DNA of 64,000 nucleotides from NCBI GenBank assembly GCA_012839345.1, contig DUNN01000028.1, positions 1 to 64,000 of the forward strand, written 5' to 3'. This document shows positions 1 to 64,000 of this stretch, piece after piece (position 1 is the stretch's first letter; each line of letters begins with the position of its first letter). A program made the translations under genes and the position numbers. The stretch comes from Clostridiales bacterium. GTDB taxonomy: Bacteria; Bacillota; Clostridia; Oscillospirales; Acutalibacteraceae. The notes under the pieces are model-generated. The model was not told the origin of the DNA. It did not search any database and was given only the letters and a program-made list of their open reading frames with translations.

Positions 1-1
1 C

Positions 2-439
2 GAAACGATTCAAAAATATGATTTATGGCTGGCAGATTACAGTGGCCCGCCGGATTACCCCTGCGGCATTCAGCAGACGGGCAATACCGGTTCCGTCCCT
101 GGAATTGACGGGAATGTGGATTTGGATGTCGCCATGAAGGATTATCCGACGATTATTAAGGCCGGAGGATATAATGGATATCCGAAGCCTACTATTTTGA
201 ACTTTAAGAGCGACACTACGATGGATATTTTCTTGGATCGGGGCGGGGATTACCAACTGAAGGTAACTGCAAAATCCGTGCCAAAGGTGAACGCTGGAAC
301 AGCAGGTGTTGTGGCAGTATTACCACGTTATCAATCCGGAGACGACCACTATTTTTATATAGTAGCTTTCGGAGCATCTGGCACAGCAACCGGAATCTAT
401 GTCAATGATGTGAAGCAGTTCGTTGCTCACGTAAAATAA
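2..439 (+). CDS. Prophage endolysin, GH25 muramidase, 5'-truncated by window edge
   Basis: The open frame runs in from the window edge and gives 145 C-terminal residues. The first ~40 residues carry the end of a GH25 lysozyme barrel: LWLADYSG, then GIQQTG and the G-N-V-D-L-D strand typical of the family's last beta strand. The remaining ~95 residues form a C-terminal domain that I do not recognise, with a Gly/Ala-rich end; it may bind the cell wall. GH25 enzymes cut the MurNAc-GlcNAc bond of peptidoglycan. The holin gene begins 34 bp downstream, so the pair is a phage lysis cassette. The catalytic Asp/Glu residues lie outside the window and cannot be checked. Confidence 0.85.
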   Translation, partial: ETIQKYDLWLADYSGPPDYPCGIQQTGNTGSVPGIDGNVDLDVAMKDYPTIIKAGGYNGYPKPTILNFKSDTTMDIFLDRGGDYQLKVTAKSVPKVNAGTAGVVAVLPRYQSGDDHYFYIVAFGASGTATGIYVNDVKQFVAHVK

Positions 440-473
440 AAGCCGGACAACCCGGCAGAAAAGAGGTACAAAT

Positions 474-977
474 ATGGATAAGGTAAAGGCAGTATTTATC
501 GCTATTTTCACTGTTTTGTCGGCATGGTTCGGCATCCTTGCGGTTCCCGTCATTGTCCTTGTCCTGTTTAACATTGCAGACTATATAACGGGCATTTTGG
601 CGGCAAAATACCGCAATCAGGCGATTAGTTCCTACCGTGGTTTCCGCGGCATAGCAAAGAAAATCTGTATGTGGCTTCTGGTCGGTGTCGGGGCAGCAAT
701 CGACTGGCTTCTGACGTATTCAGCGGAACAGGCCGGGATTAATTTTCATTTCGGATATGTCGTGGCCTGCTTCGTGGCCGTGTGGCTTATCTGCAACGAA
801 ATTATTTCGATTCTAGAGAATGTCAACGACATCGGCGCACCGATGCCTGCATTCCTGATGCAGATTGTTAAAAACTTGAAGAAAAAGGTTGAGGATTCTG
901 CAGAAGCGGCGTTGCCGGAAGGCATTACCGTAGGAGACCCAAAAGCAACCGACGAAAACACCACAGACACCAAATAA
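474..977 (+). CDS. Phage holin, family 4 (TcdE/Cph1-like)
   Basis: This is a 167-residue protein with an AGAGG ribosome site 9 bp before the ATG. Hydrophobic segments lie at about residues 7-32, 62-80 and 90-110. The stretch from FNIADYITGILAAKY to SSYRGFRGIAKK is the hallmark of the Bacteriophage_holin_4_1 family (pfam05105). The tail is acidic and polar, as usual. Holins form membrane lesions that release the endolysin encoded just upstream. The gene is followed by a strong terminator, and no further phage gene is seen between it and the tRNA, so this is probably the right edge of the prophage. Confidence 0.88.
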   Translation: MDKVKAVFIAIFTVLSAWFGILAVPVIVLVLFNIADYITGILAAKYRNQAISSYRGFRGIAKKICMWLLVGVGAAIDWLLTYSAEQAGINFHFGYVVACFVAVWLICNEIISILENVNDIGAPMPAFLMQIVKNLKKKVEDSAEAALPEGITVGDPKATDENTTDTK

Positions 978-980
978 CTT

Positions 981-1018
981 AAGCCCATCGGGTTATTTCC
1001 CGGTGGGCTTATTTTTTT
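981..1018 (+). terminator. Rho-independent terminator after holin
   Basis: A 12-bp stem (AAGCCCATCGGG pairing with CCCGGTGGGCTT, one G-U pair) with a 6-nt loop is followed by eight T residues. It ends the lysis cassette transcript. Confidence 0.93.
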
Positions 1019-1026
1019 TGCTCTAA

Positions 1027-1110
1027 TGTTGCATGCCGTAATATACAAGCGTTGAATATGGCTTTCCGCCTATCTCATTGGCTAAATTCGTGTTGCATTT
1101 CGTGTTGCAT
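1027..1110 (+). repeat. Three copies of TGTTGCAT, candidate integrase arm sites
   Basis: TGTTGCAT occurs at 1027-1034, 1091-1098 and 1103-1110; the last two sit inside a tandem CGTGTTGCAT repeat with a 12-bp period. A near copy in reverse orientation (GAGCAACATG) is at 1173-1182. Short spaced repeats beside a prophage end and a tRNA are what arm-binding sites of a tyrosine integrase look like. No integrase gene is visible in the window, so the role is inferred. Confidence 0.4.
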
Positions 1111-1180
1111 AGCCTTGAAAATGACGTAAAAATTTCACTTTTATTGTAAAATTGTGAACAATAAAATCATAGAGCAACAT

Positions 1181-1225
1181 GAAGAAAACCCGCATGAATA
1201 CTGAATCTTTGTATTCATGCGGGTT
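1181..1225 (-). terminator. Terminator downstream of tRNA-Trp
   Basis: A perfect 14-bp stem (1187-1200 with 1212-1225) and 11-nt loop, read on the minus strand, is followed by TTTTCTTC. It lies 6 bp beyond the encoded CCA end of the tRNA. Confidence 0.85.
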
Positions 1226-1230
1226 CGTTT

Positions 1231-1306
1231 TGGCAGGGGCAGAAGGACTTGAACCCTCGGCACGTGGTTTTGGAGACCACTGCTCTACCAACTGAGCTAT
1301 ACCCCT
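1231..1306 (-). tRNA. tRNA-Trp (anticodon CCA)
   Basis: On the minus strand the 76-nt sequence folds as a full cloverleaf. The acceptor stem is AGGGGTA with TGCCCCT (one G-U), the D arm is TAGCTCAGTTGGTAGAGCA, and the anticodon stem is GTGGT/ACCAC around loop CTCCAAA, giving anticodon CCA. The T arm has the GGTTCAAGTCC loop. The discriminator is G, as expected for bacterial tRNA-Trp, and the 3' CCA is encoded. Its 3' end points towards the prophage, which fits use of the tRNA as a phage integration target. Confidence 0.97.
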
Positions 1307-1409
1307 ATATTGTGTTAAAATGAACCGCGGATACAATATTATCACGTTCTGGAACCTGTGTCAATATAAAAAGTTGAAAATGTCGAAAGGAAAGTTCATA
1401 GAATTGTAC

Positions 1410-1438
1410 TTGACAGATTGAGACGCTGACTGTATAAT
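1410..1438 (+). promoter_or_regulatory. Sigma-A promoter of rpsU
   Basis: TTGACA at 1410-1415 and TATAAT at 1433-1438 are both perfect and separated by 17 bp. The predicted start of transcription is about 1445, some 55 bp before the rpsU ATG. Confidence 0.93.
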
Positions 1439-1498
1439 TACTTTTATGTAATATGTTTACTAATACCCCTGCCTGGCGGCGGATGGGAGGGAAAATAA

Positions 1499-1675
1499 AT
1501 GGCTGAGATTAGAGTTAAAGACAACGAGTCCCTGGACAGTGCGCTGAGAAGATTCAAAAAGCAGTGCGCAAGAGCCGGAGTCATCGCAGAGGTTCGCAAA
1601 AGAGAAGCTTACGAAAAGCCTTCTGTCAAACGCAAGAAAAAGTCTGAAGCAGCGCGTAAACGCAAGTTTAAGTAA
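1499..1675 (+). CDS. rpsU: 30S ribosomal protein S21
   Basis: The 58-residue product begins [20 protein letters not shown] and ends in a Lys/Arg-rich tail ([15 protein letters not shown]), matching Firmicute S21 in length and pattern. S21 binds near the 3' end of 16S rRNA in the small subunit and assists initiation. The ATG follows a GGGAGGG ribosome site. The gene has its own consensus promoter and its own terminator, so it is a single-gene unit. The start and end leave little doubt. Confidence 0.97.
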
Positions 1676-1701
1676 GTTTTGCGATTCCATACGAAGAATA
1701 G

Positions 1702-1728
1702 AAAAAGCGGGCTGAAAGCCCGCTTTTT
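1702..1728 (+). terminator. Terminator of rpsU
   Basis: A stem of AAAAAGCGGGCT pairing with AGCCCGCTTTTT around a 3-nt loop ends in a T run. Confidence 0.93.
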
Positions 1729-1946
1729 TAGCTTGACCGGGTTTTGTTTAAAAATAAAAAATTGATGGATATTATAGCAATGAAAGCATAGAATGGCTAA
1801 ACGGGCCTTTTTTGCTTTGGCAGGCTAAATTTCTGTTTTTATTATTTTTAGCAGAACCTAAAAATTCGGCGAAGGAATATCGATCGATTGTCCTTCGTAC
1901 CATGGATAAAAATCCATTGAAATTTGTGAAAGCGGAGGGTTTCTTA

Positions 1947-2462
1947 GTGGCGCTGTTTCTTCCTACCGTGTCCGTGGATAAAATAACCGACATTACCCCG
2001 GAACTCATCCGGGCAATGAAGGTTCGCGCGGTGCTTCTGGATGTGGACAACACACTGGCGGAAAATGGGTCCCAAATCCCTCTGAAGGGCGCTTTGGAAT
2101 GGGTGCAGTCCATGCGGGCTCAGAATATTTTGATGATGATTATGTCAAATAATTTTGAGGAACGCGTAGCGCCGTTTGCCGCAAAGTTCGACCTTCCGTT
2201 CCTGAGTCTTTCGCTGAAGCCGCTTCCGCTGGCTTATCACCGTGCAGCGCGCCGGTTGGGCGTACCCGTACGGGAAATTGCCGTGGTGGGCGATCAGATT
2301 TTTACCGATGTCATTGGCGCGAATCTTGCATTTATGAAGTCCATTCTGCTGGTTCCGCCTACCCTGGAAACAACGCTTTCTTTTACCATTCGCCGGCGTT
2401 TGGAAAAGCCGATTCGGCGCCGTATTGAAAAAACGCGCCGCGGAAGGGAATACTTTAAGTAA
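1947..2462 (+). CDS. yqeG: YqeG-family HAD-IIIA phosphatase
   Basis: The product is a HAD-superfamily phosphatase of the YqeG type, whose relatives act as phosphatidylglycerophosphate phosphatases. Motif I is DVDNTL at residues 32-37, with nucleophile Asp32 and acid/base Asp34. Motif II is the MSNN stretch, and motif III/IV is VGDQIFTDV near residue 110. I chose GTG 1947 because GGAGGG lies 7 bp before it and the resulting 171 residues match the usual length. An ATG at 1812 would add 45 residues that do not look like the family. The gene lies 14 bp before aroQ and is probably co-transcribed with it. Confidence 0.87.
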   Translation: MALFLPTVSVDKITDITPELIRAMKVRAVLLDVDNTLAENGSQIPLKGALEWVQSMRAQNILMMIMSNNFEERVAPFAAKFDLPFLSLSLKPLPLAYHRAARRLGVPVREIAVVGDQIFTDVIGANLAFMKSILLVPPTLETTLSFTIRRRLEKPIRRRIEKTRRGREYFK

Positions 2463-2476
2463 AGGAATGTTGCAGC

Positions 2477-2914
2477 ATGAACGGTAAAAAAGTTTTGGTT
2501 CTGCTTGGGCCAAACCTCAATTTTGTAGGAATCCGGGAAAAGGGCGTATATGGCGATGAAACCGCGGACAGCATCAACGCCCAGATTTTGGAGAATGCGG
2601 CAAAGCTCGGTTATGAGTGCGACATTTTCCAGTCCAACCATGAAGGCGAGCTGATTGACAAAATTCAGGCTGCGCGCGGTGTTTACGACGGTGTCGTCAT
2701 CAACGCGGGCGCGCTGACCCATTACAGCTACGCGCTGCGGGATGCGATTGCCAGCGTGCGGATTCCTTTTATTGAAACGCATATGAGCAACATTTATGCA
2801 CGCGAAGAATTTCGTCATAAAAGCGTAATTTCCGCCGTTTGTGCGGGCCAGATCTGCGGATTCGGCAAAACCAGTTATTTTCTGGCTCTTGCCGCGCTGA
2901 AGGACCTTATGTAA
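2477..2914 (+). CDS. aroQ: 3-dehydroquinate dehydratase, type II
   Basis: This enzyme converts 3-dehydroquinate to 3-dehydroshikimate in the shikimate pathway for aromatic amino acids. At 145 residues it has the length of the small dodecameric type II enzyme. Visible motifs are GPNLNFVG at residues 11-18, with the catalytic Tyr loop after it (GVYGDET), the INAGALTHYS segment, and ETHMSNIYAREEFRH containing the catalytic His. AAAGGA lies 9-10 bp before the ATG. The next gene, efp, has its own promoter. Confidence 0.95.
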   Translation: MNGKKVLVLLGPNLNFVGIREKGVYGDETADSINAQILENAAKLGYECDIFQSNHEGELIDKIQAARGVYDGVVINAGALTHYSYALRDAIASVRIPFIETHMSNIYAREEFRHKSVISAVCAGQICGFGKTSYFLALAALKDLM

Positions 2915-2926
2915 TCAAAAAATAGC

Positions 2927-2955
2927 TTGAAAAAAGCGCCAAAATATTATAAGAT
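2927..2955 (+). promoter_or_regulatory. Promoter of efp
   Basis: TTGAAA (2927-2932) and TAAGAT (2950-2955) are separated by 17 bp and lie just after aroQ. Confidence 0.75.
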
Positions 2956-2989
2956 ATTTCATAGGAAAATTTAATTGGAGGATTAAACC

Positions 2990-3547
2990 ATGATATCTGC
3001 AGGCGATTTCAGAAATGGCGTAACATTTGAGATGGATGGAAATGTTGTTTCCATTATTGAATTCCAGCATGTTAAGCCAGGCAAAGGAGCTGCCTTTGTT
3101 CGTACCAAAATCAGAAACGTGATTACCGGAGCCGTTACCGAAAAAACGTTTAACCCGAACGACAAATATCCCACCGCTTTCGTAGAGCGCAAGGACATGC
3201 AGTACCTTTACAGTGACGGCGACCTTTATTATTTTATGGATAATGAGACCTTTGAACAGATTCCGATTAACAAGAGCGTTCTTGGCGATAATTTCAAATT
3301 TGTGAAAGAAAACATGGAATGCAAAGTTCTTTCCTACAAAGGCAATGTGTTCGGCATTGAGCCCCCGAACTTTGTGGAACTCGAAGTGGTAAAGACTGAC
3401 CCAGGCTTTAAAGGCGACACCGCAACGAACGCCACCAAGCCCGCCACACTTGAAACCGGTGCGGAAATCAAGGTTCCTCTGTTTATCAACGAAGGCGAAA
3501 AAATTAGAATTGACACCCGTACAGGCGAATATATGGAGCGTGCATGA
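2990..3547 (+). CDS. efp: Translation elongation factor P
   Basis: EF-P relieves ribosome stalling at consecutive prolines. The 185-residue protein has the three-beta-barrel length of the family. The conserved loop [14 protein letters not shown] places the modifiable lysine at residue 32, and the C-terminal signature [19 protein letters not shown] is intact. A clear TGGAGG ribosome site precedes the ATG. The promoter lies just upstream, and the next gene starts 55 bp downstream and may share the transcript. Confidence 0.97.
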
Positions 3548-3602
3548 CCCATACTATACATGTTTCGTATGATTCTGACGGGCAAAAATGGGAGGAAAAA
3601 GC

Positions 3603-4037
3603 ATGACTAATACAGAAAAAGTTGCGTACATCCGTGGTTTGGCCGAAGGTCTTGAACTGGATACCGATAAAAAAGAAGTAAAGGTTCTGAATGCAATCAT
3701 CGATTTGCTGGATGATCTTGCTCTGTCCGTTTCCGACCTGGAGGATAACCTCAATGATCTGGAAGACCAGGTTGACGAAGTTGACGCGGATCTGGGTTCT
3801 TTGGAAGAGGATTATTACGGCGAAGACGATGATGAAGATGAGGACGAAGACGAAGATGACAGCGACTATTACGAAGTAACATGCCCGAACTGCCATGAAA
3901 CGATTTGTCTGTCGGAAGACATCATCGAGGACGGTCAAATGGACTGCCCGAATTGTGGTGAAACATTGGAATTCGATTTTGATGAATGTGGCTGCGGTGA
4001 TTGCTGCGATCACAACCACGAGGACGAAAACGAATAA
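3603..4037 (+). CDS. Acidic coiled-coil protein with zinc ribbon (CD1247 N-terminal type)
   Basis: The 144-residue protein starts MTNTEKVAYIRGLAEGL, a segment I associate with a clostridial family of unknown function named after C. difficile CD1247. A coiled-coil stretch (residues ~20-62) is followed by a run of Asp/Glu (~65-85), then a zinc-ribbon built from CPNCHE and CPNCGE, and a tail rich in Cys and His that could bind more metal. ATG 3603 is preceded by GGAGGA at 7-bp spacing; the ATG at 3588 overlaps that ribosome site and is rejected. The position after efp and before a terminator suggests co-transcription. Function unknown. Confidence 0.75.
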   Translation: MTNTEKVAYIRGLAEGLELDTDKKEVKVLNAIIDLLDDLALSVSDLEDNLNDLEDQVDEVDADLGSLEEDYYGEDDDEDEDEDEDDSDYYEVTCPNCHETICLSEDIIEDGQMDCPNCGETLEFDFDECGCGDCCDHNHEDENE

Positions 4038-4054
4038 TCATTTTTGCAGAATGA

Positions 4055-4086
4055 AAAGGCACTGTTTCGGCAGTGCCTTTTTTATT
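4055..4086 (+). terminator. Terminator after the zinc-ribbon gene
   Basis: AAAGGCACTG and CAGTGCCTTT form a perfect 10-bp stem with a TTTCGG loop, followed by more Ts. Confidence 0.92.
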
Positions 4087-4155
4087 TTTGCATATTCTGT
4101 TTGGGTGGCATCAGCGCCGCATCAAACAGTTGGTTGATGCCCCTTTGTGAAAGGA

Positions 4156-4209
4156 TTGACGTTGTTACCAGAATCAGGTATAATACAAATATTGTACCAA
4201 ATGATACAA
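4156..4209 (+). promoter_or_regulatory. Promoter and dyad operator of the Crp/Fnr-type regulator
   Basis: TTGACG (4156-4161) and TATAAT (4179-4184) are 17 bp apart. The dyad ATTGTACC-AAAT-GATACAAT at 4190-4209 covers the predicted transcription start. TTGT-N10-ACAA half sites fit the general layout of Crp/Fnr-family operators, so autorepression is plausible. Confidence 0.65.
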
Positions 4210-4230
4210 TTTGAGAAGGTTGCGCTCGAA

Positions 4231-4929
4231 ATGAAAGAAGTAAAGAAGCAGAAGCAGTATGCAGCGCTGCTTGCGCAGACTTTTTTGTTTAATGAAACTG
4301 ACGGCGGTCTGGTGGAGCTGGCTTTTCAGGATGCGGAATGCCGGTGCATGGAATTCGATTCCGGCGAACCGGTTTACACCAGAAGTCATTTCAGCACCAG
4401 TATGGGGCTGGTCCTTTCGGGGAAACTGACGGCGTATAAACCGTCAGAAGACGGTTCCGGCTTGCCTATGAATACATTTTATCCCGGCGGTATTTTTGGG
4501 GTGGCGGGTTTGTTCCATCAAACAAAACGCTATGTGTCGGAAGTAAAGGCGCTGAAACGAAGCAGGGTTTTGTTTCTGTCACAAGGGTTGCTGCAAAGGC
4601 TGTTTCAGCAGGATTACCGCATTGCGGAAAATTACATTGCCTTTCTTTCCAGTCGAATCTGCTACTTGAACAGCTGCATTGACCACTTCACCGGGGGGAA
4701 TGCCCGGCGTCGGCTGTCGTCGTTTTTGCTGAGTATTTCCGAGCGGAGCGCGGACCCGTTGAAATTTGAACTTCCCGGTACGCTGACGCAGCTGGCCGGC
4801 ACCCTGGATATGGGGCGTGCCTCCCTGTATCGCGCGATGGATTCCCTGGAACAAGAGGGCATTCTCCGCCGCAGCGGGAAAACCATTGTATTAATCGACC
4901 TGGAACGGCTGAAATCCGGCGTTCTCTGA
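4231..4929 (+). CDS. Crp/Fnr family transcriptional regulator
   Basis: The 232-residue product has an N-terminal cyclic-nucleotide-binding-like beta roll (about 25-130; GLVLSGKLTAYK, FYPGGIFGVAGLF) and a C-terminal winged helix with LTQLAGTLDMGRASLYRAMDSL near residues 182-205, the recognition helix of this family. No Cys cluster for an Fe-S centre and no clear cAMP-binding motif are seen, so the signal is unknown. The frame stays open back to 4147, but a consensus promoter lies inside that extension, so the start must be 4201 or 4231; I prefer 4231. It lies just upstream of an ABC importer operon and may control it. Confidence 0.82.
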   Translation: MKEVKKQKQYAALLAQTFLFNETDGGLVELAFQDAECRCMEFDSGEPVYTRSHFSTSMGLVLSGKLTAYKPSEDGSGLPMNTFYPGGIFGVAGLFHQTKRYVSEVKALKRSRVLFLSQGLLQRLFQQDYRIAENYIAFLSSRICYLNSCIDHFTGGNARRRLSSFLLSISERSADPLKFELPGTLTQLAGTLDMGRASLYRAMDSLEQEGILRRSGKTIVLIDLERLKSGVL

Positions 4930-5034
4930 GAAAGACAAGAGGAAACACTTCCTTTGCTGCAGAAAATTTGCCGATTTCGCTTTCCGTATGAATCGATAGT
5001 TCCTTGAAAAATTTAGAAAAGGATGGTCTTACCT

Positions 5035-6084
5035 ATGAGAACAAAAAGAATGACCGCTTTGACTTTGGCAGCTGCGCTGTTCTTTTCCGCTGCGGCAGGC
5101 TGCAGCGGCCAAAATCGGGCCGCGTCTTCTTCCACAGCACCGGTTTCCTCTTCCTCCAGTGCGGCTCCCGCAAGCTCGACGCCTGCCGAAAAGACAAAAA
5201 TTCGTCTGGCAACGCTGAAAGGCCCGACCGGACTGGGTATGCTGAAGCTGATGAGCGACAACGACGCCAAAACAGCCGCGAACGATTACACCGTTACGCT
5301 TGTGGGTTCTCCGGATGAAATCGTATCGAAAATTTCCACCGGGGAAGTGGATGTGGCGGCGGTGCCGACCAATCTTGCCGCAACGCTTTACAATAAGACC
5401 AACGGAAAGGTTCAGCTTGCCGCGGTCAATACGCTCGGCGTGCTTTCTCTTTTGACCAGTGAAGATGACGTAAAGAGCATAAAAGACCTGAAGGGGAAAA
5501 CCGTTTATTCTTCCGGCCAGGGCTCCATCCCGGAATATGCAATCAATTACATTTTAAAGCAAAATGGACTTGAAGTTGGTAAGGATGTTACGGTAAAATA
5601 TGTTACGGAACATGCGGAACTTGCCACACAGATAATTTCCGGCAAAGCGTCGCTTGCGGTTCTTCCGGAACCTTATGTGACACAGGTAATGGTGAAAAAT
5701 CCGAAAATCAAGATTGCCTTGAACCTGACAGAGGAATGGAATAAGGTGGCCGGTGAAAAGAGCGTTCTGACCATGGGCTGCCTGATTGTGCAAAAGGCCT
5801 TTGCAGAAAAGAACAAGGATGCTTTCAACGCGTTCCTAGAGGAATACAAGGCGTCCGCGTCCTATACGAATTCCAGTGCAGCGGATGCCGCCGCGCTTTC
5901 GGAAAAATACGGGATTATGCCGAAGGCAATCGCCCAGAAGGCGATTCCGAACTGCAATATTGTTTATATGGACGGCGCCGAAATGAAGTCGAAAATCCCG
6001 GATTTTCTGAATGTCCTGTTCCAGGCAAATCCGAAGTCGGTCGGAGGAAAGCTGCCCGGTGATGATTTTTACTACGAAAAATAA
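5035..6084 (+). CDS. ABC transporter substrate-binding lipoprotein (NMT1/SsuA-like)
   Basis: The 349-residue protein has a lipoprotein signal: MRTKR, a hydrophobic core, then AAAGC with the lipidated Cys at residue 23, followed by a Ser/Ala linker. The mature domain (about 50-349) resembles the NMT1/THI5 and SsuA/NrtA group of periplasmic-binding proteins: GLGMLKLM near the start, GEVDVAAVPTNLAATLY, then DLKGKTVYSSGQGS. These bind small molecules such as sulfonates, nitrate or thiamine precursors; the ligand here cannot be told. No TPP riboswitch or sulfur gene is nearby. Permease and ATPase follow directly. Confidence 0.85.
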   Translation: MRTKRMTALTLAAALFFSAAAGCSGQNRAASSSTAPVSSSSSAAPASSTPAEKTKIRLATLKGPTGLGMLKLMSDNDAKTAANDYTVTLVGSPDEIVSKISTGEVDVAAVPTNLAATLYNKTNGKVQLAAVNTLGVLSLLTSEDDVKSIKDLKGKTVYSSGQGSIPEYAINYILKQNGLEVGKDVTVKYVTEHAELATQIISGKASLAVLPEPYVTQVMVKNPKIKIALNLTEEWNKVAGEKSVLTMGCLIVQKAFAEKNKDAFNAFLEEYKASASYTNSSAADAAALSEKYGIMPKAIAQKAIPNCNIVYMDGAEMKSKIPDFLNVLFQANPKSVGGKLPGDDFYYEK

Positions 6085-6844
6085 AACCACTCCTTATTCC
6101 AGGGCGGCCGGGAAAGTTCTGGCCGTTCTGTTTTGGGTTGCGGTTTGGCAGATTCTATATATGATCATACGGCAGGAGATACTCATCGTATCTCCTGCCC
6201 GCGTTATGCAAAGAATTTCAGAACTGGCGGTCAGCGGGGAATTTTGGACTTCTGCGCTGAACTCAATTCTGCACGTGCTGTGGGGCTTTTTCTTCGGTGT
6301 TGCAGCGGGTGTACTGTTTGCCGTGCTGACTTCCTTTTCCAAAGCGCTGAACGATTTGTTTTACCCCCTGCTCAGCATGATTAAAGCAACGCCGGTGGTT
6401 TCCTTCATTATCCTCGCCCTTGTCTGGATCCGCTCTGACCACGTGCCGGCTTTTACCGCTTTTCTGGAAGTGACGCCCATCGTGCTTGGCAACGTGGCCA
6501 ACGGAATTGCGAAAACCGACTGCGGGTTGCTGCAAATGGCGCGCTGTTACCGTTTTGGGGTCTTTCGAACGGTGCGCCGGGTCTATATTCCGTCAGTTAT
6601 GCCGTACTTTACCGCCGCCTGCACAACCGGTATGGGGCTTGCGTGGAAAACGGCCATTGCGGCCGAGGTGCTGGCCAATACCGTGCTGTCCATCGGCGGC
6701 CACATTTATGATTCCAAGGTCTACCTCGAAACTGCGGACCTGTTCGCGTGGACCACGGTGGTCATTCTTCTGAGTGTAATTCTGGAACGGATGATGGTGA
6801 GCCTGATGAAAAAAATCGGGAAACGGTATAATGTCACGCTGTAG
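6062..6844 (+). CDS. ABC transporter permease (BPD inner-membrane type)
   Basis: The 260-residue protein has about six membrane helices and the binding-protein-dependent permease fold of SsuC/TauC. The EAA loop is seen as QMARCYRFGVFRTVRRVYIPSVMPYF around residues 158-183. The start ATG 6062 overlaps the end of the binding-protein gene by 23 bp; GGAGG lies 14 bp before it, and a GTG at 6059 is an alternative. The overlap argues for translational coupling in one operon with the lipoprotein and the ATPase. Confidence 0.87.
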   Translation: MIFTTKNKTTPYSRAAGKVLAVLFWVAVWQILYMIIRQEILIVSPARVMQRISELAVSGEFWTSALNSILHVLWGFFFGVAAGVLFAVLTSFSKALNDLFYPLLSMIKATPVVSFIILALVWIRSDHVPAFTAFLEVTPIVLGNVANGIAKTDCGLLQMARCYRFGVFRTVRRVYIPSVMPYFTAACTTGMGLAWKTAIAAEVLANTVLSIGGHIYDSKVYLETADLFAWTTVVILLSVILERMMVSLMKKIGKRYNVTL

Positions 6845-6904
6845 CGCGGATTTTTCTGCGAAAACCGCTTGATTGACGGATAACGGAAGAAAAAAGGAGA
6901 TTCC

Positions 6905-7525
6905 ATGGAAATCGAGATCAAACATGCCTGTAAGCGTTATGGGGATACCCTTGTGCTGGAGGATTTTTCGCTGAAATTGCCGCAAAAGGGTACGGTCTGC
7001 TTTTTCGGGCCGTCCGGATGCGGAAAAACAACCCTGTTGAACTGTATTGCCGGGTTGGTAAAACTCGATTCCGGCGAAATTTCCGGCGTGAAGGGGCGGC
7101 GCTTTTCCTACCTGTTTCAGGAGGACCGCCTGCTGCCGTGGATTTCCGCGCAGGATAACGTCGCCGCAGTGCTGCGGGGCGGGAAAAAGCAGACGGAAGC
7201 GGAGGCCGCCCGTTGGCTGCGCGATGTCGGTCTGGCCGGGAATGAGGGCAAACGACCGGAGGAACTGAGCGGGGGAATGCGGCAGCGAGTGGCGCTTGCC
7301 CGCGCGCTGGCGTACGGCGGCGAATTTTTTTTGCTAGACGAACCCTTTCATGCGCTGGATGAGAAAACGAAAAGCGAAGTGATTTCCCTTTTTCAGAAAA
7401 AAACGCCCGACACGCTTAGGCTTTTTGTGACACATGATCGACACGAAGCGGAACAGCTCGCGGATATCATCTATGTTTTGCAGGGGCCTCCGTTAAAAAT
7501 CATTAAAATGATTACAAAATTTTAA
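6905..7525 (+). CDS. ABC transporter ATP-binding protein (SsuB/TauB-like)
   Basis: All ATPase motifs are present in 206 residues: Walker A GPSGCGKTT (about 36-44), Q-loop LFQEDRLLPW, signature LSGGMRQR, Walker B FFLLDEPF and the H-loop VTHD. The ~200-residue size and the EDRLLPW Q-loop are typical of the nitrate/sulfonate/taurine importer subfamily. It is 60 bp downstream of the permease, with AAGGAG before the ATG. The C-terminus is short compared with most homologues, which often run to 240-260 residues, but no frameshift is evident. Confidence 0.9.
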   Translation: MEIEIKHACKRYGDTLVLEDFSLKLPQKGTVCFFGPSGCGKTTLLNCIAGLVKLDSGEISGVKGRRFSYLFQEDRLLPWISAQDNVAAVLRGGKKQTEAEAARWLRDVGLAGNEGKRPEELSGGMRQRVALARALAYGGEFFLLDEPFHALDEKTKSEVISLFQKKTPDTLRLFVTHDRHEAEQLADIIYVLQGPPLKIIKMITKF

Positions 7526-7596
7526 CACTTTTCTCCGGATAGTGTGCGATAATATTCTTATAACTCGAAACTGCTCTTTTTTTTGAAGTTGAATTG

Positions 7597-7605
7597 TGCT
7601 ATACT
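7597..7605 (+). promoter_or_regulatory. Extended -10 promoter before the CapD-like gene
   Basis: TGCTATACT is an extended -10 (TG-N-TATACT); the -35 is weak. The predicted transcript starts near 7612, which rules out the upstream ATG at 7583 as the start of the next gene. Confidence 0.55.
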
Positions 7606-7648
7606 TAACCGGTTGCAGATGTGCAGATTATTTGATGGGAGTAGTTGT

Positions 7649-9547
7649 ATGATTTTTAAAAGAAATACCTTAAAAAATTTAATACCGCAACTTATTATAG
7701 ATAGTGTTTGCATTTTCTTCAGCTACTGGATTGCCTTTATGCTGCGATTTGAAAACGATGTTCCTTGGTATTACTGGATTTCCTTTGGACATACCATTCC
7801 GTGGATTACGCTGATTTGCATTCTGACCTTTATTGCTTTTCGTTTTTATACCACGATGTGGCAGTTTGCCAGTCTGGACGAGCTCCTGCTGATTTTCTAT
7901 GGTACTACGACGGCGTGCCTTGTGGTCAGCCTGGCAGATTTTGCCATTTCCCCACATGTTTTCGGCATGCTGCGGTTCCCGTTTTCGGTGTATATCATCG
8001 GATGGGTATTTACCTTTTTCCTGGTTGGCGCCTCGCGGTTCAGCTTCCGTTTGTATCGCCGCATGAAGCGCAAAAGTCAGGTTACGCTGGGTAACGAGGA
8101 AGAATTCCACCGCGTTATGGTAATTGGCGCGGGCGAAATGGGTTCCATGGTGATTAAGGATATGAAATCCGCACCGGAAAGCAAGGGCATTCCGGTTGTT
8201 GCAGTGGATGATGACCGCCGGAAAAAGGGAACCCGCATTCACGGCGTAAAGGTTGCTGGCGGGCGCGAAAGCATTCCAAAGCTGGCCGAGCGCTACAATG
8301 TCGATCAAATTGTGCTTGCCATTGCCAGTGCTTCCAAAAAGGACAAGCAGGAAATTGTGAACATCTGCTCCAAAACGGGCTGCAAGCTGAAAACCATTCC
8401 GGCGCTTTATGAAATTATTGAAGACAGCGCCGACCCGTTAAAAATCCGCGACGTCGATATTGTCGACCTTTTGGGTCGTGATGAAATCCACTTGAACGTG
8501 GAGGAAATCAGCGGCTATTTGAAAGGAAAAACCGTTCTGGTAACCGGAGGCGGCGGTTCCATCGGCAGCGAGCTCTGCCGTCAGATTGCGTACTTTAACC
8601 CGAAAAAACTGATTATTTTTGATATTTATGAGAACAACGCCTACGATTTACAGAATGAGCTTCTCATGAAGTTCAAGCATCTGAATCTGGAAGTACTGAT
8701 CGGTTCTGTGCGTGATAAAAGCCGCGTGGAGCATGTGTTTTCTGTGTTCAAGCCGGACGTTGTCTTCCATGCCGCTGCGCACAAGCATGTGCCTCTTATG
8801 GAATTAAGCCCGGGTGAAGCGGTGAAAAACAATGTGTTCGGTACGCTGAACGTTGCGCAAGCCTGTGATAAGTACGGCGTGAACCGCATGGTATTGATTT
8901 CCACGGATAAGGCGGTCAACCCGACTAACGTGATGGGCGCAACCAAACGAATCTGCGAGCTGATTATTCAGTATTTCAGCCGCCACAGCAAGACGGACTA
9001 TGTGGCGGTTCGTTTCGGCAATGTGCTGGGCAGCAACGGCAGCGTAATCCCACTGTTTAAACGGCAGATTGCAAACGGAGGCCCGGTTACGGTAACGCAT
9101 CCGGATATTATTCGTTACTTTATGACCATTCCGGAAGCGGCGCGTCTGGTAATTCAAGCGGGCGGCATGGCACACGGCGGGGAAATTTTTGTGCTCGACA
9201 TGGGCCAGCCGGTGAAAATTTTGGATTTGGCGCGCAATCTGATTCGTCTTTCCGGGTTCCAGCCCGATGTGGATATTAAAATTGAGTTTACCGGCCTTCG
9301 TCCTGGTGAAAAGCTTTACGAAGAGCTTTTGCTCGACAGCGAAGGCGGCTGCCAGAAGACTTCCCACGAGCTGATTTATATTGGTACGCCGATTCCGTTT
9401 AATGAGCAAACCTTTCTGGAGCAGCTGGAGAAACTGCGTGCGGTCGCCGGAGTGGACAATGTAAAAATGATTCAAATCATACATGAACTGGTTCCGACTT
9501 ATTCCGGCCACGCAGAAGAAAATGACGCGCTGGCGCAGACGAAATAA
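7649..9547 (+). CDS. Membrane nucleotide-sugar 4,6-dehydratase (CapD/PglF/WbpM type)
   Basis: This 632-residue protein has four N-terminal membrane helices (to about residue 160), a middle Rossmann-like domain starting at MVIGAGEMGSM, and a C-terminal short-chain dehydrogenase domain with LVTGGGGSIGSE near residue 297. The family motifs ISTDKAVNPTNVMGATKR (about 415-433) and RFGNVLGSNGSVIP are intact. Relatives convert UDP-GlcNAc to a 4-keto-6-deoxy sugar, the first step to modified sugars of capsule or glycoprotein. No other polysaccharide gene is next to it, which is unusual but known for lone housekeeping copies. GGGAG lies 7 bp before ATG 7649. Confidence 0.9.
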   Translation: MIFKRNTLKNLIPQLIIDSVCIFFSYWIAFMLRFENDVPWYYWISFGHTIPWITLICILTFIAFRFYTTMWQFASLDELLLIFYGTTTACLVVSLADFAISPHVFGMLRFPFSVYIIGWVFTFFLVGASRFSFRLYRRMKRKSQVTLGNEEEFHRVMVIGAGEMGSMVIKDMKSAPESKGIPVVAVDDDRRKKGTRIHGVKVAGGRESIPKLAERYNVDQIVLAIASASKKDKQEIVNICSKTGCKLKTIPALYEIIEDSADPLKIRDVDIVDLLGRDEIHLNVEEISGYLKGKTVLVTGGGGSIGSELCRQIAYFNPKKLIIFDIYENNAYDLQNELLMKFKHLNLEVLIGSVRDKSRVEHVFSVFKPDVVFHAAAHKHVPLMELSPGEAVKNNVFGTLNVAQACDKYGVNRMVLISTDKAVNPTNVMGATKRICELIIQYFSRHSKTDYVAVRFGNVLGSNGSVIPLFKRQIANGGPVTVTHPDIIRYFMTIPEAARLVIQAGGMAHGGEIFVLDMGQPVKILDLARNLIRLSGFQPDVDIKIEFTGLRPGEKLYEELLLDSEGGCQKTSHELIYIGTPIPFNEQTFLEQLEKLRAVAGVDNVKMIQIIHELVPTYSGHAEENDALAQTK

Positions 9548-9566
9548 CCGAAATCCCAGGGAATAT

Positions 9567-9616
9567 AAAGGGAGTGTTGTGGAATGAATTTTCATTCATT
9601 TTACAACACTCCCTTT
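9567..9616. terminator. Hairpin A of a dispersed hairpin family, between convergent genes
   Basis: A 50-nt near-perfect palindrome: 14 perfect outer pairs (9567-9580 with 9603-9616) and an inner GGAATGAAT/ATTCATTTT arm, with a 4-nt loop. T-rich sequence follows. It sits between the CapD-like gene and tdk and can stop transcription from both sides. It shares its core with hairpins at 19232, 33242 and 39803. Confidence 0.9.
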
Positions 9617-9647
9617 AATCGTTCATATTTTATTTTCTAGAGTTAAA

Positions 9648-10247
9648 TTAAAATGAATCGGGTTCCTCCAACATACGGGTGGGCGGAGGATTGATTTTCC
9701 CCTTCTGCCAGCAATCGTAGCACAGTCCGATATAACTTTCGTTTCCGCCGATAAAAATCTGTTCGCCCTCGCGGACGATTTTGCCGTCGTGAATTCTAGC
9801 GTTGACCTCTGCCTTCCGCCCGCAGGTGCAGACGGATTTAATTTCCATCAGGGAATCTGCAATTTCAAACAAGCGCCGGCTTCCTTCAAACAAGTGCGTT
9901 TGGAAATCGGTTTTCAGGCCGAAGCACAGTACCGGAACAAACTCAATCGCAATGTCTTTCAGCTGGTTGATCTGTTCTTCGGAAAGAAATTGTGCTTCGT
10001 CAATGATCAGCACATCATAGGGGTTTTTCTGGTACCAGTCGTAAAGATTCATATCCCGGCGAATCAGAATCCCAGTGTCTTTCAGGCCAATCCGCGACCG
10101 GACCGTGGTATCGCCGTCCCGGTTGTCCACCTCCGGCTTCATTAGGCCGACCCGGTAGCCCTTTTCCTCGTAATTGAACTTCACCATCAGCGCCTGTGCC
10201 GTTTTGCTGCTGCCCATGGCACCGTACTTAAAATACAGTTTTGGCAT
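9648..10247 (-). CDS. tdk: Thymidine kinase, type II
   Basis: Thymidine kinase phosphorylates thymidine to dTMP in salvage. The 199-residue protein shows the type II P-loop GAMGSSKTAQ (residues 9-18), the Walker B/active-site IIDEAQFL near residue 86, the lasso region, and the zinc-binding pairs CTCGR and CYDC. The start ATG at 10247 follows GGAGGAG at a 6-bp distance; an in-frame upstream ATG at 10268 precedes that ribosome site. A TGCTATACT extended -10 lies upstream on the minus strand. It converges on the CapD-like gene through hairpin A. Confidence 0.95.
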   Translation of the reverse strand: MPKLYFKYGAMGSSKTAQALMVKFNYEEKGYRVGLMKPEVDNRDGDTTVRSRIGLKDTGILIRRDMNLYDWYQKNPYDVLIIDEAQFLSEEQINQLKDIAIEFVPVLCFGLKTDFQTHLFEGSRRLFEIADSLMEIKSVCTCGRKAEVNARIHDGKIVREGEQIFIGGNESYIGLCYDCWQKGKINPPPTRMLEEPDSF

Positions 10248-10422
10248 GTCCAACTCCTCCGTTCCCATTCAATCGCTTTCATCAGCAGTTACTTAAGTAT
10301 AGCACAGTTTTTCCATCAGGAAAATGAATGCCCTGATTTTTTCAGACACTATAAAGTCCTTTCCCCCAGCATACGGTAAATGTGCTGTTTTCCGCATATA
10401 TTTGTAGCCAGGGGGAGTGCGG

Positions 10423-11193
10423 ATGAAATGGATGATCATTTCCGAAAAAAGAGCGGTCGGCGTGCTTTGCGGCATCTGTTTTCTTGCCGTTGCGGCCATG
10501 GCCGCGCCGAACGTACTGTCCGAAGCCGTATTTTCGGAAAGCCGGTCGATTCCCATACGAAGCGTGCAAACAACGGAAAAACGGGTGGCGCTTACGTTTG
10601 ATGCCGATTCCGACGATTTGGAAACGCGCAGGCTGCTCGAAGTGCTGCAAAGGTATCAGGTGAAATGCACCTTTTTTACGGTTGGCGCCTGGGCGGAAAA
10701 ATACCCGGAATCCATCCGGGCGATTACCGCGCAGGGGCATGAAATCGGCAACCATTCCGCCACGCATCCCCACCTGAGCGCACTTTCCAGACAGCAGATA
10801 TCCGCACAGATGCAATCGTGCAGCCGCAGCATACAAAATGCCGGGGGAGCCCGGCCAACCCTCTTTCGCCCGCCGTATGGGGAAAGCGAATCGGTGGTCG
10901 CGCAGGTGGCCCGGTCACTCCAAATGACCTGTGTTTTGTGGAACGTTGACAGCATGGACTGGATTAACCTGCCCCCGCGAGAGATTTCAGAAAGGGTAGT
11001 AACTCAGGTAGAACCCGGCTCCATCGTGCTGCTCCACTGCGGCGGCGCCAGAAATACGGCGTCCGCTCTGCCGCGAATCTTGAAAACCCTGCAGTCGGAG
11101 GGGTATGAGCTGGTTCCCGTTTCACAACTGCTGTATCCGGAACCCTATGCGGTTACGGAGGCTGGGGTGCAGGTTCCCGCTATCCGGCGGTAA
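10423..11193 (+). CDS. Polysaccharide deacetylase (NodB domain), membrane-anchored
   Basis: The 256-residue protein has an N-terminal membrane anchor or signal (about 10-30) and a NodB deacetylase domain. Metal and catalytic motifs are TFDADSDD (a variant of the usual TFDDGP), GHEIGNHSATHPHL with the HxxxH pair, and RPPYGE. Relatives remove acetyl groups from peptidoglycan or other cell-wall glycans, including the spore-associated PdaA/PdaB group. GGGGGAG precedes ATG 10423. It is divergent from tdk. The substrate cannot be decided from sequence. Confidence 0.85.
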   Translation: MKWMIISEKRAVGVLCGICFLAVAAMAAPNVLSEAVFSESRSIPIRSVQTTEKRVALTFDADSDDLETRRLLEVLQRYQVKCTFFTVGAWAEKYPESIRAITAQGHEIGNHSATHPHLSALSRQQISAQMQSCSRSIQNAGGARPTLFRPPYGESESVVAQVARSLQMTCVLWNVDSMDWINLPPREISERVVTQVEPGSIVLLHCGGARNTASALPRILKTLQSEGYELVPVSQLLYPEPYAVTEAGVQVPAIRR

Positions 11194-11229
11194 AATCATC
11201 GTATCATCGTTTTATCTCTGCAAGTTGGT

Positions 11230-11257
11230 TTGTATCAAGGCAAAATTCGGCTATAAT
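11230..11257 (+). promoter_or_regulatory. Promoter of the 77-residue unknown gene
   Basis: TTGTAT (11230-11235) and TATAAT (11252-11257) are separated by 16 bp. Confidence 0.6.
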
Positions 11258-11305
11258 AATGGTATCGATTGTTTTTCTGGAAAAATTAGAAACCGGAGGA
11301 TGTTT

Positions 11306-11539
11306 ATGGCCAAAATTACAGATCTTCAAAAATGTGCGCGGCCGGTTCGTGTAACCGGAAAAACCGTTTTGGAATACAATTTTGATCAGCATTATTTTTC
11401 CATGTGGGTGCATGCCTCGGGCCAGGAGGGCGGCATGGAAAAGTGCCCGCCCAGCATCCAACTGGATGCTGAAATGGCGAAACGGCTTTGCGGCTATCTT
11501 CAAGAATTTATTCATCAAAGTGATTTGAAAAATACATAA
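11306..11539 (+). CDS. Small conserved-looking protein of unknown function
   Basis: I do not recognise this 77-residue soluble protein. It begins MAKITDLQKCARPVRVTGK, has no membrane segment, two Cys, and is mixed in charge. The ATG follows CCGGAGGATGTTT, a good ribosome site, and a promoter lies 49-76 bp upstream. The frame is open further upstream to 11105, but that extension contains the promoter and overlaps the deacetylase gene, so it is rejected. A terminator follows, making this a single-gene unit. No function can be assigned. Confidence 0.65.
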   Translation: MAKITDLQKCARPVRVTGKTVLEYNFDQHYFSMWVHASGQEGGMEKCPPSIQLDAEMAKRLCGYLQEFIHQSDLKNT

Positions 11540-11585
11540 TTTCATTTTTCACGCAAATACTGTTTTTGTTCCAATCAACTGCGAA

Positions 11586-11615
11586 AAAACGGCAGCATTG
11601 AATTGCTGCCGTTTT
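11586..11615 (+). terminator. Terminator after the 77-residue unknown
   Basis: AAAACGGCAGCA and TGCTGCCGTTTT pair perfectly (12 bp) around a 6-nt loop. Confidence 0.88.
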
Positions 11616-11718
11616 GCCATATGTGACTTTAACCGCTCCAAAGCTCTGATGATGGATTCGCCGTACCCTGAAACCGTAAAACACAGGACAAAATCAGAAG
11701 AAAAAACGGAGTGAAAAA

Positions 11719-12261
11719 ATGATTCCCATCATTTTATGTGGAAAAAGCAATGATACTGCTATTTTAGACGCGCTTGTACCCGCTCTTTCTGAGTATGGAA
11801 ATGTGCTTTGCTTCGGGCCGCAAAAGCTGACCGGAGACGCGGACAAAGAAGCAGATTTTATTGTTTTTGACTGTGAAAAACTTCCGTCGATTGATTTAAA
11901 AACCGGAATTCTGCTGTTTAAAAACAGCTTTGAAGCGCAGGGCCCGCTTCAGGTTCCGGATGGATTTTCCTGTATTCTGGATTCGCAGAATCTGCATGCC
12001 GCGGCTGCCCTGCGGGGCTCCTGTGCGGCCGCCATCACGTGCGGAACCAGCTCCAAAGATACCATAAGCATTGCCGCTTTGGACGAAACCAGCGCGTCGC
12101 TCAGTTTACAGCGCAGCATTTTGACGATTTCGGGAACGGTTTTGGAGCCTCACGATTTTACCGTATCCCTGCGGCCATCGCTCGGGCCACACCGGGTTTT
12201 GGCGGTGTGCGCTGTTCTGCTAGTTTGTGGAATAGAATCTTCCGAAGGTTATACGATATAG
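11719..12261 (+). CDS. Unknown 180-residue protein, possibly a reduced Mur-ligase-like domain
   Basis: The product begins MIPIILCGKSNDTAILDALVP and lacks a signal or membrane helix at its start. The C-terminal half (about 105-170: CGTSSKDTISIAAL, LSLQRSILTISGTV, HRVLAVCAVLLVCG) reminds me of the middle domain of Mur ligases, where a substrate-strand segment is followed by a helix carrying a conserved small-residue run. No P-loop GTNGK is present, so it cannot be an active ligase. AACGGAG lies 9 bp before the ATG. It is upstream of the SASP gene. Treat the Mur relation as a weak lead. Confidence 0.55.
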   Translation: MIPIILCGKSNDTAILDALVPALSEYGNVLCFGPQKLTGDADKEADFIVFDCEKLPSIDLKTGILLFKNSFEAQGPLQVPDGFSCILDSQNLHAAAALRGSCAAAITCGTSSKDTISIAALDETSASLSLQRSILTISGTVLEPHDFTVSLRPSLGPHRVLAVCAVLLVCGIESSEGYTI

Positions 12262-12357
12262 ATTCTAATAATTAACAGTTATAAACACAATCTCCCTTAC
12301 GCACAATATAAACGCAAACGCAAACAATACAATAATTCAATTAAGGAGTGTTGTAAA

Positions 12358-12552
12358 ATGACTAGCAGCAATAAACATGTTGTTCCTGAAGCAAAAGCAG
12401 GATTGGATAAGTTCAAGATGGAAGCTGCCAACGAAGTTGGCGTAAACCTGAAGCAGGGTTATAACGGCGATCTTACCTCCAGAGAAGCTGGTTCTGTCGG
12501 CGGCCAAATGGTTAAGAAAATGATTCAGAGCTACGAGGAAGGCCTCAAATAA
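12358..12552 (+). CDS. Small acid-soluble spore protein, alpha/beta type
   Basis: This is a 64-residue DNA-binding protein of the spore core. The family marks are a KFKMEAANEVGV segment (the GPR protease cleavage region), the SREAGSVGGQMVKKMI helix and small size. It protects spore DNA and is degraded on germination. The ribosome site AAGGAGTG is strong. Transcription by sigma-G in the forespore is expected from the family; a clear sigma-G promoter was not identified, although CACAATATAAA upstream could be part of one. The 17 nt covering ribosome site and ATG recur in reverse complement in hairpin A. Confidence 0.93.
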   Translation: MTSSNKHVVPEAKAGLDKFKMEAANEVGVNLKQGYNGDLTSREAGSVGGQMVKKMIQSYEEGLK

Positions 12553-12566
12553 AGAAAGTATGAACG

Positions 12567-12599
12567 GAGCGTCATGCCAATCGGCATGGCGCTCTTTTT
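12567..12599 (+). terminator. Terminator of the SASP gene
   Basis: GAGCGTCATGCC pairs with GGCATGGCGCTC (one G-U) around AATC, followed by TTTTT. Confidence 0.92.
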
Positions 12600-12689
12600 A
12601 AAGTCAGAAGAATGGCCCCCGGCAATAAAACGGATTTGCAGAAAACGAGCGTCGGTCCCTCTCAAAAAAGAACCGGCGCTCATGCCGCA

Positions 12690-13085
12690 TCAGCTTTCAT
12701 AATCTTCAATAATCTGATTGAGTCGGTCCACACTGTAAACCTTAATCCCTTCTTTTAATAGTTCCTGATCCGCCGTCGGAAGAGAGAAAACGTCCACGTC
12801 AATTTTCTGGATCGGTATGATTTCGTCATTGCAAAACACGCCGATACCGCCTTCGTATTCTTTTACCGTGTAAACATCCGGTTTACTTTCCTGGCTGGCC
12901 ATCGCGTTAATTTCGCTGCTTCCTTGACTTGAAGACGTAATTGGGGTAGAATTATACAATATATTTGAAGAGGAGCTCTCCGGCTGGGTGCGAATCCGGC
13001 TTCTGTTTACGACAAAATTTATGGAAAGCAGTACCGCAACCAGAATCGCGGCTGCGCTCAGAAGCAGTACGGATGCTTTTTTCAA
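12690..13085 (-). CDS. Membrane-anchored BofC-like protein
   Basis: The ~131-residue protein has one N-terminal membrane helix (about 5-25), a Ser-rich linker, and a C-terminal domain YTVKEYEGGIGVFCND...DVDVFSLPTADQELLKEGI...LNQIIEDYES. That domain resembles the C-terminal part of BofC-type sporulation proteins, including the closing EDY-S; this is from memory of the pattern. BofC inhibits the SpoIVB protease in B. subtilis. The start is uncertain: TTG 13085 has GAGGTGAT at the right distance; GTG 13094 overlaps that site. It is divergent from the PBP1A gene. Confidence 0.6.
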   Translation of the reverse strand: MKKASVLLLSAAAILVAVLLSINFVVNRSRIRTQPESSSSNILYNSTPITSSSQGSSEINAMASQESKPDVYTVKEYEGGIGVFCNDEIIPIQKIDVDVFSLPTADQELLKEGIKVYSVDRLNQIIEDYES

Positions 13086-13086
13086 C

Positions 13087-13107
13087 AATATCACCTCAGG
13101 TGATATT
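13087..13107. promoter_or_regulatory. Perfect 21-bp palindrome at the ribosome site of the BofC-like gene
   Basis: AATATCACCT and AGGTGATATT are perfect inverted repeats around a single C. The right arm, read on the minus strand, holds the Shine-Dalgarno of the BofC-like gene. It could be an operator in the divergent region or an RNA hairpin hiding the ribosome site. Confidence 0.4.
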
Positions 13108-13177
13108 ATTTGTAAAATCTGGAAGAATTATTCAATTTGATTAGATGTTTTCAAAAACCGTTTAGAGGTGGTTTCCG

Positions 13178-15541
13178 ATGCGAAAAACAGACATCACCAA
13201 ATACGCAGGCAAAAATTATAAAGACAGTGCCGCGGTCACACCGAAATCCCTTGGCAAAATCATTTTAAAAGCGTTCATGACGGTGTTAACCATATTTATC
13301 ATTTCGGGCATAATCGTTTCCGTTTCGCTCATCAGCTTTATTTTAAGCATGAAAGATGAAACCATTAATTACGACCTGCACAAACTGCAGTTGAATTATA
13401 CCAGTTTTATCTATGTAAATGGAGAGAACGACGACAGCGAACATCCGGTCAAGTACCAAAGCTTGTACACCTCGGAAAACAGGGTGTGGGTGGATTATGA
13501 TAAAATTCCGCAGGGCATGAAGGACGCGATTGTAGCGATTGAGGACAAGCGTTTCTGGGATCACCATGGCGTGGACTGGTACCGGACGTTCGGCGCAGTT
13601 GCCAACCTTTTTTCCAGCGGCGGAAGCTATGGTGGATCGACCATTACTCAGCAGTTGATTAAAAATGTAACCGGTGACAGCGACGTCAGCCTGACCCGTA
13701 AGGTGAAAGAGATTTTCCGCGCTCTGAATCTGGAAAAATCGTATAGCAAAGAAGAAATTCTTACCGCTTATTTGAATGTTGTCAACTTCGGCAGCGGAAC
13801 CAATGGGGTTCAGGCTGCAGCAAACCTGTATTTTGACAAAAACATTCAGGATTGCGACATAGCGGAATGCGCCGCGATTGCAGGGATTACGAAAAACCCG
13901 TCGAAATATTCCCCACTGGTGCATCCGGAACTGAACAAACAGCGCCAGCAGGTTGTGCTGAAGGAAATGGTGGACCAGGGGAAGATTACCAAGTCCCAGT
14001 ACGATTCTGCCATGGCGGAATCCGAACATATGAAATTCGTCGGCAAGCAGGCTGCCAATCAGGTGAACAGTGTGCCAATCTGGAACTGGTATGTCGATAC
14101 GCTGTTCAACGATGTGAAAAACGGTCTGATGGAAGCGTACAACTGCTCCAGTGAAAAAGCTGTGGATATGATTTACCATGACGGCCTGAAAATTTATGCC
14201 GCTATGGATACAAAGATGCAGACCATAGCGGAAAATACCCTGAAGGCCGATGACGTATTCGGTACCGATAAAAATTTACAGGCCGGATATATTGCTATGG
14301 ATTATACAGGACGTGTTTTGGCAACCGTCGGTGCGCGGGGCGAAAAGAAGGGAAACCGCCTGTTGTCCTTTGCAACCGACACCAAAAGGCAGCCCGGTTC
14401 CACCATTAAGCCTTTGGCCACTTACAGCCAGGCGATTGAATCCGGAAAATATTACTACTCCTCAATTTTGAACGACACGCCGCTGGACAACTGGTTCAGC
14501 AACGGCAAGCCGGGCCCGAAAAACGCAGGGCCGGGAAATACCAGCGGCAAATACTGGGGTCCCGTGACCATGGAGTTTGCCCTGCAAAAATCTTTGAATG
14601 CGGCAGCGGCTCAGCTATGCAATACGATTACCCCGAATGTTTGCTTCAACTTTTTAAAAAATAAGCTGGAATTTACCAGCCTGGTTCCCGCGGACAACAA
14701 CCGCGCGCCAATGGCCATCGGCGGTTTGAGCGAAGGTGTTACCGTGCGCGAAATGACGGCTGGCTTCCAGATGTTCGCGAACGGCGGAAAGTATTATCGG
14801 CCGTACACCTTTTATCATGTGGATGACCACGATGGAAACGTGATTCTGGACAACCGCAAGAACATTTCCAAGCAGGTCATCAGTTCCACCACGGCTTCCA
14901 TTATGCACCGCCTGCTGAATACGGTTATTACCGGTGGTACCGGTACCCGGGCCGCCATCAGCGGATGGGAAGTCTTCGGCAAAACCGGTACGACCAACGA
15001 CGACAAGGACAGTTGGTTTATCGGCGGCACCCCTTATGCCGTGGCAGGAATTTGGACCGGTTATAAAACGCCGGCGCATTTGGCGAAAACGACCTATGCA
15101 GCGACCATATGGAAATCCATTATGTCGGAATATTTAAAAAATAAGCCAAAGAAAACTTTTACCTATGATCCCAATGTTATTTCGGCCAGTTATTGTACGA
15201 TTACCGGTCTGCGGGCGAATTCTGCCGACCAGAATGTAAAAACCGGTTGGTATGACAAGAACAATATGCCGCCGGTTTGCAGCGGCGTGCACCCCGGAGA
15301 AAGTTCCGCGGTAACGTCCGTTTCCTCTGCTTCCAGCGAAATGGGTTCGCTGGGGGATTCCAGCGGGCTGGAATCCGATATTTCCAGCACGGAAAGCTTG
15401 CCGGAGTCTCAAATTAATTCGGAAAGAAGCACCCCCGAAGATTTGCCTACCGGTAGCACACCGCCCGGAAAAGTCCAGCGGGAAACGCCCGGAAAACCCC
15501 AGCATGAAGCACCCGGGCATGCCGTATCCCCCCAGAACTGA
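13178..15541 (+). CDS. Class A penicillin-binding protein (PBP1A type)
   Basis: The 787-residue bifunctional enzyme builds and cross-links peptidoglycan outside the membrane. A membrane helix (about 33-57) is followed by a GT51 glycosyltransferase domain with EDKRFWDHHGVD and GGSTITQQLIKN, then a transpeptidase domain with STIK (active Ser near 408), SLN (near 471) and KTGTTN (near 601). The tail after ~690 is Ser/Pro-rich and of low complexity, ending with repeats of the type GKVQRETPGKPQHEAPG. An AGAGGTGG ribosome site precedes the ATG. It is a single-gene unit beside a BofC-like gene. Confidence 0.95.
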   Translation: MRKTDITKYAGKNYKDSAAVTPKSLGKIILKAFMTVLTIFIISGIIVSVSLISFILSMKDETINYDLHKLQLNYTSFIYVNGENDDSEHPVKYQSLYTSENRVWVDYDKIPQGMKDAIVAIEDKRFWDHHGVDWYRTFGAVANLFSSGGSYGGSTITQQLIKNVTGDSDVSLTRKVKEIFRALNLEKSYSKEEILTAYLNVVNFGSGTNGVQAAANLYFDKNIQDCDIAECAAIAGITKNPSKYSPLVHPELNKQRQQVVLKEMVDQGKITKSQYDSAMAESEHMKFVGKQAANQVNSVPIWNWYVDTLFNDVKNGLMEAYNCSSEKAVDMIYHDGLKIYAAMDTKMQTIAENTLKADDVFGTDKNLQAGYIAMDYTGRVLATVGARGEKKGNRLLSFATDTKRQPGSTIKPLATYSQAIESGKYYYSSILNDTPLDNWFSNGKPGPKNAGPGNTSGKYWGPVTMEFALQKSLNAAAAQLCNTITPNVCFNFLKNKLEFTSLVPADNNRAPMAIGGLSEGVTVREMTAGFQMFANGGKYYRPYTFYHVDDHDGNVILDNRKNISKQVISSTTASIMHRLLNTVITGGTGTRAAISGWEVFGKTGTTNDDKDSWFIGGTPYAVAGIWTGYKTPAHLAKTTYAATIWKSIMSEYLKNKPKKTFTYDPNVISASYCTITGLRANSADQNVKTGWYDKNNMPPVCSGVHPGESSAVTSVSSASSEMGSLGDSSGLESDISSTESLPESQINSERSTPEDLPTGSTPPGKVQRETPGKPQHEAPGHAVSPQN

Positions 15542-15631
15542 ACCTTGTTAATTAAAAAACATCAGCTGTTTTGGATGGAGCCTGAAATGGACGCGGCGAA
15601 GAATCAAAAAATCAAACGATAGAAAACTGGA

Positions 15632-15660
15632 GCAGATACCTTCAGGTATCTGCATTCTTT
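15632..15660 (+). terminator. Probable terminator after the PBP1A gene
   Basis: GCAGATACCT and AGGTATCTGC are a perfect 10-bp inverted repeat with a 2-nt gap, followed by ATTCTTT. The T run is imperfect. Confidence 0.6.
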
Positions 15661-15671
15661 GTAAAATTCAG

Positions 15672-15700
15672 TTGAATGTTGCACTGAAACGTGGTAAACT
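15672..15700 (+). promoter_or_regulatory. Promoter of the hom-thrB-lysC operon
   Basis: TTGAAT (15672-15677) and TAAACT (15695-15700) with a 17-bp spacer lie about 68 bp before hom. No T-box or lysine riboswitch was seen in this leader. Confidence 0.6.
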
Positions 15701-15767
15701 GTTAAAGTGCATAACGCTTTATTTGTATTTTGATGAATATGAGTAGAATGAATAAGAGGTGCGTCAT

Positions 15768-17012
15768 ATGGTAGAAATAGCCGTGATGGGTTACGGTGTT
15801 GTTGGTTCCGGCGTTGTAGAAGTTCTGACCAACCATACCGAAAGTATTGCGAAACGGGCCAAGGAAGAAATTCGAATTAAATACATTCTGGACTTGAAGG
15901 ACTTCCCTGGAAGTCCGTTTGCAGATAGATTCACCAAATCATTCGATACAATTCTTCAGGATCCTGACGTTAAAATTGTGGTTGAAGTAATGGGCGGTTT
16001 GAATCCGTCTTTTGATTATGTAAAACGGTGCCTGGAGTCTGGCAAAAGCGTGGTTACCTCCAATAAGGAACTGGTTGCGGCCAAGGGCGCCGAGCTTTTA
16101 AAAATCGCACAGAAAAACAACTTGAACTTTTTATTCGAGGCAAGTGTGGGCGGCGGCATCCCGATTATCCGGCCGATCAGCCAGTGCCTTGCCGCGAACG
16201 ATGTGATTGAAATTGCGGGTATCCTAAACGGCACGACGAACTTTATTCTGACCAAAATGATCCGCGATAAAATGGATTTTGCCGACGCGCTTGCGCTTGC
16301 GCAGAAGCTCGGTTATGCGGAACGCAATCCTGCTGCGGATGTGGAAGGCTACGACGCCTGCCGCAAAATCTGCATTCTGGCTTCCCTTGCTTATGGCAGG
16401 CACGTTTATCCGGAACAGGTGCACACGGAAGGCATAACCGACATCACCCTTGCAGATGTGGAATATGCTTCCGCATGGGGCGGTGTGGTAAAGCTGATCG
16501 GCCAGGTGAAAATGATGGAAAGCGGTCGGCTTCAAATGGTCGTCTGCCCGATGTTTCTTTCCCGCGAAAGCCAGCTTGCCACCGTGGACGATGTGTTTAA
16601 CGGCATTATGGTGCGCGGGGATTCCACCGGCGACGTTGTATTTTACGGCAAGGGCGCAGGAAAGCTGCCCACCGCCAGCGCTGTGGTGGCAGATGTTATC
16701 GACTGCGTCAAGCATTTTAAGGCGAGAAAGTATCTGTATTGGGACGACGGTGCTCCCGATTATGTGGAGGATTACCGCCTCGACACCATGGCAATGTTCG
16801 TCCGCGCAAAAGCCGCGCAGGAGGAAGAGGGTTATAAAACCGCTCGGAAAATATTCGGTGAAATTACCCGCCTGAACCGAAAGAACCCGGAGCAAGGGGA
16901 GTTTGCCTTTGTGACCGGTTCTATGAAGGGGCAGGAACTGGAAGAAAAACTTGCCCGCCTGGAGGCGGAAGGCGTTACCATCGGCAATGCCATTCGCATC
17001 GGCGATCTTTAA
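15768..17012 (+). CDS. hom: Homoserine dehydrogenase
   Basis: The enzyme reduces aspartate semialdehyde to homoserine, the branch towards threonine and methionine. The 414 residues begin with an NAD(P)-binding GYGVVGSG (about 8-15), the catalytic middle domain holds SVGGGIPIIRPI and LNGTTNFILTKM, and KLGYAERNPAADVEGYD is the family signature near 190. The last ~75 residues (DTMAMFVRA to the end) look like an ACT regulatory domain, implying feedback control by threonine. ATG 15768 is preceded by AAGAGG; a GTG at 15759 overlaps that site. Confidence 0.96.
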   Translation: MVEIAVMGYGVVGSGVVEVLTNHTESIAKRAKEEIRIKYILDLKDFPGSPFADRFTKSFDTILQDPDVKIVVEVMGGLNPSFDYVKRCLESGKSVVTSNKELVAAKGAELLKIAQKNNLNFLFEASVGGGIPIIRPISQCLAANDVIEIAGILNGTTNFILTKMIRDKMDFADALALAQKLGYAERNPAADVEGYDACRKICILASLAYGRHVYPEQVHTEGITDITLADVEYASAWGGVVKLIGQVKMMESGRLQMVVCPMFLSRESQLATVDDVFNGIMVRGDSTGDVVFYGKGAGKLPTASAVVADVIDCVKHFKARKYLYWDDGAPDYVEDYRLDTMAMFVRAKAAQEEEGYKTARKIFGEITRLNRKNPEQGEFAFVTGSMKGQELEEKLARLEAEGVTIGNAIRIGDL

Positions 17013-17037
17013 ATCTATATTATAGGATGTTGATACT

Positions 17038-17934
17038 ATGATTCGAATCCAAGTGCCGGCAACCAGCGCGAACCTTGGTTCCGGCTTTGACTCGCTCGGC
17101 ATTGCGCTGAACCTGTACAATCAGGTATGGATGGAAGAGTCTGATACCATCGATATTTCCACAAAGGATGACGTAGTTGTGCCAACCGACGAAAGCAACC
17201 TGATTTTCTGGGCGGCACGGCAGGTTTATGAACAGTGCGGGCGGAAGCTTCCTGGGCTGAAAATCGTTCAGCTGAACAACATCCCCATGGCGCGCGGTCT
17301 CGGCAGCAGCTCGGCGTGCATTGTCGCGGGGATTCTCGGTGCAAATCGTCTGCTTGGCAGCCCGCTTTCCCAGCAGGATTTAATTAACCTGGCGGCGCAG
17401 ATTGAAGGCCATCCGGACAATACCACCCCGGCGATTGAAGGCGGCCTTGCCGCTTCTGCGATTGAAGCGGGCCGTGTTTACAGCGTCAGTGTACCGGTTT
17501 CCGATAAAATCCGGTTTGTTTTATTTATTCCTCCGTTTGAACTGAAAACAGAAAAAGCGCGTTCCGTCCTTCCGGATCAATATTCCAGAAGCGACGCGGT
17601 TTACAATCTTTCGCGTTCTGCGCTGATGGCAGCTTCGCTGTTTTCTGGCAAGCTGGAAAACCTGAGGGTTGCGGTGCAGGATAAAATCCATCAGCCGTAC
17701 CGCGCGGGCCTAATTGATCATTTGGACAGCGTGTTCCGCCTGAGTTATGAACTGGGTTCCCTTGGCACTTATGTCAGCGGTGCGGGCCCGACCATCATTT
17801 CGATGATCGATGCCGACAATACCGAAAATTTCAGCAAATACGCGGCTGCCCATCTGGAGGAAAAAGGAATTACCGGCTGGCAGATAAAGGTGCTTAGCAC
17901 AGATTCCAAAGGGGCGCAGATTGCGATCGAATAA
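17038..17934 (+). CDS. thrB: Homoserine kinase (GHMP family)
   Basis: This 298-residue kinase phosphorylates homoserine for threonine synthesis. The GHMP motifs are PATSANLGSGFDSLG at residues 6-20, the ATP loop PMARGLGSSSACIVAG near 87-102, and the third motif GTYVSGAGPTIISM near 242-255. It lies 25 bp after hom and 29 bp before lysC, so the three form an operon. Threonine synthase (thrC), often in the same operon, is not in this window. Confidence 0.96.
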   Translation: MIRIQVPATSANLGSGFDSLGIALNLYNQVWMEESDTIDISTKDDVVVPTDESNLIFWAARQVYEQCGRKLPGLKIVQLNNIPMARGLGSSSACIVAGILGANRLLGSPLSQQDLINLAAQIEGHPDNTTPAIEGGLAASAIEAGRVYSVSVPVSDKIRFVLFIPPFELKTEKARSVLPDQYSRSDAVYNLSRSALMAASLFSGKLENLRVAVQDKIHQPYRAGLIDHLDSVFRLSYELGSLGTYVSGAGPTIISMIDADNTENFSKYAAAHLEEKGITGWQIKVLSTDSKGAQIAIE

Positions 17935-17963
17935 CTTATCAAAGATTTGGGGGACAGAACCTT

Positions 17964-19184
17964 ATGAGCCTGATTGTGCAGAAGTTTGGCGGCAGTTCCG
18001 TTGCGAACGCCGAGCGTATTTTTAATGTTGCGGACATTATTACGAAAACCTATGAAGCGGGCAATGATGTGGTTGTCGTCGTTTCCGCTCAGGGCGATAC
18101 CACCGACGATTTGATTGCAAAAGCGCACGAAATCAACGCCAGCCCGTCTAAACGGGAAATGGATATGCTGTTAACCGCAGGGGAGCAGATGTCCGCATCT
18201 TTGTTGGCAATGGCCATTGAAAAGCTGGGATATCCCGTTGTTTCCCTGCTTGGCTGGCAGGCCGGTTTCTACACCAGCTCCGCGTACGGGAGCGCGCGGA
18301 TTAAGCGTGTGTCGCCGGAACGGATTCAAAAGGAACTGGATAAGAAAAACATTGTAATTGTAACGGGCTTTCAGGGAATTAACCGTTATAACGATATGAC
18401 CACCCTGGGGCGCGGTGGTTCAGACACCAGTGCGGTCGCCATTGCGGCGGTCATGAACGCCGACCTATGCCAGATTTATACCGATGTGGAGGGCGTGTTT
18501 ACCGCCGACCCGCGCAAGGTGAAAAACGCGCGGAAACTGGATGTTATTTCTTATGATGAGATGCTTGAGCTTGCTTCCCTTGGCGCCCAGGTGCTGAACA
18601 ACCGCTCGGTTGAAATGGCGAAGAAGTACGGCATTGAGCTTGAGGTTCTTTCTAGCATGACCAGAAAACCCGGAACAATTGTTAAGGAGGCTAAAAAAAT
18701 GGAAAAAATGCTGATTAGCGGAATCGCGAAGGACGAAGATGTTGCCCGCGTGTCAATTATTGGGGTCCCCGATCGTCCGGGCCTTGCCTTTAAAATTTTC
18801 TCCAAGCTTTCCGCAAAAAATATTAACGTTGATATTATTCTTCAATCGGTTGGCCGGAACGGAACCAAGGATATCAGCTTTACCATTAGTCAGGCAAACC
18901 TGAAAGAAGCCATCGAAATTCTGAATCCTTATGTGGAGCTAATCGGCGCAACCAGCGTGGTTTACGATGAAAACGTGGCGAAGGTCTCCATTGTGGGCGC
19001 CGGCATGGAAACACATCCCGGCATTGCGGCCCAGATGTTTGAGGCCCTGTTTGAAGCCGATATCAACATTCAGATGATTGCTACCAGTGAAATCAAGATT
19101 TCCGTCCTGATCGACCGTGACAGCGCGGACAAGGCAGTTGCCGCGGTTCATGACAAGTTCTTCAGCGCGGGTCCGGACGTATAA
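17964..19184 (+). CDS. lysC: Aspartate kinase, alpha chain
   Basis: Aspartate kinase makes aspartyl phosphate, the first step to lysine, threonine and methionine. The 406-residue chain has the kinase domain opening with VQKFGGSSVA, FQGI near 127, TLGRGGSDTSAVAIA and TDVEGVFTADPR, then two ACT domains (from about 260) that bind the feedback inhibitor. Length and layout match B. subtilis LysC (aspartokinase II). An internal start with a perfect ribosome site at 18699 predicts a separate beta chain. It ends the hom-thrB-lysC operon, closed by hairpin B. Confidence 0.96.
   Translation: MSLIVQKFGGSSVANAERIFNVADIITKTYEAGNDVVVVVSAQGDTTDDLIAKAHEINASPSKREMDMLLTAGEQMSASLLAMAIEKLGYPVVSLLGWQAGFYTSSAYGSARIKRVSPERIQKELDKKNIVIVTGFQGINRYNDMTTLGRGGSDTSAVAIAAVMNADLCQIYTDVEGVFTADPRKVKNARKLDVISYDEMLELASLGAQVLNNRSVEMAKKYGIELEVLSSMTRKPGTIVKEAKKMEKMLISGIAKDEDVARVSIIGVPDRPGLAFKIFSKLSAKNINVDIILQSVGRNGTKDISFTISQANLKEAIEILNPYVELIGATSVVYDENVAKVSIVGAGMETHPGIAAQMFEALFEADINIQMIATSEIKISVLIDRDSADKAVAAVHDKFFSAGPDV
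18699..19184 (+). CDS. Aspartate kinase beta chain by internal start in lysC
   Basis: Inside lysC, TAAGGAGG at 18683-18690 is a near-perfect Shine-Dalgarno 8 bp before an in-frame ATG at 18699. Translation from there gives 161 residues (MEKMLISGIAKDEDVARVS...) that cover just the ACT regulatory part. B. subtilis LysC and other aspartokinases are known to make such a beta chain from an in-frame internal start and to assemble as alpha2beta2. The internal site seen here supports the same arrangement; expression is inferred. Confidence 0.65.
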   Translation: MEKMLISGIAKDEDVARVSIIGVPDRPGLAFKIFSKLSAKNINVDIILQSVGRNGTKDISFTISQANLKEAIEILNPYVELIGATSVVYDENVAKVSIVGAGMETHPGIAAQMFEALFEADINIQMIATSEIKISVLIDRDSADKAVAAVHDKFFSAGPDV

Positions 19185-19231
19185 TCGACGAATTGAAAAA
19201 CGGTGCCGCTGCACCCGAACTTTAGAAAGAG

Positions 19232-19269
19232 AGCGCTGCAAAATGAGTTTTCCCTCATTTTGCAGCGCT
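19232..19269. terminator. Hairpin B of the dispersed family, after lysC
   Basis: A perfect 16-bp stem (AGCGCTGCAAAATGAG with CTCATTTTGCAGCGCT), loop TTTTCC, followed by TTTTT. It lies between lysC and the convergent NlpC-like gene. Confidence 0.92.
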
Positions 19270-19289
19270 TTTTGCGACTAGACTGCCTT

Positions 19290-20006
19290 TTAGGAAGCAG
19301 AAGAGTCCGGCAGGTCGTATTCCAGAGAGGGGATTTTCAGCCAGAGCTGCCAACCGCGGCCTTTCAGTTTGGTCTGTACCACCCCGCGCTGGGAAGACAT
19401 CGCTTCAATTACCTCGCCGTTTCCTATGTAAACGCCGATATGCCCGTTCATCCATACGGCAAGCCCGGGAATTTCCGGAATGGACTGGATTTCTCCTTTT
19501 TCCTGCGCTGCCTGCGCCATGCCATTGGCGTTTAAATCCGGCATACCGTTGGAACGGTATTCGTATCCGCCGGAAGCGGGGTCGAACCAGCCGTAGCCCT
19601 TAATCAGTCCGACGCAGTCCGTAACCCTGCCGCCCATCCAGTTTTTCCGCGTAAACTCTAGGTAAGGAGCTACTTCGTCAGGGTATTTTTCACGGCAGTA
19701 GTCCAGCAGGCCCGGGTCCAAAATCTGCCCGAAGGTTCCGTAAAGATAACCCCATTTGCAGTCCCGTGCGTTTTCCACGTATTTTACTAAATCAAGATTA
19801 TTTTTGACTTTTGGATTGTGAAACGCAATCTGCATGTCGATGCGACGGGGGGAGGGATGCTCGGCTGTTCCGTGCTGGTATATCAGATAGCAGAATAGAA
19901 TCAGCAGGAAGACCAGAAAGAGAGAAATCCAAGAGATTTGTCTAACGCGGCGGGCGCTGAGCGGTAAAATGAGTAGCCGCCTTTTTCCTATTCTTTTCAC
20001 TTTCAT
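19290..20006 (-). CDS. Membrane-anchored NlpC/P60-like cell-wall hydrolase
   Basis: The 238-residue protein has a basic N-terminus, one membrane helix (about 20-43), and an extracellular domain with a possible cysteine-peptidase core: TDCVGLIKGYGW supplies the Cys, and NGHIGVYIGNGEVIEAM supplies the His and following residues in the NlpC/P60 pattern. Such enzymes cut peptide stems in peptidoglycan. ATG 20006 was chosen because GGAG lies 9 bp before it; upstream in-frame ATGs at 20015 and 20060 touch or precede that site. Hairpin B terminates it on this strand. Confidence 0.78.
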   Translation of the reverse strand: MKVKRIGKRRLLILPLSARRVRQISWISLFLVFLLILFCYLIYQHGTAEHPSPRRIDMQIAFHNPKVKNNLDLVKYVENARDCKWGYLYGTFGQILDPGLLDYCREKYPDEVAPYLEFTRKNWMGGRVTDCVGLIKGYGWFDPASGGYEYRSNGMPDLNANGMAQAAQEKGEIQSIPEIPGLAVWMNGHIGVYIGNGEVIEAMSSQRGVVQTKLKGRGWQLWLKIPSLEYDLPDSSAS

Positions 20007-20035
20007 AGCTTTCATCTCCGTTCCGTCATATATAC

Positions 20036-20070
20036 GCAAAAATACCGCCGATAATCGCATCGGCGGTATT
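20036..20070 (-). terminator. Terminator of the repeat-containing small gene
   Basis: AATACCGCCGAT and ATCGGCGGTATT pair perfectly (12 bp) around a 6-nt loop; on the minus strand Ts follow. It lies just after the 20102-20359 gene. Confidence 0.88.
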
Positions 20071-20101
20071 GGTCAAATATTCCGGATGAAAACTCGGCAC
20101 G

Positions 20102-20359
20102 TTAAATGCGCCGGACCCGGCAAAATTCTGGAAAGAAGTTTTCTTGCTGATAACGGAAAACAGGGAGCCCAGCTTTTTCCACAGATTCTTCGTGTTTTTC
20201 GCTTTCTTCTACAGAATTTGATTCCATGGAATTCGATTCCATGGAATTCGATTCCGTGGAATTCTCTTCCTTGGAACCTTCTTCTGCAGAGTATGCTTTT
20301 TCCGTCATCCAGAACGGGAGTGGATTTTCACCCGGATCGGAACAATTGAATACTTTCAA
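20102..20359 (-). CDS. Small acidic protein with a five-residue tandem repeat, unknown function
   Basis: I do not recognise this ~85-residue protein. From TTG 20359 (GGAGG 8 bp upstream) it reads MKVFNCSDPGENPLPFWMTEKAYS, then an acidic Ser/Glu/Asn stretch with about three to four repeats of N-S-M-E-S, then a more ordinary C-terminal segment ending PEFCRVRRI. The repeat is mirrored in DNA as 15-bp units, so its copy number may vary between strains. A terminator directly after the stop supports a real gene. An ATG at 20374 overlaps the ribosome site and is less likely. Confidence 0.6.
   Translation of the reverse strand: MKVFNCSDPGENPLPFWMTEKAYSAEEGSKEENSTESNSMESNSMESNSVEESEKHEESVEKAGLPVFRYQQENFFPEFCRVRRI
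20214..20273. repeat. 15-bp tandem repeat GAATTCGATTCCATG, about four units
   Basis: Units at 20214, 20229, 20244 and a degenerate one at 20259 keep a strict 15-bp period and so preserve the reading frame of the minus-strand gene that contains them. Confidence 0.9.
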
Positions 20360-20471
20360 CTGAAAAACCTCCATTCCGCATAGTGGGCGATTTGTTCCAT
20401 AATATGCGAAACAGGAAATAAGGTTACCCTACTGCGCTTTTTCTGCTGCAGAAAAGATGAACCACCGTCCA

Positions 20472-20636
20472 TTAGTACGTTCTAGGTGGAAGCGGCTGAA
20501 TCGGCGGCCTTGGCGGCCTGGGGGGCCTCGGCGGAACCGGCGGTCTGGGGGGTCTGGGTGGAGGAGGTGCAGGCGGCCCGGGCCGATGGTTCCATATGGG
20601 GCGCCACTGCCACCATCGGGGAATTATAACAGGCAT
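20472..20636 (-). CDS. 54-residue Trp/Pro-rich miniprotein
   Basis: On the minus strand, ATG 20636 follows AAGGAGG at 7 bp. The product begins MPVIIPRWWQWRPIWNHRPG and continues as a run of PPRPP-type units to PLPPRTY. There is no signal peptide or membrane helix. The N-terminal Trp/Pro cluster with polyproline tail is unlike any enzyme; it may be a structural or surface/spore-coat peptide, but that is a guess. The plus strand over this region is also open, yet it lacks a ribosome site, so I prefer the minus gene. Confidence 0.5.
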   Translation of the reverse strand: MPVIIPRWWQWRPIWNHRPGPPAPPPPRPPRPPVPPRPPRPPRPPIQPLPPRTY

Positions 20637-20738
20637 TTTCATTCCTCCTTCCCTGCATAATATGCCGGATGAAAGAAATGAGTTTATCCAGCACAAAATT
20701 TTGTGGAAAGGTTTTCTTTTTCGAAAAAATACAGTCAA

Positions 20739-20779
20739 AAAAATCCCTACCGGCATAATCTGCATCGGGAGGGATTTTT
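20739..20779 (+). promoter_or_regulatory. Hairpin that buries the ribosome site of the DUF3298-like gene
   Basis: AAAAATCCCT (20739-20748) pairs with AGGGATTTTT (20770-20779), extended by CCG/CGG past one mismatch. The Shine-Dalgarno GGGAGGG (20767-20773) lies in the right arm and the ATG is 1 nt beyond the stem. A short U run makes it terminator-like as well, on both strands. Confidence 0.6.
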
Positions 20780-20780
20780 C

Positions 20781-21464
20781 ATGGATTATCAAGTTCAAGT
20801 TGAAAATCATGTAATTGAACGCGAAATGTATTATAAGGATACGATGGTTCTGCGGTACAAAATCAATTTCCCGCAGTTTCGCTCCTCACATTTCGTAACG
20901 GGAATCACACGGATTAATGCGTATTGTAGGAGGAAGGCCGTACAATACCAACGGTACTTAGAGCGTGATTTGTATGCAATGGCGGTCAGGGAATATGAGT
21001 ATTCCATGGCAAACGGGTTCCCGGTCCGAGCGTTTGAAGCACAGCTGGATTATACTGTTACTTATTCCAGAAACTGCGGGCTGAGCCTGTATTTCGACCG
21101 CTATCAGTTTACCGGCGGGGCACATGGTTCCACCATCCGTGATTCGCGCACCTGGAACATTCGAACGGGCCGCAGAATTTTCCTGCGTGAACTGTTCCCT
21201 TATTCCGTGGATTACCAGGAATACCTGATTCAGACCATAAACCGGCAGATTGCGGGGCAAATTGCGTCGGGCAATAATATCTATTTTGAAAACTATGAGC
21301 AGCTGACCGCAAAAACATTCCAGCCGGAAAGCTTTTACCTTACTCCGGACGGACTTGCGATTTATTATCAGCAGTATGATATTGCCCCTTATTCCAGCGG
21401 AATTCCGGTTTTCATCATCAACTATGAGGAAGGCCGCGTTGTGCTGCCGACCTGCGGCCGTTGA
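20781..21464 (+). CDS. DUF3298/RsiV-like domain protein
   Basis: The 227-residue protein has no signal peptide. It contains the pattern of the DUF4163-DUF3298 pair: an N-terminal half with INAYCRR...YLERDLYAMA, the YFDRYQFTGGAHGSTIRDSRTWN core, and a C-terminal half with RRIFLRELFPYS, TPDGLAIYYQQYDIAPYSSG. The same fold occurs in the extracellular part of the anti-sigma factor RsiV, but here it is free-standing and apparently cytosolic. ATG 20781 follows GGGAGGG at 7 bp; an ATG at 20703 precedes the regulatory hairpin. Function unknown. Confidence 0.8.
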   Translation: MDYQVQVENHVIEREMYYKDTMVLRYKINFPQFRSSHFVTGITRINAYCRRKAVQYQRYLERDLYAMAVREYEYSMANGFPVRAFEAQLDYTVTYSRNCGLSLYFDRYQFTGGAHGSTIRDSRTWNIRTGRRIFLRELFPYSVDYQEYLIQTINRQIAGQIASGNNIYFENYEQLTAKTFQPESFYLTPDGLAIYYQQYDIAPYSSGIPVFIINYEEGRVVLPTCGR

Positions 21465-21470
21465 ATTTTT

Positions 21471-22916
21471 TCATGCTTTTTTCGGCTGTGTTTCTTTTTC
21501 CTTCTTTCGGCGGAAGAGCCGTATGGCCGTCGTCACAACTCCTACCAGGCAGATGCTTCCGGATACGATATAGGCAAGGTGCATTCCATAGATGAACACA
21601 TCACTGCGTCCTTCCACGTAACTGGTCACATGCCTGCCGATTTTTGCGCTCATACCGCCATATAAAACAGAAGTGGAGGTAGCAATTCCCACGACCATGC
21701 CGATGTTTCGCACCAGAGCGTTTACACTTCCGCCGATGCCCAGTTCTTCGGGCGGAAGCATGGACATAACAAGGGAGCTGTTCGGCGACTGGAACAGGCC
21801 GTTGCCCAGTGACATAATGGCAATAAACAGGATCAGCATCCAGTAAACCGGGGAGGCGTTCAGAAAGACCACCAGGTAAAGACCGGCGCTTGTCAGCGAA
21901 AGGCCAATCAGTGTCAGAATTTCAGAACCGATCCGGTCGGAAAGGTATCCGCTGATCGGTGCGACCAGAGCCAGTACCACCGGATAAATCGTCATATAAA
22001 GTCCAGCTTGTCCGGGGCTCATGCCCAGGGCGTTCTGCAGATAAAACGGCAGAATGATGTTGGAACATGAGATGGCAACAAAGGAAGTAAAAGCGCAGAA
22101 TATGCTGACGGAAAACCATTTGTTCCGGAAAATGTCCAAATCCAGCAGAGGTGCGCTGACTTTATGCTCCACATATAGGAAAACCGCAAAAGCTATGACG
22201 GATACGGCAAAGCAGATTAAAATCAGCGGGGCACCGTAGCCGATGGTCTGGCCGTATTCCAGGCCGATAAACAGCGGGGTAATGGTCAGCGTGAAAAGAA
22301 TCTCGCCCCATACGTCCAGCTTTTCTTTTTGTGTTGTTTCATCCTTGTCGGAAAATTTCAGATTCAGAAGATATGCAATCAAACCGATCGGTACGTTCAC
22401 CCAGAACAGGTATTCCCAACTGGCGAAGGAAATAATAAATCCGCCGAGAGAAGGTCCCACCATGGTGCCGAGGGCTACGAATGAGCCGTTAATGCCCAGT
22501 GCACGCCCGCGTTCTTCCGCGGGAAAAGTTCGGGTAATAATGCCTTGGCTGTTCGCCATGGTTGCGGCGGCCCCAATGGCCTGTACCACCCGCGCGGCCA
22601 GAAGTGTTGGGAGGGTGTGGGTAACGCCGCACAGAAAAGAACCCACAGTAAAAATAATCAGGCCGATGCGAAAGATTTTTTGCTGCCCTTTCAGGTCGCC
22701 CAGCCTGCCAAACAGAAGAATAAAAATGGTAATTGCAATCAGATAGGCACTGACGACCCAAGCAATCAGCCCGGTACTTACGTGAAGAGAAGTTGCCATA
22801 ACGGGTAATGCGACATTTACAATACTGCTGTCCAGTGTGGACATGAAGGTGGATATGGCGGTGATGACCAGCACCATCCACCTGCGGCGATCATAAGTTG
22901 TTTGTTTTTCTTCCAC
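21471..22916 (-). CDS. MFS multidrug exporter, DHA2 (EmrB/QacA) family
   Basis: The 481-residue protein has about 14 membrane helices. Family motifs are visible: LDSSIVNVALPVM in helix 1, GRLGDLKGQQK (motif A) after helix 2, and the GPSLGGFI motif C in helix 5. DHA2 pumps use the proton gradient to expel drugs or dyes. Translation starts at GTG 22916, whose G overlaps the TAG stop of the MarR gene, so the two are coupled. Its 3' end nearly meets the convergent DUF3298-like gene. Confidence 0.93.
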   Translation of the reverse strand: MEEKQTTYDRRRWMVLVITAISTFMSTLDSSIVNVALPVMATSLHVSTGLIAWVVSAYLIAITIFILLFGRLGDLKGQQKIFRIGLIIFTVGSFLCGVTHTLPTLLAARVVQAIGAAATMANSQGIITRTFPAEERGRALGINGSFVALGTMVGPSLGGFIISFASWEYLFWVNVPIGLIAYLLNLKFSDKDETTQKEKLDVWGEILFTLTITPLFIGLEYGQTIGYGAPLILICFAVSVIAFAVFLYVEHKVSAPLLDLDIFRNKWFSVSIFCAFTSFVAISCSNIILPFYLQNALGMSPGQAGLYMTIYPVVLALVAPISGYLSDRIGSEILTLIGLSLTSAGLYLVVFLNASPVYWMLILFIAIMSLGNGLFQSPNSSLVMSMLPPEELGIGGSVNALVRNIGMVVGIATSTSVLYGGMSAKIGRHVTSYVEGRSDVFIYGMHLAYIVSGSICLVGVVTTAIRLFRRKKEKETQPKKA

Positions 22917-23356
22917 TATTTTTGATTCATTCCTTTGCGTTCGGCGTTGCCTGCTATTTTTTTCAGCAGTTCAACCGCCATATCTTTTTCATTTTCAGAC
23001 AGCCCGTCCGTAATTTGCTCAATCCAATTGGAGATTTCTTCCCGCACAGCGGGAAGGCAGGCGTGCGCTTTTTCCGTCAAATAGAGCCGGAATGCGCGGG
23101 AATCTTCCTGATCGGGTATTTTGGTGATAAAGCCAAGTTCTGCCAGTTTTTGAACGGTACGGGTAGACATGGCTTTGTCCACACCAAGCGTTCTGCTGAT
23201 CTGTTCCAAACTGATGCCTTCCTGCTTTTCCAGCTCAAAAAGATAGGAATAGCCTCCGCTGCTCAGTTGATATTTCCTTAATACTATATCCAAATATGTC
23301 TGAGTTTTTCTCATAATTTTGCCGCAATACTTAATCAGGTACCTTTTTTCATCCAT
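22916..23356 (-). CDS. MarR family transcriptional regulator
   Basis: The 146-residue winged-helix protein shows the MarR layout: an N-terminal dimerisation helix, LSSGGYSYLFELEKQEGISLEQISRTLGVDKAMSTRTVQKLAELGFI as helix-turn-helix, and the beta-wing DQEDSRAFRLYLTEKA. It is the first gene of a two-gene operon with the MFS pump and, by the usual logic, represses it until a ligand binds. A perfect palindrome overlaps its own -35. ATG 23356 has GAGG at 10 bp; an ATG at 23377 is further upstream. Confidence 0.92.
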   Translation of the reverse strand: MDEKRYLIKYCGKIMRKTQTYLDIVLRKYQLSSGGYSYLFELEKQEGISLEQISRTLGVDKAMSTRTVQKLAELGFITKIPDQEDSRAFRLYLTEKAHACLPAVREEISNWIEQITDGLSENEKDMAVELLKKIAGNAERKGMNQK

Positions 23357-23395
23357 GTGCCGTCCTCGCTTTTCCAAAAATTGACGAGCTGAATT

Positions 23396-23430
23396 ATTTT
23401 ATCTTGAATTAGTTGACTTGTCAACTAATT
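23396..23430 (-). promoter_or_regulatory. Promoter and MarR-type operator
   Basis: On the minus strand TTGACA (plus 23419-23424) and TAAAAT (plus 23396-23401) are 17 bp apart. A perfect dyad AATTAGTTGAC-TT-GTCAACTAATT (23407-23430) overlaps the -35, a classical repressor site. Confidence 0.82.
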
Positions 23431-23697
23431 AATGTGAAAAAATTGTTTTTCTTGGAGAATTAACAAGAATTTCATAACTTAAGCAGAAAAAGAAGTTATA
23501 ATAATATAAAAATGCTTCGGTTCCGTTTAGATTGACCAATTTTCGAAGTACCGCCCAAAATGCGGACAGGCATCGGACACGTACAAGTCCGGTGTCACTT
23601 GAAAAATTCCACCCATTTATTCTGGACGGATTTCTTTATGATAGGATAACGAACGTAATGAAAACGAATTAACGCATAGAAACGGAGAATCTGTGAG
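23431..23697. other. Intergenic region before the L,D-transpeptidase
   Basis: The 267 bp are AT-rich in the left half (with a TTATAATAATATAA stretch that could hold a -10). The right half holds a GGACACGTACAAGTCCGGTGTC stretch of weak dyad symmetry around 23575. No gene or known RNA was recognised. Confidence 0.4.
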
Positions 23698-24384
23698 ATG
23701 AATTACAACGAAAACAATCCTTCCACCGAAAAAAAACCAAAACACCCGCAGTTCTTGCGCTTGATGGCGCTGTTGCTCTGCTGTATTGGCGCGGCGGCAT
23801 TTTACTGGGTTGCGGTCACTTCTAATAAAATACCAGCGGTTTCTACGGCATCTTCCTCCACTTCTTCTATGCCGGTTTCTTCTGCCGTGGTTTCTTCTGC
23901 TGTGGTTTCTTCTTCGCCGGCATCTTCGTCCGCACCCTCTTCTTCCGCCGCCGCATCCTCCAATGTGAGTAAGCCGGAGGAAGTTCTGGTGGACCTGAAA
24001 GCGGCGGACAAGCCTTTGTGGGTTAAGGTGAGCATCCCGGAGCAGCGGGTTTTCGTTTATGATGCCTCCGACCGTATGGTTAAGAATTTCATTTGTTCCA
24101 CCGGATTGGAGGGCTCGGATACCCCGACCGGTACCTTTACGGTTTCGGATCGAGGAAAGTCCTTTTTCAGCCCGCAGTATCAAGAGGGCGCGTATTACTG
24201 GACCCGTTTTAAGGGCTCGTTCTTGTTCCATAGTATCCCCTTTGACAAGAACGAAAAAATAGAGCCGGAGGAAGCCGACAAGCTGGGTACCAAGGCTTCG
24301 CACGGATGTGTCCGGCTTGCGATTGAGGATGCAAAATGGATTTATGACAATGTGCCGAGGGGTACCAAGGTCGTTATTGAGTAA
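23698..24384 (+). CDS. L,D-transpeptidase (YkuD domain), membrane-anchored
   Basis: The 228-residue protein has a membrane anchor (about 20-41), a long Ser/Ala linker (about 48-95) and a YkuD domain. The catalytic motif is SHGCVRL at residues 200-206 with the nucleophile Cys203, and TPTGTF and FLFHSIPF precede it as in the family. Such enzymes form 3-3 cross-links in peptidoglycan or attach proteins and are insensitive to most penicillins; some act in the spore cortex. A terminator follows directly. Confidence 0.92.
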   Translation: MNYNENNPSTEKKPKHPQFLRLMALLLCCIGAAAFYWVAVTSNKIPAVSTASSSTSSMPVSSAVVSSAVVSSSPASSSAPSSSAAASSNVSKPEEVLVDLKAADKPLWVKVSIPEQRVFVYDASDRMVKNFICSTGLEGSDTPTGTFTVSDRGKSFFSPQYQEGAYYWTRFKGSFLFHSIPFDKNEKIEPEEADKLGTKASHGCVRLAIEDAKWIYDNVPRGTKVVIE

Positions 24385-24397
24385 ATTACATAACATG

Positions 24398-24439
24398 AAA
24401 AATACCTGCGGGCCGCGTTCTGGCCTGCAGGTATTTTTT
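24398..24439. terminator. Terminator between the L,D-transpeptidase and rhodanese genes
   Basis: AAAAATACCTGCGGGCC pairs with GGCCTGCAGGTATTTTT (one G-U) around a 7-nt loop. Flanking A and T runs let it act on both strands. Confidence 0.9.
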
Positions 24440-24469
24440 CATATGACGGTCGGCGAACCTTTTCCGCCA

Positions 24470-24814
24470 TTACTTTTCCGAGCCTTTCGCGGTGGCGTAT
24501 TTCCAGTCACAGATTCCGCCCATGGTGCTCACGTCGGTGTAACCCAGCTCCGTAAGGTGGGAACAAGCCGCGGCGGCACGGGCGCCGCTTCGGCAATACA
24601 CAATGATTTCTCGGCCTTTTTCGGGGGCGAGCGCGGATATTTTCGACTCCAGCTCGTTCAACGGCAGCAGAACGCTGCCCGGTATGTGCACCGCTACGTA
24701 TTCCTCTTTTGTCCGGACGTCCAGCAGAAGCGGACTGCCGGAAATCAGTCTCTGTCTTGCTTCTTCATGAGTGATGGTGCGATATGTCTTTTTATGAAAC
24801 AGTACTTGAAACAT
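24470..24814 (-). CDS. Rhodanese-like sulfurtransferase, single domain
   Basis: The 114-residue protein is a one-domain rhodanese with the active-site loop VYCRSGARA (Cys74), the DVRTKEEYVAVHIPGSVLLP signature near 32-51, and GGICDW close to the end. It transfers sulfane sulfur to acceptors such as cyanide or thioredoxin; the physiological partner is unknown. ATG 24814 follows AAAGGGGA; an ATG at 24952 would add an unrelated N-terminus and cross the promoter region (TATACT near 24855). Confidence 0.88.
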   Translation of the reverse strand: MFQVLFHKKTYRTITHEEARQRLISGSPLLLDVRTKEEYVAVHIPGSVLLPLNELESKISALAPEKGREIIVYCRSGARAAAACSHLTELGYTDVSTMGGICDWKYATAKGSEK

Positions 24815-25064
24815 ACGATCCCCTTTTTTCGTCTTTTGATTGTTTTGTTTTAGTATAACCGGAACGGAAAACGGATTCAGTAACTTGGTCACCGAAAGAA
24901 GTATGATAATCCGCCCGCACCTGGGAAAACTGAACATCAGGTGTTCTTGCATTCGGCGGTACCGCGTGCTATAGTTACCATAGGATTGGAAATTAAAGGA
25001 AATATGGATGAAATCATGGAATCATCCAATTTTTATTGGAACGATCAAGAAAGAAGGGACTTTT

Positions 25065-26057
25065 ATGGATTTTCTTGCAACGATGATGGAACGGGCCAGG
25101 AGTTTCAAAAAAACCATTGTGTTACCGGAAAGCGGAGACCCCCGCACGCTTGAGGCTGCGGAGGAAATCTTAAAGCAGCAAATCGCGGACTTGATTCTGG
25201 TTGGTGACGAGGAGGAAATTCATCGCTTGGGCGGGAACCGGGATTTGTCCGGCGCAAAAATCGTGAATCCCCGAACCGCACCGCAGCGGGAAGAATACTG
25301 CAAAATGTTCTACGAGCTTCGCAAAGCGAAGGGAGTTACTATGGAACAGGCAGAACAAATCATGCAGGACAACGTTTTCTGGGCTGTTATGATGGTGAAA
25401 AATGGGGAGGCGGACGGAATGGTTTCCGGCGCGGCGCACTCTACGGCGGATACCGTCCGGCCTGCACTGCAGATCATCCGTACTGCGCCGGACGCCAAAA
25501 TTGCATCCAGCTTTTTCATCATGTCCGTTCCAAACTGCGAATATGGCAACAACGGCGTTTTTGTTTTTGCGGACTGCGGCTTGAACCGCAACCCCACTGC
25601 AGAAGAACTAGCAGAAATCGCGATTGCCTCCGCAAAATCCTATCAAAGCCTGGTACAGGATGAACCGCGTGTGGCCATGCTTTCCTTCTCATCTTACGGG
25701 AGCGGGAAAGACCCGATTGTGGATAAGGTGATTGAGGCAACCCGGCTGGCAAAGGAAAAAGCGCCGCAGCTTCAGCTGGACGGCGAACTTCAGGCCGACG
25801 CCGCGCTGGTGCCCGAAATTGGGCGGTCCAAGGCGAAGGGGAGCACAGTCGCAGGCCGTGCAAACGTATTGATTTTCCCGGACTTAAACTGCGGGAATAT
25901 TGCCTATAAGCTTGTGGAGCGGCTTGGAAAAGCCACTGCGTTCGGCCCGATTCTGCAGGGAATCGCAAAACCGGTTAACGACCTTTCCCGCGGTTGTTCC
26001 GCAAAGGATATTGTGGGAGTGGTTGCCATTACCGCCGTTCAGGCGCAGAACGCCTGA
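25065..26057 (+). CDS. pta: Phosphate acetyltransferase
   Basis: Pta interconverts acetyl-CoA and acetyl phosphate, feeding ATP formation through acetate kinase. The 330 residues match the short single-domain clostridial form. Motifs: [14 protein letters not shown] near 20, [21 protein letters not shown] around 112-132, [20 protein letters not shown] around 242, and [17 protein letters not shown] around 268. ATG 25065 follows AGAAGGG; an ATG at 25008 gives an extension without support. Acetate kinase is not adjacent, though ackA often lies next to pta. Confidence 0.93.
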
Positions 26058-26075
26058 TTTTGGTTCTGTAAATCG

Positions 26076-26109
26076 AAAAGTCCGCCCTTTTCACGGGGCG
26101 GGCTTTTTT
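26076..26109 (+). terminator. Terminator of pta
   Basis: AAAAGTCCGCCC pairs with GGGCGGGCTTTT (one G-U), followed by further Ts. Confidence 0.9.
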
Positions 26110-26270
26110 GCTTACAGGAATAAACGTTCCCAGGAAAACATATATTGCTTAGAACGGGATAGTATGTTGTACGGTTTAGGGGGTTCTGCCGGTATCGGCT
26201 GAAAAACGCGCACGGCGCGCTAAATGCCTTTGACCGTAATTGATTTCAATAAGGGAAAGGTGTGATCCGC

Positions 26271-27548
26271 ATGGTGATTCATGTCGTACAGCCTGGGGAC
26301 AGCATTTATACCATCGCGACGCGCTATGGCGTGCCAATGCAGAAGGTGATCAGCGATAACAGGCTGGAAAATCCGGAACAGTTGGTGGTTGGGCAGACAA
26401 TTGTCATCAGCGCCGATATTGTGCCGCACACGGTTGCTGCGGGGGAATCGCTGTACAGCATCGCGCGGGATTACCGCGTTACGGTTTCCGGCTTGCTTCG
26501 TTTGAATCCGGAAATCAGCGACCCGTCCCGCATTCAGGCCGGGCAGGTCATTCAGGTACCGGCGGCGGTTCCAAAGCTGGGCACGATAGACGTGAACGGT
26601 TATGCATTTCCGAACATTTCGTCCGCCACGCTGCAGGACACCCTTCCAAACCTTAGTTTCATCAGCCTGTTCAGCTATCAGGTACGCCCGGACGGAAGCC
26701 TGAATCCAATTGACGATTCCTCCATTATCCAGGCTGCAAGGGCGCGGAATGTTGGGCCTTTCATGGTGATTACCAACATTAAGGAAGGTGGAAGTTTCGA
26801 CAGCGAACTTGCCCATACCATCCTAATCAGCGACCAGCTGCAAAACACCTTGCTGGATAATGTCATCGCCGTGCTGAGAAAAGGCTATTACGGGCTGGAT
26901 ATCGATTTTGAATATTTGTACCCCCGCGACCGGGAAAATTATAACCGGTTTATCCGGAAAGTAGTGGATCGTCTGCATCCCCTTGGGTACAAAGTTACAA
27001 CGGCGCTTGCACCAAAAACCAGCGCCGGGCAGGTTGGGCTGCTTTACGAAGCGCACGATTACGCGGCGCATGGAGCGACCGTTGACCATGTGATTCTAAT
27101 GACCTATGAATGGGGATATACCTATAGTCCACCCCGTGCCGTCGCGCCGATTAATCTGGTGGAGCAGGTCATCCGGTACGCCGTTACGGTGATTCCGAGT
27201 CAGAAAATCCTGATGGGTATTCCCAATTACGGTTATAACTGGACCTTGCCCTATGTGCGGGGTTCTGCAGCAAGGGCGATTTCCCATACGGCGGCGGTGG
27301 CACTGGCGGCGCGGGTAAGAGCGCGGATTGAGTACGACACAACGGCGCAGTCGCCGTATTTTCGCTATTACGATGAAAACCGGAGGCAGCACGAAGTCTG
27401 GTTTGAGGATGCACGCAGCATTCAGGCAAAGCTGGAGCTGGTTCAAAAATATAATTTGGGCGGGGTCAGCTACTGGACCATTAACAGCTTTTTCCCGCAG
27501 AATTGGCTGGTGTTGGATTCCATGTACAATGTGCGCAAACCATTGTAA
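26271..27548 (+). CDS. Spore cortex hydrolase of SleL/YaaH type (2 LysM + GH18)
   Basis: The 425-residue protein starts directly with two LysM peptidoglycan-binding repeats (about 2-46 and 48-94; VVQPGDSIYTIATRYGV, VAAGESLYSIARDYRV) without a signal peptide, followed by a GH18 barrel (about 102-425). The catalytic motif YGLDIDFEYL (about 206-215) keeps the proton-donor Glu. SleL enzymes are N-acetylglucosaminidases that degrade cortex during germination. Lack of a signal peptide fits assembly into the spore from the mother cell. ATG 26271 follows GGGAAAGG; GTG 26262 overlaps that site. Confidence 0.9.
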   Translation: MVIHVVQPGDSIYTIATRYGVPMQKVISDNRLENPEQLVVGQTIVISADIVPHTVAAGESLYSIARDYRVTVSGLLRLNPEISDPSRIQAGQVIQVPAAVPKLGTIDVNGYAFPNISSATLQDTLPNLSFISLFSYQVRPDGSLNPIDDSSIIQAARARNVGPFMVITNIKEGGSFDSELAHTILISDQLQNTLLDNVIAVLRKGYYGLDIDFEYLYPRDRENYNRFIRKVVDRLHPLGYKVTTALAPKTSAGQVGLLYEAHDYAAHGATVDHVILMTYEWGYTYSPPRAVAPINLVEQVIRYAVTVIPSQKILMGIPNYGYNWTLPYVRGSAARAISHTAAVALAARVRARIEYDTTAQSPYFRYYDENRRQHEVWFEDARSIQAKLELVQKYNLGGVSYWTINSFFPQNWLVLDSMYNVRKPL

Positions 27549-27565
27549 ATTACCCCGGCAAACTG

Positions 27566-27607
27566 AACAGCCGCGAAGGGAACACTGCTCCCTTCGCGGC
27601 TGTTTTA
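27566..27607. terminator. Bidirectional terminator
   Basis: A perfect 15-bp stem (27566-27580 with 27590-27604), loop AACACTGCT, then TTTATTA. It lies between the converging SleL and small membrane protein genes. Confidence 0.9.
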
Positions 27608-27617
27608 TTATATGCAG

Positions 27618-27815
27618 TTATACAGTGCCGACGAAAGTAAAAACGGAATGAGCCAAACCGAAAAACGGGTAAGTCCGAATTAAAATAGCGGAATACGGGC
27701 TTTGCGCAGTGCTCAGCCGGATCATTTGAAACACGCACCATCCAACCCCGCCAATCAGGGCCAGCAGCACGAGCACCAGAAAAACCTGAAGCGCCGTTCC
27801 TTTTTTCGTCTTCAT
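27618..27815 (-). CDS. Small single-helix membrane protein, unknown
   Basis: I do not recognise this 65-residue protein. It has MKTKKG then a strong membrane helix (about 8-32), followed by a short outside tail rich in Phe/Ser. The upstream ribosome site is weak (AAGG or GGCGG before ACAATG), which lowers confidence. It lies 91 bp downstream of nth on the same strand and ends near a bidirectional terminator, so it may be the last gene of that transcript. Confidence 0.45.
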   Translation of the reverse strand: MKTKKGTALQVFLVLVLLALIGGVGWCVFQMIRLSTAQSPYSAILIRTYPFFGLAHSVFTFVGTV

Positions 27816-27906
27816 TGTTACCGCCGCCTTCGATCTGCCGCCGCAGGGCGGCGGAATAAAATCAGCGGTAGTATTTCCCAAAAGGGGTATGTTATTCAGA
27901 AATGAT

Positions 27907-28551
27907 TTATTTTTTCTTTTCGGCTTCCTTAACGTACTTGCAGAAACTGTTCATCACACAGGCTTCGCATTTCGGGCTGCGTGCGGTGCAAACAGCGCGC
28001 CCATGCAGCACCAGCCGGTGGCAGAACGCGTTCGATTCTTCCATGGGCAGCACAGTGCGGAGTTGCATTTCGACTTTATAAGGGTCCTTGCCTTCGCTGA
28101 GCCCCACTCTCCCGCAGATGCGGATGCAGTGGGTATCGGTTACAACCGCAGGTTTGTGGTAAATGTCCCCAACCACCAGGTTGGCTGTTTTCCGTCCAAC
28201 CCCCGGCAGTTTGGTCAGTTCCTCTATCGTATCCGGCACCACGCCGTTGTAGTCGGATTTTAATTTTATGCACATCGCGTGAATGTCACGCGCTTTGGTT
28301 TTATAGAGTCCGCAGGTGCGAATCAGCGTTTCAATCTCTTCCACCGTACCTTCCACAAAAGCGTCCAGAGTCGGAAAACGCTCAAACAGGGCGGGGGTCA
28401 CCAGGTTGACGCGCGCGTCGGTGCACTGCGCGGAAAGCCGCGTTGCAATCAGCAGCTGGAGCGGATTGGTGTAGGTCAGCGAACAAAGAGCATCCGGATA
28501 TTCTTTTTTTAACGCTTCCACCGCCAGTGCGGCGCGTTGTTTCTTTGTCAT
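27907..28551 (-). CDS. nth: Endonuclease III
   Basis: The 214-residue DNA glycosylase/AP lyase removes oxidised pyrimidines in base excision repair. It has the helix-hairpin-helix LPGVGRKTANLVVG with the catalytic Lys (near 119), the catalytic Asp in VVTDTHCIRI (near 137), and the [4Fe-4S] Cys pattern C-x6-C-x2-C-x5-C in CTARSPKCEACVMNSFC (about 187-203). GGAGGAAAGG precedes the ATG. Length and motifs are complete. Confidence 0.96.
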   Translation of the reverse strand: MTKKQRAALAVEALKKEYPDALCSLTYTNPLQLLIATRLSAQCTDARVNLVTPALFERFPTLDAFVEGTVEEIETLIRTCGLYKTKARDIHAMCIKLKSDYNGVVPDTIEELTKLPGVGRKTANLVVGDIYHKPAVVTDTHCIRICGRVGLSEGKDPYKVEMQLRTVLPMEESNAFCHRLVLHGRAVCTARSPKCEACVMNSFCKYVKEAEKKK

Positions 28552-28752
28552 TGCCTTTCCTCCGAGTTCTATTTACAAATAAGACCTTACGGATATTATC
28601 ATAGCGCAAACCGTCGGAAACTACAAGTTGACAAGCTCCGCGGGATTCTTTATGATTATTCTAATGGTTTGGGCTGCAAACCTGAAAAATGGGCCTCTGC
28701 ACTGCTTTTCGGTTGGAATGAACGGATAAAGCGGTAGAAAGTTGGAAAATAC

Positions 28753-29406
28753 ATGAATAGATTTCAACTAAAAATTTTTGCGGTTGTGACCATGCTGATT
28801 GACCACATTGGCGCGGTCCTTTTTCCCGGCGTGATTTTCCTGCGCATCATCGGCCGGCTGTCGTTTCCGGTTTTTGCGTATCTTCTGACCGAAGGACTGC
28901 TTCATACCTCCAATATACGGAAATATTTCGGCCGGCTTTTTCTGTTTGCGCTGGTTTCGGAAATCCCGTTTGACCTAGCATTTCATTCTTCCGTATTTTA
29001 CCCGAACAGCCAGAATATTTTTTTCACTCTCTTTTTCGGCTTGGCGGCAATCGCCCTGCTGCAGAAGATTTCCCCCGTTCAGCCGGTCGGTGCCGCGATG
29101 GGTGCCGTCTCACTGGCGTTGATTGCGGAGCTGCTGCACACGGATTACGGCTGGTACGGCGTGGCGGTTGTGGTGCTCTTTTACCTTGGGCGGAAGTACC
29201 CGACCAAGGGGCTTGTGCTGTTTTCGCTTTTGACGGTAGGCTATGGCTTGGCATTTAGTCCGTTGGAGAGTTACGCGGTTTTGGCGGGAATTCCCATCTT
29301 TTTATACAGCGGATTTCGGGGAAAATGGAACTGGAAATACTTCTTTTATGTTTTTTACCCTGCACACCTTCTTTTACTGTATTGGATTCACACAGTTGCC
29401 ATTTAA
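28753..29406 (+). CDS. TraX family membrane protein
   Basis: This 217-residue protein has about seven hydrophobic segments. The opening KIFAVVTMLIDHIGAVLFP, the RIIGRLSFPVFAYLLTEG loop and the closing YPAHLLLLYWI are the marks of the TraX family (PF05857). TraX of the F plasmid acetylates pilin, but chromosomal copies in Firmicutes are not linked to conjugation and their role is not known. AAAGTTGG lies before the ATG; the ribosome site is poor. The glyA promoter overlaps its 3' end. Confidence 0.87.
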   Translation: MNRFQLKIFAVVTMLIDHIGAVLFPGVIFLRIIGRLSFPVFAYLLTEGLLHTSNIRKYFGRLFLFALVSEIPFDLAFHSSVFYPNSQNIFFTLFFGLAAIALLQKISPVQPVGAAMGAVSLALIAELLHTDYGWYGVAVVVLFYLGRKYPTKGLVLFSLLTVGYGLAFSPLESYAVLAGIPIFLYSGFRGKWNWKYFFYVFYPAHLLLLYWIHTVAI

Positions 29407-29424
29407 ATTGTTGAAGTGTATAAT
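29396..29424 (+). promoter_or_regulatory. Promoter of glyA
   Basis: TTGCCA (29396-29401) and TATAAT (29419-29424) are 17 bp apart; the -35 lies within the last codons of the TraX gene. Confidence 0.82.
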
Positions 29425-29459
29425 ATACGTATTACGTTAAAGGGAAAGGAATTGAAAAA

Positions 29460-30713
29460 ATGTACAGTGACATGATGGACACAATTGGCTTTGTATCTAA
29501 GCTGGACCCCGCGCTGGGCGCGGCTATGAACGACGAACTGAAGCGCCAGCGCTCCAACCTGGAATTGATTGCTTCGGAAAATCTGGTATCCCCTGCGGTG
29601 ATGGCCGCCATGGGAAGCGTCCTCACCAATAAATATGCCGAAGGTTACCCGGGAAAACGGTATTACGGAGGCTGCCAATATGTGGATGTGGTGGAAGAGT
29701 TAGCCCGCAACCGCGCCTGCGAGTTGTTCGGTGCGGAGCACGCGAACGTTCAGCCCCATTCGGGCGCACAGGCCAATTTGGCGGTCTATTTTGCCCTGCT
29801 GAACCCCGGTGATACGGTTATGGGCATGAACCTTGCGGAGGGCGGCCACCTGACGCACGGTTCCCCGGTGAACATGTCGGGCAAATATTTCAATTTCATT
29901 CCCTATGGTGTGGATTCCGAAACCGGACGCATCGATTATGAAAAGCTGTATGAAACGGCGATGAAAGAAAAGCCGAAAATGATTGTGGCGGGCGCAAGCG
30001 CCTATCCGCGTATTATTGATTTCAAAAAGTTCCGTGAAATCTGCGACGCCTGCGGCGCGTACCTGATGGTGGACATGGCGCACATTGCCGGTCTGGTCGC
30101 GGCGGGCGAGCACCCCAACCCGGTGGAATGGGCGGACGTGGTGACCACCACTACGCACAAAACGCTGCGCGGCCCGCGCGGCGGCATGATTCTTTGCCGT
30201 GAAGAGTACGCCAAGGCGATTGACAAGGCAATTTTCCCCGGAACACAGGGCGGCCCGCTGATGCACGTCATCGCGGGCAAGGCGGTCTGCCTTGGGGAAG
30301 CGCTGAAGCCAGAGTTCAAGGAATACGGCCATCGGGTGGTGAAAAACGCCGCTGCCCTGGCGCAGGGCCTTGTAAAACGCGGTGTGAAGCTGGTTTCCGG
30401 CGGCACGGACAACCACCTGATGATGGTGGACCTCAGCGGAATGGAACTGACCGGTAAAGAACTGGAGCACCGTTTGGATGCGGTGAATATTACGGCCAAT
30501 AAAAATACGGTGCCGAACGAACAGCGCAGTCCGTTTATTACCAGCGGCCTGCGGCTTGGCACCCCTGCGGTGACCACACGCGGTCTGAACGAGGACGATA
30601 TGGACGTGATTGCGGAATGCATCAGCCTTGCGATTCATGACTTTGAATCGAACGAAGAAAAAATCCGTTTGATGGTCAAAGGAATCTGCGACCGGTATCC
30701 GTTATACGAATAA
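29460..30713 (+). CDS. glyA: Serine hydroxymethyltransferase
   Basis: The PLP enzyme interconverts serine and glycine and charges tetrahydrofolate with one-carbon units. The 417 residues match the bacterial form. Visible are [12 protein letters not shown] near 36, [13 protein letters not shown] near 60, and the PLP lysine in [14 protein letters not shown] (near 230). AAAGGAA precedes the ATG. The gene has its own promoter and a terminator, so it is a single-gene unit. Confidence 0.97.
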
Positions 30714-30735
30714 TTTGGCCGGCTGGCCTTTACTT

Positions 30736-30782
30736 GGAAGCCCTGCGAAAGGATGGAAAATCCTTCTGCGGGGCTTCCTTTT
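30736..30782 (+). terminator. Terminator of glyA
   Basis: GGAAGCCC at 30736 begins a 19-bp stem (one mismatch, two G-U pairs) closing at 30778, followed by TTTTCT. Confidence 0.85.
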
Positions 30783-30785
30783 CTC

Positions 30786-30814
30786 TTGTTTCTTTCCGGT
30801 ACTTGTGCTATGAT
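30786..30814 (+). promoter_or_regulatory. Promoter before the 61-residue membrane protein
   Basis: TTGTTT (30786-30791) and TATGAT (30809-30814, preceded by TGTGC) have a 17-bp spacer. Confidence 0.65.
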
Positions 30815-30882
30815 TAGATTTACGAAAAACATACGTTCCGACTGGTTTTGGGAGGAAAGTGCGGCAGAAAGGGTGGATTATC

Positions 30883-31068
30883 GTGAAGAAAAGTACTCTG
30901 TTTTTACTGTGCAGCACCATGTTGATGCTTGGCACCGTGCTTGGCTTTTTGCTGGCTCCCATCAAAAAAGGGGTTTATATCGGCAACAATAACGGAAACA
31001 CCAACTGCGGTGCCCCGAAGGACGCTGATAAAATCGATTCTGGCGACGAGGAAGACATGCCCTTTTAA
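30883..31068 (+). CDS. Small membrane or exported protein, YtxH-like
   Basis: From GTG 30883 the product has 61 residues: KKSTLF, a hydrophobic helix (about 5-26) ending FLLAPIKKGVYIG, and a short polar, acidic tail. The single helix followed by L-L-A-P and a basic pair recalls YtxH-type proteins, but the body is too short to be sure. A promoter lies about 70 bp upstream. It lies 39 bp before rarA and is probably co-transcribed. Function unknown. Confidence 0.6.
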   Translation: MKKSTLFLLCSTMLMLGTVLGFLLAPIKKGVYIGNNNGNTNCGAPKDADKIDSGDEEDMPF

Positions 31069-31107
31069 CAGTTGGGTTTACGGTTGGAGAACGGAAGGAG
31101 GAATTTC

Positions 31108-32388
31108 ATGACGGCACCGCTGGCGGACCGGCTGCGCCCACAGACGCTGGACGAAATTGTCGGGCAGCGCCATCTTTTGGGGCCCGGCAAGGCGCTGCGC
31201 CGAATTATCGAATCGGGGGAAATTCCAAACATGGTTTTTTACGGCCCCTCGGGTATCGGTAAAACCACGCTTGCTTCCATTATTGCGCGCAAGACCAACC
31301 GGAGCCTGTGCAAGCTGAACGGCACAACGGCCAGCACTTCAGATATTCGCGATGTAGTTGGCCGTTTGGATACGCTGGCTGCCCCGAACGGAATTCTGCT
31401 GTACTTGGACGAGATTCAGTATTTCAATAAAAAGCAGCAGCAGACACTGCTGGAATTCATAGAAAACGGGCAGATTACTCTGATTGCGTCCACGACGGAA
31501 AATCCGTATTTTTACGTGTACAATGCGATTCTCAGCCGTTCCACGGTGTTTGAATTCAAACCCGTGGAAAAAGAAGATATTATTCCAGCGGTCAACCGGG
31601 CGTTCCGCTTTTTGGAACAGGAGCAAAACCTGGAAATCCACCCGGAAGAGGGCGTTGCGGAGTGGATTGCAACGGCCTGCGGCGGGGATGTGCGTAAGGC
31701 CATGAACGCCGTGGAACTGAGCGTGCTTTCCGGCGAAATCCGGGACGGCGTCTGCCATGTTTCACTGGAACATGCGCGCGAGCTTACCCAGCGCAGCGCC
31801 CTGCGCTACGACCGCGCGGACGACGAGCATTACGACATCCTTTCCGCGTTCCAAAAATCCATGCGCGGTTCCGACCCCGATGCGGCGGTACATTATCTGG
31901 CGCGCCTTCTGGAGGCGGGCGACCTGCCCTCCGCCTGCCGCAGGCTGATGGTATGCGCCTGCGAGGATGTGGGCCTTGCTTACCCCATGATTATCCCCAT
32001 TGTAAAGGCCGCGGTTGACGCCGCGCTTCAGGTCGGCTTGCCGGAAGCCCGAATTCCACTTGCGGACGCAGTAATTCTGGTGAGCATCGCACCCAAATCG
32101 AACACCGGCCACGACGCCATCAACGCGGCGATCGCGGACGTGCAGCGGGGGCGGATCGGCAGCATCCCCCGCCATTTGCAAAATAAGCATTACGACGGTG
32201 CGGACAATGCGCATAAGGGCCAGTTCTACAAGTATCCGCACGACTACCCCAACCGCTGGGTGGAACAGCAGTATTTACCGGACGAACTGAAGGACGTTCA
32301 TTATTATCAATACGGCCAGAATAAAAACGAACAGGCCTATAAGGAATATTGGAGCAGAATTAAGGGAAACCGCGGGCAAAATTCCTGA
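31108..32388 (+). CDS. rarA: Replication-associated recombination protein A (MgsA/RarA AAA+ ATPase)
   Basis: RarA is a clamp-loader-like AAA+ ATPase that acts at stalled replication forks. The 426-residue protein starts PLADRLRPQTLDEIVGQRHLL, has Walker A YGPSGIGKTT (about 47-56), Walker B LYLDEIQYF, sensor STTENPYFYV, and the C-terminal tetramerisation domain ending in the conserved KYPHDYPNRWVEQQYLP. GGAAGGAGG precedes the ATG. It follows the small membrane protein gene and probably ends that operon. Confidence 0.95.
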   Translation: MTAPLADRLRPQTLDEIVGQRHLLGPGKALRRIIESGEIPNMVFYGPSGIGKTTLASIIARKTNRSLCKLNGTTASTSDIRDVVGRLDTLAAPNGILLYLDEIQYFNKKQQQTLLEFIENGQITLIASTTENPYFYVYNAILSRSTVFEFKPVEKEDIIPAVNRAFRFLEQEQNLEIHPEEGVAEWIATACGGDVRKAMNAVELSVLSGEIRDGVCHVSLEHARELTQRSALRYDRADDEHYDILSAFQKSMRGSDPDAAVHYLARLLEAGDLPSACRRLMVCACEDVGLAYPMIIPIVKAAVDAALQVGLPEARIPLADAVILVSIAPKSNTGHDAINAAIADVQRGRIGSIPRHLQNKHYDGADNAHKGQFYKYPHDYPNRWVEQQYLPDELKDVHYYQYGQNKNEQAYKEYWSRIKGNRGQNS

Positions 32389-32558
32389 ATTATATTGAAA
32401 ATAAGGTTATTTTTTAGGATATCAACACAATACAATATACAAAGTAATAGAAAGACCGGGCGCAAAAGTTTTGCATTTTCCCACTGAGTATTCAGGCGGA
32501 AATTCGGTTGAGCCGAACCGTCAAGACTTTCGGGCTCTGCGAAAGGATGGTTATAATT

Positions 32559-33215
32559 ATGAAGGATGAAGTGCTGTTTAGTCTATCCTATGGCATGTAT
32601 GCAATTGGTGTAAAGGACGAGCAGAAAATCTCGGCCTGCATCGTGAATACCGTCTTTCAGGTCACGAACAATCCGAACCGGATTGCCGTCAGTATGAGCC
32701 ATGACAATTACAGCTATGACTGCATTATGAAAACCGGCATGTTTACGGTTTCTGTTCTGTCGGAGGATACCTCCGGCGCGGTAATTGGTGCCCTTGGTTT
32801 TTCTTCCGGTCGGAACACCGATAAGCTGGCGAACGTTCGTCATAAGGTTCTGGCGGAGGGCCTGCCGGTCATTACGGAAAACTGCTGCTGCTGGCTGCTC
32901 TGCAAAGTGACCGATCGTTTGGAAACACCCACCCATACGGTGTTTATTGCCGAAGTGACCGCGGGCAGCGACAAGTCCGTGGGTACCCCTATGACTTATG
33001 ACTATTACCATAAGGTAATAAAGGGCAAGGCCCCGAAAAATGCGCCCACGTATCAGGCAAAGCAGCCGGTCGGTGATGGCGACAGCACAGAAAGTTGGAT
33101 TTGCACAGTGTGCGGATATGTTTACAATGACCCTGATGTGCCGTTTGAGGATTTGCCCGATGACTGGGTGTGCCCGATCTGCGGGATGCCGAAGTCCGCT
33201 TTTAAGCGGCAGTAA
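32559..33215 (+). CDS. Flavin reductase-rubredoxin fusion (high-molecular-weight rubredoxin)
   Basis: The 218-residue protein joins a flavin-reductase-like FMN-binding domain (about 1-155; [31 protein letters not shown]) with a C-terminal rubredoxin (about 166-218) whose four Cys lie in [12 protein letters not shown] and WVCPICGMP. Such NADH-linked or flavodiiron-linked rubredoxins serve oxygen and peroxide detoxification in anaerobes such as Moorella. ATG 32559 is 11 bp after GAAAGGA; that site can pair with CTTTCG upstream to form a small hairpin. Hairpin C follows the stop. Confidence 0.92.
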
Positions 33216-33241
33216 TCGGGCGCGGCCCGTTCCTTATATAC

Positions 33242-33285
33242 AGAAGTGCTGCAAAATGATTTCCCATTCATTTTGCAGCACTTCT
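33242..33285. terminator. Hairpin C of the dispersed family; overlaps the LysR gene's 3' end
   Basis: A perfect 18-bp stem (AGAAGTGCTGCAAAATGA with its complement at 33268-33285) around an 8-nt loop. The right arm, read on the minus strand, encodes the last codons and the TGA of the LysR gene. Confidence 0.92.
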
Positions 33286-34155
33286 TTGTTTCGTGTCTTT
33301 TTCACCGAATACTTCCAGAAAACATTTCGCAGCGGAGGAGAGGTAACGGTCCCCGCGCCAAATTGCCACAACCCGGCTGGTCATGTTCGCGTCTGCAATT
33401 ACCCTGCAGACTCCATCGGCATAAGAGCGCATGGACTGTGGAACGATGGCGATTCCAAGGCCTGCGTTTGCCCACATGAGGGACGTACGTGCGTCGTCGT
33501 TTAGGCAGTAAACGTTAGGCCGGAACCCGGCGGCCTTGCAGGCTGCAAGAATCATTTTTTCAAACCGTCGGTACAGAATCAGCGGCTTTTCCGCCAAATC
33601 CTTCAGGAAGACGGATTCCCCCGGTAGACCGGAAAAATAGCGGGCGTTTCCGGCCGCGATCATCGGTTCGCTTTCCAGTTCGATATGATTGGTTTTTTCC
33701 GCGTAAAACGGGGTGCGTGCCACGGCAACCTCAATATCCCCGGAGGCCAGAAGGTCAATCAGCTGAAAGGTGTTTCCTTCCCGGATTTCAAACCGGACAC
33801 CCGGGTAAGCTTTGGCATATTCGGTGACCCGCCACCCCAGAAGCGCGGGCCCAGAGGAAGAGGTGGTTCCCAGCCGCAGCGTGCCGTTGGGCTTTTCGGC
33901 CAGATCCTCCAGCTCTCTTACCGTAGTGTCAGCCAGTTCCAACAGGCTGTGGGCACGGCGGTACAGGATGGCTCCCGCATCCGTCAGCCGCACCTGCCGT
34001 GCCCCGCGTTCCACCAGCTTTTGCCCAAGCTCGTTTTCCAGCAGCTTCAGCTGGTGGCTGAGCGGCGGCTGGGAAATATGCAGTTTTTTTGCGGCGGCAC
34101 TAATGCTGCCCTCTTCCACAATGGCGGCAAAATAAGCCAGCTGTTTTAAGTCCAT
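33268..34155 (-). CDS. LysR family transcriptional regulator
   Basis: The 295-residue protein has an N-terminal winged helix (MDLKQLAYFAAIVEEGSISAAAKKLHISQPPLSHQLKLLE) and a periplasmic-binding-like effector domain (about 90-290). It is divergent from the ABC exporter genes starting 180 bp away and may regulate them, although LysR-exporter pairs are less usual than LysR-enzyme pairs. The effector is unknown. The last five codons and the stop are made by one arm of hairpin C, so the gene end has been shaped by the repeat. Confidence 0.92.
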   Translation of the reverse strand: MDLKQLAYFAAIVEEGSISAAAKKLHISQPPLSHQLKLLENELGQKLVERGARQVRLTDAGAILYRRAHSLLELADTTVRELEDLAEKPNGTLRLGTTSSSGPALLGWRVTEYAKAYPGVRFEIREGNTFQLIDLLASGDIEVAVARTPFYAEKTNHIELESEPMIAAGNARYFSGLPGESVFLKDLAEKPLILYRRFEKMILAACKAAGFRPNVYCLNDDARTSLMWANAGLGIAIVPQSMRSYADGVCRVIADANMTSRVVAIWRGDRYLSSAAKCFLEVFGEKDTKQRSAAK

Positions 34156-34335
34156 AACAATTCCTTTCTGTTAATGTGCGCCGATCAAATACAAAGTGCT
34201 GGAATCGGTGGCTTCCTGATGTATATCAAAAAGATATGGGAAGTAGATAAAATCAATATTATTCCTATGGATTAACCTATGCTATAATTATTATCATAAT
34301 CGTGAAATGTCAAAATAACAAGGGATGAACAAAAA

Positions 34336-36078
34336 ATGCTGAAACTGGCGCGTTATTTGAAACGCTACCGCGTACAGGTCATTGTGGGGCCTGTTTTCAA
34401 ACTTTTGGAAGCTATTTTTGAATTGATTGTTCCGGTCATTACCGCGCAGATGATTGACAACGGGGTGCGCAAGGGAAATGTTCCGTATATTTGGCATATG
34501 GGGGGAATCCTGCTTTTGCTCGGGGTCATTGGGCTGTGCAGCGCGCTGGTCTGCCAAAAGCTTGCTTCTATTGCGTCGCAGGGCTTCGGCACTGTGCTAC
34601 GTAATGAAATGTACCGCCATATTAATACCTTTTCCCATGCGGAAATTGACCGGTTTGGAACTCCTTCGCTGATTACCCGCATTACGAACGATGTGAACCA
34701 GCTTCAGTACGCGGTCGCCATGCTGATTCGTCTGGTTATCCGCGCGCCGTTTCTTGCGGTGGGTGCAATGGTTATGGCCATTATTCTGGACTGGAAGCTC
34801 GGCATGATTTTCCTGATTGCCACGCCGCTGATTGCTTTGGTGCTTTACCTGGTAATGAGCCGCTCCGTTCCGTATTTCCGTGTGATGCAGAAAAAGCTGG
34901 ACCGCATTTCGTTGGTGTCTCGGGAAGGGCTCAGCGGCGTGCGCGTTATCCGCGCCTTTTCCAAACAGAACATGGAAGAGAAGCGGTTTGACGAAGCCGC
35001 GAACGACCAGACGGAAACCGCGGTCCGGGTGAGCAAGCTGTCTGCCTTGCTGAACCCGCTGACTTATGTGATTATGAACTTTTCCGTTATCGCGATTATT
35101 TGGATGGGCGGCGGACGGGTCAATACCGGCGAAATGACCCAGGGCGAGGTCATCGCCTTTGTTAACTATATGTCCCAGACGCTGCTGGCCTTAATCGTTG
35201 TTGCAGATCTGGTGGTTACGTTCACCAAGGCCGCCGCTTCCGCTTCCCGTGTGAACGAAGTGCTGGAAACGCAGCCCTCTGTGCTGGAAACGGCGAAGGT
35301 TCCCGTGACGCCGGTTCCCGGCGCGCCGAAAATCGAGTTTTCCGGCGTCAGCTTTTCCTACGACGGTGCCGACAGCGACCATTATGCGCTGCAGAACATC
35401 CAATTTTCCGCCCGACCGGGGGAGACCATCGGCATTATCGGCGGCACCGGTTCGGGCAAGTCCACGCTGGTGAACCTGATTCCGCGTTTTTACGACGTAA
35501 CCCAGGGAAAGGTCTTGATTGACGGCGTGGATGTGAGGGACTATTCTTTTGAAGAGCTGCGCACCAAGGTGGGGGTTGTGCCGCAGGAAGCATCGCTGTT
35601 TACCGGCACCATTGCGGACAACCTGCGCTGGGCGGATGAAAACGCGGGGGAAGAGCAGTTGATGCACTCTTTGAAAATTGCGCAGGCTTACGATTTTGTC
35701 GCAGAACTACCGCAGGGGCTGGAAAGCCCCGTAAACCAGGGCGGAAAAAACTTTTCCGGCGGGCAGAAGCAGCGCTTGACCATTGCGCGTGCGCTGGTGT
35801 CGAACCCGGAAATCCTGATTTTGGACGACAGTGCAAGCGCGCTGGACTTTGCGACCGATGCCGCACTGCGCCGGGCGCTCCGTGCGGAAACCGGGGGCAT
35901 GACGGTGCTTATCGTTTCTCAGCGGGTCAGCGCGGTGCGTCAAGCCGACCAGATTCTTGTGCTGGACGACGGTGCAATTGCCGGAATCGGCACGCACGCG
36001 CAGCTGCTGGAAAGCTGTGAGGTTTACCGGGAAATTTGTCTGTCGCAGCTGAGCAGGGATGAGGTGGAGAAAAAATGA
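34336..36078 (+). CDS. Heterodimeric ABC exporter subunit with degenerate ATPase site
   Basis: The 580-residue half-transporter has six membrane helices (to about 310) and an ATPase domain: Walker A GGTGSGKST (about 368), signature FSGGQKQR (about 473), Walker B LILDDSASALD and switch IVSQRVS. The catalytic Glu after Walker B is Asp and the switch His is Gln. This is the pattern of the non-hydrolysing chain in asymmetric exporters such as TM287/288 and BmrC/D. The ending GTHAQLLESCEVYREICLSQ also matches that side. The partner starts within its stop codon. Substrate unknown. Confidence 0.92.
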   Translation: MLKLARYLKRYRVQVIVGPVFKLLEAIFELIVPVITAQMIDNGVRKGNVPYIWHMGGILLLLGVIGLCSALVCQKLASIASQGFGTVLRNEMYRHINTFSHAEIDRFGTPSLITRITNDVNQLQYAVAMLIRLVIRAPFLAVGAMVMAIILDWKLGMIFLIATPLIALVLYLVMSRSVPYFRVMQKKLDRISLVSREGLSGVRVIRAFSKQNMEEKRFDEAANDQTETAVRVSKLSALLNPLTYVIMNFSVIAIIWMGGGRVNTGEMTQGEVIAFVNYMSQTLLALIVVADLVVTFTKAAASASRVNEVLETQPSVLETAKVPVTPVPGAPKIEFSGVSFSYDGADSDHYALQNIQFSARPGETIGIIGGTGSGKSTLVNLIPRFYDVTQGKVLIDGVDVRDYSFEELRTKVGVVPQEASLFTGTIADNLRWADENAGEEQLMHSLKIAQAYDFVAELPQGLESPVNQGGKNFSGGQKQRLTIARALVSNPEILILDDSASALDFATDAALRRALRAETGGMTVLIVSQRVSAVRQADQILVLDDGAIAGIGTHAQLLESCEVYREICLSQLSRDEVEKK

Positions 36079-37838
36079 AAAAACCGGTTTTAAAACGGCT
36101 GATGAAATATACCAAACCCTATCTGCCCTTTTTGATGGGTGCCCTCATCAGCGCCGTTATCAGTGTTTCGCTCACGCTGTACGGGCCGATTCTAATCGGC
36201 CATGCTGTCGACCACATTATTGCGCAGGGCAATGTGGATTTCCCCGGTATGGTGCCCATTTTGGTTACCCTGTTTTTTACTATCGTCATCAGCGCGGCGT
36301 TTCAGTGGCTGATGAGCTACTGCAACAATCAGGCTGTTTACCGTACGGTACGCGACCTGCGGATGCGCACGTACCGGAAGATCAACCGCCTTCCGTTGCG
36401 CTATATTGACAGCCATGCGCACGGCGATATGATCAGCCGGATTGTGAATGATGTTGATCAAGTTGCCGATGGACTGCTTCAGGGCTTTACCAAGCTGTTT
36501 ACCGGGGTTGTCACTATTGTGGGAACGCTGGTGTTTATGCTGACCATCAGCCCGGTGATTACGGTGGTGGTGGTTTTGGTAACGCCGCTTTCCATGTTTG
36601 TGGCAGCTTTTATTGCAAAGCTGACCCACAAGCAGTTTGTGGAGCAGCAGGCGACCCAGGGGGAATTGAGCGGATATATTGAAGAAATGCTCGGCGGGCA
36701 GAAAATTGTAAAGACGTTCCATTATGAAAAGCGCGCAGAGAATCAGTTTGGCGAAATCAACCAGCGGCTTTACAACTGCGGGGTCAAGGCGCAGTTTTAT
36801 TCCGCACTTTCCAACCCGAGCACGCGGTTCGTGAACGGCCTAGTTTATACTTCCGTGGCTGTCATGGGTTCCATCTGTGCGGTTACCGGCCGCCCCGGCC
36901 CGTTGACGGTGGGGCAGATTTCCAGCTTCCTCGCGTACGCGAATCAGTATACAAAGCCCTTTAACGAAATTACCGGTGTCATCACACAAATTCAAACGGC
37001 ATTTGCTTCTGCTCAAAGGCTGTTCCATTTTCTGGATGAGGAAGAAGAGCTTCCCGATGCACCGGACGCGGAAGTTCTGCAGGACTGCGAAGGCAATGTC
37101 GAAGTCAAAGATCTGTTCTTCTCCTACCGCCCGGACGCCAAATTGATTCAGAATCTGAATCTTTCGGCGCGGCGTGGGGAACGCATTGCCATTGTTGGCC
37201 CGACCGGCTGTGGAAAAACAACCATTATTAACCTGTTGATGCGGTTTTACGACGCAGACAGCGGCACCATCCGGGTGGATGGAAAAGATATCCGTGGCCT
37301 GACGCAGAGCAGCCTTCGCGGCGCGTTCGGCATGGTGCTGCAAGATACGTGGCTTTTCACGGGAACGGTGCGCGACAATATTGCATATGGCCGGGACCAT
37401 GCGGGGGAAGAGGAGATTGTTGCAGCGGCTCGGGCGGCGCATGCCCATTCCTTTATTCAGCGGCTGCCGAAGGGCTATGATACCATGATTTCGGAAGACG
37501 GCGGCAATCTTTCGCAGGGCCAGCGACAGCTGCTGTGCATTGCGCGCGTCATGCTGGTTGACCCGCCGATTCTGATTCTGGACGAAGCAACCAGTTCCAT
37601 TGACACCAGAACGGAAATTAAGGTTCAGAAAGCGTTTGACGAAATGATGAAGGGTCGAACCAGCTTTATCGTGGCGCACCGTCTTTCCACCATACGGGAG
37701 GCGGATTTGATTCTGGTCATGAACCACGGCAGCGTGGTGGAACAGGGTACGCACGAGGAGCTTTTGGCGCGGAACGGATTTTACGCGAACCTATACAACA
37801 GTCAGTTCGCCGCGGCGGATGCGGATGAAAATCCCTGA
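36075..37838 (+). CDS. Heterodimeric ABC exporter subunit with canonical ATPase site
   Basis: The 587-residue partner starts at an ATGA overlap of 4 bp with the first subunit, which couples their translation. Six membrane helices (to about 315) precede the ATPase domain: Walker A GPTGCGKTT (about 375), signature LSQGQRQL, Walker B LILDEATSSID with the catalytic Glu, and switch VAHRLS with the His. All catalytic residues are present, so this chain supplies the active hydrolysis site. Relatives export drugs, lipids or peptides. Confidence 0.94.
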   Translation: MKKPVLKRLMKYTKPYLPFLMGALISAVISVSLTLYGPILIGHAVDHIIAQGNVDFPGMVPILVTLFFTIVISAAFQWLMSYCNNQAVYRTVRDLRMRTYRKINRLPLRYIDSHAHGDMISRIVNDVDQVADGLLQGFTKLFTGVVTIVGTLVFMLTISPVITVVVVLVTPLSMFVAAFIAKLTHKQFVEQQATQGELSGYIEEMLGGQKIVKTFHYEKRAENQFGEINQRLYNCGVKAQFYSALSNPSTRFVNGLVYTSVAVMGSICAVTGRPGPLTVGQISSFLAYANQYTKPFNEITGVITQIQTAFASAQRLFHFLDEEEELPDAPDAEVLQDCEGNVEVKDLFFSYRPDAKLIQNLNLSARRGERIAIVGPTGCGKTTIINLLMRFYDADSGTIRVDGKDIRGLTQSSLRGAFGMVLQDTWLFTGTVRDNIAYGRDHAGEEEIVAAARAAHAHSFIQRLPKGYDTMISEDGGNLSQGQRQLLCIARVMLVDPPILILDEATSSIDTRTEIKVQKAFDEMMKGRTSFIVAHRLSTIREADLILVMNHGSVVEQGTHEELLARNGFYANLYNSQFAAADADENP

Positions 37839-37844
37839 ATTATA

Positions 37845-37873
37845 TTGAATAACCGCCATGCCCGCGTTATAAT
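37845..37873 (+). promoter_or_regulatory. Promoter of the transketolase genes
   Basis: TTGAAT (37845-37850) and TATAAT (37868-37873) are 17 bp apart. Confidence 0.85.
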
Positions 37874-37907
37874 AAGGTAGGATTTCCGAAACTTTAGGAG
37901 GTTGTTT

Positions 37908-38753
37908 ATGGACACAAGTGAGAAAAAGCAATTGCAGATTCTGGCGTGCAAAGTCCGGATGGGTGCAATTGAAGGCGTTTTTAATGCCAAGTCCGGCCAT
38001 CCCGGCGGATCGCTTTCCGCAGCGGATTTGTTTACCTATCTCTATTTTAAAGAGATGAATATCGATCCGAATAACCCGAAGGCGGAAGATAGGGATCGTT
38101 TCGTTTTGTCGAAGGGGCACTGTGCTCCCGGCCTTTATGCTACGCTTGCCCTTCGCGGATATTTTTCGATGGATGAGCTGAAAAAGCTCCGTCATATTGG
38201 CGCAATGCTTCAGGGCCACCCGGACATGAAAGGAACCCCCGGCATCGACATGAGCTCCGGCTCGCTTGGGCAGGGTGTTTCTGCGGCGTGCGGCATGGCT
38301 TTGGCAGCAAAGATGGATGGAAAAGACTACCGTGTGTACTCCATTCTGGGCGACGGCGAAATCGAGGAAGGTCAGGTTTGGGAGGCTGCCATGTTTGCAG
38401 CTCACCATAAGCTGGACAATCTGTGCCTGATTGTTGACAACAACGGCCTGCAGATCGACGGCCCGGTCAGTGAAGTAGGAGGCCCCGAGCCGATCGATGA
38501 AAAATACCGTGCCTTCGGCTTTGATGTTCAGATCATTGACGGCCATGATTTCGACGCGATGGAGGCTGCATTTGCACACGCGAAAACCGTGAAGGGAAAA
38601 CCAAGCGTGATTATCGCGAAAACCATTAAGGGCAAGAACGTGTCCTACATGGAAAACGCGGTCAACTGGCACGGTGCCGCACCGAATGCCGAACAGTATG
38701 AAATCGCGATGAATGACCTGAAGAAGGTCTTGTCCGGATTGGAGGCGGAATAA
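37908..38753 (+). CDS. Transketolase, N-terminal (TPP-binding) subunit
   Basis: Split transketolase moves two-carbon units between sugars in the pentose phosphate pathway. This 281-residue half binds thiamine diphosphate: SGHPGGSLSAADL near 25, SKGHCAPGLYA near 68, and the TPP motif GDGEIEEGQVWEA near 147 with the closing NN. TAGGAGG lies 5 bp before ATG 37908. The C-terminal subunit gene starts at the base after this stop codon. The split form is common in clostridia and archaea. Confidence 0.95.
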   Translation: MDTSEKKQLQILACKVRMGAIEGVFNAKSGHPGGSLSAADLFTYLYFKEMNIDPNNPKAEDRDRFVLSKGHCAPGLYATLALRGYFSMDELKKLRHIGAMLQGHPDMKGTPGIDMSSGSLGQGVSAACGMALAAKMDGKDYRVYSILGDGEIEEGQVWEAAMFAAHHKLDNLCLIVDNNGLQIDGPVSEVGGPEPIDEKYRAFGFDVQIIDGHDFDAMEAAFAHAKTVKGKPSVIIAKTIKGKNVSYMENAVNWHGAAPNAEQYEIAMNDLKKVLSGLEAE

Positions 38754-39698
38754 ATGGCGGAAATGGTAAAAAAGGCTACTCGTGAAAGCTACGGTGAAGC
38801 TCTGGCGGAGCTCGCCAAGGAATATCCTCAGATCGTGGTTCTGGATGCCGACCTTGCAGCAGCAACCAAAACCGGTATTTTCAAGAAAGCTTGCCCGGAG
38901 CGCTTTGTTGACTGCGGCATTTCGGAATGCAACATGGTCGGCGTGGCGGCTGGCCTTGCCACCTGCGGCAAAATTCCGTTTGCAACTTCTTTCGCAATGT
39001 TTTCCGCGGGCCGCGCATTTGAACAGGTTCGCAATTCCGTCGGCTATCCGCACCTCAATGTAAAAATTGTCGGTTCCCACGCGGGCATTTCCGTCGGCGA
39101 AGACGGTGCTACCCACCAATGCAACGAGGACATCGCGCTGATGCGTACGATTCCGGGCATGGTGGTGCTGAACCCTTCCGACCACTATGAAATGAAAGCT
39201 GCGGTACGGGCTGCCGCAGAGTATTACGGCCCGGTTTATATCCGCCTTGGCCGTTTGGCTGTGGAAAGCTTCAACAATTCCGACGATTATAAATTTGAAC
39301 TCGGCAAGGGAATTACCCTGCGCGACGGCAAAGATATCACCATTATCGCCACCGGCCTGATGGTATCCCGCGCACTCGAAGCGGTCAAAACGCTGGAGGA
39401 GCAGGGCATTGACGCAAGACTGATTAATATACACACCATTAAGCCGATTGACCGCGAGCTGGTCGTAAAAGCCGCGAAAGAAACCGGCCGGGTTATCACT
39501 GTGGAAGAACACAATGTAATCGGCGGCCTTGGGGACGCTGTCTGCAGTGTGCTGTCTGAGGAATGCCCGGTTCCGGTTACAAAAATCGGAGTAAACGATG
39601 TTTATGGTCACTCTGGCCCGGCGATGGCCCTTCTGGATGAGTTTGGCCTGAATGCTGCCCATATTGTAGAAACAACTAAAAAAGTTCTCGGAAAATAA
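38754..39698 (+). CDS. Transketolase, C-terminal (pyrimidine and C-domain) subunit
   Basis: This 314-residue half completes the active site: ESYGEALAELAKEYPQIVVLDADL at the start, the catalytic pyrimidine-domain Glu in CGISECNMVGVAAGLA, SFAMFSAGRAFEQVRN, GSHAGISVGEDGATHQCNEDIALMR, and the C-terminal VEEHNVIGGLGDAV domain. Its ATG directly follows the TAA of the N-terminal subunit, so translation is coupled and subunits are made together. The operon ends at hairpin D. Confidence 0.95.
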   Translation: MAEMVKKATRESYGEALAELAKEYPQIVVLDADLAAATKTGIFKKACPERFVDCGISECNMVGVAAGLATCGKIPFATSFAMFSAGRAFEQVRNSVGYPHLNVKIVGSHAGISVGEDGATHQCNEDIALMRTIPGMVVLNPSDHYEMKAAVRAAAEYYGPVYIRLGRLAVESFNNSDDYKFELGKGITLRDGKDITIIATGLMVSRALEAVKTLEEQGIDARLINIHTIKPIDRELVVKAAKETGRVITVEEHNVIGGLGDAVCSVLSEECPVPVTKIGVNDVYGHSGPAMALLDEFGLNAAHIVETTKKVLGK

Positions 39699-39802
39699 TC
39701 GGATTGTCAAATTGTTCCGTTTCAGGACGGCTTCGAAACGGACTCCTATGCGTTCAGAATCGGGAAAATGTATACCTGAGGTACTAGGCACTTTTTTCCA
39801 AG

Positions 39803-39848
39803 AAAAGGACGCTGCAAATGAAATTTTATTCATTTGCAGCGTCCTTTT
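39803..39848. terminator. Hairpin D of the dispersed family, after transketolase
   Basis: A perfect 20-bp stem (39803-39822 with 39829-39848; core GCTGCAAATGAA) around a 6-nt loop, followed by Ts. Confidence 0.93.
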
Positions 39849-40198
39849 TACATATTTATACAGAATCACGTGCATGCATTGTATTGATATGGAAATATTT
39901 TACATTTAAGAAAATCGATGTGGGAGTGTTTTAACTGGCTTCCCGGTCCAATGAAAGCAATATTTGATAAATAAGAAATTTTTGAATTTCTAATCCAAAA
40001 TATTGAATTCAATTTTGTTGAATAATTACAAAAGAAATCTTCCGAAATACGGCTGTTTCAATGGAAATATTCTCATTTTTGGTAATTTTAGGCATAATAT
40101 TTAATTACTTTTTGGTTAGATTAAATTTATTGAAAAAATCTTTAATATAAAATTTTAAAAAATATGACTAAATTGGTTTACATAAATTAAAATAGTGG
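39849..40198. other. AT-rich gene-free block before the division cluster
   Basis: About 350 bp are clearly more AT-rich than the surroundings, with many TTGAAT, AATTTT and TAAAAT words. No supported gene, RNA or repeat was found; short open stretches lack ribosome sites. It may be a curved or nucleoid-protein-binding upstream region of the mraZ promoter. Confidence 0.5.
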
Positions 40199-40227
40199 TT
40201 GCAATTTTATTCTGAATACGTTATAAT
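40199..40227 (+). promoter_or_regulatory. Promoter of the mraZ division cluster
   Basis: TTGCAA (40199-40204) and TATAAT (40222-40227) are separated by 17 bp. Confidence 0.85.
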
Positions 40228-40238
40228 CAAACCACAAA

Positions 40239-40274
40239 GTGGTGAAAGGTGGGGGTAAGTGCCACGATGTGGAG
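40239..40274 (+). promoter_or_regulatory. MraZ operator: TGG repeats every 10 bp
   Basis: TGGTG at 40240, TGGGG at 40250, a weaker TGCCA at 40260 and TGGAG at 40270 keep an exact 10-bp period. MraZ is known to bind 10-bp-spaced TGGGN direct repeats ahead of its own gene. The position just after the -10 fits autorepression. Confidence 0.75.
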
Positions 40275-40312
40275 AACCCATCATGCATTTACCCAAAAAC
40301 AGGAAGTTTATT

Positions 40313-40732
40313 ATGTTGATCGGAGAGTACCAGCATAATATAGACCCGAAGGGCCGCGTGATTATTCCTTCCAAATTCCGTGAGGATTTGGGAGAATGTT
40401 TTTATGTCACAAAAGGCCTGGATGGATGCCTGTTTGTGCTTTCACCGGAGGAATGGGCAAGGCTGCAGGAAAAAATCAAGGCCATGCCGATTTCCAAATC
40501 CCGTGGACTGCAGCGTTTTTTCTTCTCCGGCGCCGCGGAAGTGGAACCGGACAAGCAGGGGCGTATTCTGCTGCCCCAAACCTTGCGCGATTACGCTGGC
40601 CTTACCCGGGACGTTACCGTGATTGGTGCTTCTACCCGCGCTGAAATTTGGGACAGCGCGCGCTGGGAAGAATTCAATTCCTCTCTGACGGAAGAAAGTA
40701 TTGCCGAAGCTATGGATATGCTTGAATTTTAA
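40313..40732 (+). CDS. mraZ: Transcriptional regulator MraZ
   Basis: The 139-residue AbrB-like protein begins with the family's MLIGEYQHNIDPKGRVIIPSKFRE and has the second repeat SGAAEVEPDKQGRILLPQTLRDYA. It binds the repeats in its own leader and represses the division cluster. I chose ATG 40313, with AGGAAG upstream, because the family starts at MLIGEY; the upstream in-frame starts lie in the operator region. It is followed 24 bp later by rsmH. Confidence 0.96.
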   Translation: MLIGEYQHNIDPKGRVIIPSKFREDLGECFYVTKGLDGCLFVLSPEEWARLQEKIKAMPISKSRGLQRFFFSGAAEVEPDKQGRILLPQTLRDYAGLTRDVTVIGASTRAEIWDSARWEEFNSSLTEESIAEAMDMLEF

Positions 40733-40756
40733 GTGCGGGCGGTGTAAAAAGGCGAA

Positions 40757-41683
40757 ATGAATTTTCAGCATAAGCCTGTTTTGTTTGATGAAACTATTGA
40801 AAGCCTTAATATCCGCCCGGATGGAATCTATATTGACGGAACCGCCGGGGGCGGCGGGCACTCCCAAGCCATTGCAGATCGCTTAACGACCGGAAGGCTG
40901 ATTGCGATTGATCAGGACCCAGACGCGATTCAGACAGTGACCGAACGTTTTCGCGGCAATCCGCACGTTTCCGTTTATCATGCGAATTTTTCCGAGATGG
41001 TTCAGGCTGCACAACGGTTTCAAATTGATTCCGTGGACGGCGTTCTTCTTGATATCGGGGTTTCTTCCTATCAGCTGGATACCCCGGAACGCGGATTTTC
41101 CTACCATTACGACGCACCGCTTGATATGCGCATGAGTCAGGAGGGAACCTCCGCAAAAGACTTGGTTAACACACTTTCCTGGCAGGAGCTTGCGCGGATT
41201 ATCAGCCGCTATGGCGAAGATAAAAATGCGCGTGCGATTGCGAAAGGAATTGAAAAGGCACGGGAGACCGCGCCGATTGAAACCACGCTTCAGCTGGCGG
41301 AAATTGTAAAGTCCTCCGTTCCTGCGGCGGTTCGCCGGGAGCCGGGGCACCCGGCCCGCAAAACCTTTCAGGCCCTGCGCATTGCGGTGAATGGGGAACT
41401 GGACAGGCTTTCCCAGGGGTTGGATGCCGCGTTTTCTCTGCTGAAGCCGGGTGGCAGGCTGGCCATCATTACGTTTCATTCGCTGGAAGACCGCATGGTG
41501 AAGCAGCGCATGGCTGAATGGTGTACAGGCTGTACCTGTCCGCCGGATTTTCCGGTTTGCGTCTGCGGAAAAAAACCGCGGGCAGAGCTGCTTTATAAAA
41601 AGGGACTTGCCCCAAGCGAGCAGGAATTGGAACAGAATCCCCGCAGCCGGAGCGCAAGGCTTCGTGTCTGCATCAAATTATAG
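40757..41683 (+). CDS. rsmH: 16S rRNA (cytosine-1402-N4) methyltransferase
   Basis: RsmH methylates C1402 of 16S rRNA. The 308 residues begin FQHKPVLFDETIESL, with the SAM site YIDGTAGGGGHSQAIA near 30-45, LLDIGVSSYQLDTPERGFSY near 103, and HSLEDRMVK near 240. A C-terminal Cys cluster (CTGCTCPPDFPVCVCGKKP) is typical. Length and place next to mraZ are as in most Firmicutes. Confidence 0.97.
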   Translation: MNFQHKPVLFDETIESLNIRPDGIYIDGTAGGGGHSQAIADRLTTGRLIAIDQDPDAIQTVTERFRGNPHVSVYHANFSEMVQAAQRFQIDSVDGVLLDIGVSSYQLDTPERGFSYHYDAPLDMRMSQEGTSAKDLVNTLSWQELARIISRYGEDKNARAIAKGIEKARETAPIETTLQLAEIVKSSVPAAVRREPGHPARKTFQALRIAVNGELDRLSQGLDAAFSLLKPGGRLAIITFHSLEDRMVKQRMAEWCTGCTCPPDFPVCVCGKKPRAELLYKKGLAPSEQELEQNPRSRSARLRVCIKL

Positions 41684-41778
41684 AGGAAAACGCTGAGTAA
41701 CGGATCTCGGTTTTACTATCCCCCCGAACGGCTGCATCAGCGTATTCCCGGAAATCATATAGGATAGGGAGTGAAAAC

Positions 41779-42273
41779 ATGGCATCTCGGAAAGGCAGCG
41801 AAGCGTACGATTTTGCGCTTTTTGAGCCCAAACGCCGGCAGGAAGAACCGCAGAAACAGGACAACATTATTAAGCTTCCGAAAGAAAAGCTGGAACAGAA
41901 CCGGCGCCCGAAGGTCAGCCCGGTTAAAGCGGTGTCCGCATTTCTGGCGATGATTGTGATGCTCGGAATTGTTGGAACCATCGTTTACGGCCAAGTGCAG
42001 CTGACCGAATTGACCGAACAGCTGAATTCTGCAACGAAAACGCTGAATGAGCAGAAAAGCGTTTATACGCAGCTGAAAATGAAGTCCGAATCCCAGTTTT
42101 CGCTTCAGGCGGTGGAAAGCTATGCCACCGATAAGCTTGGCATGAAGCGCATTGAACAAAGTCAAGTGGAACCAATCGAGCTTTCCAAAGGGGATAAAAC
42201 CCAGGTTGTGCAAAGCGGCAACCAGAACTGGTTTACTTCCCTGTGGGACACAATTGTTCATTTGCTGTCATAA
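41779..42273 (+). CDS. ftsL: Cell division protein FtsL-like
   Basis: The 164-residue bitopic protein has a cytosolic polar N-terminus (to about 54), one membrane helix (about 56-76), a coiled coil (about 77-110) and a short extracellular tail. The layout and position between rsmH and spoVD identify FtsL, which joins FtsB and FtsQ in the divisome; its sequence is poorly conserved in general. GGGAG precedes the ATG. About 95 bp of noncoding sequence separate it from rsmH. Confidence 0.82.
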   Translation: MASRKGSEAYDFALFEPKRRQEEPQKQDNIIKLPKEKLEQNRRPKVSPVKAVSAFLAMIVMLGIVGTIVYGQVQLTELTEQLNSATKTLNEQKSVYTQLKMKSESQFSLQAVESYATDKLGMKRIEQSQVEPIELSKGDKTQVVQSGNQNWFTSLWDTIVHLLS

Positions 42274-42418
42274 TCGAAACGGTTGGTCAATAAGTATTAC
42301 TGCATGCTTTCCCATTCTTTTTAACGATGGTTTGGGCGGGTTTTGTTTATAAAATTAGGAAGTGTGTTTGTTTCGGGCCGATGAAAATTGACTTTATGAA
42401 ACAAGACTTTGGGAAAAG

Positions 42419-42452
42419 GAGAGTTGAGATCTAATCTTAACTCTCATTTTTG
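42419..42452 (+). terminator. Internal terminator or attenuator between ftsL and spoVD
   Basis: GAGAGTTGAGA pairs with TCTTAACTCTC (one G-U) around 5 nt, followed by ATTTTTG. It could reduce transcription into spoVD. Confidence 0.75.
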
Positions 42453-42522
42453 TAACAGATTGTTTTAACAGGGGAAATTCCGAATCCGGAACAGGTTCCC
42501 GCCTTGGTTTGGAGGATGATCT

Positions 42523-44748
42523 ATGGCAAAGGGTACGACAATCCGCATGTGGCGCCGCACGGTGTTTTTGCTGCTGGCGCTGAATGTCATCGGGTTTGGC
42601 GCGATTATCGTCAGCTTGGTACGGCTGCAGCTGATTAACGGGGAACAGCTGCACACCATGGCGGTGGAAAATCAGATGCAGAATACTTCCCTGAACGCCC
42701 AGCGGGGAACCATTTACGACTGCAACATGAAGGAACTTGCCAAAAGCGCCACGGTCTGGAAAGTCGTGCTGGAACCGGCCTTTATTACGGATAAAAACCG
42801 CGATCTAATCGCGAACGGTTTGTCGCAAATACTGGGCATGGATAAAGAGGAAATTATAAAGCGCAGCAAGAAAAAGACTTACTATGACGAACTGAAGCGC
42901 AAGGTGGAAACAGACGTTAAGGACCAAGTCCTGAAATTTAAAAATGATAATAATATCGGAAACGGAATCCGGTTAATCGAAGATTATAAGCGGTATTATC
43001 CCTATGGCACTTTTGCCGCCACGGTTCTCGGTTTTACCGGGTCGGACAGTCAGGGCCTTGCCGGTGTAGAGCAGCAGTACGACAGCTATCTGACTGGTAC
43101 GCCGGGAAAACTGGTCACGGCGAAAAATGCCATCGGTACCGATATGCCATTCCAGTATGAGCAGAAAGTGGACGCGAAAAACGGCGACAGCCTGGTTCTG
43201 ACCATCGACGAGGTGGTGCAGCACTTTCTGGAAGAAAATCTGGAAGAAGGCATTGTGAAAAACAAGGTTGGGGAACGCGGTGGAGCGATTGTAATGAACG
43301 TAAAAACCGGCGCGATTCTTGGCATGGCGGTAAAAGGGGACTTTGACCCCAACGACCCGTTTACCATTGCCGATAAAACGGAGGCGGCACGGATTAACGC
43401 CATGCCGCAGGGCGAAGCCCGAACCACCGCGCTGAAAGCGGCGCTCGACAAGCAATGGCGTAATAAAATGGTTAGTGATACATACCACCCGGGCTCCGTA
43501 TTTAAAATGGTTACTGCGTCCGCAGGGTTGGAAGAGGGCGTGGTTACAGAAAATTCTCCTTTCTACTGTAGGGGGGCCGTGGTGGTAGCCGATAAAACCA
43601 TTCACTGCTGGCGTACCTACGGCCATGGGGCGGAGACTTTTGTGGAAGGTCTGTGCAACTCCTGCAACCCGGTATTTATTGAAATTGGGCAGCGGCTTGG
43701 GCCGGAACGTTTCTTTAAATATTTTCAGGCTTTCGGCTTTACCCAGAGAACGGGAATCGACCTTCCCGGTGAGGCTCGCGAATCGGCCAGCCTGTATTAC
43801 AACCAGAACCAACTGAATCCGGTGGAACTTGCCACTTCAGCATTCGGCCAAAGCTTCAGCGTTACGCCGATTCAGATGATTACCGCTGCGGCAGCTGTTG
43901 TAAACGGCGGCTATTTGGTGCAGCCACACGTTGTCAGCCAAATTATTGACGACAGCGGAAATATTGTAAAATCCGTGGATACCACTCCGAAGCGCCAGGT
44001 GATTTCCAGCGAAACATCCAAACGCATGGCCGCCATCCTTCAAAGGAACGCTACGGTCGGCACCGCGAAAAACGGATATTTGCCCGGTTACCGCATCGGC
44101 GGAAAAACCGGTACCTCCCAGAAGACCGAAGTGAAAATCCGCACCGGAAAAGATGAATATATCGCTTCTTACTGCGGGTTTGCACCGATGGACGACCCGG
44201 AAATCGCCATGTTGGTGTATTACGATGAACCGCACGGCAGCAGCTATTATGGCAGCGCCGTAGCCGGTCCTGTTTTTGCGAAAACAATGGAGGAAATCCT
44301 CCCTTACCTTGGCGTGCAGCGGAAATACACGGACACCGAAATGAAAAAACTGGATGTTTCTGCACCTAATGTGGTGGGCAAGTCGGTAAACGACGCCAAA
44401 AATACGATAGTCAACAGCAAGCTAGTTGCAAAAGTCTACGGCAGCGGCCAAACGGTGGTTTCTCAGGTACCAGAACCGGGTAAGACCATTCCGCAGAACG
44501 GAACGGTTGTCCTGTTTACCGACACCAAGAGCGCCAGTAACACCGTTACCGTGCCGAATCTGGTAGGCATGTCCCTTGCAAATGCCAATAAAGCCGCCGC
44601 AAATGCGGGTATTAACATCAGCATTACAGGCGCGGCCTTGACCGGTACGAATCCGGTTTCCAATTCGCAGAGTATTGCCGCGGGGGCGAAAGTATCCCCA
44701 GGCACCGTGGTGACGGTTGGATTTATTGAACCGGACCAGGTAGAATAG
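42523..44748 (+). CDS. spoVD: Class B penicillin-binding protein, SpoVD/FtsI type, with PASTA domains
   Basis: The 741-residue transpeptidase has a membrane helix (about 12-34), a dimerisation domain, and the catalytic domain with active Ser in GSVFKM (about 323), SxN as SCN (about 379) and KTGTS (about 527). Two PASTA domains close the protein (about 608-675 and 676-740; APNVVGKSVNDAK, VPNLVGMSLANANK). PASTA-ended copies in this cluster are usually SpoVD, used for spore cortex; FtsI for division looks alike and may be the same protein here. GGAGG precedes the ATG. Confidence 0.9.
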   Translation: MAKGTTIRMWRRTVFLLLALNVIGFGAIIVSLVRLQLINGEQLHTMAVENQMQNTSLNAQRGTIYDCNMKELAKSATVWKVVLEPAFITDKNRDLIANGLSQILGMDKEEIIKRSKKKTYYDELKRKVETDVKDQVLKFKNDNNIGNGIRLIEDYKRYYPYGTFAATVLGFTGSDSQGLAGVEQQYDSYLTGTPGKLVTAKNAIGTDMPFQYEQKVDAKNGDSLVLTIDEVVQHFLEENLEEGIVKNKVGERGGAIVMNVKTGAILGMAVKGDFDPNDPFTIADKTEAARINAMPQGEARTTALKAALDKQWRNKMVSDTYHPGSVFKMVTASAGLEEGVVTENSPFYCRGAVVVADKTIHCWRTYGHGAETFVEGLCNSCNPVFIEIGQRLGPERFFKYFQAFGFTQRTGIDLPGEARESASLYYNQNQLNPVELATSAFGQSFSVTPIQMITAAAAVVNGGYLVQPHVVSQIIDDSGNIVKSVDTTPKRQVISSETSKRMAAILQRNATVGTAKNGYLPGYRIGGKTGTSQKTEVKIRTGKDEYIASYCGFAPMDDPEIAMLVYYDEPHGSSYYGSAVAGPVFAKTMEEILPYLGVQRKYTDTEMKKLDVSAPNVVGKSVNDAKNTIVNSKLVAKVYGSGQTVVSQVPEPGKTIPQNGTVVLFTDTKSASNTVTVPNLVGMSLANANKAAANAGINISITGAALTGTNPVSNSQSIAAGAKVSPGTVVTVGFIEPDQVE

Positions 44749-44798
44749 CTTTCCCGGATGAATTTGATTTTGTAAGGATAGGATAAGGGATTGAGCGT

Positions 44799-45308
44799 AT
44801 GCGTTCTGTGAAATTGATTGCAGTAAGCGACCCCAATGGCATGATTGGTTCCATCCTGAAGAAAATTATGGACCTCTGCGGGCGCACGAATTGTCGTGTC
44901 GCGCCCGCAGGGGAACCTTTGCGCCCGGAGGAGGTTCCGTACCTGCTGCTTGCCGGCACAGGGGAATTTGCGGACGCGGCAGGGAAATTTCAGAAATATG
45001 TCGCCCCGTATGAAAATCAGAAAGGTAGTCCCGGCCCGAATCAATGCTTTGTTACCTATTCCATGGAAGACGACCGGGCGGATTATACCGTTAAAAACAT
45101 TCGCCGCAGCCCGGACGGGCAGATGACGTTTGAAATAGTCGGGGCAGGTGTAATCGGGCGTGTAAAGCGCAACAGCGGCCAGGCGGAATTTGTGGAGCAG
45201 GCGCTGGCGGCAGCAGCCGCCGCAATGACCGCAGGCATATCCTTTGCAGAAGTGCTGGATGCCCTGAACACTATGCCTTTACAAGCGGAAAGCGTGGTTC
45301 CTACGTGA
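44799..45308 (+). CDS. Unknown 169-residue protein in the murE/murF position
   Basis: The protein sits between spoVD and mraY, where murE and murF usually stand. It starts RSVKLIAVSDPNGMIGSILKKI. Its middle, DYTVKNIRRSPDGQMTFEIVG..., and the run QALAAAAAAMTAGISFAEVLDAL resemble the end of the Mur-ligase central domain (substrate strands then the NALAA-type helix with an L-G-I/S-xEE helix). The ATP P-loop (GTNGKT) and the C-terminal ligase domain are absent. It may be a degenerate ligase or a regulator derived from one. No function can be assigned. Confidence 0.6.
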   Translation: MRSVKLIAVSDPNGMIGSILKKIMDLCGRTNCRVAPAGEPLRPEEVPYLLLAGTGEFADAAGKFQKYVAPYENQKGSPGPNQCFVTYSMEDDRADYTVKNIRRSPDGQMTFEIVGAGVIGRVKRNSGQAEFVEQALAAAAAAMTAGISFAEVLDALNTMPLQAESVVPT

Positions 45309-45385
45309 CGGTGGGACGGTCATTCGGCCGCGTCTTTCGGCTCACGGCGAAAGAAGAGGATTCCATCGCTTTCGACGCGGGAATG

Positions 45386-45394
45386 TGCTATAAT
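45386..45394 (+). promoter_or_regulatory. Extended -10 promoter before mraY
   Basis: TGCTATAAT is an extended -10; the -35 is weak. A CCGG-TTTTACAG-CCGG hairpin follows. Confidence 0.5.
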
Positions 45395-45485
45395 AAAAAA
45401 CTGCCGGTTTTACAGCCGGTAATTAGGAATACCCCCTTTGCCTCGGGCAATTCGGGCAATCACAAAAAGGTGGAGTAAGAACATT

Positions 45486-46493
45486 ATGAACTCAGTTTGG
45501 ACGATGGCGGCGGCGGTTATATCGTTTGGTGTTACCGGCCTGCTCGGAAAATGGATGGTACCGTTTCTTCACAAGATTAATTTTGGCCAGACCATTCGGG
45601 AAGTCGGGCCCAGATGGCACCAGAAGAAAAACGGCACGCCTACCATGGGCGGTTTTATGTTTATCATCGGCATTTTTGTGGCCGCAGCTATCTGTCTGCC
45701 GCTCTTTTATGTGCTGTCGGAACGAAGCTCACTGGATATGCTGATGCGCACAAAGCTTGTCAGCGGTTTGCTGATGGCCCTGGGCTTCGGCGCAATCGGA
45801 TTTTTTGACGATTATATTAAAGTGGTGAAAAAGCGCAACCTTGGCCTGAATGTAAAGCAGAAACTGATTCTGCAGTTTCTGGTGGCGGGCGCATACCTGT
45901 ACTCTTTGTATTTGGCTGGCGCCTCTACACTGACGATGATCCCGCTTGTTGGGAGCATCAATTTTGGCGCCTGGTACTGGATTTTATCCTTTCTTGGAAT
46001 TGTCGGCATTGTTAACGCAGTAAACTTTACCGATGGAATCGACGGCCTGAATGCTTCGGTTACATTTTTTGTGTCGATCTTTTTCCTGCTGATTTCCGGC
46101 GTTTTGGGCGTTTCGGGCATTGGCATCCTTTCCGCGGCGGCGGCTGGTGGCTGCCTCGGCTTTTTGATTTGGAACTTCAACCCGGCGAAGGTATTTATGG
46201 GCGACACCGGCTCGCTGTTCCTCGGCGGAATGGTCTGCGCGCTCGGTTTTGGCTTGAACATGCCTATAATTATTCTTCCTTTGGGCATTATATATATCTG
46301 CGAAATTCTGTCCGTGGTCCTGCAGGTTACTTACTTCAAGGCAACACACGGGAAACGCCTGTTTAAGATGAGCCCGATTCATCACCATTTTGAAATGTGC
46401 GGCTGGAGCGAAGTGAAAATTTGCGCCGTGTTCAGTCTGGTTACGATTGTGTTGGGTGCAGTTGTCGTATGGTGTGTAATGGTTGGCGTTTGA
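45486..46493 (+). CDS. mraY: Phospho-N-acetylmuramoyl-pentapeptide transferase
   Basis: MraY makes lipid I from UDP-MurNAc-pentapeptide and undecaprenyl phosphate in the membrane. The 335 residues form about ten helices with [42 protein letters not shown] and the [11 protein letters not shown] loop. ATG 45486 has GGAG 10 bp upstream; an ATG at 45438 adds a polar stretch not found in the family. murD, which commonly follows, is missing. Confidence 0.97.
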
Positions 46494-46700
46494 AGGATGG
46501 ATATTGACAAATTTTTCGGGTGAACTGTGATTTAATGGAATCGCTGCTTGCTGTTTCAGAAAAGCAAAGGTGTTGGACATTCCAATGAATCATTGCAGTC
46601 TGCCCATGAAAAGCATTTAGAAATGATGGCGCGCGGCTTCACGCCGTGTTTGTCGGCATCGGACAATGATTGGTCGGCATCGAAAGGATGGTCGTAATCC

Positions 46701-47945
46701 ATGGTGAATCCAAAAGCGGAATCGAAAAGGCCCCCCGTGCGCGGCGGTTCCGGTCAAAGGCAGGAACAGAAACCGGAAAATCCGTCGGCTGTTCGGAAAA
46801 TTCGGAAGAAATTTCGTGTTTTTTCTGCTCGTTCGGGCATGGACCTGCCGTTTTTGTTTCTGATTCTGGTTCTGCTGGTGATTGGGCTGGTTATGCTTTT
46901 TTCGGCCAGCTTTGCAAACGCCCTGTACCGCCATGGAAGCAGCTACTTTTTTATCAGCCGTCAGGCCATTTGGGCAGTGCTCGGTGTGGTGGCGATGATT
47001 GCAATTTCTTATTTCGATTATCACCATCTTCATAAATTTGCGGTTCCGATTCTGCTGCTTTCTTATGCAATGCTGGTGCTCGTTCTGTTTACGTCGCGCG
47101 ACATTAACGGTGTGCACCGCTGGCTGGAGCTTGGCCCGCTCGGGCAGTTTCAGCCTTCGGAGCTTGCGAAATTTGCTATTATTCTGATTTTTGCGCATTT
47201 GATTTCCCTGAACTTCCACCGAATGGACACGTTCCGCTATGGGGTTCTTCCGTACCTGATTATACTGGGGGTTACGGCCGGCCTGCTGATTTTGGAGCCG
47301 CATGTTTCCGCCACTGTGATTTTGGTAATTCTGGCCGGAGTCATGCTGTTCATTGGCGGGGTAAGGCTGCGTTGGTTTGGAATCGCGTTCGGCGGGGCAG
47401 GCGCTGTCGTGATGTATCTGGTGCTTTTCTCCAAAAAATTCAGCTACGCGAACGACCGTCTGGTCGCCTGGCTGGACCCGTTCAGCACTGCTTCAAAAGA
47501 AATCATTGCAGATACCTGGCAGACGCGCCAATCCCTGTATGCAATCGGATCCGGCGGACTGCTTGGGCTTGGTCTGGGGCAGTCGCGCCAAAAGTACCTG
47601 TACCTTCCGGAACCGCAGAACGACTTTATTTTTGCCATTGTATGCGAAGAACTGGGATTTATCGGTGCGCTGATTATCATTATTCTGTTTGCCATGTTGG
47701 TGTGGCGCGGAATTACCATTTCACTGAAAGCAAAGGATAAGTTTGGAATGCTGCTCGGAATCGGCCTGGTCATGCAGGTCGGCTTGCAGGTTGTTTTGAA
47801 CATTGCGGTGGTGACCAATACCATTCCAAATACCGGCATCAGCCTGCCGTTCTTCAGTTACGGGGGAACCTCGCTGGTTATTTTGCTGGCAGAAATGGGA
47901 ATTGTGCTGTCTATTTCGCGAACGTCTTCCATTGAGAAAACGTAG
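46701..47945 (+). CDS. ftsW: FtsW/SpoVE family lipid II glycosyltransferase
   Basis: SEDS glycosyltransferase with about ten helices in 414 residues, preceded by a 45-residue basic cytosolic tail. Motifs: LVMLFSASFA, HRWLELGPLGQFQPSELAK, LPEPQNDFIFAIVCEELGFIG and the closing TGISLPFFSYGGTSL. It polymerises glycan strands with a class B PBP such as the SpoVD-like protein here; in sporulating bacteria the same position may hold SpoVE. The start follows GAAAGGATGG 12 bp upstream. A 207-bp gap separates it from mraY. Confidence 0.94.
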   Translation: MVNPKAESKRPPVRGGSGQRQEQKPENPSAVRKIRKKFRVFSARSGMDLPFLFLILVLLVIGLVMLFSASFANALYRHGSSYFFISRQAIWAVLGVVAMIAISYFDYHHLHKFAVPILLLSYAMLVLVLFTSRDINGVHRWLELGPLGQFQPSELAKFAIILIFAHLISLNFHRMDTFRYGVLPYLIILGVTAGLLILEPHVSATVILVILAGVMLFIGGVRLRWFGIAFGGAGAVVMYLVLFSKKFSYANDRLVAWLDPFSTASKEIIADTWQTRQSLYAIGSGGLLGLGLGQSRQKYLYLPEPQNDFIFAIVCEELGFIGALIIIILFAMLVWRGITISLKAKDKFGMLLGIGLVMQVGLQVVLNIAVVTNTIPNTGISLPFFSYGGTSLVILLAEMGIVLSISRTSSIEKT

Positions 47946-47998
47946 TGTTATCATCCGGCCGGGTTTCCGGCAGGAATTATGTTATTAAGAGGGATATT

Positions 47999-49126
47999 AT
48001 GAAAGTGATATTTGCAGGCGGCGGTACGGCGGGGCATATTAACCCGGCGCTTGCCATCGCAGGATATTTGCGGGAACAGGAGCCTGACGCGCAGATTTTA
48101 TACATAGGCGCGAAAGGCGGGATGGAGGAACGTTTGGTTCCGGAAGCGGGTTTTGCGTTTAAAAGCATTACCATCTCCGGTTTTCAAAGAAAACTAAGCT
48201 GGAAAAATGTAAAACGCAATATGAAGACTCTGGTTCATGTATTTACTTCCAGCCGGGAAGCACGAAAGATCATCCGGGAGTTTCAACCCGACCTTTGCGT
48301 TGGCACCGGCGGCTACGTAGCGGGCCCCGTAATCCGCGAGGCAATCAAGCTGGGAATCCCATCGGTCATTCACGAACAGAACGCTTTTCCCGGCGTAACC
48401 AACAAAATGCTGTCCAAGCGCGCCAACCGCACCATGCTTGCGGTGGAGGACGCGAAAAAATATCTTGATCCGTCGGCAAAATGTGTTCTTACCGGCAATC
48501 CGGTTCGCCCTGCTGTGCTTCGCGCGCAGCGCGCCGCAGCCCGAAAAGCGCTTGGGCTGGACGACCGGCCGCTGATTCTATCCTTTGGCGGAAGCCTTGG
48601 CGCACGGACCATCAACGAGGCCATGGCGGACTTGCTGGCGGACAGCGCGAAAACCGGACGTTTTCAGCATATTCACGGCTACGGCCAGTGGGGGAAATGG
48701 TTTCCCAATCTTCTGAAACAAAAAGGCTGGGACCCGAAAAAGCATCACAACATTGACATCCGGGAATATATTAATAACATGCCCGAATGCCTTGCGGCTG
48801 CGGACTTGGTAATCGGTCGGGCGGGCGCAATTACCCTCAGTGAAATTCAGGCACAGGGAAAAGCCTCCATTCTGATTCCATCGCCTAACGTGGCGGAAAA
48901 CCACCAGTACCATAACGCCATGGCGCTTGTCTCACGCGGCGCAGCTGTTCTGATTGAAGAAAAGGATTTGACCGGTCCCCTGCTTTGCAGCAAGGTAAAA
49001 GAGCTCTTCGCCAAACCGGATACGATTGCCAAGTTGGGCGCGAACGCAAAGAAGATGGGCATTACAGATGCCAATGAACGCATCTACCGAATCTTAAAGG
49101 AAGTTTTGGCTGAAGCAAAATCCTGA
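47999..49126 (+). CDS. murG: UDP-GlcNAc:undecaprenyl-PP-MurNAc-pentapeptide transferase
   Basis: MurG adds GlcNAc to lipid I, giving lipid II. The 375 residues carry FAGGGTAGHINPALAIAGYL at the start, GTGGYVAGPVIREAIKLGIPSVIHEQNAFPG in the N-domain, LSFGGSLGA as hinge, and the UDP-binding RAGAITLSEI...LIPSPNVAENHQYHNA region. AGAGGG lies 5 bp before ATG 47999. It follows ftsW by about 50 bp. Confidence 0.97.
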   Translation: MKVIFAGGGTAGHINPALAIAGYLREQEPDAQILYIGAKGGMEERLVPEAGFAFKSITISGFQRKLSWKNVKRNMKTLVHVFTSSREARKIIREFQPDLCVGTGGYVAGPVIREAIKLGIPSVIHEQNAFPGVTNKMLSKRANRTMLAVEDAKKYLDPSAKCVLTGNPVRPAVLRAQRAAARKALGLDDRPLILSFGGSLGARTINEAMADLLADSAKTGRFQHIHGYGQWGKWFPNLLKQKGWDPKKHHNIDIREYINNMPECLAAADLVIGRAGAITLSEIQAQGKASILIPSPNVAENHQYHNAMALVSRGAAVLIEEKDLTGPLLCSKVKELFAKPDTIAKLGANAKKMGITDANERIYRILKEVLAEAKS

Positions 49127-49262
49127 TTCGACCGATATATGATGTAGGAGAAGGCAGTACCCACCGGGCCCGCGGCAGAGCAGCGGACCCGATTTCAGGA
49201 AAGCAATCACCGCATAGCAAATCCCCGCATAGTATGATAATAGAAAATGTGGGGGTGTTGTT

Positions 49263-50516
49263 ATGTCAGAACTTATCATTCACGGACCAAACCAACTGGA
49301 AGGTGAAATAGCAATCCATGGTGCAAAAAACAGCACTTTACCGCTGATGGCCGCCGCTCTATTATGTGAAGAACCATGTGTTTTACATAATTGCCCGAAT
49401 CTATCAGACGTGGACACGTCCTTGAAGATTCTGCGGCATTTGGGGTGTGGCGCGGAGCGCAGCGGAGGCGACATCTTTATTGACCCGCGCACAACGGATC
49501 ACTTCGATATCCCCGATGCGTTAATGCGTGAAATGCGGTCCTCTATTATTTTCCTGGGAGCAATTATCAGCAGCATGGGGCAGGCGCTTCTTTCTTTTCC
49601 GGGTGGCTGCGAGCTTGGTCCGCGCCCCATTGACCTGCATCTTGCGGCGCTGCGCAAAATGGGAATCGTAATCAATGAAAACCATGGATGCCTGGAGTGC
49701 AGCGTCCCAGATGGAATACACGGCGCTGTGATTAATCTCTCGTTCCCCAGTGTTGGCGCCACGGAAAACATTATCATCACGGCTGTGCGCGCCGAAGGCA
49801 CCACCATTATCACCAATGCGGCGCGGGAACCGGAAATTTGGGATTTGGCGGATTTTCTGAATTCCTGCGGCGCGAAAATCAGCGGTGCGGGGGAAAGCAC
49901 CGTAACTATTGAAGGGGTAAAGCATTTGTCCGGCTGCGAGCACCGGGTGATACCGGACCGCATCGCTGCGGCTACTTACCTTGCCGCAGCCGCCATTACG
50001 GGCAGTACGCTGACAATTACCGATATCATTGCGGAGCATTTGGCCCCAGTGTTCCCGGCATTTGACGAAGCAGGCTGTAAGCTTGAGATTAAAGACAACA
50101 AGCTGAAGATCATTTCGCCCAAACGCCTCAGAAGGATCAAGAATATCCGAACCATGCCGTATCCGGGATTCCCGACCGACGCGCAGGCGCCGGTTATGGC
50201 GATGACTACGCTTGCCGACGGCACCAGCATGTTTGTGGAAAATATTTTTGAGAGCCGATATAAACATGTAGGAGAGCTGCTGCGGCTTGGGGCGAATATC
50301 AAGGTGGAGAGCCGAGTCGCGGTGGTGGAAGGCGTCAGCCGCCTTTCCGGCGCGCCGGTGGAAGCCGCTGATTTGCGGGGCGGTGCCGCTTTGGTCATCG
50401 CTGGCCTTGCGGCGGATGGGATTACAGAAATTTCGGGTTTAAAGCACTTAGACCGAGGGTACGAAAACATCGAAAAGAATCTTGCCCAGCTTGGGGCAGA
50501 CGTAAAAAGGATTTAA
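49263..50516 (+). CDS. murA: UDP-N-acetylglucosamine 1-carboxyvinyltransferase
   Basis: MurA catalyses the first committed step of peptidoglycan synthesis by adding enolpyruvate from PEP. The 417 residues show GAKNSTLPLMAAALL near 20, the fosfomycin-target Cys in PGGCELGPRPIDLH (near 116), and VENIFESRYKHVGELLRLGANI near 325. All catalytic residues I can check are present. GGGGGTG precedes the ATG. Position between murG and ftsQ is a known Firmicute arrangement. Confidence 0.97.
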   Translation: MSELIIHGPNQLEGEIAIHGAKNSTLPLMAAALLCEEPCVLHNCPNLSDVDTSLKILRHLGCGAERSGGDIFIDPRTTDHFDIPDALMREMRSSIIFLGAIISSMGQALLSFPGGCELGPRPIDLHLAALRKMGIVINENHGCLECSVPDGIHGAVINLSFPSVGATENIIITAVRAEGTTIITNAAREPEIWDLADFLNSCGAKISGAGESTVTIEGVKHLSGCEHRVIPDRIAAATYLAAAAITGSTLTITDIIAEHLAPVFPAFDEAGCKLEIKDNKLKIISPKRLRRIKNIRTMPYPGFPTDAQAPVMAMTTLADGTSMFVENIFESRYKHVGELLRLGANIKVESRVAVVEGVSRLSGAPVEAADLRGGAALVIAGLAADGITEISGLKHLDRGYENIEKNLAQLGADVKRI

Positions 50517-50572
50517 CCTGTTGAACAGCAAACAGGGTCCGGAAATTTCACCAATCATCGGGGGATGTTTCA

Positions 50573-51490
50573 ATGGCAGGAAATCAAAGAAGCAGAAACA
50601 CCGGGATTCCTCGTGTGTACGATAAGAGCAGCGGGGAATACCGGCCGGTGTTCGGGCATCAGGGGAACGCCCCAAACCGGCGGAGCGGGAAATACGCGAC
50701 TCCCCAGCGCCGGGCAGAGGCCCGGCGCCGCCGGAAACGGCGTGCACTGATTGCGTTTTATCTGTTCGTTTTTGTTACGGTGATTGCGTGCGCCGCCGCG
50801 CTTTCCCTTACCGTTCTGTTTAAAATCGACACCGTTTCTGTGGAAGGAAAATCCAGCTATCCTGCCGATCAAATCATATCATTGTCCGGAATAAAAAAGG
50901 GTCAGAATCTTTTCCTAACCAATACCGATGCGGCGGAGAAAAGGATTTTGCAGAATCTTCCCTATATTGGCGCGGTGAACGTAAAGCGGCGGCTTCCCGC
51001 ACGAATTCTGATTTCTGTTTCGGAGGAGCCGGTCTGCGGGGTGATTTCGTACAACAAGAAGTTTGTGGTCCTCGGCGCTTCCGGAAAGGTGCTGGAGATT
51101 GTGGACCAGGTTCCCGCGAATCAAACGCTGATTCAGGGGGTAACGCTTACCGACGCTTCGGTGGGGAAAGCAGCCGTGTACAAGGATTCCACACAGAAAA
51201 CCATGTTTGAAGATCTGATTGCGGCCATTGAGGCAGCAAAGCTGGACAAGGTTACAAAAATCGACCTAAGTAAAACCTACCAGATTACCGTTGTTTATGA
51301 CAATCGGATCAACATGAACTTGGGCCCCGCTTCCGATCTTGAAAAAAAGCTGCGGTTCGGAAAAAACATTCTGGAGTCCGGTAAAATTAAGAACACGGAA
51401 AGGGGCGCTCTGGACTTGTCCACCAGCGCAGAGGACGAGCACGCTTACTTTGACCCCAATTATTCAGTATCTTCCGGAAAAACTTCATAA
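50573..51490 (+). CDS. ftsQ: Cell division protein FtsQ/DivIB
   Basis: The 305-residue bitopic protein has a long basic cytosolic tail (to about 58), one membrane helix (about 60-82), a POTRA domain (about 84-155; FKIDTVSVEGKSSYPADQI, ILQNLPYIGAVNVKRRLPARI) and a beta domain. It joins FtsL and FtsB at the division site. The C-terminal end is Ser/Asp-rich and probably disordered. GGGGGATG precedes the start. ftsZ follows with its own promoter. Confidence 0.92.
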   Translation: MAGNQRSRNTGIPRVYDKSSGEYRPVFGHQGNAPNRRSGKYATPQRRAEARRRRKRRALIAFYLFVFVTVIACAAALSLTVLFKIDTVSVEGKSSYPADQIISLSGIKKGQNLFLTNTDAAEKRILQNLPYIGAVNVKRRLPARILISVSEEPVCGVISYNKKFVVLGASGKVLEIVDQVPANQTLIQGVTLTDASVGKAAVYKDSTQKTMFEDLIAAIEAAKLDKVTKIDLSKTYQITVVYDNRINMNLGPASDLEKKLRFGKNILESGKIKNTERGALDLSTSAEDEHAYFDPNYSVSSGKTS

Positions 51491-51526
51491 ATAGCATAAT
51501 TACTCCGGAGTATTTGAATAAAATAA

Positions 51527-51555
51527 TTGAAAAAAGTATGAAAACATGGTAAATT
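51527..51555 (+). promoter_or_regulatory. Promoter of ftsZ
   Basis: TTGAAA (51527-51532) and TAAATT (51550-51555) are separated by 17 bp. Confidence 0.65.
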
Positions 51556-51619
51556 ATTAATATCCATTAATTTCTGAGAATTGAAACAACTTAAGGATAA
51601 ATCAAGGGGGATGCAGCAC

Positions 51620-52723
51620 ATGCCTTTCGAAATTGACAACGATTTTGACAACATCGTTCAAATAAAAGTTATCGGTGTTGGCGGCGGCGGCGGAAACGCC
51701 ATTGACCGAATGGTTACTATGGGCGTGCAGGGCGTCGAGTTTATCAGCATCAACACCGATAAGCAGGCTCTTTACCGTTCCAAAGCAACGCAAAAGATTC
51801 AAATCGGCGAGAAAGTGACACACGGAAAGGGAGCGGGCTCTAAGCCTGAAATGGGGCAGAAGGCTGCGGATGAAAGCCGGGAAGCCATCGCCGCGGCTCT
51901 GCGCGGCAGCGATATGGTGTTCATTACCGCTGGAATGGGCGGTGGAACCGGTACCGGTGCGGCGCCTACGGTGGCCGAGCTGGCCCGGGACATGGGAATT
52001 CTGACCGTCGGCATTGTAACCAAACCCTTTGAATTTGAGGGGCGCCGCCGTATGGAGCAGGCGGAAAGCGGTATCGCGGCCCTGCGCGAGCATGTGGACT
52101 CCCTTGTTGTCATTCCGAATGAACGGCTGAAGCTGGTCAGTGAACAGCGGATTACCCTGTTGAACGCGTTTTCCATCGCGGATGACGTGCTCCGTCAGGG
52201 CGTGCAGAGTATCTCGGATTTGATTAAGCTGCCGGGTTTGGTAAACCTGGACTTTGCGGACGTGACTGCGGTTATGAAGGACGCCGGCTACGCCCATATG
52301 GGTGTGGGACATGCCTCCGGTAAGGACAAGGCGGAAGCGGCCGCAAACATGGCGATTTCCAGCCCGCTTTTGGAAACGGCCATCAACGGTGCAAAGGGCG
52401 TTATCATAAACATTACTTCTTCCCCCGATATTGGTCTGGACGAAATCGAAACTGCTTCTTCCATGATTTCTGCGCAGGCGCATGAAGACGCGAACATCAT
52501 TTGGGGCGCCGCATTTGATGAAAACATGGATGATGAGATGAGCGTTACGGTAATTGCAACGGGCTTTTCCACCGTTAACCCGCCGGAAGGCGCAGCGGAC
52601 AGGCAGCCAGTTGCCGGAAAACAGCCGGAAAAGGCAGACAGTGCGGTTCCGCAGGCTCAGAAATCCAGCCCGATTGACGATGAGGATTTTACCGACATCA
52701 TGTCGATTTTTAACCGTAAATAA
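51620..52723 (+). CDS. ftsZ: Cell division GTPase FtsZ
   Basis: FtsZ polymerises into the division ring. The 367 residues have the GTP-binding [15 protein letters not shown], the tubulin signature [12 protein letters not shown] (near 106), and the T7-loop [12 protein letters not shown] variable linker ends in the conserved C-terminal peptide [15 protein letters not shown], which binds FtsA or SepF. I chose ATG 51620, 9 bp after AAGGGGG; ATG 51611 touches that site. ftsA is not in the cluster, as in many clostridia. Confidence 0.97.
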
Positions 52724-52740
52724 TGGTCCAAAATCCTTTT

Positions 52741-52773
52741 GGCGTGCCTCGCATATGCGGGGCACGCCTTTTT
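52741..52773 (+). terminator. Terminator of ftsZ
   Basis: GGCGTGCC pairs with GGCACGCC and the inner TCGCAT with ATGCGG, followed by TTTTT. It closes the division cluster. Confidence 0.92.
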
Positions 52774-53028
52774 CTAAGCGGTTTTTAGCAACCCTTTGCG
52801 GGATTGCAGCTCACCGGGTTTTGCTCATCCGAAAAAAAGAATCTCACAATATTAGCAGCCTATTATTTCCTTCCTTTGTGGGAAATACTATTGTAGGGGT
52901 TTCCGCGCTTTCGAAATTCAAATCGACCGGTTTTGGGCCAGTTTTTCCTCTAATTCGTTCAAATAAGCCTAAATTTAGTATTATAAGACGAATTTCAATA
53001 AATATTGCCCAAAATACTGAGTTTGCTC

Positions 53029-53056
53029 TTGTATTCTCGTCATATTATGATATAAT
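53029..53056 (+). promoter_or_regulatory. Promoter of the corA transcript
   Basis: TTGTAT (53029-53034) and TATAAT (53051-53056) have a 16-bp spacer. The preceding 52774-53028 is AT-rich and shows no gene, RNA or repeat that I can support. Confidence 0.7.
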
Positions 53057-53106
53057 ATCATTCGGATAAAGCCTGAGTGAAAATACATATTTGAGGAGGT
53101 GGCATT

Positions 53107-53220
53107 GTGAACCCGGACCCTTTCAGTCGAAGCTTCATTCAATTTCATACAGGAGATGAGTGCAATGCTGACCTACTTCAAAACCATCGACGGCCACATC
53201 TCAGAAATTCCGGCCTGTGA
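53107..53220 (+). CDS. Candidate Mg2+-sensing leader peptide of corA (MgtL-like uORF)
   Basis: A strong Shine-Dalgarno, AGGAGGTGG (53094-53102), lies 7 bp before GTG 53107. The frame encodes a 37-residue peptide starting Met-Asn-Pro-Asp-Pro-Phe and ends at TGA 53218-53220, overlapping corA by 56 bp in another frame. The Salmonella mgtA leader peptide MgtL begins Met-Glu-Pro-Asp-Pro and senses Mg2+ through unstable translation of acidic-proline codons; corA also has a leader ORF there. The similarity, the ribosome site and the gene downstream are seen; the regulatory role is inferred. Confidence 0.55.
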   Translation: MNPDPFSRSFIQFHTGDECNADLLQNHRRPHLRNSGL

Positions 53221-54088
53221 ACCAGGGTGCTGGATAAATTGTGTTGCGCCGAATGATGCTGAGATTAACGGCCTGATTGCCGATTTTGGTATTGAACCGG
53301 ATTTTTTTCGTGCCGCAATGGATGAGGAGGAATCCTCCCACATCGATTATGAAGACACCAGCACATTGGTGATTCTTGACATTCCTGTGGTGGAGAAAAG
53401 CGGAAAGAACATTACTTACACCACTATGCCGCTCGGCATCATCTTAACCGAAAAAAACGTTATTACGGTATCCATCCGCGAAAACGCCATTATCAACGAG
53501 TTTTCCGAGGATGTTGTAAAAGGCGTGCAGACCAACCTGAAAACCCGTTTTATATTGCAGATGATGCTCCGGATTGCCACGAAGTATCTGCAATATTTGA
53601 AACAGATTGATAAAATCAGCGATTTCGTGGAGCGCGAGCTACGGAAATCCATGAAGAATTCTGAACTGATTCAGCTGCTGGATATTGAAAAATCACTGGT
53701 TTACTTTTCTTCTTCGCTGAAAGGCGATGAAATTACCATCGAAAAAATTATGCGCGGGCGTGTAATTAAGCTTTATGAGGAAGACCAGGATCTTCTGGAA
53801 GACGTTCTAATCGAAATTAAGCAGGCCATTGAAATGTCGAACATTTACCTGAACATTTTGTCCGGCACCATGGATGCATTTGCGTCCGTCATTTCCAATA
53901 ACCTGAACATTGTTATGAAGGTGCTGGCCTCCATTACCCTGCTGATCTCCATTCCAACCGTTATTACCGGTTTGTACGGAATGAACGTCACCGGCCTTCC
54001 GATGGCCAATTTCTGGTTCCCCGTCGCGATATCAGCCGCATGCATGGGAATTACGTATTTGATTCTCCGTAAAAAAGATATGTTTTGA
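53165..54088 (+). CDS. corA: CorA-family Mg2+ transporter
   Basis: The 307-residue protein belongs to the CorA/CNNM-independent Mg2+ channel family: a long cytosolic N-domain (to about 245) with many charged residues and two C-terminal membrane helices linked by the YGMNV loop, which carries the selectivity motif. The start MLTYFKTIDGHISEI matches clostridial CorA proteins. AGGAG lies 9 bp before ATG 53165; ATG 53156 touches it. The leader ORF overlaps the start, which suggests coupled or competing translation. Confidence 0.94.
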   Translation: MLTYFKTIDGHISEIPACEPGCWINCVAPNDAEINGLIADFGIEPDFFRAAMDEEESSHIDYEDTSTLVILDIPVVEKSGKNITYTTMPLGIILTEKNVITVSIRENAIINEFSEDVVKGVQTNLKTRFILQMMLRIATKYLQYLKQIDKISDFVERELRKSMKNSELIQLLDIEKSLVYFSSSLKGDEITIEKIMRGRVIKLYEEDQDLLEDVLIEIKQAIEMSNIYLNILSGTMDAFASVISNNLNIVMKVLASITLLISIPTVITGLYGMNVTGLPMANFWFPVAISAACMGITYLILRKKDMF

Positions 54089-54100
54089 ATTTTCTTTTGA

Positions 54101-54129
54101 TTGCAAAAGGATGCGGTTTGTGATATAAT
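54101..54129 (+). promoter_or_regulatory. Promoter of the fumarase beta subunit transcript
   Basis: TTGCAA (54101-54106) and TATAAT (54124-54129) are 17 bp apart, giving a 5' leader of about 170 nt. Confidence 0.85.
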
Positions 54130-54150
54130 TTCTAAATCGACTTATAGAGG

Positions 54151-54286
54151 GTTCTGCTTTCAGAACGGAGGTTTCCCGCACAGCGGTTCTGCCGAATGGC
54201 AGTTCGGTTTCTTCGGTTCAGCAATCTTATATTATGTAATAAAAATAGGAATTGAAAAATTAGGGAACTGCGATGGCAGTTCCCTA
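54151..54286 (+). promoter_or_regulatory. Structured 5' leader with mutually exclusive hairpins
   Basis: H1: GTTCTG-CTTT-CAGAAC (54151-54166). H2: CTGCC-GAAT-GGCAG (54189-54202). H3: 11 perfect pairs from 54261-54271 with 54276-54286 around GATG. The right arm of H2 continues as GGCAGTTC and can pair instead with GAACTGC in the left arm of H3. This is the design of a riboswitch or attenuator; no known riboswitch class was recognised, and the U run after H3 is weak. Confidence 0.5.
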
Positions 54287-54308
54287 TTCTGGTATTTTGG
54301 AGGTTAGC

Positions 54309-54839
54309 ATGGACAGACTTATTGTTCCTACGGAAGAAATTGAAGAAGCCGCAAAAAAACTGCGTGCGGGGGATCGCATTCTTCTGAGCGGTACCATCTA
54401 TACAGCGCGGGACGCTGCCCACAAACGGATATTTCAGTTGTTGGACGAGGGCAAGCCGCTTCCGTTTGATTTAAAGGGAGCCTGCATTTATTATGCCGGG
54501 CCCACTCCGGCTCCAGCGCACCTGCCTATTGGTTCCTGTGGGCCGACCACTTCTTCCCGCATGGATGTGTTTACCCCTCGGTTGCTTGACCTGGGGTTGA
54601 AGTGCATGATTGGAAAAGGCGGGCGTTCACCGGAAGTGGTGCAGGCCATTCAACGGAACGAGGCGGTTTATCTTTGCGCAATCGGCGGCGCAGGGGCGCT
54701 GGCCGCGCAGTGCGTGCGTTCGTTAGAGGTGATCGCGTTTGAAGACCTTGGCTGTGAATCCGTCAAACGTCTGCAGGTTGAAAATTTTCCGCTGATCACA
54801 GCAATCGACTGCCGTGGGGGCAGCTTGTTTGAAGCGTAA
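54309..54839 (+). CDS. Fe-S fumarate hydratase/tartrate dehydratase, beta subunit
   Basis: The 176-residue protein is the beta subunit of a class I (4Fe-4S) hydro-lyase that adds water to fumarate or acts on tartrate. Marks are LRAGDRILLSGTIYTARDAAHKR, YYAGPTPA, IGSCGPTTSSRMD and GKGGRSPEV near 104. ATG 54309 has TGGAGG at 6 bp. The alpha subunit gene, normally adjacent, is absent on both sides here (CorA before, CDF exporter after). Whether the enzyme is fumarase or tartrate dehydratase cannot be told. Confidence 0.88.
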   Translation: MDRLIVPTEEIEEAAKKLRAGDRILLSGTIYTARDAAHKRIFQLLDEGKPLPFDLKGACIYYAGPTPAPAHLPIGSCGPTTSSRMDVFTPRLLDLGLKCMIGKGGRSPEVVQAIQRNEAVYLCAIGGAGALAAQCVRSLEVIAFEDLGCESVKRLQVENFPLITAIDCRGGSLFEA

Positions 54840-54899
54840 AGTGACTACTTGTGCCATTTGGCGCAGTGCCCGGACAGCATCGAAAGGATGGTGTTGGTC

Positions 54900-56075
54900 A
54901 TGACTGAATTTTTGATTCGGCTGTTTATTAAGGATTACAATCATACTAGCGATAATAAAGTACGCGAGAAATATGGAAAATTTTCAGGAATTGTAGGAAT
55001 TACCACGAACTTCCTGCTGTTTCTCATTAAGTTCGTGACAGGATTTTTCTTTCACAGCATTTCTATTATGGCAGACGCTGTGAACAACCTGTCCGACTCC
55101 GCCGCTTCGGTGGTCACGCTGGTCGGCTTTAAAATGGCGGGTAAACCGGCGGACCAGGAGCATCCGTACGGCCATGCGCGCATAGAGTACCTTGCGGGGC
55201 TGATTGTTTCCCTCTCCATTCTTCTGGTTGGCTTTCAGCTGGGGCGCAGCTCTTTTGATAAAATCCTCCATCCGGTGGATGCGGAATTCAGTCTGGTCAT
55301 GCTGGCGGCTCTTCTGATTTCCATTCTGATTAAAATATGGCAGGGAATGTTCTACAAAAAAATTGGGAAGCTTATTCAGTCCGAAACCATCGCCGCTACT
55401 GCAACCGACAGCCTGAACGATGTGATGGCGACAAGCGCGGTTTTCATCGGTACGGTGATTACCAAACTGACCGGCGTAAATCTGGACGGCTACATGGGTT
55501 TGGCTGTAGCGGTGCTGATTGTGATTACCGGGGTGAAGCTCATTCAGTCCACAAGCAACCCGCTGCTCGGCACTGCACCGACCCGCGAATTTGTGGACAG
55601 CATCTATGAAAAAATCATGAGTTACGACGGGATTCTCGGTATCCACGACCTGAACGTTCACAACTATGGCCCGGATCGCTGTTTTGCTTCTGTGCATTGC
55701 GAGGTTTCCGCTTCACAGGATATTCTGGTCAGTCATGATATTATTGACAACATTGAGCGCGACTTTTTAACGGAGCGGGGGATTCATCTGGTAATCCACC
55801 TTGACCCGATTGTTACGGATGACGCGCGCACCAACGCTGTAAGAGCGCAGGTGATGCAGATCATCAGCCAGATATCACCGGAAATCACCATGCACGATTT
55901 CCGTGTGGTGTGGGGCACAACGCACTCTAACCTGATTTTTGACGTGTGCGTTGCGTTTGGGTTCCAACTTACGGACGAAGAGCTGAAAAAACGGCTGGAA
56001 GATGAAATTCACAAACTGAACCCCGACTATCATGCGGTGGTTACCATCGACCACGATTACGTTCCCGCAAAGTAA
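54900..56075 (+). CDS. Cation diffusion facilitator (CDF) family exporter
   Basis: The 391-residue protein has six membrane helices (to about 220) and a long C-terminal cytosolic domain. Helix II has ADAVNNLSDSAASVV and helix V ATATDSLNDVMATSAV, each with the metal-binding Asp pair; EHPYGHARIEYLAGL is the family loop. Such proteins export Zn2+, Mn2+, Fe2+ or Co2+ against protons. The Asp-Asp/Asn-Asp sites do not settle the metal. ATG 54900 follows GAAAGGATGG at about 11 bp. Confidence 0.92.
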   Translation: MTEFLIRLFIKDYNHTSDNKVREKYGKFSGIVGITTNFLLFLIKFVTGFFFHSISIMADAVNNLSDSAASVVTLVGFKMAGKPADQEHPYGHARIEYLAGLIVSLSILLVGFQLGRSSFDKILHPVDAEFSLVMLAALLISILIKIWQGMFYKKIGKLIQSETIAATATDSLNDVMATSAVFIGTVITKLTGVNLDGYMGLAVAVLIVITGVKLIQSTSNPLLGTAPTREFVDSIYEKIMSYDGILGIHDLNVHNYGPDRCFASVHCEVSASQDILVSHDIIDNIERDFLTERGIHLVIHLDPIVTDDARTNAVRAQVMQIISQISPEITMHDFRVVWGTTHSNLIFDVCVAFGFQLTDEELKKRLEDEIHKLNPDYHAVVTIDHDYVPAK

Positions 56076-56186
56076 ATATATTCCTAGCATCGATTGTCGC
56101 CGCGGAGGATTCCGCGGCTTTTTATGGCGTTTGCCAAAACAAAGTTCGGCAAACAATTTGAAATAAAAAATTAACAATTTATCTAC

Positions 56187-56246
56187 TTGAAATTCCCACG
56201 GGGTTGTATTACAATAATTTTAGCACTTTAAGAGTTTGAGTGCTAA
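56187..56246 (+). promoter_or_regulatory. htpG promoter with CIRCE (HrcA) operator
   Basis: TTGAAA (56187-56192) and TACAAT (56210-56215) are 17 bp apart. At 56220-56246, TTAGCACTT-N9-GAGTGCTAA is the CIRCE inverted repeat bound by HrcA; only the last base of the left arm departs from TTAGCACTC. It covers the transcription start. Confidence 0.9.
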
Positions 56247-56276
56247 ATGCGAAAATAAAAAATAGAGGTTGATAAC

Positions 56277-58190
56277 ATGGCGATGAAGCAATTCAAAGCG
56301 GAATCCAAACGTTTACTGGATTTGATGATCAATTCCATTTATACCCACCGTGAAATCTTTCTGCGCGAGCTGATCTCCAACGCGAGTGACGCAATTGACA
56401 AACTGTATTATAAAACCCTGACCAGCGGGGACACCGGCCTGAACCGCGCAGACTTTTATATTGAGCTGAAGCCGGACAAGGAAAAACGCACCCTGACGAT
56501 TACGGACAACGGATGCGGCATGACCAAGGAAGAACTGGAAAATAATCTGGGCACCATTGCAAAGAGCGGTTCGCTGAACTTTAAAAAGGACAATGAACCG
56601 AAAGAGGATATCGAGATTATTGGTCAGTTCGGTGTTGGCTTCTATTCCGCCTTTATGGTCAGCGACCATGTTACCGTTATTAGCAAGGCGTATGGCAGCG
56701 ACGAAGCCTACCGCTGGGAAAGCAGCGGGGCCGAAGGATATACCATCGAACCCTGCGAAAAAGAATCGCATGGCACAACGATTATTCTGAATATTAAGCC
56801 CGATACAGAAGAAAATCACTTTGATGAGTATTTGGATACTTACACGCTGAAAAATCTGGTTCGGAAATATTCAGATTATATCCGCTACCCGATTAAAATG
56901 GACGTGGAAAAGACGCGTTTGAAAGAAAAGCCCAAGGACGTAGAGGAAAAAGAGGGCGAGCATAAGGATGAATACGAAACTTATGTGGAAACCGAAACCC
57001 TGAACAGCATGGTTCCTCTGTGGCGCAAAAACCGCAACGAAGTTAAGGCGGAGGAATACAACGAATTCTACAAGAGTAAATTCAACGATTATCAGGACCC
57101 CGCTCTGGTGATTCATTCCAGCACCGAAGGTACTGCGACTTACAAAGCACTGCTCTTTATTCCAGCCAGAGCACCGTTTAATTTTTATACCCGCGATTAC
57201 GAAAAGGGTCTGCAGCTGTATTCCAACGGCGTTATGATTATGGAAAAATGCGCCGACCTGCTGCCGGATTATTTCAGTTTTGTACGCGGCCTAGTCGATT
57301 CCCAGGATCTCTCGCTGAACATTTCGCGTGAAATGCTGCAGCATGACCGCCAGTTGAAGCTGATTGCGGGACGCTTGGAAAAGAAGATTAAATCCGAGCT
57401 GGAAAGCATGCTGGAAAAAGATCGCGAAAAGTACGAGAACTTCTTCAAAAATTTCGGTCTCCAGCTGAAATACGGCGTATATCAGGATTACGGATTGCAC
57501 AAGGAAGTTCTGCAGGACCTGCTTCTGTTCTACTCCTCCAGTGAAAAGAAGATGGTCACCCTTAAAGAGTATGTTTCCCGCATGAAGGAAGGCCAGAAGT
57601 TCATCTATTATGCCTGCGGCGACAGCGTGGAGCACGTAGAACAGCTTCCGCAGACCGAAGCCGTGAAGGAAAAAGGCTACGAAATCCTTTACCTGACCGA
57701 CGATGTGGACGAGTTCGCCGTGCGTATGCTGATGAAGTACGACGACAAGGAGTTCAAATCCGTGTCTGCCGATGACCTTGGCCTGGAAACGGAAGAGGAA
57801 AAGAAGGAAGCAGCGAAAAAGGTTGAGGAAAACAAAGATATGCTCAACTTTATGAAGGAAGCCCTGGATGGTAAGGTTAAGCAGGTAATTCTTTCCCAGA
57901 GGCTGAAAACACACCCGGTCTGCCTTTCCACTGGCGGCGCAATTTCCATAGAAATGGAAAAAGTGCTGAACGCACTGCCGAATCAGGAAAAGGTCAGCGC
58001 CGAGCGCGTGCTGGAAATCAACGCAAATCATCCGATTTTCCAGAAGCTCTGCGATTTGTACCAGAATGATAAAGACACGCTCAAACAGTATGCTTCCCTG
58101 CTTTACACACAGGCGCTGCTTATTGAGGGTGTGAAAATTGACAATCCGCTGGAATTCTCCAATCAGATTTGTGAACTGATGACGAAATAA
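56277..58190 (+). CDS. htpG: Molecular chaperone HtpG (Hsp90)
   Basis: The 637-residue Hsp90 dimer chaperone has the GHKL ATP site: [21 protein letters not shown] near 24, [12 protein letters not shown] near 81 and [13 protein letters not shown] near 120. The middle domain (about 230-500) and C-terminal dimerisation domain are complete, without the eukaryotic charged linker or the MEEVD end. AGAGG precedes the ATG. The CIRCE element upstream places it under HrcA control, unlike B. subtilis htpG, which is not an HrcA target. Confidence 0.97.
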
Positions 58191-58343
58191 AGGCCATGTT
58201 CCCCTGGCAATCGTTTTCCTTCGGCCGAGGAAACGTTAAGATACACTCTTAGGGGGGACGCCGACCACAATTCAAAGCGGTGAAAAATCGTACAAACGAT
58301 TGCACAATTGCTTTTGAAATTGCTTTTATCCGCGTTTCCCCGG

Positions 58344-58383
58344 AAAGCAGGAACCATACCGAAAGGAAGGTTCCTGCTTTTTC
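58344..58383 (+). terminator. Terminator downstream of htpG
   Basis: AAAGCAGGAACC and GGTTCCTGCTTT pair perfectly (12 bp), then TTTTC. The intervening 58191-58343 has a CGTTTTCC/GAGGAAACG hairpin but no gene. Confidence 0.88.
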
Positions 58384-58405
58384 TGTGTTTGAAATGTTTT
58401 TCTTA

Positions 58406-58444
58406 AAATATGACGTGCATGTGTCATATTTCGACTGTTACAAT
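58406..58444 (+). promoter_or_regulatory. Palindromic operator and -10 before the zinc-ribbon gene
   Basis: AAATATGAC-N8-GTCATATTT (58406-58431) is a perfect 9-bp dyad; TACAAT at 58439-58444 is a possible -10. The dyad covers the -35 area, a layout for repressor or MerR-like control. Confidence 0.5.
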
Positions 58445-58483
58445 AACCGTACCATCAAATTTATTTATAGGAGGAATCGCAAA

Positions 58484-58743
58484 ATGGAAACGATATGCCA
58501 AAGCTGCAGAATGCCAATGGACCGGGAAGAACTGTTTGGGACGAATGCGGATGGAAGCAAAAATGCCGATTACTGTATGCATTGCTTAAAAACGGTGCAT
58601 TTACCGCAAACGTGGATATGGATGGAATGATTGACATCTGCGCCCCGATTATGGTTCAGGAAAATCCCAGTCTAACGGAGGAAGCCGCACGAAATCAGAT
58701 GCAGAAGTTTTTCCAAACCTTAAAGCGCTGGAAAAAGAACTGA
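58484..58743 (+). pseudogene. Zinc-ribbon domain gene with a -1 frameshift
   Basis: The first 36 codons give METICQSCRMPMDREE...NADYCMHCLK, a zinc-ribbon start (Cys pairs CQSC and CMHC) as in the putative zinc-ribbon family zf-ribbon_2. The matching rest, NGAFTANVDMDGMIDICAPIM to LKRWKKN at 58743, continues in the -1 frame. The switch falls at CTTAAAAAC (58605-58613): one more A in the run of five would restore a full 87-residue protein. It is a broken gene, a sequencing error in the A run, or a programmed -1 shift. AGGAGG precedes the ATG. Confidence 0.75.
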
Positions 58744-58754
58744 CGCAAAAAGGA

Positions 58755-58788
58755 GAGCCGCGAACGAATCAATATTCGTTCGCGGCTC
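58755..58788. terminator. Bidirectional terminator between convergent genes
   Basis: GAGCCGCGAACGAAT and its complement form a perfect 15-bp stem around CAAT, flanked by A and T runs. Confidence 0.9.
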
Positions 58789-58813
58789 CCTTTTGCATTT
58801 GAAGTGAATAAAG

Positions 58814-61396
58814 TTATAGCAGACCGTACCAGTATTTCAGCAGAATCCGCTGTACGGAGGATGCGCTTTGCAGATTCTTTGCGGCAAGGCGTTCGGCTTC
58901 CTGCCGCAGGGTATCGATTTCTTCCAAGGTCAGCTTGTGTTGGCTGAAACGCGCTTTTTCTGCCAGCTCCGTTGCCGTTTGGCTGACTTCCCCATGGAAG
59001 CGCGCCAGTTTTTGCAGGTAGCGGTAAATTTCCAGCGCGGATTGATTGGGATCCGCATAGGCAAACCGTTTCTGCCGGAGCCGCCGCGCCACACGGCGGC
59101 GGATGACTGCGGCGCAGACCACGACAAAAATCAGCAGTAGTATCGTCAGGATAACTGGCAGAACCGCCGCACCTGGATCCGCTGAAACACCGGACGGCGG
59201 TAGTGAGGATGGAGCGGAGGATGCGCGTGGGGCTTTGCTTTCCGGCTTACTTTCCGGCGCACTGGAAGTACTGCTTTCCAGCTTGCTTTCCGCCGGAGTA
59301 CTGGAAACGATTCCCGGCGCAGAGGCGCCCTGGGCCTGATTGTCCTCCACACGGAACCCGGGTGTCATTTCAACGGGCTGCCAGCCTAATCCGGGGTAGT
59401 ATACCTCCGCCCACGCGTGCGCGCGGGAATCCGATATGTTTGCCCAACCATCGGCGGCATTTCGGTAATCGTCTTTTGTGACGATATACCCTTCCGCATA
59501 GCGGGCGGGCACCCCGGCAGCGCGCAGCATTACAACCCCGGCGGTGGCGAAATGGACACAGTAGCCCTTTTTGTTTTCCTCCAGAAAGTACTGCGTAAAA
59601 TCCTTTCCGTCCGGAACTTTTCCAGGAGAAAGGGTATAGGTGTAATGATTAGCGAGGTATTGCTTTACCTCTGCCACAACACGGTCCAGCGTGTTCATGT
59701 AATACTGGGAATTTAAAAGTTTTTTGTACCCTTGGCTCCAGTACAAAGAGGAAAAAAATCCTTGATCGTCCATCCATGATTTAATCGCTTTCGCCTCATT
59801 TTCCGGGAGCTGCGTATATTTGTCGTATAAAAAAGTACGGTATGCGTGTTCGCCGGTCAAAAAGCTTTTTCGCTCGGGGTCGAATGACTCTGGTACGCCG
59901 ATGGGATTTACCCCGGTGTAAAATACACGCATCCCTTCGGGAGGTTTCAGGCTGTTTGCATCGTTGTAATTGCTCATGTAGGGAAGGATTTCTTCTTTCA
60001 GTTTTGTACGGTCTACGCCGTCCAGTTTTACCGCCGCCTGATACAGTGCGGATACGGTGCCGGATACGGTGGAACTAATGCGGCCCTCGTTAAAGCTGTT
60101 CGCGTAAAGCGTATATTCGCTGGTGCCGAAAATCCAGTTAGAACGAATATCCCCGTCGTGTAAAAATTTTACACCGGTAATTTGCTCCGGCGTGGTTGTC
60201 AGGTTGTAAGGGGTGTAAATCAGCCTTTTATTTTCAGAAACATTTTTCACGTGAATTCCGTACCCACCGAAATCAATGATTTCCGGGAGCTGAACGAGGG
60301 ATAGATATTTGCTGCTCATGTTCTGAACATGCAGATTGCCCAGCTGGCTTTCCACATCCTGATAGTCGGAATCCGGCAGGCGTTCCCAACTTTTCCCGGT
60401 GAACACGCTGCCGGTGAATCCTTTTAAGTAAGCGGCGTGCGGGGTCGTTGCCTGTACCTGAAGCATGGTCTTTCCGGTAAAGCGGATGGAATCCGTGCTG
60501 TTCAGATTGACCCGGTCCGAGTTGCCCGCAAGGGTGTCGCCGTCCGGCATGAGGGAAAGCCGGCTCATGGCTTCCGTCAGCCGGCTGCGTGCTTCCTGCG
60601 CACTGGGGGAGTACTGGTAGGTTTGCTTTGGAAAAGCACAGAGAATCACCGCCAGCGAAAGCAGCACAGCGGGGAGCAGCTGCAGACCCGCCTTTGCCGC
60701 CTGAGCGGGGCTGGCGGCGCGGTAGCCGCCGCGCGTTTTAAAAATGCCGGGCGTGTTTGCACTGGGAATGCGCAGAAACAGCAGCGTTGTCCAGCAGATG
60801 AAAAGAAGCAGAACAGCGCGGTCATCTGGGATGATGTAGAAGGGAAGCCCGGCCGCTAGGAACGGAACGGTGGTCAGGAATACGGCCGCAAAGCTTTGGC
60901 GGCGGACAATCGCCCAGCTTAGGAATAAGCAAAGGAAAAAAGATACATACAAGATAAAAGTCGTGACGAACTGGCTGTACTGCCCCGCTTTTGCAGTTAC
61001 CTGGTAAATTGGCAGCACATAGCTGGAGTGTGCCGCGTATACAGTCATCATCTGATTTGTGGTAATCAGGAATCCCTGAATAAATTCTGTGTGCAGCCGA
61101 TAGCCAATCCAGGCGTAAATCAGCGTAAGAAGAGGCAGAATGATAAATCTAGCCCGCTTCAATCGGTAAATCCCGTTCAGCCCAAGGACAAACAGCAAGG
61201 TAAACAGGACGATGGGCAGCGGCAGGACCGGCAGGGAAAAGGTACTGATAAAGCACCATTGGGCGCCAAATACGCCGAGCAGGGTCAAAAGCACCCCGAG
61301 CAGAATTTCAGACAACACGGAAGACCGCTTTCCGCTGATGCGCGGAGCGGTCATCTCGATTCCGGAACGGTCCGTATTTTGTCTTCTTTTTTGCAT
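58814..61396 (-). CDS. Transglutaminase-like membrane protein (TgpA type)
   Basis: The 860-residue protein has an N-terminal block of membrane helices (to about 265), an extracellular domain, a transglutaminase-like core with Cys in GYCVHFATAGVVML (near 610) and His/Asp in HAWAEVYYPGLGWQPVEMTP (near 660), a Ser/Pro-rich linker, a further helix (about 740-765) and a cytosolic tail of the DUF4129 kind. TgpA-like proteins act with MoxR and DUF58 proteins encoded in the same operon, as here. The reaction (protease or cross-linking) is unsettled. AGGAG precedes the ATG. Confidence 0.9.
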   Translation of the reverse strand: MQKRRQNTDRSGIEMTAPRISGKRSSVLSEILLGVLLTLLGVFGAQWCFISTFSLPVLPLPIVLFTLLFVLGLNGIYRLKRARFIILPLLTLIYAWIGYRLHTEFIQGFLITTNQMMTVYAAHSSYVLPIYQVTAKAGQYSQFVTTFILYVSFFLCLFLSWAIVRRQSFAAVFLTTVPFLAAGLPFYIIPDDRAVLLLFICWTTLLFLRIPSANTPGIFKTRGGYRAASPAQAAKAGLQLLPAVLLSLAVILCAFPKQTYQYSPSAQEARSRLTEAMSRLSLMPDGDTLAGNSDRVNLNSTDSIRFTGKTMLQVQATTPHAAYLKGFTGSVFTGKSWERLPDSDYQDVESQLGNLHVQNMSSKYLSLVQLPEIIDFGGYGIHVKNVSENKRLIYTPYNLTTTPEQITGVKFLHDGDIRSNWIFGTSEYTLYANSFNEGRISSTVSGTVSALYQAAVKLDGVDRTKLKEEILPYMSNYNDANSLKPPEGMRVFYTGVNPIGVPESFDPERKSFLTGEHAYRTFLYDKYTQLPENEAKAIKSWMDDQGFFSSLYWSQGYKKLLNSQYYMNTLDRVVAEVKQYLANHYTYTLSPGKVPDGKDFTQYFLEENKKGYCVHFATAGVVMLRAAGVPARYAEGYIVTKDDYRNAADGWANISDSRAHAWAEVYYPGLGWQPVEMTPGFRVEDNQAQGASAPGIVSSTPAESKLESSTSSAPESKPESKAPRASSAPSSLPPSGVSADPGAAVLPVILTILLLIFVVVCAAVIRRRVARRLRQKRFAYADPNQSALEIYRYLQKLARFHGEVSQTATELAEKARFSQHKLTLEEIDTLRQEAERLAAKNLQSASSVQRILLKYWYGLL

Positions 61397-61410
61397 GGCT
61401 GCTCCTGTTC

Positions 61411-62589
61411 TTATAGTGTAAAGCCGGAAAGACCGGCCTGTGTTGTTCCGACCGGAATTTCCAGCAGTTCTGTTTTGGAATTGTCCAGTTTACCGGCCAT
61501 CGCCTTCTGCGGCTCGTCCATTTTCCCGCAGTACAGGATTTTAAGTTCCACGTTGTTTTCCGGTTCGCTGCGGAATCTGGTCAGCTCATCCGTCAGCATT
61601 CCGGTAATGTAAATTACATGGGGATATTTTTCCATAGAGTTCTCTACGGCGGAAAGAAACGAATAGGGTTTGCTATGGTAAGAGCGTGCCCCCAGCAGCG
61701 CATGAAACACGGCGGCCTGGTCATCACCGGTTTCAATCCGTGTTTCGGAATAACCGGATTCCCCGTACCAACCGATGCTGTGGACGATTTCTCGATCCAG
61801 CAGGAACGCCGAAAACGAGGCCAGCGTTTCCACGACGGTGTCTAAAGCATCCATGTCGGCGGCCATTAACTCTGCCAATACAAGCACCCTGCTGTCGGTC
61901 GGCAGGCTGAACTCCTTGACCATCAGCTCGTCCAGGCGGGTGCTAAGCTTCCAATGGATGCTCCGCAGCCGGTCCCCTTCGCGGTAGGTTCTAATCTGAA
62001 AGAGCTCAGACGGGTCATCACCAGGCTTTATCTTCGAATAGGTGCTGCTTTCCAGCCCGGAATGGTCGGAACGGTCGTCGAACTGTGCGTCGGGAAGCAT
62101 GGCGAGCGGGGCGGCGTAACAGACTGCCGAAATCTCCGGTTTCCGCTTGATGCGGAAAATCCCGAGATAATCATAAAAAATCAGGGCGGAAAGTTCCGTA
62201 GTGATTTTTCCGCAGTATTGGGAGGACAGTTGGTATTCCACCGTGCGCTTCGGCCCGGTTCCCACGGGAAGGCTCAGCGTTTCTTTGCGCTTTTCCCCGC
62301 AAAGGGAGTTTTCACAGGTAAACCGAAGCTCCGCCTGCGCAATGGGAAGAATAGATTCGTTTTTCATCGTGATGCGCAGCGGAAAAACATCGTTTTTCAA
62401 CACAAATGGCGTGCCGGTTTCCATGTGCACTTCAGTTTTGCATACGGCAAGAACCGTAAGCAGAAACGATACCACCGGAAGAAGCAGCAGCAGTGCCAGC
62501 AGAAAAAAAGACAGGTATCCTGTGAAAAAAAGGTAAAACAGTAGCGCTGCGGCGAGTGCCATTGTGTAAAAAAATCGGTATCGAAACAT
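61411..62589 (-). CDS. DUF58 domain membrane protein
   Basis: The 392-residue protein has two N-terminal helices (about 8-45), a beta-rich middle region, and the DUF58 motif IKPGDDPSELFQIRTYREGDRLRSIHWKLSTRLDELMVKEF (about 185-225), followed by a von Willebrand A-like half. DUF58 proteins are thought to work with MoxR ATPases. The start is 8 bp after the moxR stop and the stop is 14 bp before the transglutaminase gene, so the three form an operon. Confidence 0.92.
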   Translation of the reverse strand: MFRYRFFYTMALAAALLFYLFFTGYLSFFLLALLLLLPVVSFLLTVLAVCKTEVHMETGTPFVLKNDVFPLRITMKNESILPIAQAELRFTCENSLCGEKRKETLSLPVGTGPKRTVEYQLSSQYCGKITTELSALIFYDYLGIFRIKRKPEISAVCYAAPLAMLPDAQFDDRSDHSGLESSTYSKIKPGDDPSELFQIRTYREGDRLRSIHWKLSTRLDELMVKEFSLPTDSRVLVLAELMAADMDALDTVVETLASFSAFLLDREIVHSIGWYGESGYSETRIETGDDQAAVFHALLGARSYHSKPYSFLSAVENSMEKYPHVIYITGMLTDELTRFRSEPENNVELKILYCGKMDEPQKAMAGKLDNSKTELLEIPVGTTQAGLSGFTL

Positions 62590-62597
62590 GGGGCACC

Positions 62598-63536
62598 TCA
62601 GCGCGCCGCAATGGAAGGCGCGGCCACATCGTTTAAAATGCTGCTCAGCACCGCCTGTGCGGTGGTTCCGCTGATTTTTGCCTGTGCGCTCAGCAGAATG
62701 CGGTGCTCAATCACATCCCGAAAGACCAACTGCACGTCCTTCGGCACAACGTAATCCCTTCCGGAAAGATAGGCTGCCGCCTGCGCCATTTTGGTGAGGG
62801 CGATGGAACCACGCGGACTTGCGCCGAGGCGAATCATTTCGTTTGTGCGGGTGGCGGCAGTCAACTGGGCAATGTAGCGGTATACGTCTTCCGAAAGGTA
62901 AACCGCGTCCGTTTCTTCCTGCATGCCGATTACATCGTTTGCGTCCGCAATTTTACGAACGGATTCCAGCGGGTCGGCCTCATGCTTGCGCCGCAGAATC
63001 TCCATTTCGTCCTGTAAATCAGGGTAGCCCATATTCAGGCGAATCATAAAACGGTCCAGCTGGGACTCCGGCAGAAGCTGGGTCCCCGCGGAACCGACCG
63101 GATTTTGTGTTGCGATAACGATGTAGGGCTTTGGCACACTGTGCTTGATGCCGTCCACGGTCATGCTGCCCTCTTCCATGACCTCCAGCAGCGCGGACTG
63201 CGTTTTACTGGAAGTACGGTTGATTTCATCCGCAAGAAAAAGGTTGCACAGCGCCGCGCCGGGCTTATACTCCAGAGAGCCGGTTTCCTTGTTGTACACG
63301 GAAAAGCCGGTCACGTCCGTCGGCATTACATCGGGCGTGAACTGCAGCCGTTTGCAGTCCAGGGAAAGCGCTTTGGAAAGCGCCAGCGCAAGCGTAGTTT
63401 TTCCGACGCCGGGGATATCCTCCAGAAGAATATGGCCGCGCGCCAGGATCACCATCAAGACTTTGGCGATGACCGCGTCTTTTCCGACAACCGCCTTTTT
63501 TACTTCGTTGATGATTTCCAGTGCCTTTTTTTGCAT
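62598..63536 (-). CDS. MoxR family AAA+ ATPase
   Basis: The 312-residue ATPase has Walker A LEDIPGVGKTTLA (about 38-50), Walker B LFLADEINRTSSKTQSALLEVMEEG, sensor 1 ATQNPVGSAGTQLLPESQLDRFM, and the C-terminal lid with GASPRGSIAL. MoxR ATPases act as chaperones that fit cofactors or activate partner proteins, commonly with DUF58 and transglutaminase partners. It is the first gene of the operon, with a perfect promoter 120-150 bp upstream. AGGAA precedes the ATG. Confidence 0.95.
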   Translation of the reverse strand: MQKKALEIINEVKKAVVGKDAVIAKVLMVILARGHILLEDIPGVGKTTLALALSKALSLDCKRLQFTPDVMPTDVTGFSVYNKETGSLEYKPGAALCNLFLADEINRTSSKTQSALLEVMEEGSMTVDGIKHSVPKPYIVIATQNPVGSAGTQLLPESQLDRFMIRLNMGYPDLQDEMEILRRKHEADPLESVRKIADANDVIGMQEETDAVYLSEDVYRYIAQLTAATRTNEMIRLGASPRGSIALTKMAQAAAYLSGRDYVVPKDVQLVFRDVIEHRILLSAQAKISGTTAQAVLSSILNDVAAPSIAAR

Positions 63537-63656
63537 GAACGGTTCCTGCTGCCTTTCTGGGAATTCAAGATAAAATCAATCTTTTCCCGCACCGGTAAAC
63601 CGTCTTGCACGGGAAAATCCTGACTTTATTTTTCGGTCCCTTCTTTATTACGAATT

Positions 63657-63685
63657 ATTATAAAGGAATTGTATTAATATTTCAA
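63657..63685 (-). promoter_or_regulatory. Promoter of the moxR operon
   Basis: On the minus strand TTGAAA (plus 63680-63685) and TATAAT (plus 63657-63662) are separated by 17 bp. Confidence 0.88.
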
Positions 63686-63817
63686 TTACAAGTATTAACA
63701 AGAATCATTCGGTGGTTCCGGTGTGATAAAAATCCCGGAACAAGAAGCCTGTAAACTCATATTTCAAGTTTTATTTAGTATTGATTTTCATTTTTCTTGC
63801 AAAGCCATTTCTTTTCC

Positions 63818-63846
63818 TTGAAAAATGCCTGAAAAGATTCTAAGAT
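63818..63846 (+). promoter_or_regulatory. Promoter of the Sir2 gene
   Basis: TTGAAA (63818-63823) and TAAGAT (63841-63846) are 17 bp apart, about 75 bp before the ATG. Confidence 0.75.
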
Positions 63847-63921
63847 AAAAGAAAAGCAACAGCATCGGAATCAAAACCGGAACAAAACTTTTTATTTTAT
63901 GGTTTATGGGAGGTATATTAC

Positions 63922-64000
63922 ATGGAGTCTGGTTTGGAACAGCTTCAGAAAATGATCGACCAAAGCAGTCGGATTGTATTTTTTGGCGGAGCGGGTGTTT
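63922..64000 (+). CDS. Sir2-family NAD-dependent protein deacylase, 3'-truncated
   Basis: Only 26 codons are inside the window: MESGLEQLQKMIDQSSRIVFFG followed by GAGV. The IVFFGGAGV end is the start of the sirtuin NAD-binding motif (GAGxS-x-GIPDFR in the family). Sirtuins remove acetyl or acyl groups from lysines using NAD. GGGAGG lies 9 bp before the ATG and a promoter is upstream. The rest of the gene, including the catalytic His, lies outside. Confidence 0.8.
   Translation, partial: MESGLEQLQKMIDQSSRIVFFGGAGV

Follow-up and report, generated by a model that had tools for sequence, protein, structure and literature searches.

A leader peptide encoded upstream of corA, the gene for a CorA-family Mg2+ transporter, is conserved in many Clostridia and probably signals low Mg2+ to the cell. 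Its hallmark is an acidic residue followed by Pro at codons 4 and 5 of a short open reading frame (ORF) with its own Shine-Dalgarno (SD) sequence, and this acidic-Pro motif is conserved at the level of the peptide and at that specific codon position. Sensing of Mg2+ through ribosome stability is already known from MgtL and its relatives in enteric bacteria, and the primary paper on intrinsic ribosome destabilization is said to be that of Chadani from 2017. The leader described here lies in another phylum and in front of another target gene.

The window, by which we mean the whole 64,000-nt stretch of DNA that was analyzed, is contig 5 of a 36-contig, 2.53-Mb genome whose closest named relative among the best 80 named-genome loci is Anaeromassilibacillus senegalensis (Acutalibacteraceae), with 80% CorA identity. 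Here ftsZ is followed by a terminator-like hairpin and then by corA (Table 1). A preliminary description of this DNA had placed a 37-codon ORF with a perfect SD sequence at a spacing of 7 ahead of a Mg2+ transporter gene that it overlaps by 56 bp in another frame, and all of these statements hold. The transporter gene is corA by its Pfam match, and the reported ORF, MNPDPFSRSFIQFHTGDECNADLLQNHRRPHLRNSGL, is confirmed as real and far from chance. Its start lies 58 nt before that of corA, and the extended −10 element presumed to belong to the promoter of the corA leader RNA lies about 50 nt 5′ of the leader start; the genus consensus at this −10 element reads TGT-TATAAT. An in-frame ATG at 53156 was considered as the start of corA and is less likely than ATG 53165 because the SD sequence would adjoin it directly. 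The window ORF and three further leaders had no Pfam match at E ≤ 0.001, none of eight leader peptides matched NCBIfam at E ≤ 1, and in positions 52700-54400 of the window no Rfam family, the M-box (RF00380) included, was matched at E values up to 1. On the other side of corA, the stretch 54101-54310 leading to a fumarase C-terminal-domain gene (PF05683) contains a promoter-like TTGCAA-17-TATAAT with TG and an 11-bp hairpin (54261-54286), and a cation-efflux (CDF) gene (PF01545, 54849-56072) lies two genes 3′ of corA.

Table 1. Features of the corA leader region, in window coordinates
Feature	Position	Strand	Basis and remarks
Terminator-like hairpin 3′ of ftsZ, separating ftsZ from corA	52741..52768	+	Terminator scan
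Extended −10 TGA-TATAAT, presumed promoter of the corA leader RNA	53048..53056	+	Sequence reading; absent from promoter scan listing
Leader SD sequence AGGAGG	53094..53099	+	7 nt before GTG; sequence reading
RNA segment 1, leader SD and start, 5′ helix arm	53096..53109	+	Alignment, folding
Leader peptide ORF	53107..53220	+	37 codons, GTG start 53107-53109, TGA end 53220, MNPDPFSR...
Codons 3-5, Pro-Asp-Pro, proposed sensor motif	53113..53121	+	Asp4-Pro5 as in E. coli mgtL
corA SD sequence AGGAGA	53151..53156	+	8-nt spacing to ATG 53165; GGAGA kept in the aligned overlap class
RNA segment 4, corA start codon and next codons, 3′ helix arm	53161..53174	+	Alignment, folding
corA, CorA-family Mg2+ transporter, GMN motif	53165..54088	+	PF01544, 1e-52

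The preliminary description had proposed to judge the leader by whether the ORF, its start, and its early codons persist in relatives while other codons drift, and this is the pattern found. Nine of 10 other genomes of the genus retain an SD sequence (at least 4/6), the GTG start, and M-[K/N]-P-D-P, codons 3-5 among them, and codons 9-15 drift; the later codons overlap corA and the corA SD sequence. Codons 2-5 in the genus read AAA/AAC/AAT-CCT/CCG-GAC-CCT, and the leader SD sequence of the relatives mostly reads GGGGGTGG. The tenth relative (locus L009) keeps the codons with no SD sequence seen on a contig that stops 188 nt upstream of corA. Nine of the ten leaders with an SD sequence, the window copy included, share their end position inside corA, with L011 as the one that differs.

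On a wider scale, leaders were counted by a strict rule requiring an SD-led ORF (at least 4/6 matches to AGGAGG) that encodes M-x-[PSAGTC]-[DE]-P, with codon 3 restricted to the residues named. Such a leader lies within 300 nt upstream of corA at 158 of 265 loci and is absent from the other 107, where the 265 loci include near-duplicates (243 remain after dereplication) and five weak CorA paralogues (L026-L030) were left out of all counts. By set, it is found at 59 of the best 80 CorA loci from named genomes, at 64 of 89 loci sampled evenly from the order (CorA is present in 89 of 295 genomes, and all 89 loci were read), and at 23 of the 82 loci read from the 129 CorA genomes of the class outside the order; the sets share some organisms and omit some genus relatives. 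The strict leader spans 11 family labels in the order and 12 further ones in the class. Carriers include Flavonifractor plautii, Butyricicoccus pullicaecorum, Ruminococcus callidus, and Intestinimonas butyriciproducens as well as Thomasclavelia cocleata, Longicatena caecimuris, and Faecalicoccus acidiformans of the Erysipelotrichales, and the leader was not found in the corA upstream regions of Clostridium tetanomorphum and C. rhizosphaerae. The leader overlaps the corA start at 22 of the 158 loci and ends 0-70 nt before it at 100.

Chance controls give far lower counts. Dinucleotide-shuffled upstream regions produced 23 strict leaders in 5300, compared with the 158 in 265 real regions, and the remainder of the same loci contained 8 in 1258 kb when both strands were read. 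No strict leader was found in 40 windows upstream of mgtE, sampled from 171 genomes of the order (0/40). In the genome from which the window comes, a relaxed pattern occurs at six places, including the corA leader, and at two in the reversed control. An unbiased scan, in which dipeptides were tabulated at codons 2-9 of SD-led upstream ORFs from the 243 dereplicated loci, ranked Asp-Pro at codons 4-5 first, with 97 loci compared with a shuffle mean of 0.05. Glu-Pro occupied the same codons in 16 loci (0.1 when shuffled), and Asp-Pro at other codons occurred in 0-2 loci.

The codons themselves point to selection on the peptide. Among 117 representatives with less than 75% mutual identity, codon 4 is GAC in 84, GAT in 19, GAA in 8, and GAG in 6, and codon 5 is CCT in 70, CCG in 26, CCC in 14, and CCA in 7. 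Given the variable third positions and the exchange of Asp for Glu, we consider the leader peptide to be constrained. These representatives were picked by motif, so it is the third positions, the Asp/Glu exchange, and the unbiased scan that carry weight. Codon 3 encodes Pro, Ala, or Ser in 102 of the 117 representatives, with Pro3 in 66 of the 158 strict leaders, and codons 7-9 favor Ser/Gly and Arg/Lys. Codon 2 encodes Asn in the window and Ser, Asp, Lys, or Asn in most relatives, and it is acidic in 27 of the 158.

The setting of these leaders is one of Mg2+ homeostasis, and it differs between lineages. Neither an M-box nor an MgtE above cut-off was found in the 11 genomes of the window's genus, where one sub-cut-off MgtE match contains stops (L278). 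Across the 295 genomes of the order, 89 have CorA, 171 have MgtE, and 9 have both, so that the two transporters are seldom found together (Fisher p 1.6e-29, with kinship uncorrected). M-boxes were found in 17 of the 295 genomes under stricter filters. Loci for a separate M-box scan were hand-picked and comprised 57 of the 158 with and 80 of the 107 without a strict leader. Among the former, eight have an M-box 5′ of the leader on the corA strand (L193, L194, L198, L202, L212, L218, L219, L228), and in three of these (L218, L219, L228) the leader starts 73-76 nt past the M-box, after a terminator-like hairpin with a U-run. Six of the 80 loci without a strict leader also have an M-box. Two M-box loci with the same upstream sequence (L197, L058) carry an MDIDP leader that falls outside the strict rule, and the M-box locus L249, without a strict leader, has an SD-led MNGDL ORF. 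We also observed SD-led ORFs that keep Asp4 and not Pro5 beside the M-boxes of L174 (MDGDG) and L220 (MECDT), possibly leaders that are decaying or altered. The idea that the leader simply replaces the M-box is too simple because M-boxes occur with strict leaders, with MDIDP leaders, and without strict leaders.

At the RNA level, complementarity between the leader start (segment 1) and the corA start (segment 4) is conserved in the window clade. The resulting helix 1:4 has 96% of its cells paired in 16 aligned overlap-class sequences, compared with 35-66% for slid registers; 8 of its 14 pairs are invariant, and one pair is changed on both sides in four sequences. The window copy can form 12 of the 14 register pairs and folds with a shifted variant of the helix. 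This alignment contains 16 of the 22 overlap-class loci, as two were omitted as near or exact copies (L005, L111) and four because the leader start pairs inside the leader (L041, L043, L055, L091). When the leader start is masked in folding, the mean unpaired probability of the corA AUG increases from 0.02 to 0.43, with a rise in 16 of 16 sequences that is largely due to removal of the helix partner, and access to the corA SD sequence in the same class falls from 0.49 to 0.35. The fold stability of the window leader RNA is not unusual relative to shuffles (z 0.51).

Where the leader stops short of corA, the best partner of its start is in most cases a stretch of late leader codons or the sequence just past them. 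Compared with 60 shuffles (p ≤ 0.05), the leader start is more complementary to downstream sequence in 51/82 representatives with a short gap, in all 12 with an overlap, and in 9/23 with a long gap; the corresponding figures for the corA SD sequence and its upstream sequence are 32/82, 1/12, and 5/23. For the late leader and the anti-SD segment, where both segments lie in order, complementarity exceeds that of shuffles in 23/34 cases with a short gap and 5/17 with a long one. Helices 1:2 and 2:3 covary in a clade of 13 sequences that includes Agathobaculum members: helix 1:2 is 87% paired and has 12 cells that differ on both sides, and the figures for helix 2:3 are 97% and 13 cells. The paired percentage, both-side cells, and covariation score of these helices were matched by 0 of 500 shuffles, and the number of covarying pairs (2 in helix 1:2 and 3 in helix 2:3) by 172 and 129 of 500, in tests that kinship can inflate. 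Helix 3:4 in the same 13 sequences is 78% paired and has no covariation. The structures for this alignment were taken from one member, and it contains 13 of the 16 members of the clade (L159, L163, and L180 omitted).

Loci with longer gaps offer a suggestion of transcription attenuation. A terminator-like hairpin is present in 16 of the 31 loci with a gap of at least 85, several of them near-duplicates, and hairpins scoring at least 13 occur in 9 of 31 long-gap loci compared with 7 of 310 shuffles. Attenuation is only a suggestion because complementarity between the late leader and its 5′ arm in long-gap loci was no better than in shuffles (mean z −0.36, n = 16). Flavonifractor-type loci (L051, L053, L054, L062) have terminator-like hairpins with U-runs between leader and corA, possibly a transcriptional version of the switch. 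As a separate observation, four loci (L193, L202, L189, L197) have MD[T/A/I]DP leaders of about 40-50 codons that share a late-leader stretch and a downstream stretch (GTCAAAAGCTACTC); the two stretches look complementary, with duplex z of −5 to −7 in L193, L202, and L189.

We judge it likely that the leader ORF encodes a cis-acting peptide whose translating ribosome serves as the sensor of low Mg2+; the abort of the ribosome, the response to Mg2+, and the direction of control are parts of this scheme that we infer. A nascent M-x-x-[Asp/Glu]-Pro chain would be hard to hold at codons 4-5, and ribosomes in low Mg2+ would, by extension from MgtL, pause or fall off there. The stalling of ribosomes on Asp-Pro repeats in B. 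subtilis without EF-P, eased by YfmR (PMC11381351), also speaks for this reading. Ribosomes re-loading at the leader start would then hold open segment 1. Since segment 1 of the window clade otherwise pairs with the corA start, occupancy of the leader start would free that start, and with 58-71 nt separating the two starts in this clade a second ribosome would fit if the first stays near codon 5. In ample Mg2+, read-through in the overlapping frame would block the start of corA and allow the helix to form again. Elsewhere, segment 1 would pair with the late leader codons (segment 2), which could alternatively pair with an anti-SD sequence (segment 3) and so free the corA SD sequence (segment 4) in the manner of mgtQ; read-through would cover segment 2 and close corA. 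In each case the outcome would be more CorA in low Mg2+, which is the useful direction.

A two-state folding model was used to compare these situations. Mean access to the corA SD sequence and start was 0.33 with no ribosome, 0.43 after abort, and 0.45 with full translation. Abort exceeded no ribosome in 59 of 82 cases and exceeded full translation in 38 of 82; a margin above 0.2 favored abort in 8 cases and full translation in 15. Access after abort drops when the late leader is shuffled (mean abort-minus-full difference −0.026 for the real sequences compared with −0.077 for 20 shuffles, sd 0.013). Because the model shows no preference for abort, the proposed direction of control rests on the geometry and on the analogy with mgtQ. 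Also weighing against the scheme are the fall in access to the corA SD sequence on masking of the leader start, the missing covariation of helix 3:4, the ease with which shuffles reach the numbers of covarying pairs in helices 1:2 and 2:3, the mostly invariant helix 1:4, the ordinary fold stability of the window leader, and the 107 loci without a strict leader.

Several known systems can be compared with this leader, the nearest being MgtL of E. coli and Salmonella mgtA. According to PMC11282234, ribosomes dissociate at low Mg2+ because of the EPDP motif of MgtL, and EttA alters mgtL translation in E. coli. The preliminary description had likened the start of the window peptide to MgtL, which is correct in that MNPDP here and MEPDP in E. 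coli MgtL have Asp4-Pro5 at the same codons; the clostridial leaders further share the frequent Pro3, basic residues soon afterward, and a place upstream of a Mg2+ uptake gene. The sequence likeness noted is limited to the motif. In contrast to MgtL, which is M-E-P-D-P upstream of mgtA, the window leader has Asn at codon 2 and corA as its target, its host is one of the Firmicutes, and the clostridial leaders overlap or abut corA. Most of them have one acidic residue, whereas MgtL has E2 and D4, and their output is proposed to lie at the corA start rather than in Rho-dependent termination as in MgtL. Of the earlier claim of an MgtL-like Mg2+ sensor, a leader that would work like MgtL is supported by motif, codon position, and Mg2+ transporter context, and we do not claim that the leader is MgtL because target and sequence differ.

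MgtQ, which lies between two genes of an operon in Salmonella mgtC-mgtB, is described in excerpts of PMC8092293 as forming helices 1:2 and 3:4 or, alternatively, helix 2:3, which frees the downstream ribosome-binding site. The leaders resemble it in having early acidic codons in a short ORF, and in the Agathobaculum clade a layout of the same kind may exist, with covariation in helices 1:2 and 2:3, none in 3:4, and no decision from the two-state model; unlike them, MgtQ in those excerpts has 8 codons with D2 and E5 and not D4-P5, and the window clade uses a different helix, 1:4. CorL is an upstream ORF (uORF) in the corA 5′ region of E. coli and Salmonella, as is the window leader in its own corA 5′ region, and translation of CorL represses corA in a Mg2+-modulated manner (PMC11552253). 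In the sections of that paper at hand, CorL differs in being Rho-dependent, in its UUG start, and in having fewer acidic and Pro residues with one conserved Pro, and no D4-P5 motif was found for it there. The M-box (RF00380) also exerts Mg2+ control from 5′ regions and precedes some of the same corA genes, whereas it is the M-box RNA itself that binds Mg2+ and no match to it exists in the window region or the 11 genus genomes. The Mbox-uORF2 (pe20) of M. tuberculosis likewise combines an M-box with a short, conserved uORF that has a conserved proline; as far as the consulted text of PMC12810186 goes, the peptide differs in being mycobacteria-specific, in having Pro at position 7, and in its target genes. 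None of the matches listed from the open-licence PubMed Central literature describes a corA leader peptide in Firmicutes, and the main text of a structured-RNA survey with uORF motifs (PMC8632094) does not contain "corA".

Other explanations of the same leader have to be weighed. It is unlikely that the leader is a sensor of translation quality that signals, by a pause at Asp-Pro, too little EF-P, ABCF protein such as YfmR, or charged prolyl-tRNA, with corA as one output. This reading takes its appeal from B. subtilis without EF-P, in which Asp-Pro repeats stall ribosomes and YfmR eases the stalling (parts of PMC11381351 and PMC11990639), on reporters with repeated Asp-Pro as compared with the mostly single acidic residue of the leaders, and from the effect of EttA on mgtL translation noted above. 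A general gauge of translation fits poorly with a leader that is found upstream of corA and in none of the 40 mgtE windows, with a window genome that shows the corA leader plus matches near control level, and with the occurrence, in other clades, of leader and M-box, a Mg2+ riboswitch, in one 5′ region. Plain translational coupling, by which leader translation would open the corA start for constitutive rather than regulated expression, is less probable again. Coupling would accommodate a leader stop close to the start of corA or past it, as many loci have it (the 22 overlaps and 100 short gaps among 158), the sequestration of the corA start codon by segment 1, and a two-state model with no preference for abort over full translation; what it leaves unexplained is one fixed acidic-Pro pair across 23 family labels with later residues drifting.

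The least probable of these alternatives is that the conserved element is an RNA structure, such as a riboswitch-like element or a protein site, with the reading frame as a by-product. The leader-start nucleotides are nearly invariant in the window clade (GGTGGCATTGTGAA) and are complementary to the corA start, as such an element would have it. Asp-Pro is nevertheless fixed at codons 4-5 with variable third positions and Asp/Glu swaps, length and later sequence drift while the start, SD sequence, and codons 4-5 stay, and no Rfam family matches the window region.

A Mg2+-sensing leader peptide remains our preferred reading, and we lean toward a broader view in which a large, undescribed family of such leaders, M-x-[P/A/S]-[Asp/Glu]-Pro, controls corA in many Clostridia and Erysipelotrichales. 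This family would be independent of MgtL while using the same codons, would act in series with an M-box in some lineages and where no M-box was found in others (this genus included), and would have had its output re-wired several times, through start-codon pairing with frame overlap, a ribosome-binding-site attenuator, and possibly a terminator. Independent evolution from the enterobacterial MgtL is plausible because both the phylum and the target gene are different. If this is true, the ribosome would be a general gauge of Mg2+ with codons 4-5 as its preferred readout, and Clostridia in which neither M-box nor MgtE was found would have a means of Mg2+ control. The tandems of M-box and leader would also allow two kinds of Mg2+ sensor to be compared on one transcript.
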